The notes under the pieces are model-generated. The model was given only the letters and a program-made list of their open reading frames with translations. It was not told the DNA's origin and made no database searches. A program made the position numbers and the translations under genes. This document shows positions 1 to 64,000 of a stretch of 64,000 bases of DNA, one piece after another; position 1 is the first letter of the stretch, and each line of letters starts with the position of its first letter. The stretch comes from Halomonas sp. (GTDB taxonomy: Bacteria > Pseudomonadota > Gammaproteobacteria > Pseudomonadales > Halomonadaceae), in NCBI RefSeq assembly GCF_017515565.1, contig NZ_JAFWFN010000004.1, forward strand, positions 1 to 64,000. Reading direction: 5' to 3'.

Positions 1-17
1 ATACATCACCCGTTACG

Positions 18-133
18 CCTGACGACCATAGCGAGCGTGAACCACCTGATCCCTTGCCGAACTCAGTAGTGAAACCGCTTAGCGCCGATGGTAGTGTGGG
101 GTCTCCCCATGCGAGAGTAGGTCATTGTCAGGC
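18..133 (+). rRNA. rrf: 5S ribosomal RNA
   Basis: The stretch has the typical gammaproteobacterial 5S pattern: a gcctgacgaccatagcgag-type 5' end, the internal ccgaactcag segment, and a 3' end (gtcattgtcaggc) that pairs with the 5' end. The length of about 116 nt fits the family. It is the last gene of an rRNA operon whose 16S and 23S genes lie before the window, and it is followed at once by a strong terminator. The exact ends are judged by helix I pairing and may be off by one or two bases. Confidence 0.95.
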
Positions 134-150
134 ACTTATACCGCAGAAAA

Positions 151-174
151 CCCAGCCAATCGGCTGGGTTTTTT
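151..174 (+). terminator. Rho-independent terminator of the rRNA operon
   Basis: A 7-bp stem (cccagcc / ggctggg) with a four-base loop is followed by a run of T. It sits 17 bases after the 5S rRNA end and would stop rRNA operon transcription. Confidence 0.9.
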
Positions 175-393
175 GTTTGCGTGGAAGAAACGCCCTGGGG
201 CCTTACGTCTTGGAGATTTTTATTTAGGTGCACGTGCTATTTTGGGCATGATTTTATAGTGTTTTGATCAAGACAAATGTTTTAATAAGTTTAATAACAA
301 GGGGTTACCAAGTTCAGCTAGCGTTGTAGGCTCTCTGGCAATTAATATAGCCGAGTAGTTATTATGAAGTTCTTTCTCAGGAGGAGAGGCAAT

Positions 394-579
394 ATGAGTA
401 AACAAGTAACCAAGAAGTTAGTGATGGCACTGTTGATGGCGATGATGGTTGCTGGTTTAGCCGCTTGCGATAATCAAGGGCCAGCAGAAGAGGCGGGTGA
501 AAGTATTGATGAAAGCATGGAAAGCGCGGGTGAAAGTATCGAAGAGATGGGCAAAAACATGGAAGAAGCCGCTGAATAA
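394..579 (+). CDS. Small secreted lipoprotein, acidic heptad-like tail
   Basis: A 61-residue protein of unknown function. An in-frame ATG exists at 364, but the ATG at 394 is preferred because AGGAGGAG lies seven bases before it. The N-terminus has lysines, a hydrophobic stretch, and the lipobox LAAC with the lipidated Cys at residue 25. The mature 37 residues are very acidic and carry near-repeats (ESIDESMESAGESIEEMGK) likely to form an amphipathic helix. Size and layout recall entericidin-like small lipoproteins, but the sequence does not clearly belong to that family. It is monocistronic between the rRNA terminator and a convergent gene. Confidence 0.8.
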   Translation: MSKQVTKKLVMALLMAMMVAGLAACDNQGPAEEAGESIDESMESAGESIEEMGKNMEEAAE

Positions 580-629
580 TAGTCTAGTAGCTTAGTGGAT
601 AACGAGATAGCTTAATCTTTTTACTTACC

Positions 630-656
630 AAAACAGCCGCTTAAAGCGGCTGTTTT
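630..656. terminator. Bidirectional terminator
   Basis: The arms AAAACAGCCGCTT and AAGCGGCTGTTTT form an almost continuous inverted repeat, with A on one flank and T on the other. It can therefore end transcription from both the lipoprotein gene on the left and the Tim44-like gene on the right. Confidence 0.85.
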
Positions 657-685
657 GCGTTCTTTAGCTTGAAAAAGTAGAGCGC

Positions 686-1540
686 TTAGGCACCTGGGTT
701 TTGCTCAATGCCTTGCAAATACCAGGGCGCATCATCGCGCATTGTCCGCGTTAGATGCCAGGTTTCGTTGAACTCGGTCTGTTCGCTATTTTCCTCTAAA
801 ACCCCATGGAATATAACGGTTGCCTCGGCATATCCGTCGTATTCATTTACGTCGCCAAGCTCAGCAAAAAGCTTAATAACCTCGGTGCAGTTATCGTCGG
901 GGTGCTCGGTGCGCTCTTGGCGTAATAAATTATATAGCTCAGGAGTTACATACTCCTGGATCTGGCTAAGGTCGTTATTATCCCAGGCGCGTTGAAGCGT
1001 CATAAAGTGCTCTTTGGCACCTCCTAAAAAACGCTCTTTATTAAACCAGGCGGGTGTACTCTGGAGGCCGCTTGCTAAGCTGCCGGGTGCTGCTGAGAAG
1101 TTAGTAGCGGCTGGCGTTGATTCTTGTCGTTCGCGTTGGTAGCCAGCAGCAGAGCTAACAGATGCGGGGCGTCGCTGCCGCATAAATGCACGGAAAGCGA
1201 AAATGGCTAAAGCGGCCACGCCCACCATAACGAGTAGATCCATAATACGTAGCTCATCGAAGGCGCCGCCAAAAAATAGCGCTGCAAGTAAGCCGCCGGC
1301 AAGTAGGCCTCCCATCATGCCACCCATACCGCCTCTACGTGCCGCGGCAGCGCCTGCCTGGCCCTGCTGCTGCCCCTGAGCTTGCTGCTGCTGTTGGGGA
1401 GTGCTCGCCGGGCGATCCGCTGACCGTGACATGCTGCCTACGTTGCCACCTCCACCCATGCGGCGAGCTTCGGCATGCTCGATGGCTGCGCTGAAGCCCA
1501 TGACGCTGACCAGCAGCATGGCAAAAAACTTTCGTAACAT
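686..1540 (-). CDS. Tim44-like domain membrane protein
   Basis: A 284-residue protein of the bacterial Tim44-like family. Residues 1-25 are a signal-like segment ending near AEA. A Gly/Gln-rich low-complexity linker (about 27-75) and one or two hydrophobic segments (about 75-95 and 100-118) follow. The C-terminal Tim44/NTF2-like domain spans about 165-280 and contains FMTLQRAWDNNDLSQIQEYVTPELY, here given only as the region near residues 180-205. Homologues are inner-membrane proteins of unknown role; the mitochondrial relative helps import proteins, and no such job is shown here. It converges on the lipoprotein gene and is divergent from the isochorismatase-like gene. Confidence 0.85.
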   Translation of the reverse strand: MLRKFFAMLLVSVMGFSAAIEHAEARRMGGGGNVGSMSRSADRPASTPQQQQQAQGQQQGQAGAAAARRGGMGGMMGGLLAGGLLAALFFGGAFDELRIMDLLVMVGVAALAIFAFRAFMRQRRPASVSSAAGYQRERQESTPAATNFSAAPGSLASGLQSTPAWFNKERFLGGAKEHFMTLQRAWDNNDLSQIQEYVTPELYNLLRQERTEHPDDNCTEVIKLFAELGDVNEYDGYAEATVIFHGVLEENSEQTEFNETWHLTRTMRDDAPWYLQGIEQNPGA

Positions 1541-1681
1541 GTTGTTTCTCCGATGAGAGCGTTGAAATTGAGGATATGCGCCGAGGCGCTATGTAGAAAA
1601 TAATAAGTGGCTAGTTTACCGTGTAACTTGCTAGGTAGGTTATTCTGAGAATGTTTATAAAGACAAAAATAAGGTGAAAAA

Positions 1682-2257
1682 GTGCGCTTACATCATCAAC
1701 AAAGTCTGTTGTTAGTCGTCGATTTTCAAGCGGGATTGTTGCCTGTTATTGAGGGTGGTGAAGCCGCTCTAGAAGAGGCTGGCTGGTTGGCGGGTGTCGC
1801 CGAGGCACTGCAGGTGCCCGTATGGCTAACCGAGCAGTACCCAGAAAGATTGGGAGGTACGGCGCCTTCGCTGTTGAGCACGTTAGGCGAACACAAGGTG
1901 TGGCAAAAACTCCATTTCAGCGTGATGGAAGAGCCTGAGTTTGTCGACGCCATAAAAGCTCAAGGGGTGCGGCAAATAGTGATATGCGGAACAGAAGCGC
2001 ATATCTGTGTGTTGCAGAGTGCGCTTGGCTTGCTGGAGGCGGGCTATGAGGTGTTTTGGCTTAGTGAAGCGACAGCGAGCCGCCGTAAAGATGAAGCGCG
2101 ACTAGCCCGCGAGCGCGCCTGTGCTAATGGTGCGGTAGCGGTCACTGCGGACATGGTCGCTTATGAGTGGCTGCACCGTTGTGACACAGCCTCTTTTAAA
2201 GAGGTGCATCAGCGCTTTCTCAAGCCGCGTTCACCCCGCGCAGTGACGTTTTTCTAA
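1682..2257 (+). CDS. Isochorismatase-like cysteine hydrolase
   Basis: A 191-residue protein of the isochorismatase/nicotinamidase-like superfamily (YcaC-like branch). The start is a GTG with AAGGTGA ten bases upstream. The expected catalytic triad is visible: Asp14 in VVDFQ, Lys76 in WQKLHFS and Cys109 in GTEAHIC, the last preceded by the usual cis-peptide region. Members cleave small amides or vinyl ethers, and the substrate cannot be told from sequence. It ends 11 bases before the convergent yaaA. Confidence 0.85.
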   Translation: MRLHHQQSLLLVVDFQAGLLPVIEGGEAALEEAGWLAGVAEALQVPVWLTEQYPERLGGTAPSLLSTLGEHKVWQKLHFSVMEEPEFVDAIKAQGVRQIVICGTEAHICVLQSALGLLEAGYEVFWLSEATASRRKDEARLARERACANGAVAVTADMVAYEWLHRCDTASFKEVHQRFLKPRSPRAVTFF

Positions 2258-2268
2258 TGATTAAGTGA

Positions 2269-3048
2269 TTAACGATCAGCCTCTTTGCGGGTAAAGACCA
2301 GTGTATCGCCCTGGGAGGCGGCTGCATCAAATTGATACCCGGCCTCTTGAAAGTTGGTTAGCTGATTGGGATGGTTAATTTGTTGCTGAATAATCCAAGC
2401 GCTCATCAAGCCGCGCGCTTTTTTGGCATAGAAGCTGATGATCTTAAAGGTGCCGTTCTTCTCATCTTTAAAGACGGGCGTCACAACGCGCGCGCTAAGC
2501 TGTTTAGTATCAATCGCCTTAAAATATTCGTTTGAGGCCAGATTAACGAGCACCTTGGAGCCACTTTCTGCAATCGCGCTATTAAGCGCTTGCGTTAACG
2601 TTGGCTTCCAGTACGCGTAAAGGTCGTTGCCAGCACCGTTAGGCAGTTTGGTGCCCATCTCCAGTCGGTAGGGTTGTATTAAGTCTAGTGGCCGTAGTAA
2701 GCCATATAAGCCGGATAGAATGCGCAGGTGCTGCTGTGCAAACTGGTTATCAGCGTCGTTAAATGAGCTGGCGTCTAGCCCAGTGTAAACATCGCCTTGA
2801 AAGGCTTGTACGGCAGGTTTGGCATTATTTAGAGAGAAAGGTGGCTGCCAATCTGAAAAACGCGCAGCGTTCAGGCCTGCCAGCTTATCGCTGATACCCA
2901 TAAGGTCGCTAAGCTGTTGTGGTGAGTAGCCACGCAAAATCTCAATCAGCGGCTTACTGTACTCAAGGAAGTCCGGTTGAGTGACCTGATCAGTGGTGGA
3001 GGGCGTTTCAAAGTCTAGCGTTTTTGCAGGGGAAATAACGCTCAGCAT
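2269..3048 (-). CDS. yaaA: Peroxide stress protein YaaA (UPF0246)
   Basis: A 259-residue homologue of E. coli YaaA, with the family N-terminus [14 protein letters not shown] and the conserved FNGDVYxGL-type segment ([11 protein letters not shown]) near residue 85. YaaA is a cytoplasmic protein that lowers free iron during hydrogen peroxide stress in E. coli and binds DNA in vitro. The start at 3048 is supported by AAGGAG six bases upstream. Length matches the family (about 255-260). It is probably transcribed alone, since a hairpin separates it from the upstream tas gene. Confidence 0.93.
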
Positions 3049-3104
3049 GGCCTGCTCCTTATCCCGTGGCAGAAGAGAGAAAATAAAGTGCGATGATTAT
3101 ACCA

Positions 3105-3126
3105 AGCCTCGGCGATGACCGAGGCT
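3105..3126. terminator. Hairpin, probable tas terminator
   Basis: The inverted repeat AGCCTCGG / CCGAGGCT has a six-base loop and lies inside a wider imperfect dyad (ATACC at 3099, GGTAT at 3129). It is downstream of tas and upstream of yaaA on the minus strand. It lacks a clear T-run, so its role as a terminator is inferred from position. Confidence 0.5.
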
Positions 3127-3182
3127 ATCGGTATGATAGCGAGGTGGTTTAACCGCCTAGCGCTTGGCGCCATAAGCCGCGG

Positions 3183-4214
3183 CTACGGGCAGGGATTCGG
3201 CATTCGCCGGTGAATGTTCTCGATAGCCTCGAGCACTTCTTCATCAAGCTTGATACTTTCACTGGCGAGATTTTTTTCCAGCTGCTCCATTGTGGTGGCG
3301 CCTATAATATTGCTGGTCAAAAAACGGCGAGAGTTCACAAACGCCAGTGCCATTTGGGCTGGGTCTATGTCGTGCTCCTTGGCAAGCGTAACGTAAGCCT
3401 GCGTTGCGGCCTCTGCTTCCGGTGAGGTGTAACGTTTAAAGCGCTCATAGAGAGTGAGGCGACCCTTGGGTGGCTGCGCCCCGTTAAGGTATTTACCCGA
3501 GAGTACCCCAAACCCTAGCGGCGAGTAGGCGAGTAGGCCAACATCCTCACGATGAGCGATTTCAGCCAACCCCACTTCAAAGGTACGATTGAGCAGGTTG
3601 TAGGGGTTCTGGATAGAGGCGACCCGTGGCATAGCCATCTGATCGGCGAGCTGCAGCATCCGCATCACGCCCCAGGGTGTCTCATTGGAAAGGCCAATGG
3701 CGCGGATTTTTCCAGCATCCACTAGCTCTTTTAGCGCAGCGAGCGTGTCCTCGAGTGGAGTGGCGTCTTCTTGCTCTTCATGGGTGTAACCAAGCTTGCC
3801 AAAAAAGTTGGTGTTACGGTCTGGCCAATGGAGTTGATACAGGTCGATATAGTCAGTGTTGAGCCGTGCAAGGCTGGTATCAACAGCCTGGTGCAGATGG
3901 TCACGACGCATCCTTGGCCCACCACGAATGTGGTCTAAGCCGGGGCCGGCTGCTTTCGTTGCGATAATGACATCATCACGCGAACCGCGAGCCTTTAACC
4001 AACTGCCGATATACGCTTCGGTTAAGCCTTGGGTCTCGGCCTTTGGCGGGACCGGGTACATTTCAGCGGTGTCGATAAAATTGATACCAAAAGCTACTGC
4101 GCGATCAAGTTGCTCATGGGCTTCCGCTTCACTGTTTTGTTCGCCAAACGTCATCGTGCCTAAGCAGAGTCGGCTGACCTCCATCCCGGTTCTGCCAAGT
4201 GGGCGAGTTTGCAT
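3183..4214 (-). CDS. tas: NADP(H)-dependent aldo-keto reductase Tas-like
   Basis: A 343-residue aldo/keto reductase closely resembling E. coli Tas. It shows the family elements GRTGMEVSRLCLGTMTFGEQ at the N-terminus, the catalytic Asp/Tyr region FIDTAEMYP, the Lys in IATKAAGPG and the His in QLHWPDR. The enzyme reduces carbonyl substrates with NADPH in the cytosol; the physiological substrate is unknown. Two ATGs are possible (4220 and 4214). The second is chosen because GAGGAG sits six bases before it but directly abuts the first. The gene appears to be transcribed alone. Confidence 0.9.
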   Translation of the reverse strand: MQTRPLGRTGMEVSRLCLGTMTFGEQNSEAEAHEQLDRAVAFGINFIDTAEMYPVPPKAETQGLTEAYIGSWLKARGSRDDVIIATKAAGPGLDHIRGGPRMRRDHLHQAVDTSLARLNTDYIDLYQLHWPDRNTNFFGKLGYTHEEQEDATPLEDTLAALKELVDAGKIRAIGLSNETPWGVMRMLQLADQMAMPRVASIQNPYNLLNRTFEVGLAEIAHREDVGLLAYSPLGFGVLSGKYLNGAQPPKGRLTLYERFKRYTSPEAEAATQAYVTLAKEHDIDPAQMALAFVNSRRFLTSNIIGATTMEQLEKNLASESIKLDEEVLEAIENIHRRMPNPCP

Positions 4215-4464
4215 TGTCATCTCCTCTATAAGGCGAAATTGCCTCAGGATAAGCGTTATCTTCGCCGTGAATATCAGCGTGTGAGTGGCATGTTAGCGAG
4301 GCTCTCCAAAAGCAGCAAATCAATAGGGTTGAGTCGACGCAAAGGCAGGCGTATGCTTGCCAGCCCATCGACCAGCCGAGCGCTGGTTAATCGTATGGTT
4401 AGCTGTCAAAAAGTGGAACCGACTGTTAGCCGAAGATCTCAACAGATAGGCAAGGTGGTTTGCC

Positions 4465-4959
4465 ATGCCGCAGGCATCATCATTGTTTACTCGTCTAGAA
4501 TTTCGTCTTGCCGAGCAGCTGTTTCATACGCGTTGGTTACTGCCGCGCTCGCCACGCACGCAACGTTTAACGATGCAGTTATTCAAGCGCTGTGCAGAGG
4601 CGGGGCATCCTGATGCGCTGTCTATTTACGGCCATATGCTGTTTCATCGCAGCCTATCACCTCATGATAAAGCACGTGGGGCGCGCTACGTGTTAGAGGC
4701 CGCCCAGGCAGGCGATATAAAGTCTCAGTACCAAGCCGCACACATCCATGAGCACGGCTGCGTACAGTATCCGCGTCGTGAAGATTATGCGGTTACTCTA
4801 TACGCCCGTGCTGCTCAATCTGGGCACTTTCTAGCGGCTGAAAGGCTTGCCCGAGCTTATCGCCTTGGCGAGCTAGGCTTGGCGATAGATAGTCAACAGG
4901 CGGCTTACTGGCAAGGTTTGGCCGACCGTCAGCCCCAGGCTGAGCTGGCGACCGCCTAG
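4465..4959 (+). CDS. Sel1-like repeat protein
   Basis: A 164-residue helical-repeat protein. Two to three Sel1/TPR-like units can be read: around residues 40-70 (LFKRCAEAGHPDALSIYGHM), 75-110 (GARYVLEAAQAGDIKSQYQA) and 113-150 (AVTLYARAAQSGHFLAAERL), each with the A-A-xx-G-xxxA spacing. Such repeats mediate protein-protein contacts. There is no signal peptide. The gene is followed after 16 bases by the exonuclease-like gene, so the two are probably co-transcribed, although no functional link is known. An AAGGTGG element precedes the ATG. Confidence 0.75.
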   Translation: MPQASSLFTRLEFRLAEQLFHTRWLLPRSPRTQRLTMQLFKRCAEAGHPDALSIYGHMLFHRSLSPHDKARGARYVLEAAQAGDIKSQYQAAHIHEHGCVQYPRREDYAVTLYARAAQSGHFLAAERLARAYRLGELGLAIDSQQAAYWQGLADRQPQAELATA

Positions 4960-4975
4960 CCAATAGGATCAGTAA

Positions 4976-5500
4976 ATGAGGAAGTCCGTGTCCGAGACGC
5001 TACCTACAGTGCTAGATATTGAAGCGTCCGGATTCGGGCGCGGCAGCTACCCGATTGAAGTTGGTATTGCCCGTGCTGACGGTAGCTGCTGTGCGTTTCT
5101 TATTCAGCCATTAGAGGAGTGGACCCACTGGGATCCTAAAGCAGAATTGTTGCATGGGATTTCCCGGGAGCGCTTGCGCCAAGAGGGCTACCCCGTGCAA
5201 CAAGTGGCGCGCTGGCTTAATGATGAGTTGCGTGAGATAGGAAAAGCGTATAGCGATAGCTGGGGATACGATAATACTTGGCTATCGCTACTTTTTCATC
5301 ATGCAGAGCTACTGCCCCGTTTTCGTTTAGAGGCGCTGCGTATTCTGCTCAGTGAAGCGCAGCAGGCCCTGTGGAGCGATACAAAAGAGGCGGTGATTGC
5401 TGAGCGGGGTATCCACCGCCACAGAGCGGGAGAAGATGCTCGTTTGCTGCAGCTAACCTACCAACGAACGCTACAGCTTACCGGGGACCCACGCCGTTAA
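4976..5500 (+). CDS. DEDDh-type 3'-5' exonuclease-like protein
   Basis: A 174-residue protein with the RNase T/DnaQ-like exonuclease fold. The Exo I motif is LDIEASG (residues 13-19), the middle region holds NTW with nearby acidic residues, and the Exo III motif is HRAGEDARLL (about residues 148-157). The three metal-binding acidic positions and the histidine therefore seem present. The substrate may be DNA or RNA. It lies 16 bases after the Sel1-repeat gene. The family is often annotated only as exonuclease in Halomonas relatives; no specific role is claimed. Confidence 0.78.
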   Translation: MRKSVSETLPTVLDIEASGFGRGSYPIEVGIARADGSCCAFLIQPLEEWTHWDPKAELLHGISRERLRQEGYPVQQVARWLNDELREIGKAYSDSWGYDNTWLSLLFHHAELLPRFRLEALRILLSEAQQALWSDTKEAVIAERGIHRHRAGEDARLLQLTYQRTLQLTGDPRR

Positions 5501-5558
5501 CGTTCGCGTTTGTACCCTCGGCCCATTGCTCGTTGGCCCTTGCTTCAGCTTGAGCTGC

Positions 5559-6104
5559 TTACTGTAACTCCCCCTCTAGCATCTCTAGTAGCTGGATAGG
5601 CGTTGGCGCGTCCACCAACATATTGCGCGTTGTTTGAGCTAAAAAGCCATGGCTAACGGTGTTGTCTAGAAAGGTTAGCAGCGGTGCATAAAAGCCTTCG
5701 GTATCGAGCAGCCCCATGGGCTTGTCGTGAAGCCCTAAGTAGCCCCAAGTCCATATCTCAAACAGTTCTTCGAAGGTGCCAATACCGCCGGGCAGGGCAA
5801 TAAAGGCGTCAGCGTTGGCGGCCATGGTGGCCTTGCGCTCATGCATGTTGGGTACGCGAATCAGCTCAGTCAGGCCGAAATGTGCTTGTTCTCGTTCCAC
5901 AAGGTGATCTGGCATCACGCCAATGACCTTACCGCCAGCCTCTAGGGCTGCATTAGCCAGCTCACCCATTAAGCCAATACGTGCGCCTCCATACACAAGC
6001 GTGTGCCCCCGAGCTGCTAGCGCTGCGCCAAGCGTACGGGCCACTTGGCAGAATACAGGGCTATTGCCTTCTCGTGAGCCGAGGTAGACACAAATGCGTG
6101 ACAT
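5559..6104 (-). CDS. LOG family protein (nucleoside 5'-monophosphate phosphoribohydrolase-like)
   Basis: A 181-residue TIGR00730/LOG-family protein. The hallmark motif PGGIGTFEE lies near residues 104-112, with the upstream Rossmann segment VYGGARIGLMG around 38-48. Members cleave the N-glycosidic bond of AMP or cytokinin riboside monophosphates; the older label lysine decarboxylase is wrong for this fold. It is the last of four minus-strand genes (thioesterase, unknown, DUF501, LOG) spaced 12-64 bases apart, possibly one operon. Confidence 0.9.
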   Translation of the reverse strand: MSRICVYLGSREGNSPVFCQVARTLGAALAARGHTLVYGGARIGLMGELANAALEAGGKVIGVMPDHLVEREQAHFGLTELIRVPNMHERKATMAANADAFIALPGGIGTFEELFEIWTWGYLGLHDKPMGLLDTEGFYAPLLTFLDNTVSHGFLAQTTRNMLVDAPTPIQLLEMLEGELQ

Positions 6105-6168
6105 AGTGAGGGCGTCCTTATGACAGTCGTTATAGTGATGTAATTTGATGGCGTTTTGGCGGAGCCGG

Positions 6169-6690
6169 TTAGTCTAGGCAGTGTGCAACGTGGTAGTGCT
6201 CATCCATCCACTGTCCAACGACGTTATTGCCGCACAAATGGTGCGCGTATTGGGTATGCAGGCAGCGCACCTGTTGCCAGTTGCTAATGCCCCCAATACC
6301 GCGTTCGGTGAGTACGTCGGTGTAGCCTAAGGTAGCGACTTCATCACGCTGGGCATCACTCATATACGCCCAGCGTGCTTTAACGTAGTCGCGGTGGCTC
6401 TCTTGGTACGCTTCCAGAAAGTCAGGTTCTTCTTGAAGCCGTTGCTCCAGTGACTTAATGACGCCCACTGCTTCAATGCGTGAAATTTCGACTTTAAGTA
6501 GCTCTGAGCAGAGCCAGTAAAGAGTAGGGAAGGGCTTACCATCCACGATAGGCGCCATCCGTAACACTAAAGGCGTACCTTCAGCGTCGGTGGCAGCAAC
6601 GGCTTCAATACCTCGAGGTGCCCGTCCGAGCTGTTGCGTAATAATCGCCAATTGGCGCTCGTCAGGGGCTTGGTCGGTACGAATTACCAT
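6169..6690 (-). CDS. DUF501 domain protein
   Basis: A 173-residue cytoplasmic protein matching the DUF501 family, recognisable by LGRAPRGIEAVA near residue 25, the PTLYWLCS segment near residue 55, and a conserved GIGGI motif with Cys and His residues near the C-terminus (CLHTQYAHHLCG). The function is not known. The His/Cys-rich tail could bind a metal, but that is an inference. It starts 12 bases after the upstream unknown gene and is likely co-transcribed with it. Confidence 0.8.
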   Translation of the reverse strand: MVIRTDQAPDERQLAIITQQLGRAPRGIEAVAATDAEGTPLVLRMAPIVDGKPFPTLYWLCSELLKVEISRIEAVGVIKSLEQRLQEEPDFLEAYQESHRDYVKARWAYMSDAQRDEVATLGYTDVLTERGIGGISNWQQVRCLHTQYAHHLCGNNVVGQWMDEHYHVAHCLD

Positions 6691-6702
6691 TGCGCGGTTC
6701 TC

Positions 6703-7005
6703 TCACTTTCGGTCGTCTTGAATAAATTTATTTGAGCGGCCAACGGCGCGGAAAAAACAGCGGTTAAGCTGCTCAGGAGAGGCTACATAGCGCCATGTCC
6801 GCTCACAGTATTCGGTGGCTCGTGCCATTAGCACGTCGTACAGTCGGTTGAACGGGGCATCATAATCGTAGGGGTCGGCGCCGAACAAGCGGATATGAGG
6901 ATAGTCAGCAAATCGTTCCATAAAGAAACGCTCTAAATCTGCCTCTACGGCCTGGTGTTGCGCCGTATTGTCAGGATCTATCCAAAGGTTATAACGGATC
7001 GCCAT
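6703..7005 (-). CDS. Conserved hypothetical protein, 100 aa
   Basis: A small soluble protein rich in aromatic residues with no signal peptide or membrane segment. I do not recognise a domain. Features are an N-terminal MAIRYNLWIDP strand, a DADLERFF-type acidic helix, and a basic C-terminus. Tight spacing to the DUF501 gene (12 bases) and the thioesterase gene (44 bases upstream) supports that it is a real gene in that operon. Confidence 0.65.
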   Translation of the reverse strand: MAIRYNLWIDPDNTAQHQAVEADLERFFMERFADYPHIRLFGADPYDYDAPFNRLYDVLMARATEYCERTWRYVASPEQLNRCFFRAVGRSNKFIQDDRK

Positions 7006-7049
7006 GGCGGTCTCCCAGCATACCGCAACGCGCGCGGCGGGAATGAGCG

Positions 7050-7457
7050 TTATGCAGGCTCTGGTGCGTCATGCAGATGCGCTAGCAGTGTTTCACGCAG
7101 CTCGCCCTCAATTGGCATAGCGCATTTTGCTTGATGGTCGTACTGCACCAGTATGGTGTGACCAAGGTTAGTGAGCCTGCCGTGCTGTCGTGCTTCCTGA
7201 GTCACCGTAAAAGAGCTAGTGCCTAAGCGTGTCAGGTAGGTACGTAGTTCGATATCGTGACCGTAAAACAGTTCAGCTCGGTAGTCGACTTCCATGCGCG
7301 CCATGATTAAGCGCCACTGCTTGGGATTAAGATCTGGTGTGAATAATTTAAAAAGGTCATTGCGTGCCAGCTCAAACCACGCGGGCAAGCGGGTATTGTT
7401 AATATGGCCTAACGCGTCGGTATCATAAAAGGCAGGCTCAATGGTGCGAGTAAACAT
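7050..7457 (-). CDS. Acyl-CoA thioesterase, 4HBT hot-dog family
   Basis: A 135-residue single hot-dog domain protein of the YbgC/4-hydroxybenzoyl-CoA thioesterase type. The signature FYDTDALGHINNTRLPAWFE (residues 11-30) contains the catalytic Asp and the HxNN loop. The enzyme would hydrolyse acyl-CoA thioesters in the cytosol; the chain length is not deducible. It is first in the probable minus-strand operon running down to the LOG-family gene. Confidence 0.88.
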   Translation of the reverse strand: MFTRTIEPAFYDTDALGHINNTRLPAWFELARNDLFKLFTPDLNPKQWRLIMARMEVDYRAELFYGHDIELRTYLTRLGTSSFTVTQEARQHGRLTNLGHTILVQYDHQAKCAMPIEGELRETLLAHLHDAPEPA

Positions 7458-7516
7458 TGGGTATCCTTATTATTAGTGGTTTAGGTTAGCCAGAATTACC
7501 CCTAACAAGCGCTTGG

Positions 7517-8323
7517 TCAAGTGGTGCGACGCTGATACCAAGCGGTGAGCTGCATCCAACCAAGCAGCCATAGGGTGGCGGTAGCAAATCCTGCCAAGGT
7601 ACCCCAAAAAAGCCCCATGGTGCTGTAGGTATAAGATACACACAGAGTGTAACTAAGCAGCGAGCCTAGCCCCATGGGGTAGTGTTTGATGACGGTGGCT
7701 ACGGGTGCGTGCCCATTATTGAGATGCAAAATCAGCAGAAATGGCAGCATAGTGACAGGAAAGGCGGCAAGGGTGCCTGCCCACTCCGGCGGTAACCAAT
7801 GTGCTAGGCGTGTAATTGTAAAAATGATGACCGTCGCAAGCCCTGCGCGGGCTGCTAGCGCAGGCCAGGTAAACGCCCGGCTAGCTGGGCTTTTAACGTC
7901 GGGTACAGTGCGAAACAGCCAGCTAAAAACGGCAATAGCGGCGAGGGTCACCAGCGTGCCGCTAACCCGCGTAAAGTTGAACTGGGCAAGTACGCTGCTC
8001 ACTGCTAACCAAGCAACAAGCCCTCCCGCTACGCCGCTTAAAACCCCCTTTAGACCTGGCTGGCGGCCCATCACAAGATAGCCTGCCCCTAGGGCCATGG
8101 ACGCGGTAAAGCCCGCTAAGGTATGTACCGCACTTTGGGTCGCAAATTCGGGAGATAGCTCTAAGCCGATAAAAAAAAGCGCCAGCGCGGTTCCCAGTGG
8201 GTAGCCTGCAAGTAGCCCGGCCATACGTGGGCTAGCACGTACTGCAATGGCGCCCAACCCCAGCACCATGCCAATTGAAAGGGTCAGCTTAGCCAGCTGC
8301 CAAGTCAGTGGAACTTCTATCAT
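7517..8323 (-). CDS. Polytopic membrane protein of unknown function
   Basis: A 268-residue very hydrophobic protein with about eight to nine predicted membrane segments, starting with LTLSIGMVLGLGAIAV and ending near TATLWLLGWMQL. Two segments carry PLGTALALFF- and FPVTMLPFLL-like stretches at similar places in each half, which suggests an internal duplication of four-helix units. No transporter motif is recognised. It is separated by 59 bases from the downstream thioesterase gene and could belong to the same transcript. Confidence 0.7.
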   Translation of the reverse strand: MIEVPLTWQLAKLTLSIGMVLGLGAIAVRASPRMAGLLAGYPLGTALALFFIGLELSPEFATQSAVHTLAGFTASMALGAGYLVMGRQPGLKGVLSGVAGGLVAWLAVSSVLAQFNFTRVSGTLVTLAAIAVFSWLFRTVPDVKSPASRAFTWPALAARAGLATVIIFTITRLAHWLPPEWAGTLAAFPVTMLPFLLILHLNNGHAPVATVIKHYPMGLGSLLSYTLCVSYTYSTMGLFWGTLAGFATATLWLLGWMQLTAWYQRRTT

Positions 8324-8438
8324 GAGGTGATTTCCTTCACATTATTGTGCCGTTATTATCGGTGTGCCGTTTGCGTAACACTATTTGATGTATTGATTCA
8401 TTTTTGCGCTGCCTGCGTGCGAGGATGCCACGATCGTG

Positions 8439-8795
8439 ATGCGTTCTAACAAGCCAAGTGCTCATCTGCTCTCCCCACCGCCAAGGCCCGCCGGTTGTGA
8501 GCTTTGCCTTCGCGCTGCGCCACTAACAAAGCATCACCTGATACCGCGCACCCTGCACAACAAGCCGCGCTATCAAAAGCGCCATAGTCGGGAGGAGCGC
8601 TTAACCGCGATTGTATGGCTTTGCCACCCCTGTCATAAGCATATTCATCGGCTCTACAGCGAGCGGGAGTTAGCTGATTATTTTGCCACGCTTGACGCTT
8701 TGAAAGAGGACGCTGAGATCAGTGCCTTTGTAGCGTGGCTGGCCACCAAGCCTGCGGGGTTCAAGCCCAAGTCGTCGGTGCGTAAGCGTCGTTGA
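8439..8795 (+). CDS. HNH endonuclease-like small protein
   Basis: An approximately 118-residue protein with an HNH-type metal-finger layout: CELC (about residues 20-23), the HHLIPR motif (about 32-37), then CHPCH and KHIHRLY near residues 65-75. This is the ββα-metal arrangement of HNH nucleases with two CxxC-like pairs. Many such small chromosomal HNH proteins lack a proven nuclease role. Start may be GTG 8436 or ATG 8439; GAGGA lies 10-13 bases upstream. It ends two bases before a convergent gene. Confidence 0.75.
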   Translation: MRSNKPSAHLLSPPPRPAGCELCLRAAPLTKHHLIPRTLHNKPRYQKRHSREERLTAIVWLCHPCHKHIHRLYSERELADYFATLDALKEDAEISAFVAWLATKPAGFKPKSSVRKRR

Positions 8796-8797
8796 TG

Positions 8798-9229
8798 TCA
8801 GGCTAAGCGTAACCCTTGCTGGTCGCGCCATGCGGCCTCTAAAGCATCTTCTAAAGGCGCTTTTAAGTGTGCGGGTAGTGCATCTTGAGCGGCTTGCAGC
8901 GAATCAAAGGAGCGGTTGCGCAGCCAGCAGTACGCCCATGCGCAGGCTTCCGCTTCGCTTTGTGGGGTGGGGCGGGCGGGCATTTGGTTGAGTAGGAATA
9001 CGGCGGTACGTGGCGCCCAAAGAGGTATATCGCCGTGCTCATCTTGGCTCCACTGTTCAAGCGTCGCGCCGCTGGGTGTTGCGTCCGGGGTGCCCAGCTT
9101 TGCGACCCGTGCGGTTTCAGCCAGGATGAGCGCTAGCTGGTCGGCATCAGCCTGGCCAAGCGAGCGCCACTGCCGCAACAGCGCCGAAAGCCCAGCGCGC
9201 GTCTTGGTATAAAAGTCATCTTGCGGCAT
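8798..9229 (-). CDS. Conserved hypothetical protein, 143 aa
   Basis: A soluble, alanine- and tryptophan-rich protein, mostly helical, without recognisable domain, signal peptide or membrane segment. Its ORF is well kept between the convergent HNH-like gene (2-base gap) and the divergent patB-like gene (37 bases), and codon use resembles its neighbours, which argues for a real gene. No function can be proposed. Confidence 0.6.
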   Translation of the reverse strand: MPQDDFYTKTRAGLSALLRQWRSLGQADADQLALILAETARVAKLGTPDATPSGATLEQWSQDEHGDIPLWAPRTAVFLLNQMPARPTPQSEAEACAWAYCWLRNRSFDSLQAAQDALPAHLKAPLEDALEAAWRDQQGLRLA

Positions 9230-9266
9230 GCTCGGTATCTACTCCCATCAATAAGTGAGATTCGTT

Positions 9267-10430
9267 ATGGCGTTCGATTTTGCCACGCCCGTTGAGCGGC
9301 GCCACCCCGAAGGCGGTTATGCATCGCAAAAGTGGCACCGTTATGATGCTGAGGTACTGCCGCTATGGGTAGCTGATATGGATTTTCGCTCCCCACCGGC
9401 GGTGGTTGATGCCCTAAAAGCGCGGGTTGAGCACGGCGTTTACGGCTATGGCGAAGTTCCCGCTACGCTAACAGAAACCCTGTGCCAGTGGAGCGCGCGC
9501 CATTACGATTGGCCCATTGAAGCTGACTGGCAGTTGTGGCTGCCCGGGGTCGTGCCTGCGCTGCATTTTGCTGCCATGGCACTAACTCAGCCCGGTGAAG
9601 GCGTGCTTACCATTGCGCCCATCTACCCGCCGTTTTTGGCGGTTGCCGAACGTACGGGGCGGTTGGCGCAACAGGCGATGTTAGCCGAGCCAACGGCTGC
9701 TGGCGAGCCTTGGCAGCTTGATATTGACGCGCTTGAAGCCGCCATCACCCCGCAAACTCGGCTGCTGCTATGGTGTCATCCGCATAACCCCACCGGGCGT
9801 GTGTGGACGCCGCGTGAACTTGAGCAGTTAGCCGCTTTAGTCGAACGCCATGATTTATGGGTGGTCTCCGATGAGTTGCACTGTGATTTGCTGCTGGAGA
9901 AAGGTGCTCGTCACCAGCCCTTAGCGGCGATGTATCCTGAACTAGCCAAGCGCACTATCACGCTTTGGGCACCGTCGAAAACCTTCAACTTAGCCGGACT
10001 CACCAGCGCCTGCGCCGTTATTCCAGATGCCATGCTGCGCAAACGCTTTGCTGCGGCGACCAAAGGCTTTCTCCCGGACGGCAATGTACTTGGGCTTGTG
10101 GCGGCCGAGGCGGCCTACCGAGAAGGTGAGTCGTGGCGGCAGGGATTGTTAGACGTATTGCGTGATCACCGCACAGCGCTGGAGGCGCGAGTCGCATCAT
10201 GGCCTGGGGTGACGCTAAGCCCGCCTGAGTCCACTTATTTAGCGTGGCTGGATATGCGTCAAGCGGGGTTAGGTGATTCGCCTGCTAAAGCACTGCTTGA
10301 GCAGGTGGGTGTGGCTCTGTCCGATGGCGCTGCGTTTGGCTGCCCCGGGTTTGTGCGGCTTAACTTTGGCACCACCGCTTCCCAGCTGGAAGCGGCGTTA
10401 GCGCGCATGGATCGGCTGTTAAAAGCCTGA
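9267..10430 (+). CDS. patB: PatB/MalY-type PLP-dependent C-S lyase/aminotransferase
   Basis: A 387-residue fold-type I PLP enzyme of the MalY/PatB branch. Key parts are the N-terminal WVADMDF motif, WCHPHNPTGRVW (cofactor region), the VSDELHCDL segment whose Asp contacts the PLP nitrogen, and the Schiff-base lysine in APSKTFNLAGL. These enzymes cleave cystathionine and other C-S bonds in the cytosol. A GTG at 9255 is possible, but ATG 9267 with AAGTGAGA seven bases upstream is preferred. It ends exactly where the convergent cnoX stop begins. Confidence 0.88.
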   Translation: MAFDFATPVERRHPEGGYASQKWHRYDAEVLPLWVADMDFRSPPAVVDALKARVEHGVYGYGEVPATLTETLCQWSARHYDWPIEADWQLWLPGVVPALHFAAMALTQPGEGVLTIAPIYPPFLAVAERTGRLAQQAMLAEPTAAGEPWQLDIDALEAAITPQTRLLLWCHPHNPTGRVWTPRELEQLAALVERHDLWVVSDELHCDLLLEKGARHQPLAAMYPELAKRTITLWAPSKTFNLAGLTSACAVIPDAMLRKRFAAATKGFLPDGNVLGLVAAEAAYREGESWRQGLLDVLRDHRTALEARVASWPGVTLSPPESTYLAWLDMRQAGLGDSPAKALLEQVGVALSDGAAFGCPGFVRLNFGTTASQLEAALARMDRLLKA

Positions 10431-11375
10431 TTAGTAGAGCAGCGCGAACAGTTTTCGCCGATAGGTGACGGTAAGCGGGTGGTCGGCGCCAAGGGCATCA
10501 AATACCTGCAGCAACGTTTTGCGGGCCGCGTCGTCGTTATAGGCGCGGTCCTGCTTCATTAACGCCAGTAGTGCTTCCAGCCCTGCATCGTACTGGCCAT
10601 CCGCCACCTGCCGCAGCGCACGTTGGTACTGCGCTTCACTGTCGTGGCGACCATCTAGCGCAGCGACTTCTTCGCTGGAAAGCGCCTGCTCGCTAAACGC
10701 TATACTGGCGCGTACCCCGCGTGCGGGCGCTGCATCGCGCTCTTCAGGGGGTAGGTTGTCCAGCACGCTACGGGCATCATCACCACGCTTTTCAGCCACC
10801 AAGGCGCGGGCGAGGCCGATCTGATAGGCGTAGTGCTCCGGGTACTGGCTGACAAGGGATTGATAAATCTCCCGTGCGGCAGCGGCATCGCCGGCATTTA
10901 GCGCTTCTTCTGCTTGGTCTTCGGGGCTGGGTGGCGCATCGCCAGGCGCAGGGAAGTAACGGTTTAGCCACTCACGCACCTCTTTTTCTGGCAGCGCGCC
11001 CTGGAAGCCATCCACTAAGCCGCCTTGGCTAACCAGCTTTACATCGGGAACTGAACGCACGCCAAGCTGCCCGCCAATCTCTGGATTCGCCGCGATGTCT
11101 AACTTAGCCAACAAGAACGCGCCTGCGTACTCAACCGCTAGTTTATCCAGCACTGCAAGAAGGGTGCTGCAGGTGTTGTCGGTGGGGGAGTAGGCGCCTA
11201 GTAATACTGGCACCTGCATAGAAGCTTCCAGCACCTGCTGAATATTCGCCGCGTTTAACTCAATGATGACCTCTTCAGGGGTGACTGAAGGGCGCTCCGC
11301 GGCTGCTTCCGCATTATCGGTGTTGGCAGGCTCCGCAGTAAGCGGGTTGCCGGTACGGGGATCAATAATGGACAT
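10431..11375 (-). CDS. cnoX: Thioredoxin-fold TPR co-chaperone CnoX (YbbN)
   Basis: A 314-residue protein with an N-terminal thioredoxin domain (about 37-145) and C-terminal TPR-like helices (about 150-300), the CnoX/YbbN architecture. The active-site loop reads SPTDNTC, so only the second cysteine of the CxxC remains, as in E. coli CnoX (SxxC). The family acts as a holdase that protects proteins during oxidative stress and hands them to DnaK or GroEL in the cytosol. The gene is alone on the minus strand, facing patB end to end. Confidence 0.87.
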   Translation of the reverse strand: MSIIDPRTGNPLTAEPANTDNAEAAAERPSVTPEEVIIELNAANIQQVLEASMQVPVLLGAYSPTDNTCSTLLAVLDKLAVEYAGAFLLAKLDIAANPEIGGQLGVRSVPDVKLVSQGGLVDGFQGALPEKEVREWLNRYFPAPGDAPPSPEDQAEEALNAGDAAAAREIYQSLVSQYPEHYAYQIGLARALVAEKRGDDARSVLDNLPPEERDAAPARGVRASIAFSEQALSSEEVAALDGRHDSEAQYQRALRQVADGQYDAGLEALLALMKQDRAYNDDAARKTLLQVFDALGADHPLTVTYRRKLFALLY

Positions 11376-11608
11376 GGGTAAACTCTGCGTCGCATGAATA
11401 AAGGTTACAGGTGGATATGCAGGCAGCAGCGAGCGGATTCAAGGAAGCAGGCAGAAATAAACCCCGCTGCAGCGACGCGTAGCAAACCGATACGCTGTGT
11501 TTTTTTGACATGGCTCATGCTTTTGTCGAGTGACAACACGCCACAGTTGCACCCAGCTCTATTTGTACTAGCATATTCAAATAAGTTATTTAAATAGAGG
11601 TTTTTGTT

Positions 11609-12256
11609 ATGAATGGCCATGTTTATAACTGTGCTTACAAAAACGCGTTGGCGTTAGGGCCACCCTCCTTGTCACGTGGCTTAGTAGGGCTAGCAGCTTC
11701 ACTTGCCCTACTGGCCGGAGGTGTTGGCATGGTTAACGCAGATGATGCCCCTGCGTATAGAGAGACAAACCTAGGGTTATACGTGACGGCCCGAGAGGCA
11801 TTTGAGCTGCTGGAACAAAATGAAAGGGCACTGCTCATCGATGTGCGGGATCCGGTTGAAATCAAATTTACAGGGTTTGCTGAGCCTACTGATATCCACG
11901 TGCCCTGGGTGTTAGCAGACACCGCGCGGTTTGATAAAGAGGGCAGTACTTGGCCAATGGTGCGTAATACCGACTTTGAGGCTCAGGTGGCTGCTGCCCT
12001 TGAGGCGCATCGCGCCGATGCAGATACCCCGATTATCGTTATGTGTCGCTCAGGCGCGACGCGAAGCGCTCCCGCGGCTGATGCCATTGCCGAGATGGGG
12101 TTTTCAGATGTCTATTCTGTAAGTGACGGTTTTGAAGGCGGCACGCTTTCTGAAGGCGACTCTAAAGGTGTGCGGGCGCGGGATGGCTGGCGCAATTCGG
12201 GGTTGCCCTGGAGCTATGAAATTGACCCAGACGTTGCATGGTATGAATCACAGTAA
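11609..12256 (+). CDS. Secreted rhodanese-like sulfurtransferase
   Basis: A 215-residue protein with an N-terminal hydrophobic signal segment (about residues 22-45, ending near VNA) and one rhodanese domain (about 60-185). The active-site loop is CRSGATRS with the persulfide-carrying cysteine. It should act in the periplasm, moving sulfane sulfur or serving as a redox protein. Variable linkers such as WVLADTARFD distinguish it from single-domain cytosolic rhodaneses. The next gene, 50 bases on, encodes a secreted DsrE-like protein, so the pair is probably one sulfur-handling operon. The start ATG at 11609 follows AGAGG. Confidence 0.87.
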   Translation: MNGHVYNCAYKNALALGPPSLSRGLVGLAASLALLAGGVGMVNADDAPAYRETNLGLYVTAREAFELLEQNERALLIDVRDPVEIKFTGFAEPTDIHVPWVLADTARFDKEGSTWPMVRNTDFEAQVAAALEAHRADADTPIIVMCRSGATRSAPAADAIAEMGFSDVYSVSDGFEGGTLSEGDSKGVRARDGWRNSGLPWSYEIDPDVAWYESQ

Positions 12257-12306
12257 CGACAACGCGTTAAAGCACGCTTTTTTATGATCAATGAGAGGAA
12301 GAGACG

Positions 12307-12765
12307 ATGCGTAAGCTGACATTTATAGCAGGCTCACTGGCGCTGGCATTACCGGCATTGGCAGTAGCAGATCATCATGGTGAGCAGAGTGATCAGGCAC
12401 TGATGGTGCTGACCAGTGACGCCGTGCAAACACAAACGATGGCGATGATTTTAGGCAATGCCATGCGTCAACAGGGCACTGACTTACACATTCTTCTATG
12501 CGATGCTGCTGGCGATTTGGCTGTAGAAGGTTTCGCCAGTGAAGAGGCGGTAAAGACCCCGCCAAGCAACCCCGCTGGAGAGGTTAAGCCAGAAGGTATG
12601 CTGCAAATGTTGATGGGCGAAGGGGTGAGTGTGGACGTATGCGCCATCTATTTACCGAACACCGATTACACCCAAGAGGAGCTGCTTGATGGGGTGGGCG
12701 TTGCCGCGCCGGGCGAAATCGCAGAGATGATGCGTGACCCTGCTATTCCGGTGTATAGCTTCTAA
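12307..12765 (+). CDS. Secreted DsrE/DsrF-like protein
   Basis: A 152-residue protein with a clear signal peptide (residues 1-22, cleaved near AVA-DH) and a DsrE-like sulfur-relay fold. Two cysteines are placed as in the family: one after the second strand (LLCDAAGD) and one in VDVCAIYLPN. Its position 50 bases after a secreted rhodanese suggests that the two proteins exchange sulfur in the periplasm; this is inference. GAGAGGAAGAG-type purine-rich sequence precedes the ATG. Confidence 0.82.
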   Translation: MRKLTFIAGSLALALPALAVADHHGEQSDQALMVLTSDAVQTQTMAMILGNAMRQQGTDLHILLCDAAGDLAVEGFASEEAVKTPPSNPAGEVKPEGMLQMLMGEGVSVDVCAIYLPNTDYTQEELLDGVGVAAPGEIAEMMRDPAIPVYSF

Positions 12766-13008
12766 AAGGTATTGACAGTTGCTAGTAAGGCCGCTTTGCG
12801 CGTGATAGACTATGCCATCCTCTCAGACAAGACCCGTGAACGGGCAGCCTTTAGACTGCTCGTTACACTATTTGGAAGCGCTTAAAATCCTTTCAAATCA
12901 ATTGGTTGTTACGGAAACGTCGCGCTGTGGCAAATGCCTGGCCGACAAATACATAGTTAATCCGTTGCCGTTTATTGGCGGCAACCTTTATTCTCCAAGG
13001 AGATACCT

Positions 13009-13275
13009 GTGGCGAACAGCAAGCAAGCACGCAAGCGCGCCCGCCAGGCCGAGACTCGTCGCGTCCTGAAAGCCAGCCAGCGCAGTATGGTCCGCACCTA
13101 CATCAAGCGTGTGATCAAGGCGATCAACACCGGCGACCATGGCAAAGCAATGGAAGAGTTCAAAGTCATGCAGCCGGTTGTTGACCGTATCGCTGACAAA
13201 GACGTTCTTTCTAAAAAGAAAGCAGCACGTCTGAAAAGTCGCTTGAACAAGCGCATTAAGGCTCTGGCGGCGTAA
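13009..13275 (+). CDS. rpsT: 30S ribosomal protein S20
   Basis: An 88-residue, very basic protein starting MANSKQARKRARQAE, the S20 signature. It binds 16S rRNA in the small subunit. The start codon is GTG, preceded by AAGGAGA; S20 genes often use non-ATG starts (UUG in E. coli), where this assists autoregulation of translation. It is monocistronic with its own terminator and is followed by murJ, a common order in gammaproteobacteria. Confidence 0.97.
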   Translation: MANSKQARKRARQAETRRVLKASQRSMVRTYIKRVIKAINTGDHGKAMEEFKVMQPVVDRIADKDVLSKKKAARLKSRLNKRIKALAA

Positions 13276-13292
13276 GTCGGCAGACGCCCTAT

Positions 13293-13319
13293 AAAAAACC
13301 GGCTGAGGCCGGTTTTTTT
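13293..13319 (+). terminator. rpsT rho-independent terminator
   Basis: The arms AAAAAACCGGC and GCCGGTTTTTT flank a four-base loop, followed by T residues. It begins 18 bases after the rpsT stop. The A/T flanks would also allow it to work in the opposite direction. Confidence 0.92.
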
Positions 13320-13368
13320 GTGTCTAAAACACCGCCCAAGGCAACCTTGTGTCTCTATGGATTGAGTG

Positions 13369-14946
13369 ATGACCGCTAACACGCCACCCCAAGCTAACAT
13401 GCCTCCCCAGCGCCGCGGGCTAATGCGCTCGGGGTTAGTGGTTAGCGCCATGACGATGCTCTCGCGGGTGATGGGCTTGGTGCGTGATGTGGTGGTAGCC
13501 ACCTTTCTAGGCGCGGGAAACGGTGCTGATGCGTTTTTTGTGGCGTTTAAGATTCCCAATTTCTTGCGCCGCCTGTTTGCCGAAGGGGCATTTAACCAAG
13601 CCTTTGTGCCGGTGCTTTCCGAGTACTCCACCCAGCGCAGTAAGCAGGAGATCCGCGAGCTGCTAAATGCGGTGGCGGGCAGTTTAACGGCCATGCTGGC
13701 GCTGATAACCGCCTTTGCGATGTTAGCAGCGCCTTGGCTGGTGTGGGTGTTTGCCCCTGGCTTTGGCCGCGACCCAGAAAAGTTGGCGATGACCGCCGAT
13801 ATGCTGCGCCTGACGTTTCCTTATTTACTACTTATCTCGTTAACGGCGTTCTCGGGAAGTGTGCTTAATACCTGGAATCGCTTTGCGGTGCCTGCCTTTA
13901 CTCCGGTGCTGCTCAACCTTTCGTTGATTGGCGCAGCACTGTTTTTAATGCCGCTGATGGAAGAGCCCGCCATGGCGCTGGCTTGGGGGGTGCTCATCGC
14001 AGGTGCTGCTCAGTTGGCGTTTCAGGTGCCGTTTTTGCTCCGGTTGGGGCTATTGCCTACGCCATGGCCCAATTTTGCCCATGATGGTGTGAAGCGTATT
14101 TTAAAGCTTATGGCTCCCGCGCTGTTTGGCGTTTCGGTGTCGCAGATTAATCTACTGCTAGATACTGTTTTGGCGTCGTTGCTGGTGGCGGGTAGCGTGT
14201 CCTGGCTCTACTACTCGGATAGGCTGGTTGAGCTGCCGCTGGGAGTGTTCGGTGTGGCGATTGGCACGATTATTTTGCCAGCGCTCTCTAAGCGCCACGC
14301 GGATAAATCCACCGAACACTTCTCGGCGATGCTGGACTGGGCCATTCGGGTGGTGCTGCTGCTGGGCATGCCTGCCGCCTTGGCGCTGGCCGTATTAGCC
14401 GAGCCTTTTTTGATTACTCTGTTCCACTATGGGGCGATGACCGACCACGATATTCAAATGGCCGCCATGAGCCTGCGGGCCTACGCCTTTGGGCTGGTGG
14501 CCTTTATGCTAATTAAGGTATTAGCGCCGGGCTTTTTTGCCCGTCAGGATACGAAAACCCCGGTAAAGGTAGGCATTATAGCCATGGTAGCCAACATGGT
14601 ATTTAACCTGATACTGGTTTGGCCATTAGCTCACGCCGGCTTGGCCCTGGCGACAGCGCTGTCGGCGTTTTTAAACGCCGGCATGTTGGGTTACTTGCTC
14701 TACCGCCAAAAGGTGCTTGTCTTCCAGCCGGGGTGGGGGCGTTACGCAGTTCAACTGGTAGGCGGTAGCGCACTGATGAGTATTGCGCTTTATCTTGCCG
14801 CCCCCGATTGGCAGGCTTGGCTTGATTTTGAACTGTGGCAGCGAATTCGCTGGGTGGCGGGGTTAGTGGTTCTCGGGGGCGGGCTTTATTTTGTATGGCT
14901 GACAGCGCTTGGCCTGCGCCTGCGTCACTTTAAGATGAATAGCTAA
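13369..14946 (+). CDS. murJ: Lipid II flippase MurJ
   Basis: A 525-residue polytopic membrane protein of the MVF/MATE superfamily with about 14 membrane helices. The N-terminal SGLVVSAMTMLSRVMGLVRD segment and the DAFFVAFKIPNFLRRLFAEG region are MurJ hallmarks, including conserved charged residues in the first helices. It flips the peptidoglycan precursor lipid II across the inner membrane and is essential. GTG 13366 or ATG 13369 could start it; ATG is listed. It is the usual neighbour of rpsT and ribF. Confidence 0.96.
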   Translation: MTANTPPQANMPPQRRGLMRSGLVVSAMTMLSRVMGLVRDVVVATFLGAGNGADAFFVAFKIPNFLRRLFAEGAFNQAFVPVLSEYSTQRSKQEIRELLNAVAGSLTAMLALITAFAMLAAPWLVWVFAPGFGRDPEKLAMTADMLRLTFPYLLLISLTAFSGSVLNTWNRFAVPAFTPVLLNLSLIGAALFLMPLMEEPAMALAWGVLIAGAAQLAFQVPFLLRLGLLPTPWPNFAHDGVKRILKLMAPALFGVSVSQINLLLDTVLASLLVAGSVSWLYYSDRLVELPLGVFGVAIGTIILPALSKRHADKSTEHFSAMLDWAIRVVLLLGMPAALALAVLAEPFLITLFHYGAMTDHDIQMAAMSLRAYAFGLVAFMLIKVLAPGFFARQDTKTPVKVGIIAMVANMVFNLILVWPLAHAGLALATALSAFLNAGMLGYLLYRQKVLVFQPGWGRYAVQLVGGSALMSIALYLAAPDWQAWLDFELWQRIRWVAGLVVLGGGLYFVWLTALGLRLRHFKMNS

Positions 14947-15066
14947 TGCGAAAAAATGAGTGGTTAGGATGAGAGCGTAGGTAATCTTCGCCTGCACCTA
15001 ATCAGCGCCTTCGTTATAATCAAACGCTTTTAAACGGCAAACGCTTTTAAAACGGCAAGAGGTGCC

Positions 15067-16104
15067 ATGCGCGTCATTAGAGGACTGCACAATCTGACAG
15101 CGGCTCAACGTGGCTGCGTTGCAACTATCGGTAATTTCGATGGGGTGCATCGCGGCCATCAGGCGATCCTGGAGCAGTGTCGCGAGCATGCCGCACGCCT
15201 GAATGTGCCGCTCACTGTTGTGGTGTTTGAGCCTCAGCCGCGGGAGTTCTTTGCCGGAGACCAAGCCCCGCCGCGGCTCACTCGCCTGCGTGAGAAAGTA
15301 CGCTTACTGCGTGACCACGGCGCCGAACAGGTGTTGTGTTTGCCGTTTAACGATACGCTGCGCAGCCTAACCGGACGTGAGTTTATCGATCAGGTGCTGA
15401 TTGAAGGCTTAGGGGTTAAGCACTTAGTTGTCGGCGACGACTTCCGTTTTGGCTGTGACCGCAAAGGCGATTTCAACCTGCTTGAAACGGTCGGGCAAAT
15501 TGCAGGGTTTGGCGTTGAGCATACACGCACCTTTAAAGTCGATGACGATCGGGTATCCAGCACGCGGGTACGTACCTTGCTGGCAAGCGGTAATTTTGAT
15601 GCGGTTGCGCGCCTGCTAGGCAGGCCTTATTCGCTGCATGGTCGTGTGGTACGCGACCAGCAGTTGGGGCGCACCATTGGCGTGCCCACCGCTAACCTGC
15701 CGCTGATGCCTCAGCCGTTAACGCTGCGTGGCGTGTTTGCTGTGGTGGCCGAGCTGGCGAATGGGCAGCGCTACCCCGCGGTGGCGAATGTCGGGTTTAG
15801 ACCGACGGTGGGGTCTGAACGGCCCACGCTGGAAGTGCATCTGTTGGACTACTCTGGCGACCTTTACGGCCAGCGGTTGACGGTTTACCCCTGTGCAAAG
15901 TTACGTGGGGAAGCGAAATTTGACAGTTTTGACGCGCTAAAAACGCAAATTGAACACGATCAGGCCAGAGCGCGCCGCTATTTTGCGGCAGCGGATGCTG
16001 GTTGCATGAATTCTCTTCCGCTGGCCTCGGCCCCGCTTGGGCGTGAGACCGCTTCTTCTGATTTCTCTTCGGCGGATGACCCCGCCGATGCTAACGACGG
16101 CTGA
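15067..16104 (+). CDS. ribF: Bifunctional riboflavin kinase/FAD synthetase
   Basis: A 345-residue protein with an N-terminal FAD synthetase (nucleotidyltransferase) domain, visible as [11 protein letters not shown] near residues 22-32, and a C-terminal riboflavin kinase domain with [11 protein letters not shown] near residue 200. It converts riboflavin to FMN and then FAD. The tail after about residue 310 is longer than usual and low in complexity. The stop lies seven bases before the ileS ATG, so the two are probably coupled in a ribF-ileS-lspA-fkpB-ispH transcript. Confidence 0.96.
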
Positions 16105-16111
16105 CCGGACT

Positions 16112-18943
16112 ATGGATTATAAGCACACGCTAAACTTGCCAGAAACCGACTTTCCCATGCGCGGCATGCTGCCAAAGCAGGAGCCAGGGCGCGTTTCAAA
16201 ATGGCAGGATATGGACCTGTATCAGCGCCTGCGCGACACCCGGGCGGGCGCGCCGCTGTTTGTTCTGCACGATGGCCCTCCTTACGCCAACGGCAGCATT
16301 CATATCGGTCACGCCGTTAATAAAATCCTTAAAGACATTATTGTTAAATCCAAGAACCTAGCAGGCTTCGACGCACCCTATGTGCCGGGCTGGGATTGCC
16401 ACGGCCTGCCCATTGAGCACAAGGTGGAAACCACCCACGGTAAACACTTGGCTGCTGATAAAGCCCGCGAGCTGTGCCGTGAGTACGCCGGTGCGCAGAT
16501 CGAAACCCAGCTAGCTGACTTTGTGCGCCTGGGCATTATCGGTGACTGGCATCATCCGTATCGCTCGATGGATTACGCCAACGAAGCAGGCGAAATCCGT
16601 GCGCTGGCGGATATGGTCGATGCGGGCTACGTGTTCAAAGGCTTAAAGCCGGTTAATTGGTGCTTTGATTGCGGCTCGGCCCTGGCAGAAGCGGAAGTCG
16701 AATACGCTGATAAAAAATCTGACGCTATCGACGTGGCGTTTCCGGTAGAAGATGCCGACAAGCTAGCGGCGGCCTTTGGCCTAAGCGAATTGCCCAAGCC
16801 TGCGGCAGTGGTAATCTGGACCACTACGCCCTGGACAATTCCTGCCAACCAGGCGCTGAACGTTCACCCTGAGTTTACCTACGCGCTGGTGGATACCGGT
16901 GAACGCCTGCTGCTGCTCGCAGAAGAGCTGGTGGAAAGCTGTTTAGAGCGTTTTGGGCTGGTCGGTAGCGTCATCGCCACTGCTCAAGGTAAGGCGCTGG
17001 ATCTGATTAATTTCCGTCACCCGTTCTACGATCGTCTTTCGCCGGTGTATCTGGCGGATTACGTGGAGTCGGAAGTAGGCAGCACGGGCATCGTTCACTC
17101 CGCGCCGTCCTACGGTATGGATGACTTTATCACCTGTCGTGAGCATGGCATGAGCTTTGACGACATGCTCAACCCCGTGCAGGGCAACGGTGTCTACGCT
17201 GATGACCTGCCGTTCTTCGGCGGCCAGATGATTTGGAAGGCCAACCCGCATATCGTCGAGAAGCTGCGTGACGTTAACGCGCTGATGGCGCATACGCCTA
17301 TCAAGCACAGCTATATGCACTGCTGGCGCCATAAATCACCGGTGATTTACCGTGCTACCGCCCAGTGGTTTGTGGGCATGGATATCAAAGGTAAAGACGG
17401 CAAAACCCTGCGCGAACGGGCATTGGAAGGCATTGAAGCCACCGAATTTACCCCTGCATGGGGGCAGGCGCGCTTGCATAGCATGATCGCCAATCGCCCG
17501 GATTGGTGTATCTCTCGCCAGCGTAACTGGGGTGTGCCGATTCCGTTCTTCCTGCATAAGCAAACCGGCGAGCTGCACCCCAATACAGTTGAACTGATGG
17601 AAGAGGCGGCCAAGCGCGTAGAGCAAGATGGCATTGAGGCGTGGTTTAAACTCGACCCTGCTGAGCTATTAGGTGCTGAAGCGGCTGAGTACGATAAAGT
17701 CACCGATACCTTGGATGTCTGGTTTGACTCCGGCACCACGCACCGTCACGTACTGCGCGGCTCGCACCCCCATGGCCATGAAAGCGGCCCGCGTGCTGAC
17801 CTGTACCTGGAAGGTTCGGATCAGCACCGTGGCTGGTTCCATTCGTCGCTGTTAACCGGCGCGGCGATTGACGGCCATGCGCCGTACCGTCAGCTGCTGA
17901 CCCACGGCTTCACGGTCGATGCCCAGGGCCGCAAGATGTCGAAATCCATCGGCAATGTGGTTGCACCGCAAACCGTAATGGATAAGCTAGGTGCAGACAT
18001 TCTGCGCCTGTGGACCGCCTCGACCGACTACTCCGGTGAGATGGCAGTGTCTGATGAAATCTTGAAACGCACCGCCGATGTGTACCGCCGCATCCGTAAC
18101 ACCGCGCGCTTCTTGCTTTCTAACCTGAACGGTTTTGATCCTGCAAAAGATCAAGTGGCCTTTGGCGATATGCTGGCGTTGGATCAGTGGGTAGTCGACC
18201 GCGCGGCACAGCTGCAAGGGCGCATCGAAAAAGCCTATGAAGAGTACCGTTTCCTGGATGTATATCAGCAGGTTCATGGCTTCTGCGCACGGGAACTGGG
18301 TGGCTTCTACCTGGATGTCATCAAAGACCGCCAGTACACCACCCAAACGGATTCGCTGGCCCGCCGCAGCGCACAAACCGCGCTTTATCATGTGGTTGAA
18401 GCGCTAAGCCGCTGGGTTGCACCGATTCTGTCGTTCACCGCCGAAGAGATTTACGAGCACATCCCCGGCGAGCGTGGCGACAGCGTTCTGCTGGAAACCT
18501 ACTACACCGGTCTTGGAACCTTAGATGATAGTGCTGAGTTAGGCCGTGCTTTCTGGGAGCAAGTGCTGGAAGTGAAGCACTCGGTGAACAAGTGCCTGGA
18601 AGATGCCCGTAATGCCAAAGTCATCAAAGGTAGCCTAGCGGCGGAAGTCACGCTTTACGTCAGCGATGAACTGAACGCCACGCTTGCCAAGCTAGGCGAC
18701 GAGCTGCGTTTCGTTATGCTCACCAGTGAAGTACATCTAGCACCGCTAGCGGACGCGGCCAACGCTGAAAGCACTGAGCTTGAAGGTTTGAAAGTGGCGG
18801 TCAGCGGAAGTGAACACCAGAAGTGCGAGCGCTGTTGGCACCACCGTGCCGATGTAGGCACTCATGCTGAGCACCCGGATCTGTGTGGTCGCTGTATCAG
18901 CAACCTGCCCGAAGGCAGCGGTGAGATTCGCTACTATGCCTAG
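16112..18943 (+). CDS. ileS: Isoleucyl-tRNA synthetase
   Basis: A 943-residue class I aminoacyl-tRNA synthetase. It carries the HIGH motif ([10 protein letters not shown], about residue 60), an editing CP1 domain, the KMSKS motif ([10 protein letters not shown], about residue 610) and a C-terminal zinc finger with CERCWHH and CGRCISNL. It charges tRNA-Ile and edits valine. An in-frame region upstream to 16037 overlaps ribF, but [18 protein letters not shown] is the family N-terminus, so 16112 is chosen. It overlaps lspA by eight bases if lspA starts at 18936. Confidence 0.97.
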
Positions 18944-19469
18944 TGCCGCATCAACGATGAACGATCAACACCAGCGGCCGCCCATGGGGCGCCCGCTGCG
19001 CTGGCTGTGGCTAGCGGTGGTGGTTGTCGTGTTGGACTTACTGACTAAATACACGGCCAGCCATTTTTTGAACTACGCCCAGCCGGTGGAAGTGCTGCCG
19101 TTTTTCAACCTGACGCTGCTGCACAACCCAGGTGCTGCGTTTAGCTTCTTGGCAGACCACCCCGGCTGGCAGCGCTGGTTTTTTGCCACTGTTGCCGTAG
19201 GTGCCAGCATTGGTTTGACCATCTGGCTTTCCCGCCTGAAGGCTGACGAAAAACTGCTGGCAATTGCGCTCCCGCTAATTATTGGCGGTGCTCTGGGTAA
19301 CCTCTATGACCGCTTAGTGCACGGCTACGTGGTGGACTTTTTATCGTTCCACGCTGCTGGCTGGTATTACCCTGCCTTTAATGTGGCGGATATCGGTATT
19401 ACGCTGGGGGCGATAGGGTTAATTTGGGAGTCGGTAATGGGTGACCGGCGCCGCAAAAAGGCGGCGTAA
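18936..19469 (+). CDS. lspA: Lipoprotein signal peptidase (signal peptidase II)
   Basis: A 177-residue inner-membrane aspartic protease with four membrane helices. The catalytic motifs are NPGAAFS-FL around residue 70 with the preceding LD (VLDLLTK), and FNVADIGI near residue 148, supplying the two catalytic aspartates. It removes signal peptides from prolipoproteins. The start at 18936 overlaps ileS and follows GGTGAG; ATG 18957 (170 aa) is the alternative. It lies in the conserved ileS-lspA-fkpB-ispH order. Confidence 0.95.
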
Positions 19470-19521
19470 CGGTGCCTATATATCGCTGATACAACCTTTG
19501 CATACGACCGCGAGGAACGTT

Positions 19522-19965
19522 ATGGATTACCTGATCGACGACGGTATGGAAATTACCCTGCACTTCACGCTGAGGCTGGAAGACGGCACGGTAGTCGATT
19601 CCACCAAAGAGAAAACCCCCGCCACCTTCCAGTATGGCGATGGCAACTTGCCACCCGGCTTTGAACACCCGATTAAAGGCATGGCCGCAGGTCAGAGTGG
19701 GTCTTTTCAGATTACCCCTGAGCACTCTTTTGGGCAGCATAATCCGCAAAATATTCAAACGCTGAAGCGTGCTGATTTTGGTGATGAAGGGCCAGAGATT
19801 GGCATGGTGATGTCATTTGCCGATAAAGCGGGAACTGAGTTGCCTGGCGTGGTCAAAACCATTGACGGCGACCGAGTAGAGGTTGATTTTAATCACCCAT
19901 TGGCGGGGCGTACGTTGACGTTTGAAGTGGATGTGCTAAATGTTACGCCCATCACCAAACACTGA
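19522..19965 (+). CDS. fkpB: FKBP-type peptidyl-prolyl isomerase FkpB (SlpA)
   Basis: A 147-residue cytosolic SlyD-like FKBP. The N-terminal FKBP strands (ITLHFTLRLEDGTVVDST), the PGFEHPIKGMAAGQ segment and an inserted flap domain from about residue 73 to 125 are visible. It isomerises proline bonds and has chaperone activity. Sitting between lspA and ispH is the E. coli arrangement. GAGGAACG precedes the ATG. Six tandem 14-base repeats follow its stop codon immediately. Confidence 0.93.
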   Translation: MDYLIDDGMEITLHFTLRLEDGTVVDSTKEKTPATFQYGDGNLPPGFEHPIKGMAAGQSGSFQITPEHSFGQHNPQNIQTLKRADFGDEGPEIGMVMSFADKAGTELPGVVKTIDGDRVEVDFNHPLAGRTLTFEVDVLNVTPITKH

Positions 19966-20049
19966 TTTCAAATGCTAGGTTTTCAGTACTAAGTTTTTAG
20001 CACTAAGTTTTCAGTACAAGGTTTCCTGTACTAGGTTTCACTTACCAGG
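19966..20049 (+). repeat. Six tandem copies of a degenerate 14-bp unit
   Basis: From the first base after the fkpB stop there are six exact-length 14-bp units at 19966, 19980, 19994, 20008, 20022 and 20036. Consensus is TTTTCAGTACTAGG; for example the second reads TTTTCAGTACTAAG and the fourth TTTTCAGTACAAGG. Period is constant and copies differ at one to six positions, as in an old tandem duplication. It fills most of the fkpB-ispH gap. Confidence 0.9.
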
Positions 20050-20077
20050 CGATGCATGTGGCATCAAGGCGCTTTCA

Positions 20078-21067
20078 ATGCAGTCATCAGAGTCATCTCA
20101 GCCAACACAACCGGTACAGATAAAGCTGGCAAACCCGCGCGGTTTTTGTGCTGGCGTGGATCGCGCTATCGATATTGTTAATCGTGCGTTAGATGTCTTC
20201 GGCCCACCGATCTACGTGCGCCACGAAGTCGTCCATAATCGCTTTGTGGTCGAAACATTACGCAAGCGGGGCGCGGTGTTTGTCGAAGAGCTTCATGAAG
20301 TGCCCGATGACGTGATTGTAATTTTCTCAGCTCACGGTGTTTCCCGTGCCGTGCAGCAGGAGGCTGAGCAGCGCGGCCTTAAAGTCTTCGATGCGACCTG
20401 CCCATTGGTGACCAAAGTGCATTTGGAAGTGCTGCGCTACGCTAAGCGCGGACAGGAATGCATTTTGATTGGTCACGAAGGTCATCCGGAAGTTGAAGGC
20501 ACCATGGGGCGTTACGACACGTCTCACGGTGGCCAGATCTACTTGGTTGAAGATGAGCGGGACGTGTCGAAACTCACGGTCAACGATCCGTCGGCACTGG
20601 CATTTGTGACCCAGACCACGCTCTCGATGGACGACACGGCCAAAGTGATCGACGCGCTACGTGAAAAATTCCCGGAGATTCAGGGGCCGCGCAAAGATGA
20701 TATCTGTTACGCCACTCAAAACCGACAGGATGCGGTGCGTGAGCTAGCGGCAGATAGCGACCTGGTGTTGGTCGTTGGTAGCCCGAATAGCTCCAACTCG
20801 AATCGCCTGCGCGAGCTTTCCGAGCGTATGGGCACGCCTGCCTATTTAATCGATAATGCTAACCAAATCGAGTCAGCGTGGCTTGAAGGCGTTAGTCGTA
20901 TTGGTGTAACAGCAGGTGCCAGTGCGCCAGAAGTATTGGTGAAAGGTGTTATTGATAAGCTGCAAGCGTTTGGCGCAGAGGTGCCTGTTGAGCTTCAGGG
21001 GCGCGAGGAAAATATTACTTTTTCTATGCCGAAAGAGTTGCGTGAACAAGTGATTGTAAGCGGGTAA
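20078..21067 (+). CDS. ispH: 4-hydroxy-3-methylbut-2-enyl diphosphate reductase
   Basis: A 329-residue IspH (LytB), last enzyme of the MEP isoprenoid pathway, making IPP and DMAPP. The three cluster cysteines appear in [10 protein letters not shown] (about residue 24), [11 protein letters not shown] (about 108) and [11 protein letters not shown] (about 209), with the His in EVVHNRFVV. The N-terminus is about 12 residues longer than in E. coli ([14 protein letters not shown]), and a start nearer IKLANPRGF is not available as ATG. It is the last gene of the ribF-ispH block. Confidence 0.96.
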
Positions 21068-21075
21068 TGCAAACG

Positions 21076-21117
21076 GTATCGGTTTACGACATACTCGAAG
21101 TATGAGTTAACTGATAC
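21076..21117 (+). terminator. Nested inverted repeat after ispH
   Basis: An outer pair GTATCGGTT / AACTGATAC (one G-T pair) encloses an inner stem CATAC / GTATG with a five-base loop. It starts nine bases after the ispH stop and ends 15 bases before the first pilin gene. There is no T-tract, so it may be a processed 3' end or partial terminator rather than a strong stop. Confidence 0.5.
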
Positions 21118-21131
21118 GGGAGCATCGCTTA

Positions 21132-21545
21132 GTGTCTTATGTTTTTGATTGCCGTGCAGGTGATGTCAGTAAGCACCAGCGCGGCTTTACCCTCATCGAA
21201 TTACTGATTGCGGTGGTCATTATCGGGATCATCGCAAGCATCGCCTACCCCAATTACACCCGCTATGTCGAGCGCAGCCAACGCGCTGAGGTTAAAGCTG
21301 TGCTCATGGAAACTGCCAGTATTCTTGAGCGCTGTTATTCCAACAGTTATAGCTATAAAAGCTGTACTGCTGCCGAGCAGTATCTTGATAGTCAATCAAA
21401 TGACTTATATACGTTCGATCTAATTGAGCCCAGTGCGGGTAGTTATACAGTCAGTGCAACAGGCGAAGAAGGCCGTGTGAAAACTGGATGTAAGACGCTG
21501 GAGCTACACAGTAACGGTGATCGTACGCCTCGTGACTGTTGGTAA
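21132..21545 (+). CDS. pilE: Type IV pilin, PilE-like minor pilin
   Basis: A 137-residue prepilin. The leader ends in Q-R-G and is followed by FTLIELLIAVVIIGIIASIA, the class III signal with Glu at mature position 5. The C-terminal part contains two cysteines near residues 113 and 135 that can form the disulfide loop. It would be cleaved by PilD and enter the pilus tip or shaft. The start is GTG, the only suitable one in frame. It opens a four-gene minor-pilin run. Confidence 0.88.
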   Translation: MSYVFDCRAGDVSKHQRGFTLIELLIAVVIIGIIASIAYPNYTRYVERSQRAEVKAVLMETASILERCYSNSYSYKSCTAAEQYLDSQSNDLYTFDLIEPSAGSYTVSATGEEGRVKTGCKTLELHSNGDRTPRDCW

Positions 21546-21548
21546 CTT

Positions 21549-21956
21549 ATGACTCAACGTGGATTTAGTTTAATAGAGGCGCTGATTGCACTGTTAGTGC
21601 TTTCCATTGGGTTAATTGGGGTGGCCGCGATGCAGCTAAAAGCGCTGCAAAGCGCTACCGCTGGCTACCAGCGCTCGGTGGTCACGCTTGCTGCAGTGGA
21701 CGCCCAGGAGCGACTTTGGGCGCAGCTGGCCCAAGAGGTGAGCTGCGACGAAATGATCGATAAGATAGTAAGCGATTGGCAGGAAGATTGGTTTAACGGC
21801 AGCGATACTCCAATACGCCATTTCTCCGGAGATATTACCCCTGGTAGTGAAGCGTGTGAGTTCGAAATCGCAGTGTCGCCCGGAGATAGTGGCCCAGCCG
21901 AGGATGATGAGCCACTGACGTACACTGTTCGCCTTCCTCAAATAGGTAGCTCATAA
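21549..21956 (+). CDS. pilV: Type IV pilus minor pilin PilV
   Basis: A 135-residue prepilin beginning MTQRGFSLIEALIALLVLSIG, which matches PilV including the conserved SLIEALIALLVLSIGLIGVAAMQ region, cited here in two parts. It primes pilus assembly as part of the minor-pilin complex. It starts three bases after the pilE-like stop and its last base is the first base of pilW, showing tight translational coupling. Confidence 0.9.
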   Translation: MTQRGFSLIEALIALLVLSIGLIGVAAMQLKALQSATAGYQRSVVTLAAVDAQERLWAQLAQEVSCDEMIDKIVSDWQEDWFNGSDTPIRHFSGDITPGSEACEFEIAVSPGDSGPAEDDEPLTYTVRLPQIGSS

Positions 21957-22426
21957 TGTTTCAAGCGCGCCAAGCAGGCTTTACCCTTGTTGAACTAATG
22001 GTTGCGATGGCCATTGGGACAGTGGTTATTTTGGGCGCAGGGCAGCTTTTTCTCACCACGTTTCAAACCTTTGACAAAGTCAGAGAGCTTAGCCGTAAGC
22101 AGGAAACTGTGGTGTTTGCGACGACAGCATTAGTTAACGAGTATCGAAAAACTAAAAGAAATGATGACTATAGCCTCGCTCAAACGACAGGTAATCCTGG
22201 TGATTGCTCAATTAGAAACACAAAGAATGAACCTATTGTTGGCGGGTTGGCTCCTTTTGCAGAGGGAAATGAAACACCTGTCTGCGATTCGAACAGATTT
22301 ATGGAAATGATTAACTTAGACGACGCAGTTGGTTCTTATCGCCGCTTCACGCTCGATTTTAAGCGTGATGACGAAGAAGAAACAATAGAGTCGATTTCAT
22401 TTCATGTGATGGAGCGAAAGTTTTAA
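21956..22426 (+). CDS. pilW: Type IV pilus minor pilin PilW-like
   Basis: A 156-residue prepilin with the cleavage region AGFTLVELMVAMAIG and a conserved Glu at +5. It is shorter than PilW of Pseudomonas (about 270 residues), so the C-terminal globular part is reduced or this is a diverged member. It overlaps pilV by one base and precedes pilX by 49 bases. Codon use in its second half (many AT-ending codons) is less biased than in neighbouring housekeeping genes. Confidence 0.8.
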   Translation: MFQARQAGFTLVELMVAMAIGTVVILGAGQLFLTTFQTFDKVRELSRKQETVVFATTALVNEYRKTKRNDDYSLAQTTGNPGDCSIRNTKNEPIVGGLAPFAEGNETPVCDSNRFMEMINLDDAVGSYRRFTLDFKRDDEEETIESISFHVMERKF

Positions 22427-22475
22427 TCTATGAAGTTCGCAGCTAAGTCTACAGGTGTTAAGTAGCGAGGATAAA

Positions 22476-23948
22476 ATGCAAAAACAACAAGGCGCTGCCC
22501 TCATTATTGTGCTGGTGCTACTGAGTGTGTCGCTGGTAATCGGCATGTCGGGGATGAACGCTGCACTAGTTGATGAGCGGCTGGCGGGTAATTATAAGCT
22601 CCATACCCAAGCCAACATGAATACGGAGTCGGTGGGAGCGGCCTATCTAGCCTTCATTCAGGGGCGCTCAGATCCTAGTAACCTTTCTACTGTGAATTCT
22701 GAAGTGTTTACTGAGTGTTCGGATTACCATTACGATGCGCTTTTTGCTCAAGTTGGTGCCCACATCGGCGCCTGTCAGATATATCGGGAAGAAACCGACG
22801 AGTATGACGGAGTCGCCTGCCATTTGCGCGTTACGAATAATATGTGTGATCTCGATAATGGTCACTATATTGCTGCAATTGGAACTGTAGGCCATCGCGA
22901 TACCAAGTTGGCGGAAGGCGCGCCGTTGTTCATAAGCTTTGCATCCAGTCCACCAGGCCCTCCAGACTTACCTCCTCCCTTTCTCAATCCAATGGAAGTG
23001 TGTTCAGACATCAGCCTTACAGGGTCAGCCACTATCACTGGTTCCATCTTCTCAGGTGGCGATGTAACGTTCGGTGGAGGGTCGAAGCCTGCTGAAATGC
23101 TGGTAGCCGCAGGTCAAGTTATTACTCCGGGAGACTGGTGGAAAAACCAGCATGCAGCCTTCTACGACAGCTATAAACAAAACCTCGGCAGCGATTACAT
23201 GATGCCTTGCGATCCTCTTTCAGTTGGTACGCTTTGGGATAATGTTGATAGCGCTATCTCTAGCTCTAAAGCACCAAATGTTCGCATTGGAGGATGGCCC
23301 AATGTCAATGCTTGGATCGACCCAGATGGGATGTGGGTTTGGAACCAGCAGGAAAACACATCGGAGAGGTTGGGCAATTACTTTGCTACACAGAAATTGT
23401 CTGGAATTCAGGGTTTCCCCGAAGAGCATGAGTTCATGGTCATGCAGACTGGAGACTTAGTACAGCATAACGGCGAACTTGTGGTGGGTGGCAATCGTGA
23501 CTATCTCCTGATTGTAGATGGTGACTTAACGCTTGGTGCTGGTGGCAACAGGAGCCTAGTTATCGAGAATGGCAGTACCCTCACGATCCTTTCTTCGGGT
23601 AACGTCAATCTGAACTCCTCGCTGGAGATGCAGGACACACCACTTCTCACCAACGGTCGTCCGACGTTTTCGCTCTACAATGCCAACCCAGGTAGAGATA
23701 GCGATCAAAAAATAGATATTTTAAATGCTGCGGACTTCACCGGGAATTTGTATGCTCCCGAGGCTGTTGTTAATGTGACGGGAAGCAGCAAAATTCGCGG
23801 CACCCTTCGAGCTCAGGCTCTCAATATGATTGGGGCAGCTACGTTAACCAGTCAAGTCGATGAAGATTATATCGCCCCAGGCAATGATGAAGACTCTGCA
23901 GCTGGCAGCCCAGCGAGCAGTTTGCCTGAAAGCTGGATACTTTTGTGA
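22476..23948 (+). CDS. pilX: PilX-like pilus assembly protein with beta-helical C-terminal domain
   Basis: A 490-residue protein. Residues 1-60 match the PilX N-terminal domain (QQGAALIIVLVLLSVSLVIG followed by AALVDERLAGNYK). Most PilX proteins are under 200 residues; here a long C-terminal part follows, with repeated short strands such as GELVVGGNRDYLLIVDGDLTL around 330-350, VNLNSSLEM and a final region resembling stacked beta-helix turns. ATG 22476 with GCGAGG upstream is chosen over 22455. No PilY1 gene follows, and trpS lies next. Confidence 0.78.
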   Translation: MQKQQGAALIIVLVLLSVSLVIGMSGMNAALVDERLAGNYKLHTQANMNTESVGAAYLAFIQGRSDPSNLSTVNSEVFTECSDYHYDALFAQVGAHIGACQIYREETDEYDGVACHLRVTNNMCDLDNGHYIAAIGTVGHRDTKLAEGAPLFISFASSPPGPPDLPPPFLNPMEVCSDISLTGSATITGSIFSGGDVTFGGGSKPAEMLVAAGQVITPGDWWKNQHAAFYDSYKQNLGSDYMMPCDPLSVGTLWDNVDSAISSSKAPNVRIGGWPNVNAWIDPDGMWVWNQQENTSERLGNYFATQKLSGIQGFPEEHEFMVMQTGDLVQHNGELVVGGNRDYLLIVDGDLTLGAGGNRSLVIENGSTLTILSSGNVNLNSSLEMQDTPLLTNGRPTFSLYNANPGRDSDQKIDILNAADFTGNLYAPEAVVNVTGSSKIRGTLRAQALNMIGAATLTSQVDEDYIAPGNDEDSAAGSPASSLPESWILL

Positions 23949-24134
23949 AATTTTCTTTACTACATGTCAAAGCCATTAATCAGCGAACCTATTTCTTTAT
24001 AATTTCGTTCTGGAGATACTTGGTTTATCAACCCATATTTATTGTCACTCGTAAATGGTTGAAAACAGTCGGGCGGTAGTGAAGTGCTTTTATTGTGTAT
24101 AAAATAACGCCAATTTATCTAAAGAGTTAACTTA

Positions 24135-25157
24135 ATGTCGGAATCAGCTAAAACCCGCGTTCTCACCGGTATCACCACTACAGGCACCCCGCACCTCGGC
24201 AACTACGTGGGCGCTATCAAGCCTGCCATTGAGGCCAGCCAAGACCCCAACGTTCAGTCGTTCTACTTTCTTGCTGATTACCACGCGCTCATCAAGTGCC
24301 AAGACCCTAAGCGCGTGCAGGAGTCTCGCCTGGAGATCGCCGCGACGTGGTTGGCGTTGGGGCTGGATACCGACAACGCTATTTTTTATCGGCAGTCGGA
24401 TATTATCGAAATCCCTGAGCTGATGTGGATGCTCTCTTGCGTCTCTGCCAAGGGATTGATGAACCGCGCTCACGCCTATAAAGCGGCGGTTGCTGAGAAC
24501 GAAGCGGCCGGAGATCAAGACGCCGATAAAGGCATCACGATGGGGCTGTTTAGTTACCCCGTACTAATGGCGGCTGATATCCTCATGTTTAACGCCAATA
24601 AAGTACCGGTAGGGCGTGACCAAATTCAGCATATTGAAATGGCGCGCGATATTGGCAATCGCTTTAATCACCTGTTTAAAGGCCAATATTTTGTGCAGCC
24701 TGAAGCTGTAGTCGATGAAAAAGTGGAAGTGTTAAAAGGGCTGGACGGGCGCAAAATGTCCAAAAGCTACAACAACACCATTCCGCTTTTCTCTGCCGAG
24801 AAAAAGCTACAAAAGCTAGTGCGTAAAATTAAAACCAACTCGCTGGAGCCCGGCGAACCCAAAGACCCTGATACCTGCACTCTATTTCAAATATTCTCTG
24901 CCTTTGCCAGCACTGAAGAAGCAGCCGCTATGCGCGGGCAGTATGCAGAAGGGATCGGCTGGGGTGATGCCAAAAACCACGTATTTGAGTACCTAAACGC
25001 GCATTTAAGTGCACCTCGTGAGCGGTATAACGCACTGATGGAAGACCCCGCCCATATTGAAGCTGTGCTTCAGAAGGGTGCCGAGCGTGCCCGAGAAGAA
25101 GCTGCTGTGACCATGGATCGTTTACGCTCAGCTGTTGGGCTAGGTAGGTTTATTTAA
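24135..25157 (+). CDS. trpS: Tryptophanyl-tRNA synthetase
   Basis: A 340-residue class I synthetase with the HIGH-like motif TPHLGNYVGA (about residue 19), the AYKAAV segment, and KMSKS (GRKMSKSYNN, about residue 200). It charges tRNA-Trp in the cytosol. Length fits the bacterial family. It appears to have its own promoter in the 186-base AT-rich gap after pilX. A perfect 32-bp palindrome follows its stop. Confidence 0.97.
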   Translation: MSESAKTRVLTGITTTGTPHLGNYVGAIKPAIEASQDPNVQSFYFLADYHALIKCQDPKRVQESRLEIAATWLALGLDTDNAIFYRQSDIIEIPELMWMLSCVSAKGLMNRAHAYKAAVAENEAAGDQDADKGITMGLFSYPVLMAADILMFNANKVPVGRDQIQHIEMARDIGNRFNHLFKGQYFVQPEAVVDEKVEVLKGLDGRKMSKSYNNTIPLFSAEKKLQKLVRKIKTNSLEPGEPKDPDTCTLFQIFSAFASTEEAAAMRGQYAEGIGWGDAKNHVFEYLNAHLSAPRERYNALMEDPAHIEAVLQKGAERAREEAAVTMDRLRSAVGLGRFI

Positions 25158-25181
25158 TTTTCAATATCCCTAGCCTGTAAC

Positions 25182-25213
25182 CAGAAGGCCCTCCCACGTG
25201 GGAGGGCCTTCTG
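25182..25213. terminator. Perfect 32-bp palindrome after trpS
   Basis: Two 16-base arms, CAGAAGGCCCTCCCAC and its exact complement, meet without a spacer. In RNA the central bases would form the loop of a long hairpin. It lies between trpS and the convergent DUF1090 gene, as expected for a bidirectional terminator, although the T-run is short. Confidence 0.75.
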
Positions 25214-25281
25214 CGTATCAAAATTGGCTTAGTCTTTGTTTGGCTCGGGGCAGCATCCGACCGCAATTTAGGTGTCAAACA

Positions 25282-25692
25282 CTACTCGTTAAGGCGACGC
25301 TGCAACGCATTAAGCTCTTCGGTGTGCCCCTTAAGTTCGCGGGTGGCTTCTTCTAACTTTTCGCGGCTTTCCTGAATATCGTTTTTGTCACCGTCGTGTA
25401 AGACCTGATTCAATGCTTCAGTGCGCTCCCTTACTTCTTCATGGCTTTCGCGTACTTCTTCCTCGGCCTGTGCAAGGACTCGCTCATTGGTACAGTTTTC
25501 GCTAATGGCGTGTAGCGCGCGCTGTAATCCCTCGGCGCGGTGTTGATTGCCGTGTGCCTGCGCCTGCTCAAGTTGATGACGTAACGTTGCGGTTTTGTCT
25601 TCGCATAATATGTCTGCAGCGTGGGCGAGTTGTAACGGTAAGACACCCAATGCCGCGACGAATGTAACGCAACCTAACCACTGTATCTTCAT
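25282..25692 (-). CDS. DUF1090 periplasmic protein (YqjC-like)
   Basis: A 136-residue secreted protein. The signal peptide spans residues 1-25 (cleaved after AHA). The mature part has two cysteines (ILCEDK and ENCTNE) that can form a disulfide, then a long charged helix with coiled-coil character from about residue 75 to the end. It matches the DUF1090/YqjC pattern; function unknown. GAGGAG-type sequence lies before the start. Transcribed alone, converging on trpS. Confidence 0.82.
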   Translation of the reverse strand: MKIQWLGCVTFVAALGVLPLQLAHAADILCEDKTATLRHQLEQAQAHGNQHRAEGLQRALHAISENCTNERVLAQAEEEVRESHEEVRERTEALNQVLHDGDKNDIQESREKLEEATRELKGHTEELNALQRRLNE

Positions 25693-25753
25693 GGTTTACT
25701 CCTCATTGAATGTCCCTAATAGCAGTGCCCCTCATGCCTAATGGAGAAACGTT

Positions 25754-26644
25754 TCATAAGCAGTGCGGGGAGGCTGTCCGCTGGCGGTCTCGCCATAGGC
25801 AGGCGAACATCCACAAAAACACCGGTACGTTCATTAATAACCCATAAAGCAGGGGCACCAAACCGATGCCGGGCTGCTGAAGCAGCGCAAAAGCGACCAT
25901 CATGGCTACCCCCGCATTTTGCACGCCAACCTCAACAGTAATGGCGCGGGCACTGGCATGTGGTAGGCGTAAGCGGCGTGCCACATGGTGGCCTAAGGCC
26001 ATGCTCAACACACACAGTAGCAGCACCGCCAGTGTTTCAACGCTGAGCAGCGGGGGTAGGCGCTGAGCATGGCTAACGAACAGCGCGACCACCACCCCAA
26101 TCATCGCCACACCCGTTAACACCTTTATTTTGGGCAGTAGCCAGTTCAGGACGGTTTCCTTTAGTAAGCATCGCAGGAGCATGCCAGCGAGCACGGGCAC
26201 CAGGGTCACTAGCAGCAGCTTGCCTACGGTTGGCCAGTAGGGGAGGCTTAGCCCGGCACTGCTTAAGCCGAGAAATTCTAGGTTCCAGCCCATAATCAAC
26301 GGCAGCGTAAAGGGGGCAAGTACCGCCGCAATGGCGGTTAAACTGACGGATAACGCTAAATCTCCCTGTACAAGATAACTGAACATGTTTGAGGTTGCGC
26401 CCCCAGGCACCAGAGAGACCAGCAACAATCCCGCCGCGGCTAACGGCGAAAGCGGCAGCAAGGCCACTACTCCCCAGGCCAGCAGCGGCAAGGCCAGTAT
26501 CTGTAGGCTAGTGCCTAGCATTAAGCGGCCCGGGTGGCGGCAGGTGTGTACAAAGTCGTTTTTAGTCAGATTCAGGCCCATGGTCATCATCACTCCGGCC
26601 AATACCCAGGGAAGCAGTACTTGGGACAACCACTCCGAAGACAT
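25754..26644 (-). CDS. Bile acid:sodium symporter family (BASS) transporter
   Basis: A 296-residue inner-membrane protein with nine to ten helices. Sodium-site motifs of the family are visible: VPGGATSNMFSYL (about residues 79-91) and EVGVQNAGVAMM (about 238-249), the two crossed broken helices. BASS proteins move organic acids such as pantoate, pyruvate or bile salts with sodium; the substrate here is unknown. Sodium coupling suits a halophile. Confidence 0.87.
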   Translation of the reverse strand: MSSEWLSQVLLPWVLAGVMMTMGLNLTKNDFVHTCRHPGRLMLGTSLQILALPLLAWGVVALLPLSPLAAAGLLLVSLVPGGATSNMFSYLVQGDLALSVSLTAIAAVLAPFTLPLIMGWNLEFLGLSSAGLSLPYWPTVGKLLLVTLVPVLAGMLLRCLLKETVLNWLLPKIKVLTGVAMIGVVVALFVSHAQRLPPLLSVETLAVLLLCVLSMALGHHVARRLRLPHASARAITVEVGVQNAGVAMMVAFALLQQPGIGLVPLLYGLLMNVPVFLWMFACLWRDRQRTASPHCL

Positions 26645-26667
26645 ACAAATTCCTTAATAACTGCCGA

Positions 26668-26874
26668 TCATGGCATGTTGCGAGGCTTGGTTTGAAAGGC
26701 CACTACCTTTTTATATATAGCTTTCGCCTGTTTAATCGCGCCTTGTTCCAGGGTGAGCGTTCGGGGCTGCTCTAAGCGGGTATGTAAATCGTTAGGGATA
26801 GCGGCGTCTAACGTATTGTTCACTCGCTTTTGTGCCCTGTGCGGGCGGCGGGTAATAGAAAAAACAGTACGCAT
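26668..26874 (-). CDS. Possible small hypothetical protein, 68 aa
   Basis: A short basic reading frame starting ATG at 26874, with no domain, signal or membrane segment. Its stop lies 23 bases upstream of the BASS transporter start and would place it in the same transcript. Nothing in composition proves it is translated. It is listed as possible only. Confidence 0.3.
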   Translation of the reverse strand: MRTVFSITRRPHRAQKRVNNTLDAAIPNDLHTRLEQPRTLTLEQGAIKQAKAIYKKVVAFQTKPRNMP

Positions 26875-27010
26875 TTTACCCGCCCACTGCGGTTGCGCCA
26901 GCCAAACAGGTTAAAAAGTAAGCTTTCTGAATTAGCATTACTAAAAACGGCATTAGCACGCCCTGTCGAGGCTGCCTGATTAGACGCTACTTTCACTAGC
27001 CTGTTAATTT

Positions 27011-29602
27011 TTATGACGTTTGCAGGGGGGGTAGTTTCATCAATAGATCCGGCAGTTGTTGCAGTTCATGCAGCGGCATGGGGCGCGCAAAAAAGTATCC
27101 TTGAAGCAGGTCGCAGTGCCTGCGGGATAAATCTTGCTGCTGTTCTCGCGTTTCAATTCCTTCGGCTACCACGACCATATCCATATGGTGTGCCATTGTG
27201 ATGACGCCTTGAACAATCGCTGCCATGCGTCTATTGGTCAGGGTTTCTTGCACAAACCGGCGGTCTAGTTTGACTTTGTGGGTGGGTAAATCACATAAAT
27301 AGCCCAGGCTTGAAAAGCCGGTGCCAAAGTCATCTAACGCGACACGTACGCCCATCGAGGTAAGCGTTTCCATCAGCGTAATAATGGGGGTAGTTCCGTC
27401 CAGCAATACGCTCTCTGTTACCTCAAGCTCAAGCTGCTCTGCTGGTAATCCCGATGTCCGCAACGCGTGCTTCACTTCGTCAAGAAAGCCATCCCGGCAG
27501 AACTGTAATGAAGAAATATTAACGGCAACGGGCAGTATGCGCTCGCTCTCGGCATTGAGCGCTGCCATATCCCGGCAGGCTTGCTGGAGTACCCAGCGTC
27601 CCAGGGGAATAATCTGTCCGGTTTGCTCTGCTAGAGGAATAAACTCACCGGGGGATACCAAGCCCAGGGTAGGGTGTTGCCAACGAACCAGGGCTTCGAC
27701 GCTGCGTATGCGCCCACTCACCGCATCCACGATGGGTTGGTAGTGAAGTACAAAGTCCTCCGCTGCAAGGGCGGTATGTAGTTCGTGCCGCATGGCAACA
27801 TTGTACTTAACGTGTTCGGCTTTGCGGCCCCGGTACCACTGCCAAGTATTTCGCCCCTGTCGTTTGGCTTGCTCTAGGGCTAAATCGGCATGTTGGAGGA
27901 GGCTGTAAGGCCCTTGGATCGAAGGCGTATGGCAAGCAATGCCAATGCTGACGCTTATGTGCACCAGTTGCCCTTCAAGGGAGACGGGCTCTGCCAGGGT
28001 GGTTAAAATGCGTTCAGCCAAACTTATAATAGCGGTGGTGTGGTCATCCTTTACCGTCAAAAGGATGGCAAATTCGTCCCCTACCAGGCGAGCCAGCATA
28101 TCTGGATAGCTAACCATCTCTTCAAGGCGGCGGGCAACCGTCACTAACACTTGATTAGCGACCAGGTGTCCCAGCCCATCGTTAATGGCTTTAAATCCGT
28201 CTAAATCAAGATGTAGAACCGCTAAGGTACCGTGGTTTCCCCGCTGGTGTTGCTCAAATACGGTTGATAGCTGCTCGGTAAGTGCTGAATAGTTGGGTAG
28301 GTCGGTGAGCAAATCATGCGTGGCCTGGTAGGCCAGTTTTGCTTCCTGATTTTTCTCGTGCGTAATGTCCTGATGAATGCCGATGTAGTGCGTGCAGTTG
28401 CCCTCCGGGTCGAAAACGGGGCTAACAACAAGGTGGTTCCAGAAGGGCTGACCGTTTTTACGGTAATGGAGCAGAGTAGTACTGATATCGCGCTTTTCGC
28501 GCATCGCGTTTCGAATGGCTTCAACCGCTTCGGGCCCGGTATCAGGGCCGCGTAGAAAACGGCTATTGTTGCCGATAACCTCGGCAGGTGTGTAGCCGGT
28601 AATACGATAGAAAGCGGGGTTAGCGAAGACGATAGGCATACCGTTTTGCTGCGCATCCACCATGATAATGCCGCTTGGGCTGGCTTCCATGCCTCTTTTT
28701 AGTAGTCTTAGCTCATCGGTTTGCTTATTACGGGCAGTAACGTCTCTGCATATGCCATATACACCTACAATGACGTCATCAATAATCACTGGAAAATTAG
28801 TGATTTCCAGCGAGTAGCAGTGCCCATTGGCATGCCTTCCCAGGGTTTCGTAGGTGATGGCCTCGCCACGGCAGGCGGTGTTAAACGCCTGTTGGGTTGA
28901 TTCACGAAAATTAGGCGCGATAAATTGGCTAAAATGTAAGCCGATAAGTTCGGATGCAGCGTAGCCTGTAATGCGCTCTAGCGCGGTATTACAGCGTTGA
29001 AAATGACCTTCAAGGTTAAATTCATACACACCGTCAGGGTGGTTAACAAACAGTGAGCGGTGCCATTCTGATTGCATGCGGTGCTGCTGTTTGTCGCGGT
29101 GGCGCAGGAACACAATGGCAGCGAGACTGGCGCTGCGGGCAAGGTGATTCTGCTCTTCTTGTGTGGGCGAGGCAGGGTGACTGTAGTAAGTGGCGAAGGT
29201 GCCGAGTAGCTCTCCCTGAGTAGAGAGAATAGGCATTGACCAGCAGGCCCGTAGCCCCTCTGCTAAGGCTACTTCCCTGAAGGCTGCCCAATGGGGATCC
29301 AAGCAAATATCTTTAGTCGCCACCAGCTGTTTTTCAAAAGCGGCTTTTCCGCACGTGCCCACTGCTGGGCCAATCATTAGCGCTTGCATGTGGGCGGTGT
29401 AGGCGGGCGAGAAGTGGCGGTTGGCAACCATGCTTAAGGTGTTTTTAGCCGGGTCAAAGCGCATGATAGAGACCAGCGCTTGGGGCAGCATACGTTCTGC
29501 CCAATCGGCTACCGCTGCCAATGTTTTAGTAAGAGGAGCGCCCGCAGCGGCGAGGTCGTGGATTTCCTGCTGAGCTTCGAGTAAGGGATATTCGTGGTAC
29601 AT
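27011..29602 (-). CDS. GAF-PAS-PAS-GGDEF-EAL c-di-GMP signalling protein
   Basis: An 863-residue cytosolic sensor. Order: GAF (about 8-155), PAS (about 165-290), PAS with PAC (about 295-420), GGDEF (about 435-590), EAL (about 605-855). The GGDEF signature reads LVGDEF, with the first glycine replaced by valine, so cyclase activity is doubtful. The EAL domain looks complete: EALVRW, ELEVTES, DDFGTGFSS, KLDRRF and AEGIET are all present, pointing to c-di-GMP phosphodiesterase activity. It has no membrane segment and is divergent from a GAF-GGDEF cyclase. Confidence 0.9.
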   Translation of the reverse strand: MYHEYPLLEAQQEIHDLAAAGAPLTKTLAAVADWAERMLPQALVSIMRFDPAKNTLSMVANRHFSPAYTAHMQALMIGPAVGTCGKAAFEKQLVATKDICLDPHWAAFREVALAEGLRACWSMPILSTQGELLGTFATYYSHPASPTQEEQNHLARSASLAAIVFLRHRDKQQHRMQSEWHRSLFVNHPDGVYEFNLEGHFQRCNTALERITGYAASELIGLHFSQFIAPNFRESTQQAFNTACRGEAITYETLGRHANGHCYSLEITNFPVIIDDVIVGVYGICRDVTARNKQTDELRLLKRGMEASPSGIIMVDAQQNGMPIVFANPAFYRITGYTPAEVIGNNSRFLRGPDTGPEAVEAIRNAMREKRDISTTLLHYRKNGQPFWNHLVVSPVFDPEGNCTHYIGIHQDITHEKNQEAKLAYQATHDLLTDLPNYSALTEQLSTVFEQHQRGNHGTLAVLHLDLDGFKAINDGLGHLVANQVLVTVARRLEEMVSYPDMLARLVGDEFAILLTVKDDHTTAIISLAERILTTLAEPVSLEGQLVHISVSIGIACHTPSIQGPYSLLQHADLALEQAKRQGRNTWQWYRGRKAEHVKYNVAMRHELHTALAAEDFVLHYQPIVDAVSGRIRSVEALVRWQHPTLGLVSPGEFIPLAEQTGQIIPLGRWVLQQACRDMAALNAESERILPVAVNISSLQFCRDGFLDEVKHALRTSGLPAEQLELEVTESVLLDGTTPIITLMETLTSMGVRVALDDFGTGFSSLGYLCDLPTHKVKLDRRFVQETLTNRRMAAIVQGVITMAHHMDMVVVAEGIETREQQQDLSRRHCDLLQGYFFARPMPLHELQQLPDLLMKLPPLQTS

Positions 29603-29922
29603 AAAATGCCCCTGATATTTAAAGTCTACTGATTTTCATTGTTATAGATGCTGGCTGCGGAAACCACGATTAACATCATGTGATTAAGTCTAAAGAATGG
29701 CAATCAAAAAAAGCTAACAATGTTTAATTTAGCTACTTTGGACGAAATGTTGATGGCGTTTTTCCTTGTTTTAAGGATGAGATAATTCCTTATAAAGAAG
29801 CACTAAAAGGCGCTGGGCGAGATGTGAGGATGCCCCAAAGCTGCCTACCCCTGAGGAACTTGTTTCGTCATACTGCCTCATAACGTTAAGTTTTAATATG
29901 TGGTAGATGGTTATGGAGCGCT
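29603..29922. other. Intergenic promoter region between two divergent c-di-GMP genes
   Basis: This 320-base gap has no convincing reading frame. It is AT-richer than its flanks and must contain both divergent promoters. A short dyad, AAGGA at 29773 and TCCTT at 29787, is visible. I could not assign a known operator. Confidence 0.5.
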
Positions 29923-30990
29923 ATGTCAAAGCTAAATGAGGGGTGTGCCTCGGCGTATGAGGAGCTGAGGTTAGCAGCACTAGCCGGTTACGAAATACTC
30001 GATACGCCGGAAGAAGCGGCATTTGATGAAATAGCAGAAGTAGCTTCCATTATCTGCGGAGCGCCCATTGCGGTCATTAATTTTGTTGATCGAGATCGGC
30101 AATGGTTCAAAGCTATAAAAGGCTTATCGGTACGAGAAACGCCGCTTGATGTGTCCATTTGCGCCCATGCACTGCTTCAGTCGGGCCTTTTTATTGTGCC
30201 GGATACTACGCAGGATGCGCGTTTCTGCCGTAATCCACTAGTTACTGGTGAACCCCACCTGCGTTTTTATGCCGGTGCTTTGCTTGAAAGCCAGGAGGGT
30301 TATCCGTTAGGTACGTTATGTGTGCTGGATTACCATTCCCGCGAGCTGAGTGACCAGCAGTGTTTTGCTCTGCAAGCCCTTGCCAATCAAGTGATGGCTC
30401 ACATGGAGCTGATGCGTTCTCACCGGTATCAAAAGCAGTTGATTCGTGAACTGGAAACGGCCCGTAATGAAATGGCCCACCTGGCCGCCACTGATCTTCT
30501 CACGAGGTTATTAAATCGCCGGGCTTTTGAGCAACGCATGCAGGAGACGTTGGCGCTAATAAAGCGGGATGCGCCTGCCGCTGCGTTGGTGATGATAGAC
30601 CTGGATCATTTTAAGAATATTAATGATGCGCTTGGCCATCACGTAGGCGATGAGGTGTTGAAGCAGTTCGCCTGTCTTTGCCGATCGGTTTTTCGAGAAT
30701 CAGATGTAATAGCCCGCTGGGGCGGCGAAGAGTTTATGGTACTGATGCCTAGCACCTTGGTCGAGGAGGCGTATCGAGCGGCTAAACGCTTATTAGATAT
30801 ATTGCCGGCAACCTCCTTGGTGAAAGAGGGGCCTGTGCCAGTGTATGTTACCGCGAGCATCGGTATCTGTACCTTGACTGAAAGTAGTGAATTTGAGGAG
30901 AGGTTGCGCCTAGTGGATAGCCTGCTTTATCAAGCAAAGGATCAGGGACTTAACGCTATTGCTTTAGAAAATGCCATCAACGGAACATGA
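29923..30990 (+). CDS. GAF-GGDEF diguanylate cyclase
   Basis: A 355-residue cytosolic protein with a GAF domain (about 25-165), a short linking helix (about 165-190) and a GGDEF domain (about 190-350). The catalytic motif is intact (RWGGEEF), and an inhibitory RxxD site (RESD) lies exactly five residues before it, as in feedback-controlled cyclases. It makes c-di-GMP from GTP. The ligand of the GAF domain is not evident. It is transcribed away from the GGDEF-EAL gene. Confidence 0.9.
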   Translation: MSKLNEGCASAYEELRLAALAGYEILDTPEEAAFDEIAEVASIICGAPIAVINFVDRDRQWFKAIKGLSVRETPLDVSICAHALLQSGLFIVPDTTQDARFCRNPLVTGEPHLRFYAGALLESQEGYPLGTLCVLDYHSRELSDQQCFALQALANQVMAHMELMRSHRYQKQLIRELETARNEMAHLAATDLLTRLLNRRAFEQRMQETLALIKRDAPAAALVMIDLDHFKNINDALGHHVGDEVLKQFACLCRSVFRESDVIARWGGEEFMVLMPSTLVEEAYRAAKRLLDILPATSLVKEGPVPVYVTASIGICTLTESSEFEERLRLVDSLLYQAKDQGLNAIALENAINGT

Positions 30991-31071
30991 TTTAACCTGC
31001 GTTTGTTGTGATGAACCCACAAACCCTGATTAAAAGTAGCCAAGAAGCCCTTATGTTGGGCGGTATAACAC

Positions 31072-31102
31072 AACACGCCGGGCCATAACGGCCCGGCGTG
31101 TT
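31072..31102. terminator. Bidirectional hairpin terminator
   Basis: Two perfect 13-base arms, AACACGCCGGGCC and its complement, enclose a five-base loop between the convergent cyclase gene and narK1. The T-run is weak, but the stem is strong and well placed. Confidence 0.75.
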
Positions 31103-31129
31103 AGGTAGTGCTATAGATAGATAGTGCGT

Positions 31130-32623
31130 TTAGGGTTTGGCGTTCTGCAAGGCTTGCTCTTCGATGTCCCTATCAACGGAAGAAACATAGTACTCGTCAT
31201 CAAAGGCGCCTTCTGGCTCCTTAAGCCATACAAGGCAGATAACCCAACTGATAAATGCACCGGTGGCGATGATGTAAAAGAACTGTGTCGGCGTCACAAA
31301 CGTATAAATGGTTAGGTAAACCACTGCGCCAACATTGCCGTAGGCGCCCGCCATACCCGAGATCTGCCCGGTGATGCGACGTTTGATAGAAGGAATAATG
31401 CCGAAGGTTGCCCCCTCTGCCCCCTGGACGAAAACCGAGGTGCCAATAGTCACGGCAATCGCCAGGATCAGCGGCCAGCTCGAGTTGAGCATGCCCATCA
31501 ACAAGAACCCGATGCTAATGCCAAACATATAGCACAGCATGACGAAACGGCGGTTGCCCATACGGTCAGACACCATGCCGCCCATGGGGCGCGCGACTAG
31601 GTTGACGAAGGCGAACGACGCCGCAATCATACCCGCTGTGGCGGCATTCAGCCCCCAGGTCTCCTCAAAGAACATGGGTAGCATCGACACCACGGCCAGT
31701 TCAGCACCAAAGTTGGCAAAGTAGGTGCTATTGAGCGCTGCCACACTGTTAAACGAGTACTTATCATCCTCCGGAACGCCTTTACGCAGGATTGGCAGGT
31801 TGACCCGGAGGATCTGCACTATCTGATAAATGACGATGGCCACGATGACAAGGTAGGCGATCACTGCGTTGGTGACAGAGAGATAGCCCATATACTGGAT
31901 GCGCCAGACAAGGATGGCGAGTACGCCGACCAAAGGGATGGTCCAGATGATCAGCTTGATCATATCGCCCCAGGTACTAACTTCCATAGCAGCGGATTTA
32001 CGCGGTTTGCGGTGGGAGCTGGCGTCTGGGCCGTCCGTAATCGCGAACCAATAGTAGACACCATAAGCTGCCATCACGATCGCACTCTGGGCGATGGCCC
32101 AGCGCCAGCCATCGGGGCCGCCATACATGCTTAACGCAATGGTCGGCAGCGACATGGCGGCAACGGCAGAACCGAAGTTGCCCCAGCCAGCGTAGAAGCC
32201 TTCAGCGAAACCGATATCCTTAGGCTTGAACCACAGCGCGGTCATGTGGATACCGACTACGAAGCTAGCACCAATCGAGCTTAGTACCAGGCGGGCTACC
32301 AGCAGTTGCGTCATGCTGTTACCGAAAGCAAACGCCAGCGCCGGTATCGACATCGTCACCATCAGTACCGAAAACACACGGCGTGGGCCGAAACGGTCCA
32401 GCGCCATGCCAACGATGATACGTGCAGGAATGGTCAAGGCGACGTTGCAAATGGCGAACAGCTTGAGATCGTCCGGGGTCAGCCAGTCGACGCTCTTGAG
32501 CATACTCGAGGCGAGCGGCGCCATGTTGAACCACACGTAGAAGGTAATAAAGAAGGCAATCCAGGTCAGGTGCAAGGCCCGCACTTCAGGGCTTCGAAAC
32601 TTGAATACAGCGGAAACTTTCAT
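31130..32623 (-). CDS. narK1: NarK1-type nitrate/nitrite MFS transporter
   Basis: A 497-residue major facilitator with 12 predicted helices. It begins LHLTWIAFFITFYVWFNMAP and carries the nitrate-signature glycines in GFYAGWGNFGSAVA near residue 150 and in SGMAGAYGNVGAV near residue 425, which favours the NarK1 (probably nitrate/H+ symport) type. The loop between helices 6 and 7 is longer than in E. coli NarK. It is the last gene of a probable narK2-usp-narK1 operon and ends at a hairpin. Confidence 0.9.
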   Translation of the reverse strand: MKVSAVFKFRSPEVRALHLTWIAFFITFYVWFNMAPLASSMLKSVDWLTPDDLKLFAICNVALTIPARIIVGMALDRFGPRRVFSVLMVTMSIPALAFAFGNSMTQLLVARLVLSSIGASFVVGIHMTALWFKPKDIGFAEGFYAGWGNFGSAVAAMSLPTIALSMYGGPDGWRWAIAQSAIVMAAYGVYYWFAITDGPDASSHRKPRKSAAMEVSTWGDMIKLIIWTIPLVGVLAILVWRIQYMGYLSVTNAVIAYLVIVAIVIYQIVQILRVNLPILRKGVPEDDKYSFNSVAALNSTYFANFGAELAVVSMLPMFFEETWGLNAATAGMIAASFAFVNLVARPMGGMVSDRMGNRRFVMLCYMFGISIGFLLMGMLNSSWPLILAIAVTIGTSVFVQGAEGATFGIIPSIKRRITGQISGMAGAYGNVGAVVYLTIYTFVTPTQFFYIIATGAFISWVICLVWLKEPEGAFDDEYYVSSVDRDIEEQALQNAKP

Positions 32624-32666
32624 GGTCGTATCGTCCTGTGTCCCAAAAGATTTTTAAGTGGGCTGA

Positions 32667-33125
32667 TTAAGGGCTGGGAAGGATCAATAAAGGACACTCT
32701 GCGCGCCGGGCAAGGAAGGAACTGACGCTGCCGAAGGTCATGTAGTCGAGCTCATCAACGAAATAAGTCAGTGACTTAGCGATGATGCCTCCATCTGGTT
32801 GGTGGCTATGCCGTGCAATCACTAGTAAGTCAGGAGAGAGTTTCTTCGTTGCCTGAAGCAGCATCTTGCGAGCATCGCCTTCGGCGAGAAGCTGTTCGGC
32901 CTTAAAGCCTTCTCCGGTAGCGAAGGCAACACCTTCTTTAAGATGCTGTTTGAGCTCATCATGCTCCTGTTGAAACAGCGCTTCGTTGTTATCGGTAGCG
33001 TCGAGAGGGTTCTCCACCACGCCGACCAGCACGAGCAGTGGCTGGTTGCAGCGGAACATATCGACGACTTGAGCGAGGCCTAGCTTGGCGTTTCGTGAAC
33101 CGTCATAGGCGATCATAATTTTCAT
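32667..33125 (-). CDS. Universal stress protein family protein
   Basis: A 152-residue UspA-fold protein starting MKIMIAYDGSRNAKLGL. The C-terminal segment FGSVSSFLARRAECPLLIL keeps the usual strand, but the ATP-binding GxxG-x9-G(S/T) loop is only partly recognisable (ARHSHQPDGGII). The start at 33125 follows GGAGGA five bases upstream and is preferred over 33140. It lies between two nitrate transporter genes on the same strand, so it is probably made under nitrate-respiring conditions. Confidence 0.87.
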   Translation of the reverse strand: MKIMIAYDGSRNAKLGLAQVVDMFRCNQPLLVLVGVVENPLDATDNNEALFQQEHDELKQHLKEGVAFATGEGFKAEQLLAEGDARKMLLQATKKLSPDLLVIARHSHQPDGGIIAKSLTYFVDELDYMTFGSVSSFLARRAECPLLILPSP

Positions 33126-33196
33126 GGTGTCCTCCCGCACTGGGGTAGGGAATCAAGACCCGGAGCTTAGCCCCGGGAGCAAAAAGCAGGGCATGC

Positions 33197-34789
33197 TCAG
33201 GGGTTCTTAACGTAGGCACCTTTGCGTAGGTAGAACCACCAGTTGACAACGAGACAGATAGCGTAGAAAACGGCAAAGCCGTACATGGCAAGCTCGGGTG
33301 TGCCAGCTTGGATCTGTTCGCCCATTACCCGTGGAGCGATGAAAGCACCATAGGCGGCTACTGCGGAGGTCCAGCCCAGAACCGGGCCTTTCTGTTGCTG
33401 GTTGAAGATCACGCCGATACTGCGGAACGTGGAACCGTTGCCGATACCGCTGGCGGCGAAAAGCACGATGAATAGCAGCAGGAAGATCCAGAAGAATTGA
33501 TTCGGATTAGTGGCGTTATAGGCCAGCATCATTACGTAGCCGGTGGCGATGGAGGCGACTACCATAATCGCAGAGATTATTTGGGTGACGATGGAGCCAC
33601 CGACCTTGTCAGAGATCCAACCACCCAGTGGGCGGATAAGGGCGCCTACGAAGGGGCCTATCCATGCCCAGGTTAAGGCGCTGGGTGCCTCTGGGTTGGT
33701 CACACGAGTCATCGTGCCATCGGCAGCCATCTCCATCATGTTGCCGAAGATGACATTGATAGAGAGGGGCAGGGCTGCAGAGAAGCCGATAAAAGAGCCG
33801 AAGGTCAGGATATAGAGCACGGTCATTGACCAGGTGTGCTTATTGGAAAATATCGCGAACTGCTTCTGAATATTGGGCTTGATGTCACCAGGAATCAGAC
33901 GCAACAACACCAGGGTCAGCAGGATGGTCAGCGGCAAGGCGACCCACATATTGAGCAAGCCAAGCGCAAGCATTCCGATGACTGTGGTGACCAACCCGAC
34001 TCCGTAGAGCCCCAGTATTTTGCTGAAAGCTGCTAATGGTGAACCAGGATTAGGAGTAATAGTGCGCAGATTGTTCATGCCGAACCAGCCTGCGAAAGCT
34101 AGTGGGATTAAGAAGACAAGCCAGATGAAGCCCGCGTTCTGGATCCAGGTGTCGGTACCCGCTTCGATACGGCCGATCAACGTCCCGCTAGGGCTTTGCA
34201 GCTCCATTGGCGTGCCAGCAATAGCGCCGAAGATACCTACTGTCATCACCAGCGGAATCATGATCTGCATGGTAGTGACACCAAAATTCCCTAGTCCAGC
34301 ATTCATACCTAACGCATACCCTTGCCGCTTATTAGGGTAAAAGGTGGAGATATTACTCATTGAGCAAGCAAAGTTGCCGCCACCAATGCCGGAGAGTAGC
34401 GCCAAAACCTGGAACACCCAGAACGGTGTCTCTGGGTTCATCAATGCAAAGCCCGTTCCTGCGGCGGGGATCATCAACAGAGCGGTGGTCAGAAAGATAG
34501 TGTTACGTCCGCCTGCAATGCGGATCATGAACGATGCTGGGATACGTAATGTGGCGCCAGCAAGACCGGCAAGTGCAGTCAAGGAGAATAGCTGGTTAAT
34601 TGAAAACGAAAACCCCAGGTTCTGCATTTGGGTGGTGATCATGCCCCACATCATCCAAACAGCGAAACCCATTAGCAGGCTGGGAATGGATATCCATAGG
34701 TTGCGGTTAGCGACTCGCTTGCCCTCCTGTTCCCAGAACTGGGCATCCTCAACATCCCATTTCTCTATGTCAGCATTTCTCTTGGTCAT
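33197..34789 (-). CDS. narK2: NarK2-type nitrate/nitrite transporter
   Basis: A 530-residue major facilitator with 12 helices and a hydrophilic N-terminus of about 30 residues. Nitrate-signature regions are present: GLGNFGVTTMQIMIP near residue 165 and a second motif GNGSTFRSIGVIF near residue 465. It resembles the NarK/NarU group thought to exchange nitrate for nitrite in the inner membrane. It is first in narK2-usp-narK1. An inverted NarL-type heptamer pair lies about 110 bases upstream of the start. Confidence 0.9.
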   Translation of the reverse strand: MTKRNADIEKWDVEDAQFWEQEGKRVANRNLWISIPSLLMGFAVWMMWGMITTQMQNLGFSFSINQLFSLTALAGLAGATLRIPASFMIRIAGGRNTIFLTTALLMIPAAGTGFALMNPETPFWVFQVLALLSGIGGGNFACSMSNISTFYPNKRQGYALGMNAGLGNFGVTTMQIMIPLVMTVGIFGAIAGTPMELQSPSGTLIGRIEAGTDTWIQNAGFIWLVFLIPLAFAGWFGMNNLRTITPNPGSPLAAFSKILGLYGVGLVTTVIGMLALGLLNMWVALPLTILLTLVLLRLIPGDIKPNIQKQFAIFSNKHTWSMTVLYILTFGSFIGFSAALPLSINVIFGNMMEMAADGTMTRVTNPEAPSALTWAWIGPFVGALIRPLGGWISDKVGGSIVTQIISAIMVVASIATGYVMMLAYNATNPNQFFWIFLLLFIVLFAASGIGNGSTFRSIGVIFNQQQKGPVLGWTSAVAAYGAFIAPRVMGEQIQAGTPELAMYGFAVFYAICLVVNWWFYLRKGAYVKNP

Positions 34790-34899
34790 GGCGGTTTCCC
34801 CTTGGCATCAAACGCTTTCTGCGTGCAGCTATTACCCGGCAAGATACGCTTGAGCAGAGAGTAGGGAAACCTGAGGAAAAGACGCTAAAATCAGCGACA

Positions 34900-34915
34900 T
34901 ACCACTTGAGAGGTA
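34900..34915 (-). promoter_or_regulatory. NarL/NarP-type 7-2-7 inverted heptamer site
   Basis: TACCACT and AGAGGTA are separated by two bases (TG). The second is a perfect complement of the TACYYMT heptamer consensus; the first deviates at one position. The arrangement is the 7-2-7 type bound by NarL and NarP. A further flanking repeat (GCGAC at 34894, GTCGC at 34916) extends the dyad. It lies between narK2 and narL, upstream of narK2. Confidence 0.7.
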
Positions 34916-35028
34916 GTCGCTGTAAAGCTGAAGTTAATTGATTTAAAAGAGGAAAAAGTCGAATTAGGTAAGATTAAATCAGCGCAAAAGTACCTAGGAA
35001 GTCTTTGGAGGTAACCACTCAGAGCTGG

Positions 35029-35694
35029 CTAGTGATTAAGGCCTTCCTGCACCGCCCAGACGGCGGCTTCGACTCGTGAACGCAAGTTGAGTTTTTTGAG
35101 TAGGTGCTTAACGTGGACCTTGACCGTACCTTCGGTAATATCGAGCTTGCGTGCGATGAGTTTGTTGGAGAGCCCGCCAGCCAGTTGCTGCAGAATTTCA
35201 CGTTCGCGTTGCGTCAGGCTTTGGATATCGGGGGTTGAGGGCGCGTTGCGTTGATTACGCAGTGCCTCGGCCAGTAGGGCCGTCAGGCTCTCGCTGATGA
35301 CCATGCGCCCCAGGGCAGCTTGGCGCAGTTGGCGAACCATATCTTCTGGTTCCATATCTTTTAGCAGGTAACCGTCCGCACCGGTACGCAGCGCTGAGAC
35401 AACATCATCCTCGTGGTCTGAAACCGTAAACATCACCACGCGGCCGCTGTAGTTGGCTTCCCGCAAGCGCCGCAAGACCTCTATCCCGTTCACAACCGGC
35501 ATGTTTAAGTCGAGTAGAACGAGGTCTGGCTCAAACTTGAGGGCCAGCTCAATCCCTTCTTCTGGATTGCCCGTTTCACCCACCAGTTCAAGGTCATCTT
35601 CGAGCTCAAGAAGTTGTGCCACACCACGTCGGAGTAATGGGTGGTCATCGATAATCACCAGACTGGCAGGCGTATCAGGAGTGGTCAGCGTCAT
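35029..35694 (-). CDS. narL: Nitrate/nitrite response regulator NarL
   Basis: A 221-residue response regulator with a receiver domain (about 10-125, phosphorylated Asp62 in LLDLNMP, Lys in LKDMEP) and a LuxR-type helix-turn-helix (about 155-215, [20 protein letters not shown]). The protein pairs with NarX, whose gene ends 16 bases upstream. It activates nitrate-respiration genes by binding TACYYMT-like heptamers, one pair of which is seen before narK2. Confidence 0.92.
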
Positions 35695-35710
35695 TAAGAA
35701 GTCCCTTTGT

Positions 35711-37585
35711 CTAATTAGAATCTTCGGCAGCCGACAAGGGCTGTTGCTGGATTAAGCGAGCGGTTAACGGCGTAAAAACGAGTTCAATGCCGGTACCCCC
35801 AGCAGGGCGATTAGCGATACTCAACTCCCCGTTCAGGGTGGTAGCTCGGTCGCGTATGATTACCAAGCCGTAGTGCATCGGCGGAGAGTTATCATCTTCT
35901 AAACCAATGCCGTCATCTTCGATTTTTACCAGCAAACGCGCATTGGCGAAACGCACCGTCACGGCAGCCCAGTGAGCCTTGGCATGTTTGTGCGTATTAG
36001 CAAGTGCCTCACGAATAATCTGTAACACATGAATTTCTTCGTTCGGGTTTAGCAAGTAGGGTGGCACATCGTACTCCAGCTCTACAGGGATCCCCATGCG
36101 CTGAGTGAACTCATCGACCGTCTGGCGCAGAGCGAATTGTAACCCAGGACCTTCAAGCTTAAGCCGGAAAGTGGTCAGCAGCTCGCGCAGTTGGCGATAG
36201 GCGCTATTCAACCCGTTACGCAGCTCATCGAATACCGCTGCCTGCGCTTCGCGTGTTGTGTCTTTTTGCTGCATACGTTCGAGTCGAGCAACCTGCATCT
36301 TAAGATAAGAGAGCGACTGGGCCAGGGAGTCGTGCAGTTCCCGTGCAATGATCGTGCGCTCATTGATGAGGGTCACTTGCTGCTGCTCTTCGATACGTCG
36401 CTGTAGGTAGACCGCCGTGGCCAACTGGTCGGCAAGAATGCTGAGCAGCCTGCGAGTGTTATCGTTAAGCCGCTCGCGGGGGTACCACACTTCCAGGGTG
36501 CCCAGCAGGGTGTCACCGACACTAATAGGGAGTAACAAACATTGCGATTGATCGCTGGCGACCATATCCAGAGGGCGGGGGTCAATCAAACAGGCATGGC
36601 ACTCTTGGTCTCGACAGTACTCCGGCCGAGTGCGCGAGTGAGTTTCCAGCACCGGCATTTCCCGTTGGTCAAAGGGGTCGTTAAGTGATAACCGTATCGG
36701 CCCGATATTCAGCAGTTTTTCCAGTTCGCGCAGCATTGGCGCTGCACTGGAGCAGAGGTCGTTGCCGCCACCGTAGAGCGAACGACTAGCATCGTGCATT
36801 GCCCGCATGGCTTGGTTGCTGCGCTCAAGCTCCTGTTTCTTGCGGGATACCTTGTCTTCAAGCGCAGCGTAGCTGGAGGCCAGTTCAGCGGACATGTTGT
36901 TTAAGGTGTCGCCTAGCAAGGCCAGTTCGTCGCTGCCCCGAATTTGAGAGCGCGGCTTAAAGTTCCGCTGAGATGCTTCCCGGGCAAGCACCATCAGCTG
37001 GCGTAATGGCAACACAAGGTTATGGCGAACATCGTAGAGCGCGATTAGTACCACAATAGCGATCAGCACGAGGAAGAGTACTTGCATCATGCCGAGTAGC
37101 CTTACCTTAGCCTCGGTGCTCTGCTCTAGGTAGGTCACCAGGATTTCAATGTCACTAACCATCGCTACGATCATCGTTTCTAGTCTATCTAGTTCGCGGG
37201 CGGCGGTTGGGTTTTGCAGTGTCGGGCGTAGCGTGCTTTGCCAGTAGGATTGGATTTCTTCCAACTGTTGACGGCTCTCGTGGTGATGGTCGGCAGGGAT
37301 GTTTTGCTGGAGGGTAATACCATTCAAGCGCTGGTCGAAGCGCACCAAAAGTGCTTCGAGTTGTGCCTCGTGCGCCTCTTCAGGTTCATAATGCGCGCGC
37401 TGCAGCGCTCCCATAATCTGGTAGGCGTTCATGCGTAATGAGCCAGCCACGTTGATCGCCGCAGCATCCCCATGGGTACTGCTAGACATGGCCATTGTCA
37501 GGGTGATGCTAATGAGTGCCATACCACTGATAGCTAGCAGGGACGCAATGATGCGAGCTACAAGGGAGCGTTGAAGTAATTTCAT
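35711..37585 (-). CDS. narX: Nitrate/nitrite sensor histidine kinase NarX
   Basis: A 624-residue membrane sensor kinase. Residues 11-33 and 163-185 are membrane helices. The periplasmic P-box ([14 protein letters not shown], 45-58) that binds nitrate is well kept, and HAMP (about 183-240) follows. The NarX cysteine cluster sits at residues 324, 329 and 332. The dimerisation domain has the phospho-accepting His418 ([11 protein letters not shown]), and the C-terminal ATPase domain shows DDGIGL. It phosphorylates NarL. The operon with narL is clear; the gene is divergent from an unknown membrane protein gene. Confidence 0.93.
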
Positions 37586-37722
37586 GACGGTTCCAGTAGC
37601 ACATAAGAGGGAAGAAAGTGGGGCATTAGCTGGATCTCGATACGGGGGCTATTACTTTGGGGTTAGCCCGACTACCTCCGATGCTTTTTGACCTAAACCC
37701 GGCATTTACCCACAATTCTGGC

Positions 37723-38391
37723 ATGTCTTCTGATGTCTTCATACCCTCGCCGGGAATCACCATGCCTCCACCTATACCGCCTCCGACGCTGGAGACATCA
37801 AAAGAGCCCGTAAATGGCTATCAGATGCTGGTAGCCATGCTATTGATGCCGCTGGCCAGCGCCTTAGCGGTAGCCAGCTGGACACTCTACGCGCTGCTCG
37901 CGATCCACCCTATTTATGTACTGTTGCCGTTGGGTAGTGGTGCTCTGCTGGCTTGGCCTGCATGGCGACTAGCACGACGATTCAGTACCTGCAGCTTGAT
38001 GCAGTGGCTGCTGCTAGGACTCGCACTGGCACTCGGCTGGTTTGGGGTGGCTCATCAGCCAGGGGAGTTTCTGCTGGTGGGGGGTGGGCTAGGGCTGGGA
38101 GGTGCTGTCATTGCCACTGGCATAGCCCATGCCAAAGGTTGGATGCCAGGCTGCCTGAAGCGCCTACTTTTAGGGCTCTTCCTAGCTCTGGTGGCAGGGG
38201 TAGGATTTTCTTTGCATATGGAGCCTCTAGTGGTTCAGGCGTATGGCTGGCGGGCAGCGCCCTTGAGCCTGCTCATTCCTCTAGCCATGGTCATGCTGCT
38301 GTTATGGCTTTTTGTAGAGGCACCCACGGCAGTTCAAGGCGGTACTAAGAAATCCCCTGGCAGTAAAACGACTCGCTCTTCTGAGTCATGA
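37723..38391 (+). CDS. Uncharacterised membrane protein divergent from narX
   Basis: A protein of about 222 residues with a proline-rich N-terminal segment (PPPIPPP) and five to six hydrophobic helices, ending in a basic tail. No family is recognised. The start is uncertain: TTG 37657, ATG 37681, 37723 and 37762 are all in frame, and none has a strong ribosome-binding site. Its place between narX and ubiT, with its stop overlapping the reading frame of the next gene, suggests a nitrate-linked operon of unknown role. Confidence 0.6.
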   Translation: MSSDVFIPSPGITMPPPIPPPTLETSKEPVNGYQMLVAMLLMPLASALAVASWTLYALLAIHPIYVLLPLGSGALLAWPAWRLARRFSTCSLMQWLLLGLALALGWFGVAHQPGEFLLVGGGLGLGGAVIATGIAHAKGWMPGCLKRLLLGLFLALVAGVGFSLHMEPLVVQAYGWRAAPLSLLIPLAMVMLLLWLFVEAPTAVQGGTKKSPGSKTTRSSES

Positions 38392-38444
38392 AACATAATA
38401 ACGTCTCTCACCTACGAACGACTGTCACCATAAGGCCCTTTTCC

Positions 38445-38837
38445 ATGACGATAGCAACATTTTCCGATCTACTGCAGGAAGCTCGTAAGCAAGCCAAGCC
38501 CCAGCGGTTGCTGTTTGTGTTCGTTCACGCTGAACTGCCCGACTTCCCTGATGATGAGCAGCGTCGTCGTTTCGAGCAGGGGGAGGGCGGCGTGTTGGTC
38601 CCCGTCGTCTGTGTGGACAAGCCGACAGATGAATTGAGCAATATGGCCGCATTGGTCGAGGAGGCGCGTCGTACTGGGTTCGAATGGGATCTGGTATTTG
38701 CGGCTGCCATGGACGACCCGGCGGATGACGCCGAGATTGAACGTCAGCTTCAGCGTATGACGGCGTCGCTGCAGATGGGCAATATCACCTCGTTTATCGC
38801 TTTCGATCATCAGGGCGATGCCGTGAGCGTTGGCTGA
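38445..38837 (+). CDS. Conserved small soluble protein, unknown function
   Basis: A 130-residue acidic protein starting MTIATFSDLLQEAR. It has alternating strand/helix pattern (RLLFVFVHAELP, GVLVPVVCVDKP, ...FAAAMDDPADDAEIERQL) but no recognised motif. Similar proteins in relatives seem to be labelled ribonucleotide reductase subunit, which the short length does not support. An in-frame ATG at 38388 exists, but 38445 fits the protein pattern better. It is followed by the SirB2-like gene, whose GTG lies 11 bases after its stop codon. Confidence 0.6.
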   Translation: MTIATFSDLLQEARKQAKPQRLLFVFVHAELPDFPDDEQRRRFEQGEGGVLVPVVCVDKPTDELSNMAALVEEARRTGFEWDLVFAAAMDDPADDAEIERQLQRMTASLQMGNITSFIAFDHQGDAVSVG

Positions 38838-38847
38838 GGACGTCACC

Positions 38848-39234
38848 GTGGAACACTATTTTGTGATCAAGCACCTTCACATGACAGCGGCTGCGTTGAG
38901 CATCACGCTTTTCGTGATACGCGCTTGGTGGTCGGTGCGGGAAAGCCCGCAGCTCAATGCGCGCTGGGTCAAGGTGCTGCCGCATCTCATCGATACCGCC
39001 TTGTTGGGCCTGGGGGTGACGTTAATGGTGCTGCTCTCTGTATGGCCCTGGCAGCTTCCCTGGCTGAGTGCCAAATTGCTGGCATTACTGGCCTACATCG
39101 GTATTGGCACCCTTGCCATTAAGCGTGGGAAGACGCCTCAATCGCGCGCTATCGCCGCCGTGGCGGCTATCGCTCTATTCGTTTACATGGTGGGGGCCGC
39201 CATTCGACACAGCCCCCTTTCCTGGCTAGCTTGA
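38848..39234 (+). CDS. SirB2-family membrane protein
   Basis: A 128-residue protein with four predicted membrane helices. The N-terminal KHLHMTAAALSITLFVIRAWW and the HLIDTALLGLGVTLM segments match the SirB/invasion-expression-upregulator family, which has conserved histidines in helices 1 and 2. The function is unknown; nearness to nitrate respiration genes suggests a role in the membrane. The GTG at 38848 follows TGAGGA seven bases upstream and is preferred. Confidence 0.78.
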   Translation: MEHYFVIKHLHMTAAALSITLFVIRAWWSVRESPQLNARWVKVLPHLIDTALLGLGVTLMVLLSVWPWQLPWLSAKLLALLAYIGIGTLAIKRGKTPQSRAIAAVAAIALFVYMVGAAIRHSPLSWLA

Positions 39235-39283
39235 GATGAGCCATTCATTTCCATTGGCCATGAGTGAAGTTATGTCGCCTCTA

Positions 39284-39297
39284 CTGATGCATATCAG
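39284..39297 (+). promoter_or_regulatory. FNR/Anr-like box upstream of ubiT
   Basis: CTGAT-GCAT-ATCAG is a perfect palindrome differing from the FNR/Anr consensus TTGAT-N4-ATCAA only in the outer base of each half. Its centre is about 83 bases before the ubiT start, suitable for activation without oxygen. Confidence 0.6.
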
Positions 39298-39373
39298 TTC
39301 GAAGCGCCATCGCAGTGCTTAGCATGGCTCCTATGGCGTTGGTCGTTGATCTCTTTATTTAGGAGTGTGTGTT

Positions 39374-39871
39374 GTGTCATTGCTACCGTTTGCTGTTCCC
39401 ATGCCGTCTGCGTTACTGCCTCTACCGGTAACCCTTGAACACCTGATTCGTCTTCTTGACCCGAAGGTGCCTTTCATTATTAAGCAGCGTTTGGTCGAGC
39501 CTTTGCTTAACCGTACCTTTGCTGAGCCTCTTCAAGAGGGCGAGTTCGATGTTCTGGAGGGGCGGCGTATTACCCTTGCCATCGGTGATTTAGGGGTGGC
39601 GCTAAGCCTGACGCTTGAAGCTCAGCGCTTGGTATTGTGTCGTGAGCTGGGCGAGGCAACCATTCGTGGGGGGTGGCGTGAGTTCCTGTGCCTTGCCACT
39701 CGCCGTGAGGATCCCGATAGCCTGTTTTTCCAGCGCCGTTTGATTATAGAAGGGGACACAGAGCTGGGGTTAACGCTTAAGAACCTACTAGATGGTCGAG
39801 AAGAAAGTTTTGCCCAAGGACGTTTAGGGGAAGTACTGCTGAAGCTGGAGCGGTTGTCGCGCAGAGGATAA
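39374..39871 (+). CDS. ubiT: Ubiquinone anaerobic biosynthesis accessory factor UbiT
   Basis: A 165-residue SCP2-domain protein of the UbiT (YhbT) family, with the lipid-binding fold from about residue 20 and a conserved end DSLFFQRRLIIEGDTELGL. UbiT helps make ubiquinone without oxygen, together with UbiU and UbiV, which are encoded at 43147-45069. The GTG at 39374 has AGGAG eight bases upstream, whereas 39365 overlaps that element. It carries its own FNR/Anr-like box and ends before a strong hairpin. Confidence 0.88.
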   Translation: MSLLPFAVPMPSALLPLPVTLEHLIRLLDPKVPFIIKQRLVEPLLNRTFAEPLQEGEFDVLEGRRITLAIGDLGVALSLTLEAQRLVLCRELGEATIRGGWREFLCLATRREDPDSLFFQRRLIIEGDTELGLTLKNLLDGREESFAQGRLGEVLLKLERLSRRG

Positions 39872-39900
39872 TTTAATCCTCACCAGCCCCCGGGGATTTA

Positions 39901-39937
39901 TTAGGCGGCGTCGGTATAGGTTACCGACGCCGCCTAA
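39901..39937. terminator. Bidirectional terminator between ubiT and hmp
   Basis: Two perfect 16-base arms, TTAGGCGGCGTCGGTA and its complement, enclose a five-base loop. It sits 29 bases after the ubiT stop and ends two bases before the hmp stop codon, serving both convergent genes. Confidence 0.85.
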
Positions 39938-39939
39938 TA

Positions 39940-41112
39940 TCAAGCGACGTCGAGTGGTCGCGAGGGGCCGAAGTGCTCAAAGTGTCGGCGGTCTGCATCA
40001 ATGCCCAGCTCAGCCAAGGCACTGTTGATAGCCGTCATAAACCCCTGGGGGCCGACAAAATAGCAGCGTGCCATAGGGCCAGGCAGGTAGTCGGCTAATA
40101 AGGAGCGGTCGATACGCCCAATGTGATCGGCACGGTTTCCTTGTTCATGAATGCTGACCGCCTGAAAACGCGCGGGATAGGCAGCCTTTAATGTTTCAAG
40201 CTCGTCATTGAAAGCGTGATGATCGGCATCTAAGGCGGCGTGTAAATAGACGACCTGGCGCCCAAGCGACAAAGCATGTCGCGCTATGGGAAGAAGTGGT
40301 GTTTGGCCAACACCCCCGCTGGCAAGCAGCAGCGGTTCGTCACCCTCTACCAGCGTCAGGTCGCCTGCTGGTGGAAGCAGCTCTATGTTATCGCCTGGTT
40401 GCAGAACATCGTGGAAATAACGGCTGACTTGCCCCTCTGCTTCGCGTTTGATTGAGATGCGATAGCTCCGACCATTGGGGGTATCCGATAGGCTGTAGTG
40501 CCGGTAGACCAGTTCGCCATTAATGGTTAAGCGTACGCCGATATATTGGCCAGGCTCATGGTCAGCCACCGTGTTGCCATCCTCGGGTTCCAGAATAAAA
40601 GAGCGAATTAAGACACTCTCCTGCTGGGTGCTGGCAATCTTGAAGCGGCGAGTGCCCCGCCAACCTCCTGGGCGCTGCTCAAACTCGCGGTAGCGCTGGT
40701 CTTCAAGGTCGATGAGGAGTGCGGCAAGCTCGTTATACAGCGCCCCCCATGCATCGGCGATTTCCGGCGTTACGGCATCGCCAAGTACATCGCCAATCGC
40801 CGCTAGCAAGCACTCCCCTACAATGGGGTACTGCTCAGGCAGTATCCCCAAAGAGACATGCTTGCTGACCACAACCGCCAGTGTGGCGCGTGCTTGGGCA
40901 GGATTGCTGCGCAGTTTTACATAGGCCAATACGGCGCTGGCCAGAGCGCGAGGCTGCCCACCGCTTTGCTGATGCGCCTCATTGAAGAGTGGTTTTACGT
41001 CGGGATAGCGGGTAAACATCAACGGATAAAAGTGCTCAGTAATGGCGTCCAGGTGTTCAGCAACGACGGGCGCCGTAGCGTCGATCAGTGTTTCTTGTTC
41101 ATGTGTTAGCAC
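39940..41112 (-). CDS. hmp: Flavohemoprotein, nitric oxide dioxygenase
   Basis: A 390-residue protein with an N-terminal globin domain (about 1-140; the proximal His is in SKHVSLGI near residue 85), an FAD-binding domain (RHYSLSD near 205) and an NAD-binding domain (ASGGVGQTPLLPI near 265, ending FGP). It turns NO and O2 into nitrate in the cytosol. The start is GTG; the sequence MLTHEQETLIDATAPVVAEH is the family N-terminus. Expression is very likely under NsrR, since an almost perfect operator lies just upstream. Confidence 0.95.
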   Translation of the reverse strand: MLTHEQETLIDATAPVVAEHLDAITEHFYPLMFTRYPDVKPLFNEAHQQSGGQPRALASAVLAYVKLRSNPAQARATLAVVVSKHVSLGILPEQYPIVGECLLAAIGDVLGDAVTPEIADAWGALYNELAALLIDLEDQRYREFEQRPGGWRGTRRFKIASTQQESVLIRSFILEPEDGNTVADHEPGQYIGVRLTINGELVYRHYSLSDTPNGRSYRISIKREAEGQVSRYFHDVLQPGDNIELLPPAGDLTLVEGDEPLLLASGGVGQTPLLPIARHALSLGRQVVYLHAALDADHHAFNDELETLKAAYPARFQAVSIHEQGNRADHIGRIDRSLLADYLPGPMARCYFVGPQGFMTAINSALAELGIDADRRHFEHFGPSRPLDVA

Positions 41113-41120
41113 GGATAATA

Positions 41121-41167
41121 CCTCAGGGCTTTAAGATGGATTTTTAATACATCTTAAAGCCCTGAGG
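41121..41167 (-). promoter_or_regulatory. 47-bp palindrome covering the hmp ribosome-binding site
   Basis: Two perfect 18-base arms, CCTCAGGGCTTTAAGATG and its exact complement, enclose an 11-base centre. On the hmp strand the last four bases of the second arm are GAGG, the likely Shine-Dalgarno sequence, nine bases before the GTG. The NsrR operator occupies the middle. If transcribed, RNA would form a long hairpin that hides the ribosome-binding site. Confidence 0.8.
41133..41155. promoter_or_regulatory. NsrR operator for hmp
   Basis: The halves AAGATGGATTT and TAATACATCTT around one central T give the 11-1-11 layout of the NsrR consensus (AAGATGCATTT, N, AAATGCATCTT). Six outer bases of each half are identical to consensus. 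Together with the nearby nsrR gene this is strong evidence for NO-controlled hmp expression. Confidence 0.88.
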
Positions 41168-41260
41168 GCATAAATACCAACCATGAAGCGGGTTTTATTA
41201 GTAAAAGGGTCTTTGACGTGGCGACCGCTATTAGGGGTGGCTAGCGCACTTAAAAACTAT

Positions 41261-41283
41261 AAGATGTATTTTTGATACTTGTC
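41261..41283. promoter_or_regulatory. Second, weaker NsrR-like site before nnrS
   Basis: AAGATGTATTT is a perfect NsrR half-site, followed by T and the imperfect half TGATACTTGTC. It lies 64 bases before the nnrS start, in the intergenic region shared with hmp, and may control nnrS. Confidence 0.6.
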
Positions 41284-41346
41284 ATGGTTTTCGATGGTTG
41301 CGAGGCGCACAATGATATTTCCAAGTAAATTAGTCGGAATTATGCC

Positions 41347-42558
41347 ATGCCAACGATCACCTCATCCCAGCCTGCTTCTACGCTTACGCATCTGCCATTG
41401 ATGCGCCTAGCTTTTAGGCCTTTCTTCCTACTGGCTGCGCTGTTCAGCGTGGCATCGATGTTGGTGTGGTTGGCGTTCTGGCACGGCAATATCCTTCTGC
41501 GCCCCTATGGCGGCCTAATTTTTTGGCATCAGCATGAAATGTTGTTCGGCTTTGCAGCGGCGGTGGTCGCGGGCTTTTTACTAACGGCGGTGCGCAACTG
41601 GACTGGATTGCCGAGCTTGAGCGGCGGGCCGCTGCTGGCGCTAGTAGGATTATGGCTGTTAGGTCGGCTGCTAATGGCCTTTCCCATGGCATTGCCGGGC
41701 TGGCTAGTATTGATGGTCGACCTTGCGTTTCTGCCGGTGGTTGCCATTGTTATGGCGAAACTGGTGATCACCGCGAAGCGGTGGCGCAATTTGATCTTCA
41801 TCCCTGTGCTGGCGCTGTTTGCGATGGCTAATCTGGCGATGCACTTGGGGTTGATGAATGGCGATGCCGAGTTGATTCGCCAAGCTGCCTACTTAGCTGT
41901 GCTATTGATCACGCTTTTGATGACCGTCGTAGGCGGGCGGGTGATTGCTATGTTTACCGCCAACCGTTTAGGACGGCCCAAGCCAGCGCCTATTCCCGTA
42001 CTTGAAGGTGTTACGCTGGCGAGTACGGCGGGCGTCGTATTATTGCAGTTGGCCATCATGCTGGGCGTTGCCATTCCTACGGTGTTAATGGGTGGGGCGA
42101 TGCTCTTAGCAGCATTGGCCAACACACTTCGCATGGCACGCTGGGGTGGACTGCAAAGCTGGCGCGAACCATTGCTATGGGGGTTGCACTGCAGTTATGC
42201 CTTCATCCCCTTAGGCCTCGTCATGTGGGTATTAGCGCTCATGGGGCTAATGCGCACTGAGCTTGCAATTCACGCCCTGAGTATCGGGGGGATGGGCGTC
42301 ATGATGTTAGCGATGATGGCTCGGGTGTCACTAGGCCATACCGGTCGGCCAATACGCACCTTGCCGGGTATCGGCGTGGCGCTGGGACTCATGTTAATAG
42401 CCGCCGTCATGCGTTCACCCGTCTTAGCGCTATTTCCCCAGATCACCCACTGGACCTACACGCTAAGTATCATCTTCTGGTGCTTGGCTTACGTCATATT
42501 TCTCGTGCACTACACGTTGCCATTGATGCAGGCACGCGTCGACGGGCAGCAGGGCTAG
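41347..42558 (+). CDS. nnrS: NnrS family haem-copper membrane protein
   Basis: A 403-residue protein with about 12 membrane helices, belonging to the NnrS family. The conserved HQHEMLFGFA motif (near residue 60) and later histidines in the helices (for example GHTGRP near 335) are metal and haem ligands in this family. NnrS helps cells resist nitrosative stress. It is divergent from hmp, has an NsrR-like half-site upstream, and its stop is seven bases from the convergent nsrR stop. Confidence 0.9.
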   Translation: MPTITSSQPASTLTHLPLMRLAFRPFFLLAALFSVASMLVWLAFWHGNILLRPYGGLIFWHQHEMLFGFAAAVVAGFLLTAVRNWTGLPSLSGGPLLALVGLWLLGRLLMAFPMALPGWLVLMVDLAFLPVVAIVMAKLVITAKRWRNLIFIPVLALFAMANLAMHLGLMNGDAELIRQAAYLAVLLITLLMTVVGGRVIAMFTANRLGRPKPAPIPVLEGVTLASTAGVVLLQLAIMLGVAIPTVLMGGAMLLAALANTLRMARWGGLQSWREPLLWGLHCSYAFIPLGLVMWVLALMGLMRTELAIHALSIGGMGVMMLAMMARVSLGHTGRPIRTLPGIGVALGLMLIAAVMRSPVLALFPQITHWTYTLSIIFWCLAYVIFLVHYTLPLMQARVDGQQG

Positions 42559-42564
42559 AGAGTA

Positions 42565-43011
42565 CTAAGCGCTGATGGTAGGAATGCGCATAAGTTGCGC
42601 CAGCTGGGGTTGTTGATTGCCCAGCAAGTCAGCCAGTGTGTAGTGGTCCAGTTCGTCTAGAAATGCGGACAACGCATCCCTAAGAATCGATTGAAGTCGA
42701 CAGGCCGGCGTAATGATGCAGGCGTTATCGCTATGAAAGCACTCCACTAACGCCATGTCATGCTCCATCTCCCGCACCAGCTCGCCTAACCCAATGGTGG
42801 CGGGGTCACGGGTAAGGAGTAAGCCGCCATTCTTGCCGCGAATGGCGGTAACGTATTGTTTCTGGCTAAGTTCCTGAACGATTTTCATCAAATGATTGCG
42901 CGATATATTAAAGGTCTCGGCAATCTCATGAATGGTAGAGCGCTCCTCTCCCTTGGCAGCAAGAAAGATCAATACGCGTATTGAATAATCAGTGAATCGG
43001 GTGAGGTGCAT
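42565..43011 (-). CDS. nsrR: NO-sensing Rrf2-family repressor NsrR
   Basis: A 148-residue Rrf2 regulator with an N-terminal winged helix (MHLTRFTDYSIRVLIFLA) and three cysteines at 91, 98 and 104 that fit the iron-sulfur cluster ligands of NsrR (E. coli: 91, 96, 102). NO damages the cluster and releases the repressor from DNA. The neighbouring hmp and nnrS promoters carry matching operators. It converges on nnrS. Confidence 0.93.
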   Translation of the reverse strand: MHLTRFTDYSIRVLIFLAAKGEERSTIHEIAETFNISRNHLMKIVQELSQKQYVTAIRGKNGGLLLTRDPATIGLGELVREMEHDMALVECFHSDNACIITPACRLQSILRDALSAFLDELDHYTLADLLGNQQPQLAQLMRIPTISA

Positions 43012-43098
43012 GGAGTTAACGTTGCTCCGAGGGTAATCCAGCTATAAAAAGCATGTTGTATGAATGTTCAGTAGGTTGCAATGATAGCGGGATTAAAC

Positions 43099-43132
43099 GT
43101 TGATGGCCCTGCCGCAAAGTAGGGCCATCAAC
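43099..43132 (-). terminator. Terminator after ubiV
   Basis: A 12-base perfect stem (GTTGATGGCCCT and its complement) has a ten-base loop. It lies 15 bases beyond the ubiV stop, upstream of nsrR, so the ubiUV transcript ends before nsrR. Confidence 0.75.
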
Positions 43133-43146
43133 ACTCATTTGTTGCG

Positions 43147-44064
43147 TTAGTTAGCCCCAGTGCGGGTATTGTCCATGCCCGGTTGACCATACCAATAGCC
43201 GTCGCAGATCTCGGCATCTACCAGTGTTAATGGATCGGGGATAGGCAACCTGCCTTGGCGAGCCTGGTTAAAGGCGCTGACTACTTCGGCCATGCCTTCT
43301 GCCCGGGGACTGAGACGCGCCACCGATACCCCCGTTTCGGCCATGGCTGGAAGCTCATGACGAAGGTCCTGGCAGGCGCTCGAAAGGGTTTGAATGCCGT
43401 TCAGGGTGAAAACATCACGGGACTCTTGCGAACGCAGTACCAGGCCTTCGGGATACTTCTGGCAAACAAACTGACAGCGGTCTTTGGGTTTCTGGTGGCG
43501 TCGCGCGGTAAAACAGCGCGATGACCAAGCGAGCGGTAAGTGACCGTAGGCAAATACTTCGCAGGGTTGGCTTACCCCGGTTTGATGGCAGTCGGCGATC
43601 AGTTGAGTCAGGTCATCCCGGGACATTTCCACCGGTGCCTGCCAGCGCTGCATTCCAGCCCGCTTCATAACGTCCAAGGTGGCCGGGTTATAAAGATTGA
43701 GCGCCGCACCAGCGACAAACGGTAGCCCGGCATTCGAGAGGCGTTGTAGGGCGCTTTGATCGTTGGCTTCAACAATGAAGTCGCCGTTGTCACAGAGCTT
43801 GCGTAAATCGCGTAGGTCGGCCTCGGACTCAATCAAGGTTTGGCTGGCGAGCACCACCTGCTTGCCCGACTGGGTGAGCTCGCGTCCAATGCCTAGCCAG
43901 TCGTCAAGTTTCATGTCGCGGCGCCGCGAGCAAACCGTCTCGCCCAGGGTAATGATCTCCACTGGCCAGTCGGCCGCCTCGCGGTAGAAACCGGCGTAGT
44001 GCTCCCGTGTCCAGTAGAAGAGTACCGGGCCCAGCGACAGTTGTAGAGTAGGGGGTGTAGACAT
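43147..44064 (-). CDS. ubiV: Anaerobic ubiquinone hydroxylation protein UbiV
   Basis: A 305-residue U32-peptidase-family protein of the UbiV (YhbV) type. Four cysteines at 45, 184, 197 and 201 match the pattern of cluster ligands in E. coli UbiV (39, 180, 193, 197). Together with UbiU it hydroxylates ubiquinone precursors without oxygen and requires a 4Fe-4S cluster. Its start lies nine bases after the ubiU stop, so they form an operon. The label collagenase-like peptidase, common for U32, should not be used here. Confidence 0.92.
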   Translation of the reverse strand: MSTPPTLQLSLGPVLFYWTREHYAGFYREAADWPVEIITLGETVCSRRRDMKLDDWLGIGRELTQSGKQVVLASQTLIESEADLRDLRKLCDNGDFIVEANDQSALQRLSNAGLPFVAGAALNLYNPATLDVMKRAGMQRWQAPVEMSRDDLTQLIADCHQTGVSQPCEVFAYGHLPLAWSSRCFTARRHQKPKDRCQFVCQKYPEGLVLRSQESRDVFTLNGIQTLSSACQDLRHELPAMAETGVSVARLSPRAEGMAEVVSAFNQARQGRLPIPDPLTLVDAEICDGYWYGQPGMDNTRTGAN

Positions 44065-44073
44065 GGTGAGCTC

Positions 44074-45069
44074 CTATTTCCAGCGACGCTCGTAGGCGCC
44101 CAGCGTGGTGGTGGCGCCTTCGGAAAGCTCAGCAAGACCAGCCATCCAGGTGTGTTCTGGATGAAAGCGCCCAGGCGCGCCTTCGAGGCGATCCAGTGCC
44201 TGGCGCCAAATGCCTGCTACCTTCGACACATAAGCGGGGCTGCGCTGACGCCCTTCAATTTTTACCGCACTAATACCCAGCTCACGCAATTCTGGTAGTA
44301 GCTCCAGGGTATTGAGGCTAGTAGGCTCCTCAATGGCGTGGTAGGTCTCGCCCGCTACCTCAAAGCGCCCCTTGCACAGGGTGGGGTAGCCGGCGCGTTC
44401 GCCCTCGGCGTAGCGATCAATCAGGACATTATTAAGGCGCGACTCTAGGCCCTGAGGTGTCTCTTCCCAACGCACATGAGCCGCTGGTGAGCAGACGCCC
44501 CGCGTATTGGGCGACTCGCCGGTAAGATAAGAAGAGAGATAGCAGCGCCCTTCGGCCATGATGCACAAGCTGCCAAAGGCAAACACTTCGAGTTCCACCG
44601 GTGTTTGCTTGGCGAGATCGCGTACTTGAGTAATCGATAACACCCGAGGCAGTACGGCGCGCTTGATGCCAAAGTGCTCATGATAGAAGCGCAGTGCTTC
44701 ATGACTGGTCGCCGACCCCTGAACTGAAAGGTGCCTAGCTACGTCAGGATGGTGCTGAGTGGCGTAATCCAACAGGCCCATATCGGCGAGGATCAACGCA
44801 TCTACGCCTAGATCAGCCGCTTGATCTACGGCCCGGGTCCACTGTTGCCAGCCATCGGGCTGGGGGTAGGTGTTAATCGCGCAGAATACCCGTTTGCCTT
44901 GCTTATGGGCGTAGTCGATACCCTCACGGGCGCGTTTGTCGGTGAAGTTAAGCCCAGCAAACTGGCGAGCGTTCGTGGCGTTTTGGAAACCGAAGTAGAC
45001 CGCATCGGCCCCTTCATCCACCGCACGCTTCAGGGCGGGCAAGTTGCCCGCAGGGCACACAAGCTCCAT
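44074..45069 (-). CDS. ubiU: Anaerobic ubiquinone hydroxylation protein UbiU
   Basis: A 331-residue U32-family protein of the UbiU (YhbU) type. Cysteines at 169, 176, 193 and 232 correspond exactly in position to the E. coli UbiU cluster ligands. It forms a complex with UbiV to add hydroxyl groups during ubiquinone synthesis without oxygen. It is first in ubiUV. An FNR/Anr-like box lies about 66 bases upstream, as expected for a gene needed in anaerobiosis. Confidence 0.93.
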   Translation of the reverse strand: MELVCPAGNLPALKRAVDEGADAVYFGFQNATNARQFAGLNFTDKRAREGIDYAHKQGKRVFCAINTYPQPDGWQQWTRAVDQAADLGVDALILADMGLLDYATQHHPDVARHLSVQGSATSHEALRFYHEHFGIKRAVLPRVLSITQVRDLAKQTPVELEVFAFGSLCIMAEGRCYLSSYLTGESPNTRGVCSPAAHVRWEETPQGLESRLNNVLIDRYAEGERAGYPTLCKGRFEVAGETYHAIEEPTSLNTLELLPELRELGISAVKIEGRQRSPAYVSKVAGIWRQALDRLEGAPGRFHPEHTWMAGLAELSEGATTTLGAYERRWK

Positions 45070-45128
45070 TGCGAAGACTCCTTAAGATGAAAGCCCGAGC
45101 ATTTTAGTCGCCTATTTATTGCCACCTT

Positions 45129-45142
45129 TTGACCCAGGTCAT
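45129..45142. promoter_or_regulatory. FNR/Anr-like box between ubiU and hemN
   Basis: TTGAC-CCAG-GTCAT matches the Anr-like consensus TTGAY-N4-RTCAA at nine of ten half-site positions. It lies 60 bases from the ubiU start and 173 bases from the hemN start, so ubiUV is the more likely target, and hemN may share it. Confidence 0.6.
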
Positions 45143-45314
45143 TATGGGGAGGCTTTCAAGGCGTGGTGAGCAACGCAGTGGAGTCACGATGGATGCAGGA
45201 GGTTTTTTAAAACGTATACTGTATGAATATTAACCAGCGCTTGCTGCGTTCACTTCTAGAAACCTTTTTCAAAGATCTTTTTTTAAAGACCCTCTTAAGA
45301 GACCTTTCCCTATC

Positions 45315-46700
45315 ATGCTAGATGAGCAGTTGTTCAACCGTCCCCTGGTAGAAAAGTACGACCGGCCGGGACCCCGCTACACCTCCTACCCAACCGCTCC
45401 GCAGTTTCATGCGGCGTTTGCCGAGGATGATTACCGTAGCGCCGCCGAGCGCAGTAACCGGGCTGAAGAACCAAAGCCACTGTCGGTTTATGTGCATATC
45501 CCGTTCTGCAAAAGCCTGTGCTACTACTGTGCCTGCAACAAGATCATTACCCACAACACCGAGCGGGCGGCTGAGTATCTCCAGTGGCTAAAACAGGAGA
45601 TTCGCGTTCAGGGGGCGCTATTCGATAGCACCCGGCGGATGACCCAGCTACACCTGGGAGGCGGCACCCCGACCTACCTGAGTAACGCCCAGCTAGGCGA
45701 GCTAATGGCAGCGCTGGACGAAGCCTTCCATTTTGCGGGGCCTGCAGAGCGAGAATTTTCGCTAGAGGTGGACCCGCGCACCGTAACCCCTAAGCAGGTT
45801 TATGAACTGTACGCACTGGGGTTCAACCGGTTGAGCTTCGGCGTACAGGATTTTGATCACGAGGTGCAGCAAGCGGTCAATCGCGTTCAAAGCGAAGAGC
45901 AGGTGGTCTCGCTGGTTAAAGCGGCCCGTGACGCTGGCTTTGAATCGGTCAGTGTGGATTTAATCTATGGCTTGCCGCTGCAGACGGTAGCAAGTTTCGA
46001 TACCACGCTGGCCAAGATTATTGACCTGCAACCGGATCGCATTGCCGCTTACAGCTACGCCCACCTGCCCGACCTGTTCAAGGCTCAGCGGTTGATTCGT
46101 CCCGAGGATATGCCGCCGCCAGAGCGCAAGTTAGAGCTGCTTGAGCTCACGATCAATCGCCTAACCGCCGCCGGTTACGTTTACATTGGTATGGATCACT
46201 TTGCCCTGCCGGATGACGAGTTAAGCCTAGCCCGCGAAAACGGCACGCTGCAGCGCAACTTCCAGGGGTACTCCACCCACGCTGACTGCGACATGATTGG
46301 GTTGGGCATCACTTCTATCGGCAAGGTAGGGGATACTTACAGTCAGAACGTCAAGGAGACTGCACAGTACCAGCACCGCATGGACGAGGGGCGTTTACCC
46401 GTTTTCCGTGGCTATCGGCTTAGCGACGATGACCGCCTGCGACGTGATGTCATTAATACACTGATGTGCCATGGGCGTCTTGAGTTTGCTGCTATTGAGG
46501 CCCGCCACGGTATCGAGTTTCGCAGCTACTTTGCCAGTGCCTTAGCGAGCCTGGAAGAGATGGCTGATGACGGCTTGATCGCCCTTCGCGACGATGCAAT
46601 CGAAGTGTTGCCTTCGGGTCGGTTAATGATCCGTAACTTGGCCATGGCGTTTGATGCCTACCTAACGCCGAAGGAAAATCGCTACTCGCGAACCGTATGA
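45315..46700 (+). CDS. hemN: Oxygen-independent coproporphyrinogen III oxidase
   Basis: A 461-residue radical SAM enzyme. The cluster motif is HIPFCKSLCYYCACN (Cys65, 69, 72, with Cys74 also present as in E. coli HemN). GGGTP-containing SAM-binding region (HLGGGTPTYLS near residue 112) and the HemN C-terminal domain follow. It makes protoporphyrinogen IX without oxygen, which is needed for haem of the nitrate reductase and NarI. It faces away from ubiU. Confidence 0.95.
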   Translation: MLDEQLFNRPLVEKYDRPGPRYTSYPTAPQFHAAFAEDDYRSAAERSNRAEEPKPLSVYVHIPFCKSLCYYCACNKIITHNTERAAEYLQWLKQEIRVQGALFDSTRRMTQLHLGGGTPTYLSNAQLGELMAALDEAFHFAGPAEREFSLEVDPRTVTPKQVYELYALGFNRLSFGVQDFDHEVQQAVNRVQSEEQVVSLVKAARDAGFESVSVDLIYGLPLQTVASFDTTLAKIIDLQPDRIAAYSYAHLPDLFKAQRLIRPEDMPPPERKLELLELTINRLTAAGYVYIGMDHFALPDDELSLARENGTLQRNFQGYSTHADCDMIGLGITSIGKVGDTYSQNVKETAQYQHRMDEGRLPVFRGYRLSDDDRLRRDVINTLMCHGRLEFAAIEARHGIEFRSYFASALASLEEMADDGLIALRDDAIEVLPSGRLMIRNLAMAFDAYLTPKENRYSRTV

Positions 46701-46799
46701 TTTCCAAGGCTACTCCTCGTCTATTCCTTAACATTTGCTGCTCTATCACCTTGGGGGTAGATAGGGTGTATATGGAGGTAATCACGCAGTAATTCTGAT

Positions 46800-46874
46800 G
46801 TCGATCGCGCAGACTTCTCCTCATGGAACCCGCATGACGGGTAATGCAAATTTCCGAGGAGCCTGGAGATCGAC
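46800..46874 (+). promoter_or_regulatory. Potentially structured 5' leader of narG
   Basis: Three nested helices can be drawn. P1 is GTCGATC (46800-46806) with GATCGAC (46868-46874). P2 is CTCCTC (46817-46822) with GAGGAG (46856-46861). P3 is ACCCG (46828-46832) with CGGGT (46838-46842). P1 ends one base before the narG ATG and lies at the ribosome-binding site GGAG (46865-46868). This suggests a regulatory leader; identity is unknown. Confidence 0.5.
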
Positions 46875-46875
46875 A

Positions 46876-49800
46876 ATGAGTCACTTCATAGATCGGCTGA
46901 ATTTCTTCCGCAAGGCCCGCGAGCCCTTCGCCAATGAACACGGCGAACTGCGCAGCGAATCCCGCCAATGGGAAGATAGCTATCGTGCCCGCTGGCAGCA
47001 CGACAAAGTGGTCCGCAGCACCCACGGTGTTAACTGCACCGGTTCGTGTAGCTGGAAAATTTACGTTAAAAACGGTCTGGTGACCTGGGAGACCCAGCAG
47101 ACCGACTACCCCCGTACCCGCCCCGACCTGCCTAACCATGAACCGCGTGGCTGCCCACGCGGTGCCAGCTACTCCTGGTATATGTACAGCGCCAACCGTC
47201 TCAAGTACCCGTTGGTTCGCAAGCCGCTACTGGCCCTATGGCGCGAAGCGCTCAAGGCGCATCCAGACCCGGTCGATGCCTGGGCGTCGATTGTCGAAGA
47301 CCCGGCCAAGACCAAGCAGTACAAGCGTGCTCGCGGTATGGGTGGTTTTGTACGGGGTGACTGGGATGAGCTTAACGAACTGGTAGCGGCCTCGAACGTT
47401 TACACCGCTAAACAGTATGGCCCCGACCGGATCATCGGCTTCTCGCCGATTCCCGCTATGTCGATGGTCAGCTACGCGGCCGGTAGCCGCTACCTGTCAT
47501 TGATCGGCGGCGTCTGCATGAGCTTCTACGACTGGTACTGCGACTTGCCGCCCGCATCGCCGATGACCTGGGGCGAGCAGACCGACGTACCCGAATCCGC
47601 TGACTGGTACAACTCCGGCTACATCATTGCCTGGGGCTCCAACGTACCTCAGACCCGGACCCCGGATGCCCACTTCTTCACCGAAGTGCGCTACAAAGGC
47701 ACCAAAACCGTCGCCATCACCCCGGACTACGCTGAGGTCTCTAAGCTCACCGACGAGTGGCTCTCCGCCAAACAGGGCACCGATGCCGCCCTGGCCATGG
47801 CCATGGGGCACGTCATCCTCAAGGAATTCCACCTTGACAACCCCAGCGCCTACTTCACCGACTACGTGCGTCGCTATACCGACATGCCGTTCCTGGTGGA
47901 ACTAGAAGCGCGAGAAGATGGCAGTTTTGCACCAGGCCGCCAATTGCGGGCCAGTGATTTTGATGCTGCTCTGGGCCAGGAAAACAATCCCGAGTGGAAA
48001 ACCGTTGCCTGGGACGAAACCCGCGACCAACTGGTGGTGCCGCGCGGTTCCATCGGTTTCCGCTGGGGCGAGACCGGCGACGAGGTAGGCAAGTGGAACC
48101 TGGAATCGCTGGATGCTGCTGGCGCCGAGATCAAGCCGCTCCTTAGCCTAGCCGAGCACCACGATAGCGTCGCGCGCGTGGCATTCCCTTACTTCGGTGG
48201 TATTGAGCACGAGCACTTTGAGCACGTCAAAGGGGCCGGTGTAGGCGCGGCTGATGACCTGCTGTTCCACAACTTGCCCGCCAAGCGCCTGAAGAGAGCC
48301 GATGGCAGCGACATGCTGGCGGTTACCGTTTTTGATCTGATGTGTGCCAACTACGGCATCGACCGTGGCTTTACCAGTGACGGCGAAGATGACGGCGCGA
48401 CCTCGTTTGATCAGGTTCGCCCTTATACCCCCGCGTGGCAGGAGAAAATCACTGGCGTGTCGGCAGAGCAGTGCACCCGTATCGCCCGTGAGTTTGCCGA
48501 CAACGCTAACAAAACCAACGGACGTAGCATGATCATCGTCGGTGCCGGTATGAACCACTGGTACCACATGGACATGAACTATCGTGGCCTGATCAACATG
48601 CTGGTCATGTGCGGCTGTATCGGCCAGAGCGGTGGTGGCTGGGCGCACTATGTGGGTCAGGAAAAGTTACGCCCGCAGACCGGCTGGACCCCGCTGGCCT
48701 TTGGCCTCGACTGGCAGCGCCCGCCGCGTCATATGAACTCTACCTCGTTCTTCTACAACCACTCCTCCCAGTGGCGCTACGAGAAGCTTGAGATCAAAGA
48801 GATCCTATCGCCGCTGGCCAAGGCCGAGGATTACCCGGGCAGCCTGATCGACTTCAACGTACGCTCCGAGCGCATGGGCTGGCTGCCCTCCGCGCCGCAG
48901 CTCGGTACCAACCCGCTGCGCTTGGCGAAAAAAGCCGAAGCCGCGGGCATGTCCACTGCCGATTATGCAGTGCAGCAACTTAAGAGCGGTGAGCTGGCCT
49001 TCGCTGCAGAAGACCCGGACAACGCGCAGAACTTCCCGCGCAACATGTTCATCTGGCGCTCCAACCTGCTGGGTAGCTCCGGCAAGGGCCATGAGTACAT
49101 GCTCAAGTACCTGCTGGGTACCCGGCACGGTATTCAGGGCAAAGACTTGGGCGACTTCGGTGGCCAGAAACCCGAAGAAGTCGTATGGCACGACGAGGCG
49201 CCGGAAGGCAAACTCGACCTGCTGGTGACCCTGGATTTCCGCATGTCCACCACCTGCCTTTACTCGGATATCGTGCTGCCCACGGCCACCTGGTACGAAA
49301 AAGACGACCTGAACACCTCCGACATGCACCCGTTCATACACCCGTTGACCGCGGCCACCGACCCCGCCTGGGAATCGCGTAGCGACTGGGATATTTACAA
49401 GGGTATTGCTAAGGCGTTCTCCAAGGTATGCGTGGGGCACCTGGGCGAAGAGACCGACTTGGTCACCCTGCCCATGCAGCACGACTCGCCTGGGGAACTG
49501 GCCCAGCCGGAAGTGTTGGATTGGAAAAAAGGCGAGTGCGCGCCGATCCCCGGCAAAACCATGCCGTCGCTGATCGAGGTCAAGCGTAACTACCCCGAGA
49601 CCTACGAGCGTTTCACCTCCGTTGGACCGCTGCTGGAAAGTATTGGCAACGGTGGTAAGGGCATCGCCTGGAACACCGACGATGAAGTCGAGCTGCTAGG
49701 AAAACTTAACCACCGCAAACTGGATGGCCCGCATAAAGGGCGCCCACTGATCGACAGCGCGATCGATGCCGCTGAAATGATTCTGACCCTGGCGCCGGAA

Positions 49801-50658
49801 ACCAACGGCCAGGTAGCGGTAAAAGCGTGGGATGCACTCTCCAAAATCACTGGGCGCGACCATACCCACCTAGCGAGGCCCAAGCAGGAAGAGAAGATCC
49901 GGTTCCGCGATGTGGTTGCCCAGCCGCGCAAGATTATCTCCAGCCCCACCTGGTCGGGTCTTGAGGATGAGCACGTCTCCTACAACGCGGGCTATACCAA
50001 CGTCCACGAGCTGATTCCATGGCGCACCGTGAGCGGTCGACAGCAGTTCTATCAAGATCACGCCTGGATGCGCGCGTTCGGTGAAAGTCTGCTGGTCTAT
50101 CGTCCGCCCATCGACACTAAAGCGGCCAAAGGCTTCACGCTACCTGCCGACAACGGTTTCAAGAGCAAGGCGCTGAACTTCATCACGCCGCATCAGAAGT
50201 GGGGCATTCATTCCACTTACTCAGACAACCTGCTAATGCTGACGCTTAACCGCGGTGGCCCGGTGGTGTGGCTCTCCGAGGCAGACGCTGCCTCGATTGA
50301 TATCGAGGACAACGACTGGATCGAGGTTTACAACGCCAATGGCTCGATTGCGGCGCGGGCGGTGGTTAGCCAGCGCGTCAAAGACGGCATGGTGATGATG
50401 TACCACGCCCAGGAGCGCCAGGTGAACGTACCCGGCTCTGAAATTACCGGCACCCGGGGCGGCATCCACAACTCGGTTACCCGGGTCTGTCCCAAGCCTA
50501 CCCATATGATCGGTGGCTACGCGCAACTCTCTTACAGCTTTAATTACTACGGCACCGTCGGCTCTAACCGCGACGAGTTCGTGTTGGTACGCAAGATGAA
50601 ACACGTTGACTGGCTGGATGGCGAAGGCAATGACAGCGTTCAGGAGGCCGTGAAATGA
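46876..50658 (+). CDS. narG: Respiratory nitrate reductase alpha subunit
   Basis: A 1260-residue molybdopterin enzyme, the membrane-bound nitrate reductase catalytic subunit on the cytoplasmic side. The N-terminal FS0 cluster ligands are visible as HGVNCTGSC and later GCPRGASY. Asp223 in WYCDLPP corresponds to the Mo-ligating Asp of E. coli (222). It reduces nitrate to nitrite with electrons from NarH. An in-frame ATG at 46798 has no ribosome-binding site; ATG 46876 follows GGAG and gives the known N-terminus. It overlaps narH by four bases. Confidence 0.97.
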   Translation: MSHFIDRLNFFRKAREPFANEHGELRSESRQWEDSYRARWQHDKVVRSTHGVNCTGSCSWKIYVKNGLVTWETQQTDYPRTRPDLPNHEPRGCPRGASYSWYMYSANRLKYPLVRKPLLALWREALKAHPDPVDAWASIVEDPAKTKQYKRARGMGGFVRGDWDELNELVAASNVYTAKQYGPDRIIGFSPIPAMSMVSYAAGSRYLSLIGGVCMSFYDWYCDLPPASPMTWGEQTDVPESADWYNSGYIIAWGSNVPQTRTPDAHFFTEVRYKGTKTVAITPDYAEVSKLTDEWLSAKQGTDAALAMAMGHVILKEFHLDNPSAYFTDYVRRYTDMPFLVELEAREDGSFAPGRQLRASDFDAALGQENNPEWKTVAWDETRDQLVVPRGSIGFRWGETGDEVGKWNLESLDAAGAEIKPLLSLAEHHDSVARVAFPYFGGIEHEHFEHVKGAGVGAADDLLFHNLPAKRLKRADGSDMLAVTVFDLMCANYGIDRGFTSDGEDDGATSFDQVRPYTPAWQEKITGVSAEQCTRIAREFADNANKTNGRSMIIVGAGMNHWYHMDMNYRGLINMLVMCGCIGQSGGGWAHYVGQEKLRPQTGWTPLAFGLDWQRPPRHMNSTSFFYNHSSQWRYEKLEIKEILSPLAKAEDYPGSLIDFNVRSERMGWLPSAPQLGTNPLRLAKKAEAAGMSTADYAVQQLKSGELAFAAEDPDNAQNFPRNMFIWRSNLLGSSGKGHEYMLKYLLGTRHGIQGKDLGDFGGQKPEEVVWHDEAPEGKLDLLVTLDFRMSTTCLYSDIVLPTATWYEKDDLNTSDMHPFIHPLTAATDPAWESRSDWDIYKGIAKAFSKVCVGHLGEETDLVTLPMQHDSPGELAQPEVLDWKKGECAPIPGKTMPSLIEVKRNYPETYERFTSVGPLLESIGNGGKGIAWNTDDEVELLGKLNHRKLDGPHKGRPLIDSAIDAAEMILTLAPETNGQVAVKAWDALSKITGRDHTHLARPKQEEKIRFRDVVAQPRKIISSPTWSGLEDEHVSYNAGYTNVHELIPWRTVSGRQQFYQDHAWMRAFGESLLVYRPPIDTKAAKGFTLPADNGFKSKALNFITPHQKWGIHSTYSDNLLMLTLNRGGPVVWLSEADAASIDIEDNDWIEVYNANGSIAARAVVSQRVKDGMVMMYHAQERQVNVPGSEITGTRGGIHNSVTRVCPKPTHMIGGYAQLSYSFNYYGTVGSNRDEFVLVRKMKHVDWLDGEGNDSVQEAVK

Positions 50659-52217
50659 AGATTCGTTCCCAGGTAGGCATGGTTCTCAACCTAGACAAAT
50701 GTATCGGCTGTCACACCTGCTCGGTGACCTGCAAAAATGTTTGGACCAGCCGCGAAGGTATGGAGTACGCCTGGTTCAATAACGTCGAGACCAAGCCCGG
50801 TATTGGCTACCCCAAAGAGTGGGAGAACCAGGCCAAATGGAAGGGCGGCTGGATGCGCCGAACCGATGGCAGGATCGAGCCGCGCATTGGGGGTAAGTGG
50901 CGGGTATTGGCGAATATCTTCGCCAACCCCGACCTGCCCGACATGGACGACTACTACGAGCCGTTCACCTTTGACTACCAGCACCTGCACACCGCCAAGA
51001 TCGGCGAGCACCAGCCGGTGGCGCGCCCACGTTCGCTGATTTCCGGCGAGCGTATGAAGAAGATCGAATGGGGCCCCAACTGGGAAGAGATCCTCGGCAC
51101 CGAGTTCGCCAAGCGGCGTAAAGATGCCAACTTCGACAAAGTGCAGGCGGATATTTACGGCCAGTTCGAAAACACCTTCATGATGTACCTGCCGCGCCTG
51201 TGCGAACACTGCTTGAACCCCACCTGCGTGGCGTCCTGCCCCTCTGGTGCGATCTACAAGCGGGAAGAGGACGGTATCGTTCTGATCGACCAGGACAAGT
51301 GCCGCGGCTGGCGGATGTGTATCTCCGGGTGCCCCTACAAGAAGATCTACTACAACTGGAAAACCGGTAAGTCTGAGAAGTGCATCTTCTGCTACCCGCG
51401 TATCGAGGCCGGCCAGCCGACTATCTGCTCGGAGACCTGCGTGGGTCGCATTCGTTACCTCGGCGTGCTGCTGTACGACGCTGACCGTATTGAAGAAGTG
51501 GCAAGCTCGCCGGATGAGCGCGACCTCTATCACCGCCAGTGCGAGATCTTCCTCGATCCCAACGATCCGGAAGTGATTGCCCAGGCGAAAAAAGATGGCA
51601 TTCAGGATAACGTCATCAAGGCCGCTCAGGCATCGCCGGTCTACAAGATGGCCATCGACTGGGGGTTAGCGCTGCCGCTGCACCCTGAATACCGCACGCT
51701 GCCGATGGTCTGGTACGTACCGCCGCTCTCGCCGATTCAGTCCGCCGCTGAGGCAGGGCATATTGAGTTCGACGGTGTACTGCCCAAGATTGAGTCGCTG
51801 CGTATCCCGGTCAAGTACCTGGCTAATCTATTGACCGCTGGTGAGGAAGAGCCAGTAGTGCTGGCACTCAAGCGCTTAATGGCGATGCGCGTTTACATGC
51901 GCAGTAAGCATGTGGAAGGTGCCCCCAATGCCGAGGTGCTCGATGCGGTGGGGCTCAGTGTCGCCCAGGTGGAAGAGATGTATCGCTACCTAGCTATCGC
52001 CAACTATGAAGATCGTTTCGTTATCCCCACCAGCCACCGTGAAATGGCCACCGACGCCTTCCCCGAGCGGGGTGGTTGTGGCTTCACCTTTGGTGATGGT
52101 TGCCACGGTGAGAGCCAGCCCAACCTGTTTAACGGCCGTAAGCAGACCAGCGTGTTGGTGAAGCCGGTAGAGGTCTTCGACCCGCAGCCCCAACTTGAGG
52201 AGACCCGCCATGACTGA
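50655..52217 (+). CDS. narH: Respiratory nitrate reductase beta subunit
   Basis: A 520-residue ferredoxin-like electron-transfer subunit. Four Cys clusters appear: CIGCHTCSVTC, CEHCLNPTCVASCP, CRGWRMCISGCP, and the last with CIFC plus the CSETC region. The tryptophan in CRGW replaces a cysteine and marks the 3Fe-4S cluster, as in E. coli NarH. It passes electrons from NarI haem to NarG. It overlaps narG by four bases and narJ by eight. Confidence 0.97.
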   Translation: MKIRSQVGMVLNLDKCIGCHTCSVTCKNVWTSREGMEYAWFNNVETKPGIGYPKEWENQAKWKGGWMRRTDGRIEPRIGGKWRVLANIFANPDLPDMDDYYEPFTFDYQHLHTAKIGEHQPVARPRSLISGERMKKIEWGPNWEEILGTEFAKRRKDANFDKVQADIYGQFENTFMMYLPRLCEHCLNPTCVASCPSGAIYKREEDGIVLIDQDKCRGWRMCISGCPYKKIYYNWKTGKSEKCIFCYPRIEAGQPTICSETCVGRIRYLGVLLYDADRIEEVASSPDERDLYHRQCEIFLDPNDPEVIAQAKKDGIQDNVIKAAQASPVYKMAIDWGLALPLHPEYRTLPMVWYVPPLSPIQSAAEAGHIEFDGVLPKIESLRIPVKYLANLLTAGEEEPVVLALKRLMAMRVYMRSKHVEGAPNAEVLDAVGLSVAQVEEMYRYLAIANYEDRFVIPTSHREMATDAFPERGGCGFTFGDGCHGESQPNLFNGRKQTSVLVKPVEVFDPQPQLEETRHD

Positions 52218-53016
52218 TGCCGCTGTTCAATCGCCACTCTCGTCGGCCCCGGCAGAGCCGCCGTTTGAGCCGGAAAAAGGCATGCGTAGCCTGCGTGTGC
52301 TGGCCCGCCTGCTCGATTACCCGACCCAGGAACTGCAGGATGCCTGCGGCGAGCTAATCGAAGTTCTTAATGCTGAGCGCCGCCTGGGGGCGGCCCTCAC
52401 GTCGTCGCTGATGGATTGGTGTCAGCGGCTTCATGAAGGGGATTTGCTGGAGCTGCAGGCCGAGTACGTTGCTATGTTCGACAAGGGGCGCGCGACGTCA
52501 CTGTTGTTATTCGAGCACGTGCACGGCGAATCCCGCGATCGTGGCCAAGCCATGGTGGATTTAATGGCTGAGTACAGTGCTGCTGGTTTCGAGCTGGATG
52601 CCCGGGAGCTACCTGACCACCTGCCGGTATTTCTTGAGTATCTCTCACTGTGCGATGAAGCGGAGATTGGCCGCTGGCTGGGTGAAATACGCCACATCCT
52701 GGCGCTGCTCACCGCACGGTTGGAAGAGCGGGGGGCAGATCACGCCTTGGTACCGCTATCACTCCTGGCGTTAGTGGGGGCTGAGGGCGATGTGGAAGAG
52801 CACCGTCTACAGGTTAAAAAAGAGGTGCCCGATAACACCCCCGAGGCGCTGGATGCGGTATGGGAAGAAGAGGCAGTACGCTTTTCAGCTTCCTCAGACG
52901 AGGATTGCGCGCTGCAGTCCGCTGAAGGCCGCCGTCTGGCCGAGCGAAAACACACAGTTCAGAGCCAGCCGGTACGCATCATGCCTGCCGCTACCGCTCA
53001 TCCCGCCAATCGTTAA
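52210..53016 (+). CDS. narJ: Nitrate reductase molybdenum cofactor assembly chaperone
   Basis: A 268-residue system-specific chaperone of the NarJ/TorD family, helical, with the typical LARLLDYPTQELQDACGELI region and LPDHLPVFLEYLS motif. It binds NarG until cofactor and clusters are inserted, and it is not part of the final enzyme. The ATG 52210 (GAGGAG upstream) overlaps the narH stop by eight bases. The C-terminal tail is longer than in E. coli NarJ and charged. Confidence 0.94.
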   Translation: MTDAAVQSPLSSAPAEPPFEPEKGMRSLRVLARLLDYPTQELQDACGELIEVLNAERRLGAALTSSLMDWCQRLHEGDLLELQAEYVAMFDKGRATSLLLFEHVHGESRDRGQAMVDLMAEYSAAGFELDARELPDHLPVFLEYLSLCDEAEIGRWLGEIRHILALLTARLEERGADHALVPLSLLALVGAEGDVEEHRLQVKKEVPDNTPEALDAVWEEEAVRFSASSDEDCALQSAEGRRLAERKHTVQSQPVRIMPAATAHPANR

Positions 53017-53028
53017 AGGAGAAAGATC

Positions 53029-53721
53029 ATGTTTGACGCGATTGCGCTTTACCTAAATCACCTTATCTATGGCTACTACCCCTATCTGGTCGGCACGGTG
53101 TTCCTGATCGGCAGTTTGATGCGCTACGACCAAGGTCAGTTCACCTGGAAGACGGGCTCCAGCCAGATGCTGTCATCGAAGAACATGCGCCTGGCCAGCA
53201 ATATGTTTCATATCGGCATCATCGTGATTTTCTTTGGCCACCTGTTCGGCATGCTGACGCCGCACTGGGTTTACGACCGTTTCCTGCTCGCTAGCACCAA
53301 GCAACTGCTGGCCATCGTGATTGGCGGTATTGCCGGTGCCATGTGCCTGGTAGGGGGCGCTATGTTGCTGTATCGCCGTATTGCCAACGCGCGGGTGCGG
53401 GCTTCTTCCAGTGTGATGGATACCGCCATCCTAGGGCTCATTGTGTTCCAGGCGGCCTTGGGCATGGTCACCATTCTCTTCTCGCTGGGCCACATGGACG
53501 GCGAAATGATGGTTACCCTCGCCAGCTGGGCCCAGGCAATCGTCTTCTTTGGCGGCGGTGCTGCCTACTATATGGAAGAGGTCTCTTGGATCTATAAGCT
53601 GCACATTTTCGTGGGTCTGACCATCATCCTGCTGTTCCCCTTCACCCGCTTGGTTCACGTCTGGAGCGTGCCGTTCGGCTATATCACCCGTCGGTACCAA
53701 CTGGTTCGTCGTCGCGGCTGA
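53029..53721 (+). CDS. narI: Respiratory nitrate reductase gamma subunit (cytochrome b)
   Basis: A 230-residue membrane cytochrome b with five helices. Haem-ligand histidines are expected in NMFHIGIIVIFFGHLFG (two) and in LHIFVGLTII and LVHVWSVP (two). It oxidises quinol in the membrane and anchors NarGH. AAAGGAG lies eight bases before the ATG. It completes narGHJI. Confidence 0.95.
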   Translation: MFDAIALYLNHLIYGYYPYLVGTVFLIGSLMRYDQGQFTWKTGSSQMLSSKNMRLASNMFHIGIIVIFFGHLFGMLTPHWVYDRFLLASTKQLLAIVIGGIAGAMCLVGGAMLLYRRIANARVRASSSVMDTAILGLIVFQAALGMVTILFSLGHMDGEMMVTLASWAQAIVFFGGGAAYYMEEVSWIYKLHIFVGLTIILLFPFTRLVHVWSVPFGYITRRYQLVRRRG

Positions 53722-53761
53722 AAACTGGCCTGTGCTCGTCCAGGCGTAGAGGAGAAATACC

Positions 53762-54583
53762 ATGCAGATGATTGATATTGAACAACTACCGGGGAGCGCT
53801 ACCCCACCGCCGGTGAGCGTCGGCAACGTGGGTATCGATGAAGAAACGATAGCGCTGGAAATGCAGTACCACCCCGCCGAAACGGCGGGGGAGGCTCAGC
53901 TTCAGGCGGCGCGCGCCCTAGTGGTCAAAGAGCTGCTGCGCCAGCGCGCCATTGAGCTTGGCTTGTTGTCGGCCCAAGGCCAAGCGGAAGCGCAAGAGGA
54001 CGCTGCGATTGCTGCCTTGCTTGAGCAGGAGCTGGTAGTCCCCGAGCCTGAAGATGCGGACTGCCGACGCTTTTTTGACACCCATCGTGAGCGCTTTAGC
54101 GAACCGTCTCAATTGCGTGTTCGGCATATCCTGCTGGCGGCGGCGCCCGACGACTCTCAGGGGCGCGATGAAGGATGCCAGCTTGGAGAAAAGCTGATTA
54201 AAGAACTCACAGCGATACCTGAGCGTTTTGCTGAGTTCGCCCAACACCACTCTGCGTGCCCGTCAAAAGAGATGGATGGTGATTTGGGCTGGCTGGTCTC
54301 GGGGCAGACTGTCCCTGAGCTAGACCGCGCGTTGCAGCACTTACCCGAAGGGCTTCACGAGCGCCCGTTAGCGTCTCGCTATGGCTGGCATGTAGTGAGT
54401 ATTGACGAGCGGCGTGAAGGGCGGGCATTGCCTTTTGAGCAAGTCGTTGACCGGGTACGCCATAGCCTGCGGGAACAGGCGACGCGACGTGCGTTGCGCC
54501 ACTATTTGTTGGCGCTGGAAAGCGAGATAGGCGTCGAAGGGATTGTTCTAGATGACGATGCTGGCGGCAGTTTGATGCAGTAG
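53762..54583 (+). CDS. Parvulin-type peptidyl-prolyl isomerase in the nar operon
   Basis: A 273-residue protein with an N-terminal helical part (about 20-100) and a parvulin (PpiC) domain from about residue 120 to 220 (QLRVRHILLAA, FAEFAQHHSACPS, GDLGWLVSGQ). The catalytic-type Cys/His pair is present. There is no signal peptide, so it should act in the cytosol. It resembles NifM-like helpers. It follows narI after 40 bases, so it may help mature the nitrate reductase. Confidence 0.85.
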   Translation: MQMIDIEQLPGSATPPPVSVGNVGIDEETIALEMQYHPAETAGEAQLQAARALVVKELLRQRAIELGLLSAQGQAEAQEDAAIAALLEQELVVPEPEDADCRRFFDTHRERFSEPSQLRVRHILLAAAPDDSQGRDEGCQLGEKLIKELTAIPERFAEFAQHHSACPSKEMDGDLGWLVSGQTVPELDRALQHLPEGLHERPLASRYGWHVVSIDERREGRALPFEQVVDRVRHSLREQATRRALRHYLLALESEIGVEGIVLDDDAGGSLMQ

Positions 54584-54605
54584 GAAAGCGAATAGGAGAG
54601 GCTTG

Positions 54606-55184
54606 ATGTCCCATGTACCTGTAGATGCCCTTTTCACGCCGCTTAGCATCGCGGTGCTAACGGTTTCCGATACACGCGGTTTTGACGAGGATGGCAGCGG
54701 TGACCTGCTTGCTGCCCATCTAAGCGAAAGCGGCCATAGTTTGGTGGAGCGGCGCATCGTGCCTGACGATATCTATCAGGTGCGGGCCGTGGTCTCAGAG
54801 TGGATCGCACGGGCCGATGTCCAGGCAGTCCTAGTCAATGGCGGCACTGGCTTCACCCCTCGGGATACCACCCCAGAGGCGCTGGCGCCACTGTTCGACA
54901 AAGCGATTGAGGGGTACGGAGAGCTATTTCGTCACCTCTCCTTGCAGACTATCGGCACGGCGACCATCCAGTCCCGAGCGGTAGCGGGGGTCGCCAATCA
55001 AACGCTGATCTTTGCTATGCCCGGCTCACCTAAAGCGTGTGCCATGGCGTGGGATAAAATTATCGCTTTGCAATTGGACTCTCGCACTCGGCCCTGCAAC
55101 TTTGCCGCCATGGTATTACCTTCGGTGGCGCCGTGTAGCAGTCGTCACGCCGTGAGCACTGTTAATGAGGCTGAGCGCTTATGA
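54606..55184 (+). CDS. moaB: Molybdenum cofactor biosynthesis protein MoaB
   Basis: A 192-residue protein of the MoaB/MogA fold. The motif GGTGFTPRDTTPEA (about residues 78-91) is the molybdopterin-binding loop, and the MPGSPKAC region near residue 140 is the second. It adenylates or binds molybdopterin; precise role varies among bacteria. ATG 54606 follows AGGAGAGG. It overlaps moeA by four bases. Confidence 0.9.
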   Translation: MSHVPVDALFTPLSIAVLTVSDTRGFDEDGSGDLLAAHLSESGHSLVERRIVPDDIYQVRAVVSEWIARADVQAVLVNGGTGFTPRDTTPEALAPLFDKAIEGYGELFRHLSLQTIGTATIQSRAVAGVANQTLIFAMPGSPKACAMAWDKIIALQLDSRTRPCNFAAMVLPSVAPCSSRHAVSTVNEAERL

Positions 55185-56443
55185 ACTGCCAATGTGCTGA
55201 CATAGTAACGCCTGGATTACTCGATCTGTTTGCAGCACGTAGGCGGTTGATTGACGCAGCCACGCCGCTTAGTGGCGTAGAAACCGCCCCCCTTGAACAG
55301 GCGCCAGGGCGAGTGTTGGCGGAGGCGGTGGTGGCCCCACTGGATATGCCAGGGGTGGATAATAGCGCAATGGATGGTTATGCGTTGCGCCTGGCTGACT
55401 ACCAAGGAGTACCGCCAGGTGAAGGGCTGCCCATTCTTCAGCGAGTGCCGGCTGGGGCGGGTGTGATGTTGCTACCCCCAGGCGGCTGCGCACGTATTTT
55501 TACCGGCGCGCCGGTTCCCATGGGGGCCGATATTGTAGTGCCCCAGGAGCGCGTCACGCTTGATCAGCGCGGTCATGTACATCTCGAAGGCAACCTGGTG
55601 GTAGGCGCTAATATTCGTCGCCAGGGCGAGGAGACCCGCGCGGGAGCCCCGCTACTGGAAGCGGGCGAGTATCTTACTGCGGCATCAATTGCGCTGCTGG
55701 CAAGCCACGGAATAAGTGCCGTGCCCGTTAAACGTCGCCTGCGGGTGGCGCTGCTCTCAACTGGCGATGAGCTGATTGCCCCCGGCGCAGAGCGGTCGCC
55801 AGGGCAGGTCTACGACAGCAACCGGGCCATGCTCAACGTACTGCTCGCGCAAGCGCAGTGCGATGTGTTGGACCTGGGGGTTATCGCTGACTCGCCCCAG
55901 CCTCTGCATCAGGCGTTTGACCATGCCCAAACGATGGCGGATGTAGTGGTATGCACGGGAGGCGTTTCCGTAGGCGAGGAGGACCATGTTCGTCCGGTGA
56001 TCGAGCAGCGCGGCGGGCTACATTTTCATGGTGTCGCGATGAAGCCCGGCAAGCCCTTTGCATTTGGTTATCTAGGCTCGGCGCCATCTTCTACCACGCC
56101 GCTCATTGCGCTGCCGGGTAATCCAGTGGCTTCTCTGGTGGGCTGGCAACTGCTGGCGCTGCCGTTTATTCACGCTCTGCAAGGGCGAGAAGTAGCTGCA
56201 CTTCAGTGCTTCCCCGTAAAAGCAGGCTTTTCTCAGCGCGGCCCCCAGGGGCGGAGCGAGTTATTACGGGTAGCGCTGGACTGGTCAAGTGGGGCGCCGG
56301 TAGCGCAATTAGCGGGCGGGCAAGGGTCGCACATGCTTAGCGCGGCTAGCCAAGCCGATGGCTATTTAATGATTACCCCCGCAACAGACGTGGCCGAAGG
56401 GAGCACCTACCACTACTACCCCATTAATCAGTTCGCCGCTTGA
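55181..56443 (+). CDS. moeA: Molybdopterin molybdenumtransferase MoeA
   Basis: A 420-residue protein that inserts molybdate into adenylated molybdopterin. The family signature DNSAMDGYALR lies near residue 62, PGAERSPGQVYDSN around 205, and GGVSVGEEDHV near 265, with the C-terminal beta domain at about 345-420. It is part of the moaB-moeA-(DGC)-moaA run following narGHJI, which supplies cofactor for NarG. Confidence 0.94.
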   Translation: MNCQCADIVTPGLLDLFAARRRLIDAATPLSGVETAPLEQAPGRVLAEAVVAPLDMPGVDNSAMDGYALRLADYQGVPPGEGLPILQRVPAGAGVMLLPPGGCARIFTGAPVPMGADIVVPQERVTLDQRGHVHLEGNLVVGANIRRQGEETRAGAPLLEAGEYLTAASIALLASHGISAVPVKRRLRVALLSTGDELIAPGAERSPGQVYDSNRAMLNVLLAQAQCDVLDLGVIADSPQPLHQAFDHAQTMADVVVCTGGVSVGEEDHVRPVIEQRGGLHFHGVAMKPGKPFAFGYLGSAPSSTTPLIALPGNPVASLVGWQLLALPFIHALQGREVAALQCFPVKAGFSQRGPQGRSELLRVALDWSSGAPVAQLAGGQGSHMLSAASQADGYLMITPATDVAEGSTYHYYPINQFAA

Positions 56444-56496
56444 GCTTCTATACCCACGGTGGCCGCTGACGTTGTTGGCTTTTTACAGGAGAGGGT

Positions 56497-56904
56497 ATGT
56501 CTTCACACCACAAACCACGCACATTGGTATATGCCTGCTCCGGCTGCTCGGATGTAGCGCAATTGGCCAATAGTGTCGCTCTGCGCCTTGATCACGCAGG
56601 GGAAGCGGAAATGTCCTGCATTGCAGGCGTAGGCGGTGGTGTGCCCGGCCTGATACGTATAGCACGGAGCGGGCGGCCGATCGTGGCCATTGATGGGTGT
56701 CAGATGCACTGCGCTAGCCACTGTCTTGCCAATGCAGGTGTGACGCCTACAAAGCATGTGAAGCTCTACGAAAACGGCCTGCGCAAGCGGCGCGGTCAGT
56801 TTTATGACCAGCAAACAATCACTGACGTCACCGCAGGTGTACAAGCACTTATTGCCCGGCTACCTATTGATGCCAGTGCCCACGTAGAGGAGCCTGAAAA
56901 ATGA
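56497..56904 (+). CDS. DGC-type putative zinc-binding protein, coupled to moaA
   Basis: A 135-residue cytosolic protein with six cysteines in a DGC-domain pattern: CSGC (14-17), Cys41, the DGC triplet at 66-68, then Cys72 and Cys76. The spacing suggests a metal or cluster site. Family members have no proven function. It overlaps moaA by four bases (ATGA), so translation is coupled, and it follows moeA after 53 bases. The context points to Mo-cofactor synthesis, by inference only. Confidence 0.75.
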
Positions 56905-57890
56905 GTGCGTTAGTCGATGGGTTTGGCCGCACGATAAGGTATCTTCGCCTTTCGGTGACGGATCGCTGCGACTTCCGCTGTGTTTATTGCATGGCGGAGG
57001 AGATGACCTTCCTGCCCCGGGCCAAGCTGCTTACCCTGGAGGAGTTGGCCACACTCTCTCAAGCGTTCGTTGAGCTGGGGGTGGAGAAAATTCGCCTAAC
57101 CGGGGGGGAGCCTTTGGTTCGTAAGGGCATACTGTCACTAGTCGAAAAGCTTGGTGAGCTGGAAGGTTTACGCGAACTGGCCATGACCACTAACGGTTCG
57201 GGCCTGGTGAAGCATGCTAAAGCCTTGCGTTTAGGCGGACTTGATCGTGTTAACATCAGCCTCGATTCCCTCAAGCCTGAGCGTTTTAAGGCATTAACCC
57301 GGACGGGAGAGCTAAGCCAAGTCATCTCCGGCATCCGAGCCGCGCGCCAGGCGGGTTTTACCTCGATCAAGCTCAATGCCGTGCTGCTGAAGGGGCGTAA
57401 TGATGACGAGATTCTTGATTTAGTAAACTTCGCGCGTGACGAAGACGTGGATATTAGCTTTATTGAAGAGATGTCACTGGGCGCTATTAGTGAGCATAAC
57501 CGTGGAGAAACGTTTCTTTCCAGTGACACAGTACGCGAGACGATTGAACAGCATTATCAACTTCTGCCGACCACTGAGACTACGCTAGGGCCATCCCGCT
57601 ATTACCGTATGCCGGGTAGCGCTTCGCGCATCGGTTTTATTTCTCCCCATAGCCACAATTTTTGCGATGCCTGCAACCGGGTAAGGGTGACGGCTGAGGG
57701 GCGTCTGTTACTCTGCTTAGGTAATGAGCACTCGGTAGATTTGCGCGCCGTAATGCGGCGCTACCCGGGCGACACTCAGCGCCTAAAAGCGACCATTGTG
57801 ACGGCAATGACGAAAAAGCCCGAGCGTCATCATTTTACGACCGATGGAGAGGTGCAAATTCTAAGGTTTATGAACGCAACAGGTGGCTGA
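56901..57890 (+). CDS. moaA: GTP 3',8-cyclase MoaA
   Basis: A 329-residue radical SAM enzyme that starts molybdopterin synthesis from GTP. The SAM cluster motif is CDFRCVYC (Cys23, 27, 30), the second cluster is held by [19 protein letters not shown] near residues 253-274, and the conserved Gly-Gly end (NATGG) is intact. moaC, moaD and moaE are not in the window. The gene ends next to a decayed dnaJ-like sequence. Confidence 0.95.
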
Positions 57891-58172
57891 TTTCGTCTAC
57901 ATGGAGGAGCTGCGACGGCCCAGGAGATTAAGAAGGCCTACCGCAAGCTGGCACGTAAATTTCATTCTGATGTCGGCAAGTTCGTGTTACTTCCCGCCAA
58001 CACATTCATTAATGTACAGATTCCTAAGGGCGTCAAGGCGGTTCAGCATATCCGCGCTATCGGGTTGAAGGGCGGGATGTACATCATAAGGTGCCAGTGA
58101 CGCCTTGGGTGGTCGCTCTGGGGGGGGGCGGCATCGAAACCCCAACTCCTTCAGGGGGGCTTAAGTTTAAAT
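57889..58172 (+). pseudogene. Decayed dnaJ/cbpA remnant
   Basis: Translation in broken frames gives fragments of a J-protein. First comes DFVYMEE, then after a frameshift ATAQEIKKAYRKLARKFHSDVGK (57912-57980), the end of a J domain, with HPD changed to HSD. Directly after it, in the same frame, comes INVQIPKGVKAVQHIRAIG (58008-58064) and HHKVPVTPWVVALGG, matching the C-terminal substrate-binding region, then PTPSGGLKFK in another frame. The Gly/Phe region and first half of the C-terminal domain are missing. It overlaps the moaA stop by two bases. Confidence 0.8.
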
Positions 58173-58625
58173 ATCCTCTAACCTTACGGCGTCACGCATC
58201 ATGCGCATCACTTCATGCTGTTCCAGCGCAAGGACTCCATTCAATAATTCCTCGGTAGACGATATTTCAGCCCGCGCCGATAAATAGCGGTATAGGCTTA
58301 TGATGCGTTCATGTATTGAGAGCAGCGAGAGCATGACCTCAGTAACGGTCATGCGAGCGTAATCAATACGGCCGAGTTCTTCGTGCGTAAAAGGATGCTT
58401 ATCGAAGTATTCGGCACACCAAGTGTGAAGAGCCGCTGGTTGGGCATCTTCCTCGATCAATGCAATGACCCTGCTGAGTTCCCGTTCATGTAACGAGAGA
58501 TAATCCAGCAGCATACGCAGCCTTTCCTGCTGTGCTCCATACGAGGCGTGCTGAAGTGTATCAGCTAGATTAGCGTGTAGCCGCCGGGTTAATTCCAGAA
58601 CGTCTTCAATAGTTTCGACTGTCAT
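58167..58625 (-). CDS. Predicted ferritin-like helical protein, function unknown
   Basis: A 152-residue protein composed almost entirely of helices. The segments LLDYLSLHERELSRVI (about 38-53) and LLSIHERIISLYRYLSARA with LLNGVLALEQHEVMRM (about 100-145) resemble the E...ExxH helices of ferritin-like or rubrerythrin-like four-helix bundles. This is pattern reading, not a database match. It is followed on the same strand by nothing, and 52 bases upstream lies the phasin-like gene. Confidence 0.6.
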   Translation of the reverse strand: MTVETIEDVLELTRRLHANLADTLQHASYGAQQERLRMLLDYLSLHERELSRVIALIEEDAQPAALHTWCAEYFDKHPFTHEELGRIDYARMTVTEVMLSLLSIHERIISLYRYLSARAEISSTEELLNGVLALEQHEVMRMMRDAVRLEDI

Positions 58626-58677
58626 CGCTTTACCCTATCTCACGGTTAACAAAAAACGTGTTATTCGCTTTCTAACC

Positions 58678-59043
58678 TCAGAGTTCAGACCAAATGCGTT
58701 CTCGAAAATCGTCGCTGAGTTCGGATACCTTGCGCATGCGGTTATAAGTGGCTTCTGACATGTCGCCAGCGATTTTATGATAGCAAGATGCCATTGATGC
58801 CGGAGTTTGCAGGCCTTCGAAACCGAGCATGCAGTGCGTAAGCTTGCTATAGAAGGGCGCTACAGTTGATATAAATTCAAGCTCATAACGGAAAGCATCG
58901 TTAACTGTTTCTAGCCAAATGCGCTGCAGCTTGAACGCCGAGTTAGTGATTTCCATCCAAGGCAGGTGCCAGAAAACAAGTAGGCTGTCGTTATTGGCTA
59001 CCTTGGCGTCCAGCTGGGGCTTGGGAAATTTTAGGGTTGTCAT
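58678..59043 (-). CDS. Phasin-like protein
   Basis: A 121-residue helical protein. The region SAFKLQRIWLETVNDAFRYE and the C-terminal part (YHKIAGDMSEATYNRMRKV, then FRERIWSEL) recall phasin-family granule proteins, which coat polyhydroxyalkanoate granules. Halomonads store such polymers. GGAG lies seven bases before the ATG. It is probably co-transcribed with the ferritin-like gene downstream. The phasin call is by pattern only. Confidence 0.5.
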   Translation of the reverse strand: MTTLKFPKPQLDAKVANNDSLLVFWHLPWMEITNSAFKLQRIWLETVNDAFRYELEFISTVAPFYSKLTHCMLGFEGLQTPASMASCYHKIAGDMSEATYNRMRKVSELSDDFRERIWSEL

Positions 59044-59793
59044 TTTTTGGCTCCACCAGTGGATTTAAAACAGTATAGTTGCCCTTGTTTTACTACGTAT
59101 TTTAAAAGCATTTTTACTTGATCGATGTCAATTTTATGAAGATAAAAACCGTTTTTACTGACCTGGTTAATGTTCGATAATGTAGCTTTTTCATACTTTT
59201 GTTTTTATAATTAATGCCTTTTTATTATTTTTATAATAAAAAGTAGGGTGAGGGGGTGGGTGTGGGTGTGGTTACGTTGACCTGGTGTTGGTTTAAAGCT
59301 ATTTTTTTGTTTTTAAATACATGAGATTAGGTGTGGTTTAAGTTGGTTGCTATGGATCAATTTTTGTATAAGTTAATGTTGCTTGCCCTTCAGTTGATCT
59401 GGAAATGAAGTCGCTCTTTATTGACGGCTTAGCTTCTTCAAATATTTATGTAAACTGTTGAGTTTATTGCTTATATAAAGGGTTTTTGAAAAATAGCTGG
59501 TGGCTCAACTGTTTGTATTTCTCTTCTTGGTATGACGATTTTTTTATAGAGCTTTGTATTTTATAAGTTTTATTTCTGATTATTTTGTTAGTGTTTGAGT
59601 AAGTGTTATGTATGCTTTTTTAATGAGCTTGGTCTGGTGTTAAGTAGTTATTGATTAGTTGGCTGGTTATCAAATTTATGATTGATATATAAAATTTGAT
59701 GTATGTCATGGGAAACGGTTTTTTTCGAACTAAGATGGCGACTTGATTTGCACTCAGTTTTAATTTTTTAGATTTGATAGTGAGAGAATTACA
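59044..59793. other. AT-rich intergenic region, 750 bases
   Basis: No reading frame of note is present on either strand. The base composition is strikingly AT-rich, with many T and A runs, unlike all flanking genes. It separates the divergent phasin-like gene and the gene at 59794 and must hold their promoters. A G-quadruplex motif lies within it at 59246-59266. Confidence 0.7.
59246..59266 (+). other. G-quadruplex motif
   Basis: Four G-runs (GGG, GGGGG, GGG, GGG) are separated by loops of TGA, T and TGT, meeting the usual G3+ / 1-7 base loop rule. It is the only G-rich block in the AT-rich gap. Confidence 0.7.
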
Positions 59794-60303
59794 ATGGATA
59801 AATTAGCAGCTTTAAATTTTTTGCCACAAGAACAGCTCTATTTGGCTAATGCACACGAGAAAAATGAGCTTCATCGCTATCGTTGGCTAGCACTTAGCTT
59901 CCTTCCCATTGCCCCTCCTGTAAGCCACCTTATGCAAACGATTGGGATGGAGTGTGTTAACCGCCTTGATAACCTGCAAGATGTGGCTAAACGGATGAAT
60001 CTTGAAGCCTGTATTGATGAGCTCTCATTAAAAAAACCTTACCCTTTTTATAACAAAAAAAAGCCGCATTTTTTTGTGGTTGATGAGCCCATGGGGATAC
60101 AAATTCTTGAGGGTGCTGAGGAAACGGCGAGAGAGACATACAAGTTTTTTAGCTGGCTGCTGGAAACAAATGCCACCCCCGAATTGCATCAACTTTTATT
60201 TAGCTTTGTCACCCAGAAAAACAATGAGTATCGTGTGATTCAGGAGTGCCGAGAGCAGTGGGGAACAAGCTTTTCTGAACCTGTCACACGCTATAGAGGT
60301 TGA
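59794..60303 (+). CDS. Predicted ferritin-like helical protein, function unknown
   Basis: A 169-residue soluble protein that I do not recognise by family. Its C-terminal half (EGAEETARETYKFFSWLLE, then ATPELHQLLFSFVTQKNNEY) follows the spacing of rubrerythrin-like helices, but the metal-binding ExxH positions are replaced in part (ECVNR, KNNEY). Codons are more AT-rich than in neighbours. It has GAGAGAAT before the start and a hairpin after the stop. Confidence 0.6.
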   Translation: MDKLAALNFLPQEQLYLANAHEKNELHRYRWLALSFLPIAPPVSHLMQTIGMECVNRLDNLQDVAKRMNLEACIDELSLKKPYPFYNKKKPHFFVVDEPMGIQILEGAEETARETYKFFSWLLETNATPELHQLLFSFVTQKNNEYRVIQECREQWGTSFSEPVTRYRG

Positions 60304-60910
60304 GGTATAAGGTCGTACCAATCAGCAGGCTCATGCTATGGAAACTCCTCCATGGCATGAGCACTGACGTTCTTGATTCGTAAAATAACGGCAGCACTAT
60401 GAGTGCAGAACGTGCACGTGTCAGCCGCAATTCCAGCCAAAAGTGGATTTTTTTGTGCGTGTATTTTGAGCATTGCAGCTACTTCCAGCACATGCTGGCG
60501 CGGTCTAGCTCGGCTCCAGCCTTGGCTGGCTTCGCGTTAGCCGTATTTGATGGGCAAAGAGGCTAGTCGTACACCCCATAGTAGACTGGGCGTTGGACTT
60601 GAATAAGAAAGCATGACAGTTCGCATTATATAACAAAATGAGCTATCGTTATTCCTGTGAGTGTCGTGGTCTGCAGGAACTCATAATGTCCAACGATACT
60701 CTTCAGCCAAGCGCCAGCGTTTCGGCAGCCCTACGTGCTACCCAACTCCCCAAACGTCGCAAGATGCAGAAACTCGTCAATTCGAATGCTACGAATATAC
60801 CGGCGGGTACTCCTGCAAGAAATCCCTTTTACGCCTGTTGATGATTACTGGGTGGCTGGCTGCGGTCAGTCATTACGAAGCTTTGCTAGCCACTTCTAGG
60901 AGAATAACGC
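60304..60910. other. Intergenic region without convincing gene
   Basis: The 607 bases contain a hairpin after the upstream gene (60329-60362) and only short open frames. One of 67 codons at 60638 lacks any recognisable domain or good ribosome-binding site and is not called. The last part must carry the promoter of the MBL-fold gene, whose AGGAG lies eight bases before its ATG. Confidence 0.5.
60329..60362 (+). terminator. Hairpin, probable terminator
   Basis: Thirteen-base arms, GCTCATGCTATGG and CCATGGCATGAGC, pair with one G-T pair around an eight-base loop. It starts 26 bases after the stop of the gene at 59794. No T-run follows. Confidence 0.6.
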
Positions 60911-61819
60911 ATGAGAACCTTCGCACTTTCAAAGCACACTAGCCCAGGTGCGCCTGATGTTGCTGGGTTTTTCGACCCGCGCACGTTTAGTGTTCAATAC
61001 GTGGTGAGCGACCCTGCTACACAGCAGTGCGCCATTATCGACCCTGTTTTAGATTTTGATGAAAAATCAGGTGCCACGGCCACTCATCATGCTGATGAGC
61101 TGCTGGATTACATCCATAAACAGGGTTTGTCGGTGGTTTGGATTCTTGATACGCATCCCCATGCGGATCACTTTTCTGCCGCGCAATATTTGCAAGAAAA
61201 AACCGGCGCGCCAACCGCCATTGGCCAGAATGTCACCAAAGTGCAGGCGTTGTGGAAGGAGATTTATCACTGGCCGGACATGCCCGCCGACGGACGCCAG
61301 TGGGATACGCTGTTTGCGGAAGGCGACACTTTCACCATCGGCGAACTTAGCGCTCGCGTACTCTATTCACCGGGCCATACGCTTGCCTCGATTACCTATG
61401 TGGTCGGCGATGCGGCGTTCGTTCACGATACCCTTTTCCAACCAGATTTTGGTACCGCACGGGCGGACTTCCCCGGCGGAGATGCCAAATCGCTGTGGGA
61501 CTCTATTCAGCAAATTCTCACGCTTCCCGATACGACCCGGCTGTTTACGGGGCACGACTATATGCCCGATGGCCGCGAGCCACAGTGGGAAAGTACGGTG
61601 GCCGAACAGCGCACGAGTAACCCGCACTTAGCCAGCGTCAGTGAAGCGGACTACATTGCGTTGCGCCACAAACGCGACAGCGAACTGCCAATGCCCAAGC
61701 TGATCCTCCACGCACTACAGGTCAATGCGCGTGGTGGACGCTTACCGTCGCCAGAAGCTAACGGTAAGCGTTATTTAAAGATTCCACTGGATGCTTTAGA
61801 AGGCGCCGCGTGGGATTAA
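60911..61819 (+). CDS. MBL-fold metallo-hydrolase, persulfide dioxygenase-like (Blh type)
   Basis: A 302-residue metallo-beta-lactamase-fold protein. The metal motif THPHADH (about residues 80-86), the later His in SPGHTLAS, the Asp in HDTLFQPDFGTARADF and GHDYMP are placed as in the Blh/ETHE1-type persulfide dioxygenases. Such enzymes oxidise glutathione or protein persulfide to sulfite. Two genes on are a DUF442 protein and a SulP transporter, so a sulfide-detoxification role fits. AGGAG precedes the ATG. Confidence 0.88.
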   Translation: MRTFALSKHTSPGAPDVAGFFDPRTFSVQYVVSDPATQQCAIIDPVLDFDEKSGATATHHADELLDYIHKQGLSVVWILDTHPHADHFSAAQYLQEKTGAPTAIGQNVTKVQALWKEIYHWPDMPADGRQWDTLFAEGDTFTIGELSARVLYSPGHTLASITYVVGDAAFVHDTLFQPDFGTARADFPGGDAKSLWDSIQQILTLPDTTRLFTGHDYMPDGREPQWESTVAEQRTSNPHLASVSEADYIALRHKRDSELPMPKLILHALQVNARGGRLPSPEANGKRYLKIPLDALEGAAWD

Positions 61820-61854
61820 GTGTTTAACGAGAGCCATGAAAAAGGGGAAGTGCT

Positions 61855-62286
61855 ATGCAAACACAGCCGTTAGAAAAGGGTGTCGAGATTACGTCGTCAC
61901 TCACCGTTGAAGCATTAGAGGACGTTAAAGCCAAAGGCTTCAAAACAGTTATCTGCAACTGCAAGGCTGGGGAAAGTGACGCGTTTCCGGATGAAGCGGC
62001 CTACCGCCAAAAAGCAGAAGCGATAGGCCTGCACTGGGTACATATTCCGGTAGCGCCCGGTGACTATCGCCCAGCGGATGTGAAGGCATTTGCACAGGCC
62101 ATGCAGCAGTTACCCCGACCTATTTTAGCGTTTTGCCGCTCAGGAAAGCGGGCAACGCATCTTTGGGCGTATGCCAAACGCCATACCGAACAGTGCGACC
62201 TAGCCGTGCTTTTCTCTGCTGCGAAAGCCGCAGGGTTTGATTTGGAAGAGCACCGTGAGGGGTTGGAAAATCAGCCTAATGAATAG
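61855..62286 (+). CDS. DUF442/TIGR01244 phosphatase-like sulfurtransferase
   Basis: A 143-residue protein with the dual-specificity-phosphatase-like DUF442 fold. Its catalytic loop CRSGKRA (about residues 93-99) contains the nucleophilic cysteine. In Blh proteins of some bacteria this domain is fused to the MBL domain; here it is a separate gene 35 bases after the MBL gene. It probably hands sulfur to, or works with, that enzyme. Confidence 0.87.
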   Translation: MQTQPLEKGVEITSSLTVEALEDVKAKGFKTVICNCKAGESDAFPDEAAYRQKAEAIGLHWVHIPVAPGDYRPADVKAFAQAMQQLPRPILAFCRSGKRATHLWAYAKRHTEQCDLAVLFSAAKAAGFDLEEHREGLENQPNE

Positions 62287-62336
62287 AACATCGCCGCGGG
62301 GTGAGCGGTTGGCGAGCGACTACGTGAGTGCGCAAG

Positions 62337-64000
62337 ATGAGTCTTGAGCGTTGGATACCATTAGTCGGCTGGCTACGGCGCTACCAGCGAGCGCAGTTCT
62401 CTCGGGATGCGCTGGCAGCGGTGATAGTAACGCTTATGCTAGTGCCTCAAGCACTGGCCTATGCGTTGTTGGCAGGGTTGCCCCCGGAAATGGGGTTGTA
62501 CGCCAGCATGCTGCCGCTAGTGCTGTATGCAATTTTTGGTACCAGCGCGAGTTTAGCGGTGGGGCCAGTGGCCGTTGCCGCGCTAATGACAGCGTCTGCG
62601 TTAAGCGGTTTTGCGACACCCGGTAGCCCGGAATACATTGGGGCCGCGCTGGTGCTCGCGGCGCTTTCAGGGCTTATTTTGATGGGCATGGGCGTACTGC
62701 GGCTGGGTTTTTTGGTGAATTTTTTAAGCCACCCCGTTATTTCAGGGTTTATCACCGCCTCAGGTATTTTAATTGCCATTAGTCAGCTAAAGCATATTTT
62801 AGGGGTCGAGGCGTCTGGTCATAACGTAACTGAGTTATTAGGTGCACTGTTCAGCCAGTGGCAGCAGGTTAACGTCATCACGTTAATGATTGGCTTAGGC
62901 GTTTGGGGCTATTTGCTGGTCTGCCGTAAACATCTACAGCAGTGGTTGATAGCGCTGGGGGCTCCCGCCAACGTTTCCGGCATCGTCGTGAAAGCCGCGC
63001 CAATCTCAGCGGTGATGGTTACGACGCTGCTGGCCTGGGGCTTCAACCTGGATCAACACGGCGTTGATGTGGTGGGCTTTGTGCCCAGCGGTTTGCCAGC
63101 CATTGCGCTGCCAAGCCTTGATCAATCGCTGTGGGTGGGGTTGCTGCCGGCGGCGCTGCTAATCAGTTTAGTTGGGTTTGTGGAGTCGGTTTCCGTGGCG
63201 CAAACCCTTGCGGCGAAACGCCGTCAGCGCATCGACCCTAACCAAGAATTGATTGCCCTGGGGGTGGCGAATTTGGGTGCTGGTGTTAGCGGTGGTTCGC
63301 CGGTGTCGGGTGGGTTTTCCCGCTCAGTGGTTAATTTTGAAGCAGGGGCCGCAACGCCGCTGGCAGGTGCATTCACGGCCTTAGGAATTGTGCTGGCGAC
63401 GCTGTTGTTAACAGACCTGTTGGCGTTTTTACCTACCGCGACGCTGGCAGCTACGATTATCGTGGCGGTAAGCACGTTGATTGATTTACCCGCGGTTAAG
63501 CGAACATGGCAGTACTCCCGCAGCGATGGCCTGGCCATGGTGGCGACCTTGCTGTTGACGCTACTTCATAGCGTGGAAGTGGGCATTGTAGGCGGTGTGG
63601 TGCTCTCGCTGGGGCTGCACCTTTACCGTACCAGCCAGCCGCACAGTGCTGTTGTAGGCCGGGTGCCGGGCACTGAGCACTTTCGTAACGTGCAGCGGCA
63701 TAAGGTTGAGACTGATGAGCATGTGGCGATACTGCGAATTGATGAAAGCCTCTACTTCGCCAACGCTCGCTACCTGGAAGACACCGTGATGGCGCTGGCC
63801 GCCCGCTCCCCGTCGCTGAAACACATTGTGCTGACCTGCCAAGCCGTCAACATCATTGATGCTTCCGCATTAGAAAGCCTAGAAGCCATTAACGGTCGGC
63901 TAAAAGATGCCGGCGCTATGCTGCACTTAGCCGAAGTAAAAGGCCCCGTTATGGACCGCCTAAAAGGGACCGACCTTTATCGCGAACTTACCGGGCAGGT
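62337..64000 (+). CDS. SulP family inorganic anion transporter, truncated by window end
   Basis: The reading frame starts at ATG 62337 and stays open to the window edge, giving at least 554 residues. About 10-12 membrane helices are followed from roughly residue 460 by a STAS domain (HVAILRIDESLYFANARYLE). The N-terminus MSLERWIPLVGWLRRY and the DALAAVIVTLMLVPQALAYA region are SulP signatures. It may carry sulfate, bicarbonate or another anion, perhaps sulfite exported after persulfide oxidation. It is likely in one operon with the MBL and DUF442 genes. Confidence 0.9.
   Translation, partial: MSLERWIPLVGWLRRYQRAQFSRDALAAVIVTLMLVPQALAYALLAGLPPEMGLYASMLPLVLYAIFGTSASLAVGPVAVAALMTASALSGFATPGSPEYIGAALVLAALSGLILMGMGVLRLGFLVNFLSHPVISGFITASGILIAISQLKHILGVEASGHNVTELLGALFSQWQQVNVITLMIGLGVWGYLLVCRKHLQQWLIALGAPANVSGIVVKAAPISAVMVTTLLAWGFNLDQHGVDVVGFVPSGLPAIALPSLDQSLWVGLLPAALLISLVGFVESVSVAQTLAAKRRQRIDPNQELIALGVANLGAGVSGGSPVSGGFSRSVVNFEAGAATPLAGAFTALGIVLATLLLTDLLAFLPTATLAATIIVAVSTLIDLPAVKRTWQYSRSDGLAMVATLLLTLLHSVEVGIVGGVVLSLGLHLYRTSQPHSAVVGRVPGTEHFRNVQRHKVETDEHVAILRIDESLYFANARYLEDTVMALAARSPSLKHIVLTCQAVNIIDASALESLEAINGRLKDAGAMLHLAEVKGPVMDRLKGTDLYRELTGQ

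Follow-up and report, generated by a model that had tools for sequence, protein, structure and literature searches.

Does a palindrome that joins a repressor operator to a ribosome-binding site control its gene once, on the DNA, or a second time in the mRNA? The region upstream of hmp in a Halomonas sp. genome raises this question (assembly GCF_017515565.1, contig NZ_JAFWFN010000004.1, positions 1 to 64,000; we refer to this whole 64,000-nt stretch as the window). Here, the preliminary description had reported an 18-base perfect inverted repeat with an NsrR operator at its centre and the Shine-Dalgarno (SD) sequence GAGG at the end of its second arm, and had proposed that hmp could be controlled both by NO-sensitive repression and, if transcription begins upstream of the repeat, by an RNA hairpin. 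The arrangement itself was confirmed by the sequence.

The palindrome, its operator, and its genes

On the minus strand, positions 41167–41121 consist of CCTCAGGGCTTTAAGATG (41167–41150), an 11-nt loop (41149–41139), and CATCTTAAAGCCCTGAGG (41138–41121), where the two arms are exactly complementary over 18 bp and over 22 nt with one mismatch. The features of the locus, with the arms taken from the sequence and from an inverted-repeat search, are as follows.

41150–41167, minus strand: left (5′) arm of the perfect 18-bp inverted repeat
41121–41138, minus strand: right (3′) arm of the same repeat
41121–41124, minus strand: SD sequence GAGG, the final four bases of the right arm
41133–41155, minus strand: NsrR-type 11-1-11 operator AAGATGTATTAAAAATCCATCTT
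39940–41112, minus strand: hmp, flavohaemoprotein (NO dioxygenase), GTG start
41261–41283, minus strand: weaker NsrR-like site near nnrS
41347–42558, plus strand: nnrS, divergent from hmp (Pfam PF05940, 341.9 bits)
42565–43011, minus strand: nsrR-like gene for an Rrf2 regulator (PF02082, 123.6 bits)

The 18-bp palindrome at 41121–41167 is exact and far beyond chance. When the window was simulated six times with a first-order Markov model (loops of 3 to 30), the longest perfect arm was 11 bp in three, and the other three had no arm of at least 11 bp. A search of the genome for the 18-base arm with up to three mismatches returned a single match elsewhere, at three mismatches, and we rejected the palindrome as a repeated element because the arm is not repeated in the genome. 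The RNA of positions 41060–41200 (minus strand) folded at −54 kcal/mol (z = −7.0). A terminator search of 40900–41400 found none, and an Rfam search matched five microRNA models, every one below its gathering score. The long perfect outer arms are unusual, and a role for them in control is only proposed. The sole other perfect 18-bp inverted repeat in the window (39899–39939, loop of 5) lies directly after the hmp stop codon and resembles a terminator stem, such that hmp is bracketed by two 18-bp palindromes.

The operator agrees with 20 of the 22 informative positions of AAGATGYATTTNAAATRCATCTT, the 11-1-11 palindrome consensus of NsrR operators, and a genome scan with the operator pattern (up to three mismatches) returned 41133–41155 as the only site. 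Its neighbourhood points the same way. The hmp product carries globin, FAD-binding, and NAD-binding domains and scored above the cut-off of its curated family (NCBIfam NF009805, 436.3 bits versus a cut-off of 432), while the best NCBIfam model for the Rrf2 protein was NF008240 (NsrR), at 151.6 bits and below the cut-off of 182. Among the records found with Hmp, the nearest named relatives are of Halomonas and Vreelandella. The hmp/nnrS/NsrR-like Rrf2 neighbourhood, together with the presence of the operator at a score of at least 17/22 in 71 retained upstream regions (window included), supports the earlier assignment of an NsrR-type operator to hmp. The weaker site near nnrS, which scores 17/22 in L018, is retained in most aligned relatives even where the gap to the hmp promoter shrank by ~75 bp. 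The converging nnrS and nsrR-like genes are separated by 6 nt (42559–42564), which leaves little space for a terminator between them.

According to PMC10783083, the NsrR operator consists of 11-bp inverted duplicates of AAGATGTATTT, and NsrR operators of hmp are described for E. coli, Salmonella, and Vibrio among the gamma-proteobacteria in that paper and in PMC1274295. The locus studied here resembles these in having a 23-bp palindrome of 11-bp inverted duplicates near the hmp start and a known or predicted NsrR gene. It differs in that 18-bp perfect arms reach the SD sequence and in that hmp and nnrS diverge with one site each.

For the comparison of relatives, we collected 105 upstream regions, 81 of which were distinct when compared over 160 nt, and retained the 71 mentioned above, dropping duplicates and regions without an operator of at least 17/22. 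A further 61 regions yielded 40 whose operator scored 16 or more, bringing the total for shuffle tests to 104 distinct regions. Clade A comprises 28 of the 71, including the window; in its members, the operator precedes the start codon by 19, 20, or 24 nt and identity over the tested N-terminal part is 81% or higher, and L017 and L151 were excluded by hand. The sequences compared are not independent, and near relatives were counted more than once. Four hmp orthologues that lack an NsrR-type operator (L155, L159, L190, and L199) have upstream sequences resembling TGGCACG-N4-TTGCT, presumably of sigma-54 type, and some of them carry TGTCGCA or a similar sequence, a pattern reminiscent of NorR-type control of hmp.

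A candidate promoter overlapping the palindrome

Whether an hmp transcript can form the hairpin depends on where it starts, and the sequence in and upstream of the loop offers the following candidate elements.

41175–41180, minus strand: candidate −35 hexamer TTGGTA (four of six positions), 18-nt spacer
41151–41156, minus strand: candidate −10 hexamer TAAGAT (four of six positions), overlapping the operator
41143–41145, minus strand: transcription start region predicted from the −10 hexamer, inside the operator
41174–41179, minus strand: TGGTAT, a possible partner of GTGCTA (41107–41112) at the base of a long RNA hairpin

TAAGAT occupies the same place in clades A and C. In clade A, it is preceded at 17 to 18 nt by TTGGYA or a weaker variant, and in most of the clade a GGYTRGYATTT-like segment recurs at this distance. 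The four clade C genomes have TTGAGC 17 nt before TAAGAT, and venusta-type genomes have poorer −35 sequences (CTAGCA, CTGGCG). The SD-pairing CGCCTTA part of the left arm is identical in all four clade C genomes, while the rest of the spacer varies. Group-averaged −10-like matches peaked at offsets −3, −1, +4, and +6, each of which falls at the operator or within its left half, and the corresponding −35 profile reached 2.04 at −24 and 1.84 at −25, and again 2.04 at −43, so that the candidate position was not singled out. A promoter scan did not list the TTGGTA/TAAGAT pair and listed instead an upstream site at 41285–41256 (10/12); chance alone would give 0.8 such sites in the scanned region. 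We also observed TTGACGCAGCTCATG, TTGTCGC, or CTGCGACA, each shared by the members of one clade, at about 29 to 45 nt from the operator on its upstream side (for example, in L129, L137, L024, and L020).

The segment that contains the candidate −35 hexamer can be read in a second way, as the partner of the start-codon region in RNA. Across the 28 clade A sequences, 94.0% of the cells in the TGGTAT/GTGCTA helix were paired, and all six pairs varied on one side only. L014 and L018 keep TTG while the start-codon pairing drops to 4/6 and 2/6, which favours the promoter reading of the TTG segment. Against that reading stand the weakness of the hexamers, their absence from the promoter scan, the −35 profile, the poorer −35 sequences of venusta-type genomes, and the constant CGCCTTA of clade C. 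The weak hexamers suggest a start inside the palindrome, an outcome that the preliminary description had held to speak against the hairpin. No Halomonas start-site study covering hmp was among the literature matches listed, and the passages seen of PMC2884951 and PMC5320621 include none on the hmp start site.

A start at this place has a parallel in V. vulnificus, where, according to PMC8175989, the NsrR footprint on hmpA runs from −2 to +18 and transcription begins 57 bp before the start codon; this footprint would leave nearly nothing upstream of the operator in the hmpA transcript there.

We tentatively favour, at a little short of an even chance, a reading in which hmp has an NsrR-repressed promoter that starts inside the operator, with lineage-specific arms of mutational origin. 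The promoter would be of sigma-70 type, and NsrR bound to the 23-bp operator would block RNA polymerase by covering the −10 hexamer together with the start point. Damage to the NsrR iron-sulphur cluster by NO, with release of the regulator, is known for NsrR elsewhere, and we infer the same route of derepression here. The left arm would then serve as the spacer between the −35 and −10 hexamers. It would remain untranscribed from this promoter, and the normal hmp mRNA, starting in the loop with a leader of ~30 nt, would be unable to form the hairpin. The same reading takes the perfect outer arms to be a lineage-specific lengthening of the operator palindrome, which most likely arose when an imperfect inverted repeat had its arms copied from one another by template switching. 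The SD-side pair excess at offsets 8 and 9, the mild G-U excess over all 71 sequences, the SD occlusion, and the surplus of sense-only cases described below count against this reading.

Outer arms among relatives

We defined the outer arms as the 12 positions beyond the operator in ungapped register. Watson-Crick pairing at 10 or more of the 12 positions was found in 3 of the 28 clade A sequences, namely, the window and L004 with 12 Watson-Crick pairs each and L008 with 10 plus one G-U pair. When G-U pairs were counted, 5 of the 28 reached at least 11 of 12, with L011 and L038 doing so through seven Watson-Crick and four G-U pairs each; the remaining 23 sequences had fewer pairs. In the hmp tree, L084 is sister to the window and L004 (support 98), and its pairing of GGCATTA with TAATGCC needs a one-base shift; in L005 and L086, the mid-arm is largely unpaired. 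Support in this tree is low (27 to 76 at several nodes) within the venusta and titanicae groups. The arms of L004 and the window differ by the replacement of one A-T pair by T-A. The preliminary description had set against its hairpin a loss of the outer arms among close relatives; such loss holds for most of the 28 sequences and not for L004 and L008.

The outer arms were also to be compared between species for covariation, and the aligned outer helix showed none: 55.7% of cells were paired in the 28 sequences versus 56.5% when the 3′ letters were shuffled, and 52.4% and 57.3% when the partner was slid by one and two columns, respectively. The consensus fold of aligned clade A reached only −1.98 kcal/mol. 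We therefore rejected clade A covariation as support for the hairpin, with the aligned outer helix equal to shuffles, although offsets 3, 8, and 9 lie above shuffles when the register is left ungapped. At offset 3 beyond the operator, clade A has T-A in 6, A-T in 10, and G-C in 5 sequences, i.e., 21 of 28 versus 8.1 expected, with zero G-U. At offsets 8 and 9, which lie at the SD sequence, Watson-Crick pairs numbered 10 versus 6.2 and 21 versus 13.8 expected, while offsets 4 to 7 and 10 to 12 in the same register showed no excess over expectation. GAGG itself is kept in 26 of the 28 aligned sequences (exceptions, L084 and L101), and at hmp it lies 8 nt from the GTG (41112–41110).

Over offsets 3 to 12, clade A had 122 Watson-Crick pairs compared to 103.1 in swaps. 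An asymmetry of G-U over A-C pairs, considered as an RNA signature, was rejected for clade A (G-U, 49 versus 46.9; A-C, 37 versus 36.7); across all 71 sequences, G-U was in mild excess (98 versus 82.7; A-C, 92 versus 86.9). Upon swapping left flanks within clade A, own flanks fitted better than those of relatives, and alike on both strands (z = −3.94 sense and −4.76 antisense), and without the three Watson-Crick cases (L001, L004, and L008) the values fell to −1.80 sense and −1.92 antisense in an 18-member nonredundant set. We rejected the swap test as proof of selection because its excess shrinks once these three sequences are removed. The comparison of sense with antisense folding was likewise set aside as a strand signature, being alike over clade A, with a sense excess per sequence in the regions with the operator near the SD sequence (see below).

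We read the covariation pattern as favouring a DNA-level cause, such as copying between arms, over selection on RNA, with the caveat that the sequences are not independent. Covariation at offset 3 without G-U pairs and the A-T to T-A exchange between the window and L004 suit such copying, and the SD-side excess at offsets 8 and 9 would fit either cause. Template switching (quasipalindrome mutation) can, according to PMC8794818, create and maintain perfect inverted repeats and yield compensatory changes. The loss and gain of arms and the one compensatory change at hmp are compatible with this process, as a fit of pattern only.

A different DNA-level explanation is that the outer arms form part of a larger binding site for NsrR or for a second symmetrical regulator. 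Such a site would account for the dyad symmetry, for the strong symmetry that we found at offsets 1 to 3 beyond the 23-mer in the 71 sequences, and for sense and antisense being alike in clade A. However, arm sequences vary between relatives, which argues against a fixed site, and the V. vulnificus footprint spans ~20 bp according to PMC8175989. We hold this explanation to be very unlikely.

Possible occlusion of the Shine-Dalgarno sequence

What the hairpin would do if it were transcribed can be expressed as the cost of opening the SD sequence. With both arms transcribed, this cost was 11.6 kcal/mol in the window versus 3.1 kcal/mol for a transcript starting in the operator, and it was 11.5, 10.1, 13.0, and 9.4 kcal/mol with both arms in L004, L008, L013, and L029, respectively. 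The two-level control of the preliminary description is thus physically possible, in that an RNA with both arms buries the SD sequence. As normal hmp control it fared less well: most of the relatives examined lack the full arms and the start probably lies inside the palindrome, such that an RNA switch is probably not the normal mode. In its strict form, the main hmp mRNA would start upstream of the palindrome and the hairpin would block translation as a second layer besides NsrR. The very stable fold, the high opening cost, the conserved segment that could be the partner of the start-codon region, and the promoter-like site upstream would all suit this scheme. Yet, most of the 28 sequences lack full outer arms, including L084 and L005; the aligned helix does not covary; hexamers at promoter spacing overlap the arm; and no means of opening an 18-bp stem in response to NO was found. 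We regard such a switch as very unlikely, and less likely than the NsrR-repressed promoter starting inside the operator. Literature on NsrR with an SD hairpin was absent from the matches listed.

We then asked how widely SD occlusion occurs. In a first test, the opening cost exceeded that of shuffled left flanks (P < 0.05) in 12 of 32 sequences. A second test took the 46 of 104 distinct regions whose upstream gene had been inspected, one of which lacked an SD sequence, and here 14 of 45 passed at P < 0.05 and 31 did not. Those that passed were L001, L004, L008, L013, L101, L016, L097, L038, L133, L136, L108, L111, L147, and L143. They carry several unrelated arm sequences, although clade C contributes three of them and several of the rest come as pairs of close relatives. 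Split by upstream gene, occlusion was found in 5 of 9 codirectional and 9 of 36 divergent cases, with the orientation for L135, L143, L129, and L139 resting on mechanical open reading frames (ORFs). Gene orientation as the cause was rejected, since this difference is confounded by clade.

Folding tests that kept offsets 1 to 3 showed an excess in the 53 SD-near regions (11 sense and 5 antisense passes) and none in the 51 SD-far regions (5 of each). A control stretch upstream passed in 5 of 53 and 10 of 51, respectively, so that the baseline of the test exceeds 5%. Sense-only cases outnumbered antisense-only cases by 8 to 2 in the SD-near set. Shuffling the whole left flank yielded more passes (P < 0.05; on the sense and antisense strands, respectively, 24 and 23 in the 53 SD-near regions and 13 and 10 in the 51 SD-far regions), and we discarded these counts as inflated because the symmetric offsets 1 to 3 are broken too. 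By that shuffle, L030 had P = 0.007; upstream of its hmp, another long imperfect palindrome (fold, −39.6 kcal/mol) surrounds the operator, with its main arms ahead of the SD sequence. Recurrent SD occlusion is possible.

Such occlusion might belong to a hairpin that acts against read-through, as in phage T4 I-TevI and related genes, where, according to PMC2988022, a late promoter is placed so that its own transcripts are too short for the hairpin that sequesters the ribosome-binding site. At hmp, a regulated promoter inside the 5′ arm would yield a freely translated transcript, while transcripts arriving from upstream would fold and hide the SD sequence and the start codon; these might come from nsrR read-through antisense to nnrS or from the promoter-like site at 41285–41256. 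The 14 of 45 passing sequences with several unrelated arms are consistent with this scheme, as are the higher fraction with codirectional upstream genes, the position of nsrR directly upstream of and codirectional with hmp in clade C, and a codirectional 151–amino acid ORF upstream in L008. L011 and L038 with their 11 of 12 outer positions (counting G-U) also agree, and the more distant relative L029 pairs CTTCAGG with CCTGAGG across an asymmetric loop. The 10/12 promoter-like site and the T4 precedent add to these. Set against them, the sequences are not independent, with three of the 14 from clade C and several others near-relative pairs; 31 of 45 fail, and only regions with an inspected upstream gene entered; the aligned outer helix lacks covariation; the control passes of the fold test put its baseline above 5%; and chance alone predicts 0.8 promoter-like sites over the scanned region. 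We consider an anti-read-through hairpin unlikely, with a real chance of being right. The proposed likeness to I-TevI is that the candidate promoter, TTGGTA-18-TAAGAT with its weak hexamers, would leave the 5′ arm out of the transcript. Unlike in I-TevI, a repressor operator would here form part of the stem, and hairpin-bearing transcripts are only proposed.

If the operator reading alone holds, the locus adds one further NsrR-controlled hmp to the known ones. More speculatively, the operator may double as a fold-back translation block: NsrR would guard the internal promoter, the palindrome in read-through RNA would hide both the SD sequence and the GTG, and Hmp would be made only from NO-induced transcripts starting inside, an arrangement that, on this view, evolved on several occasions within the family, from arm sequences unrelated to one another. 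We regard this proposal as rather doubtful. If true, it would mean that a chromosomal repressor site has taken on a second use, guarding against translation of read-through RNA, by a logic already known from phage T4.
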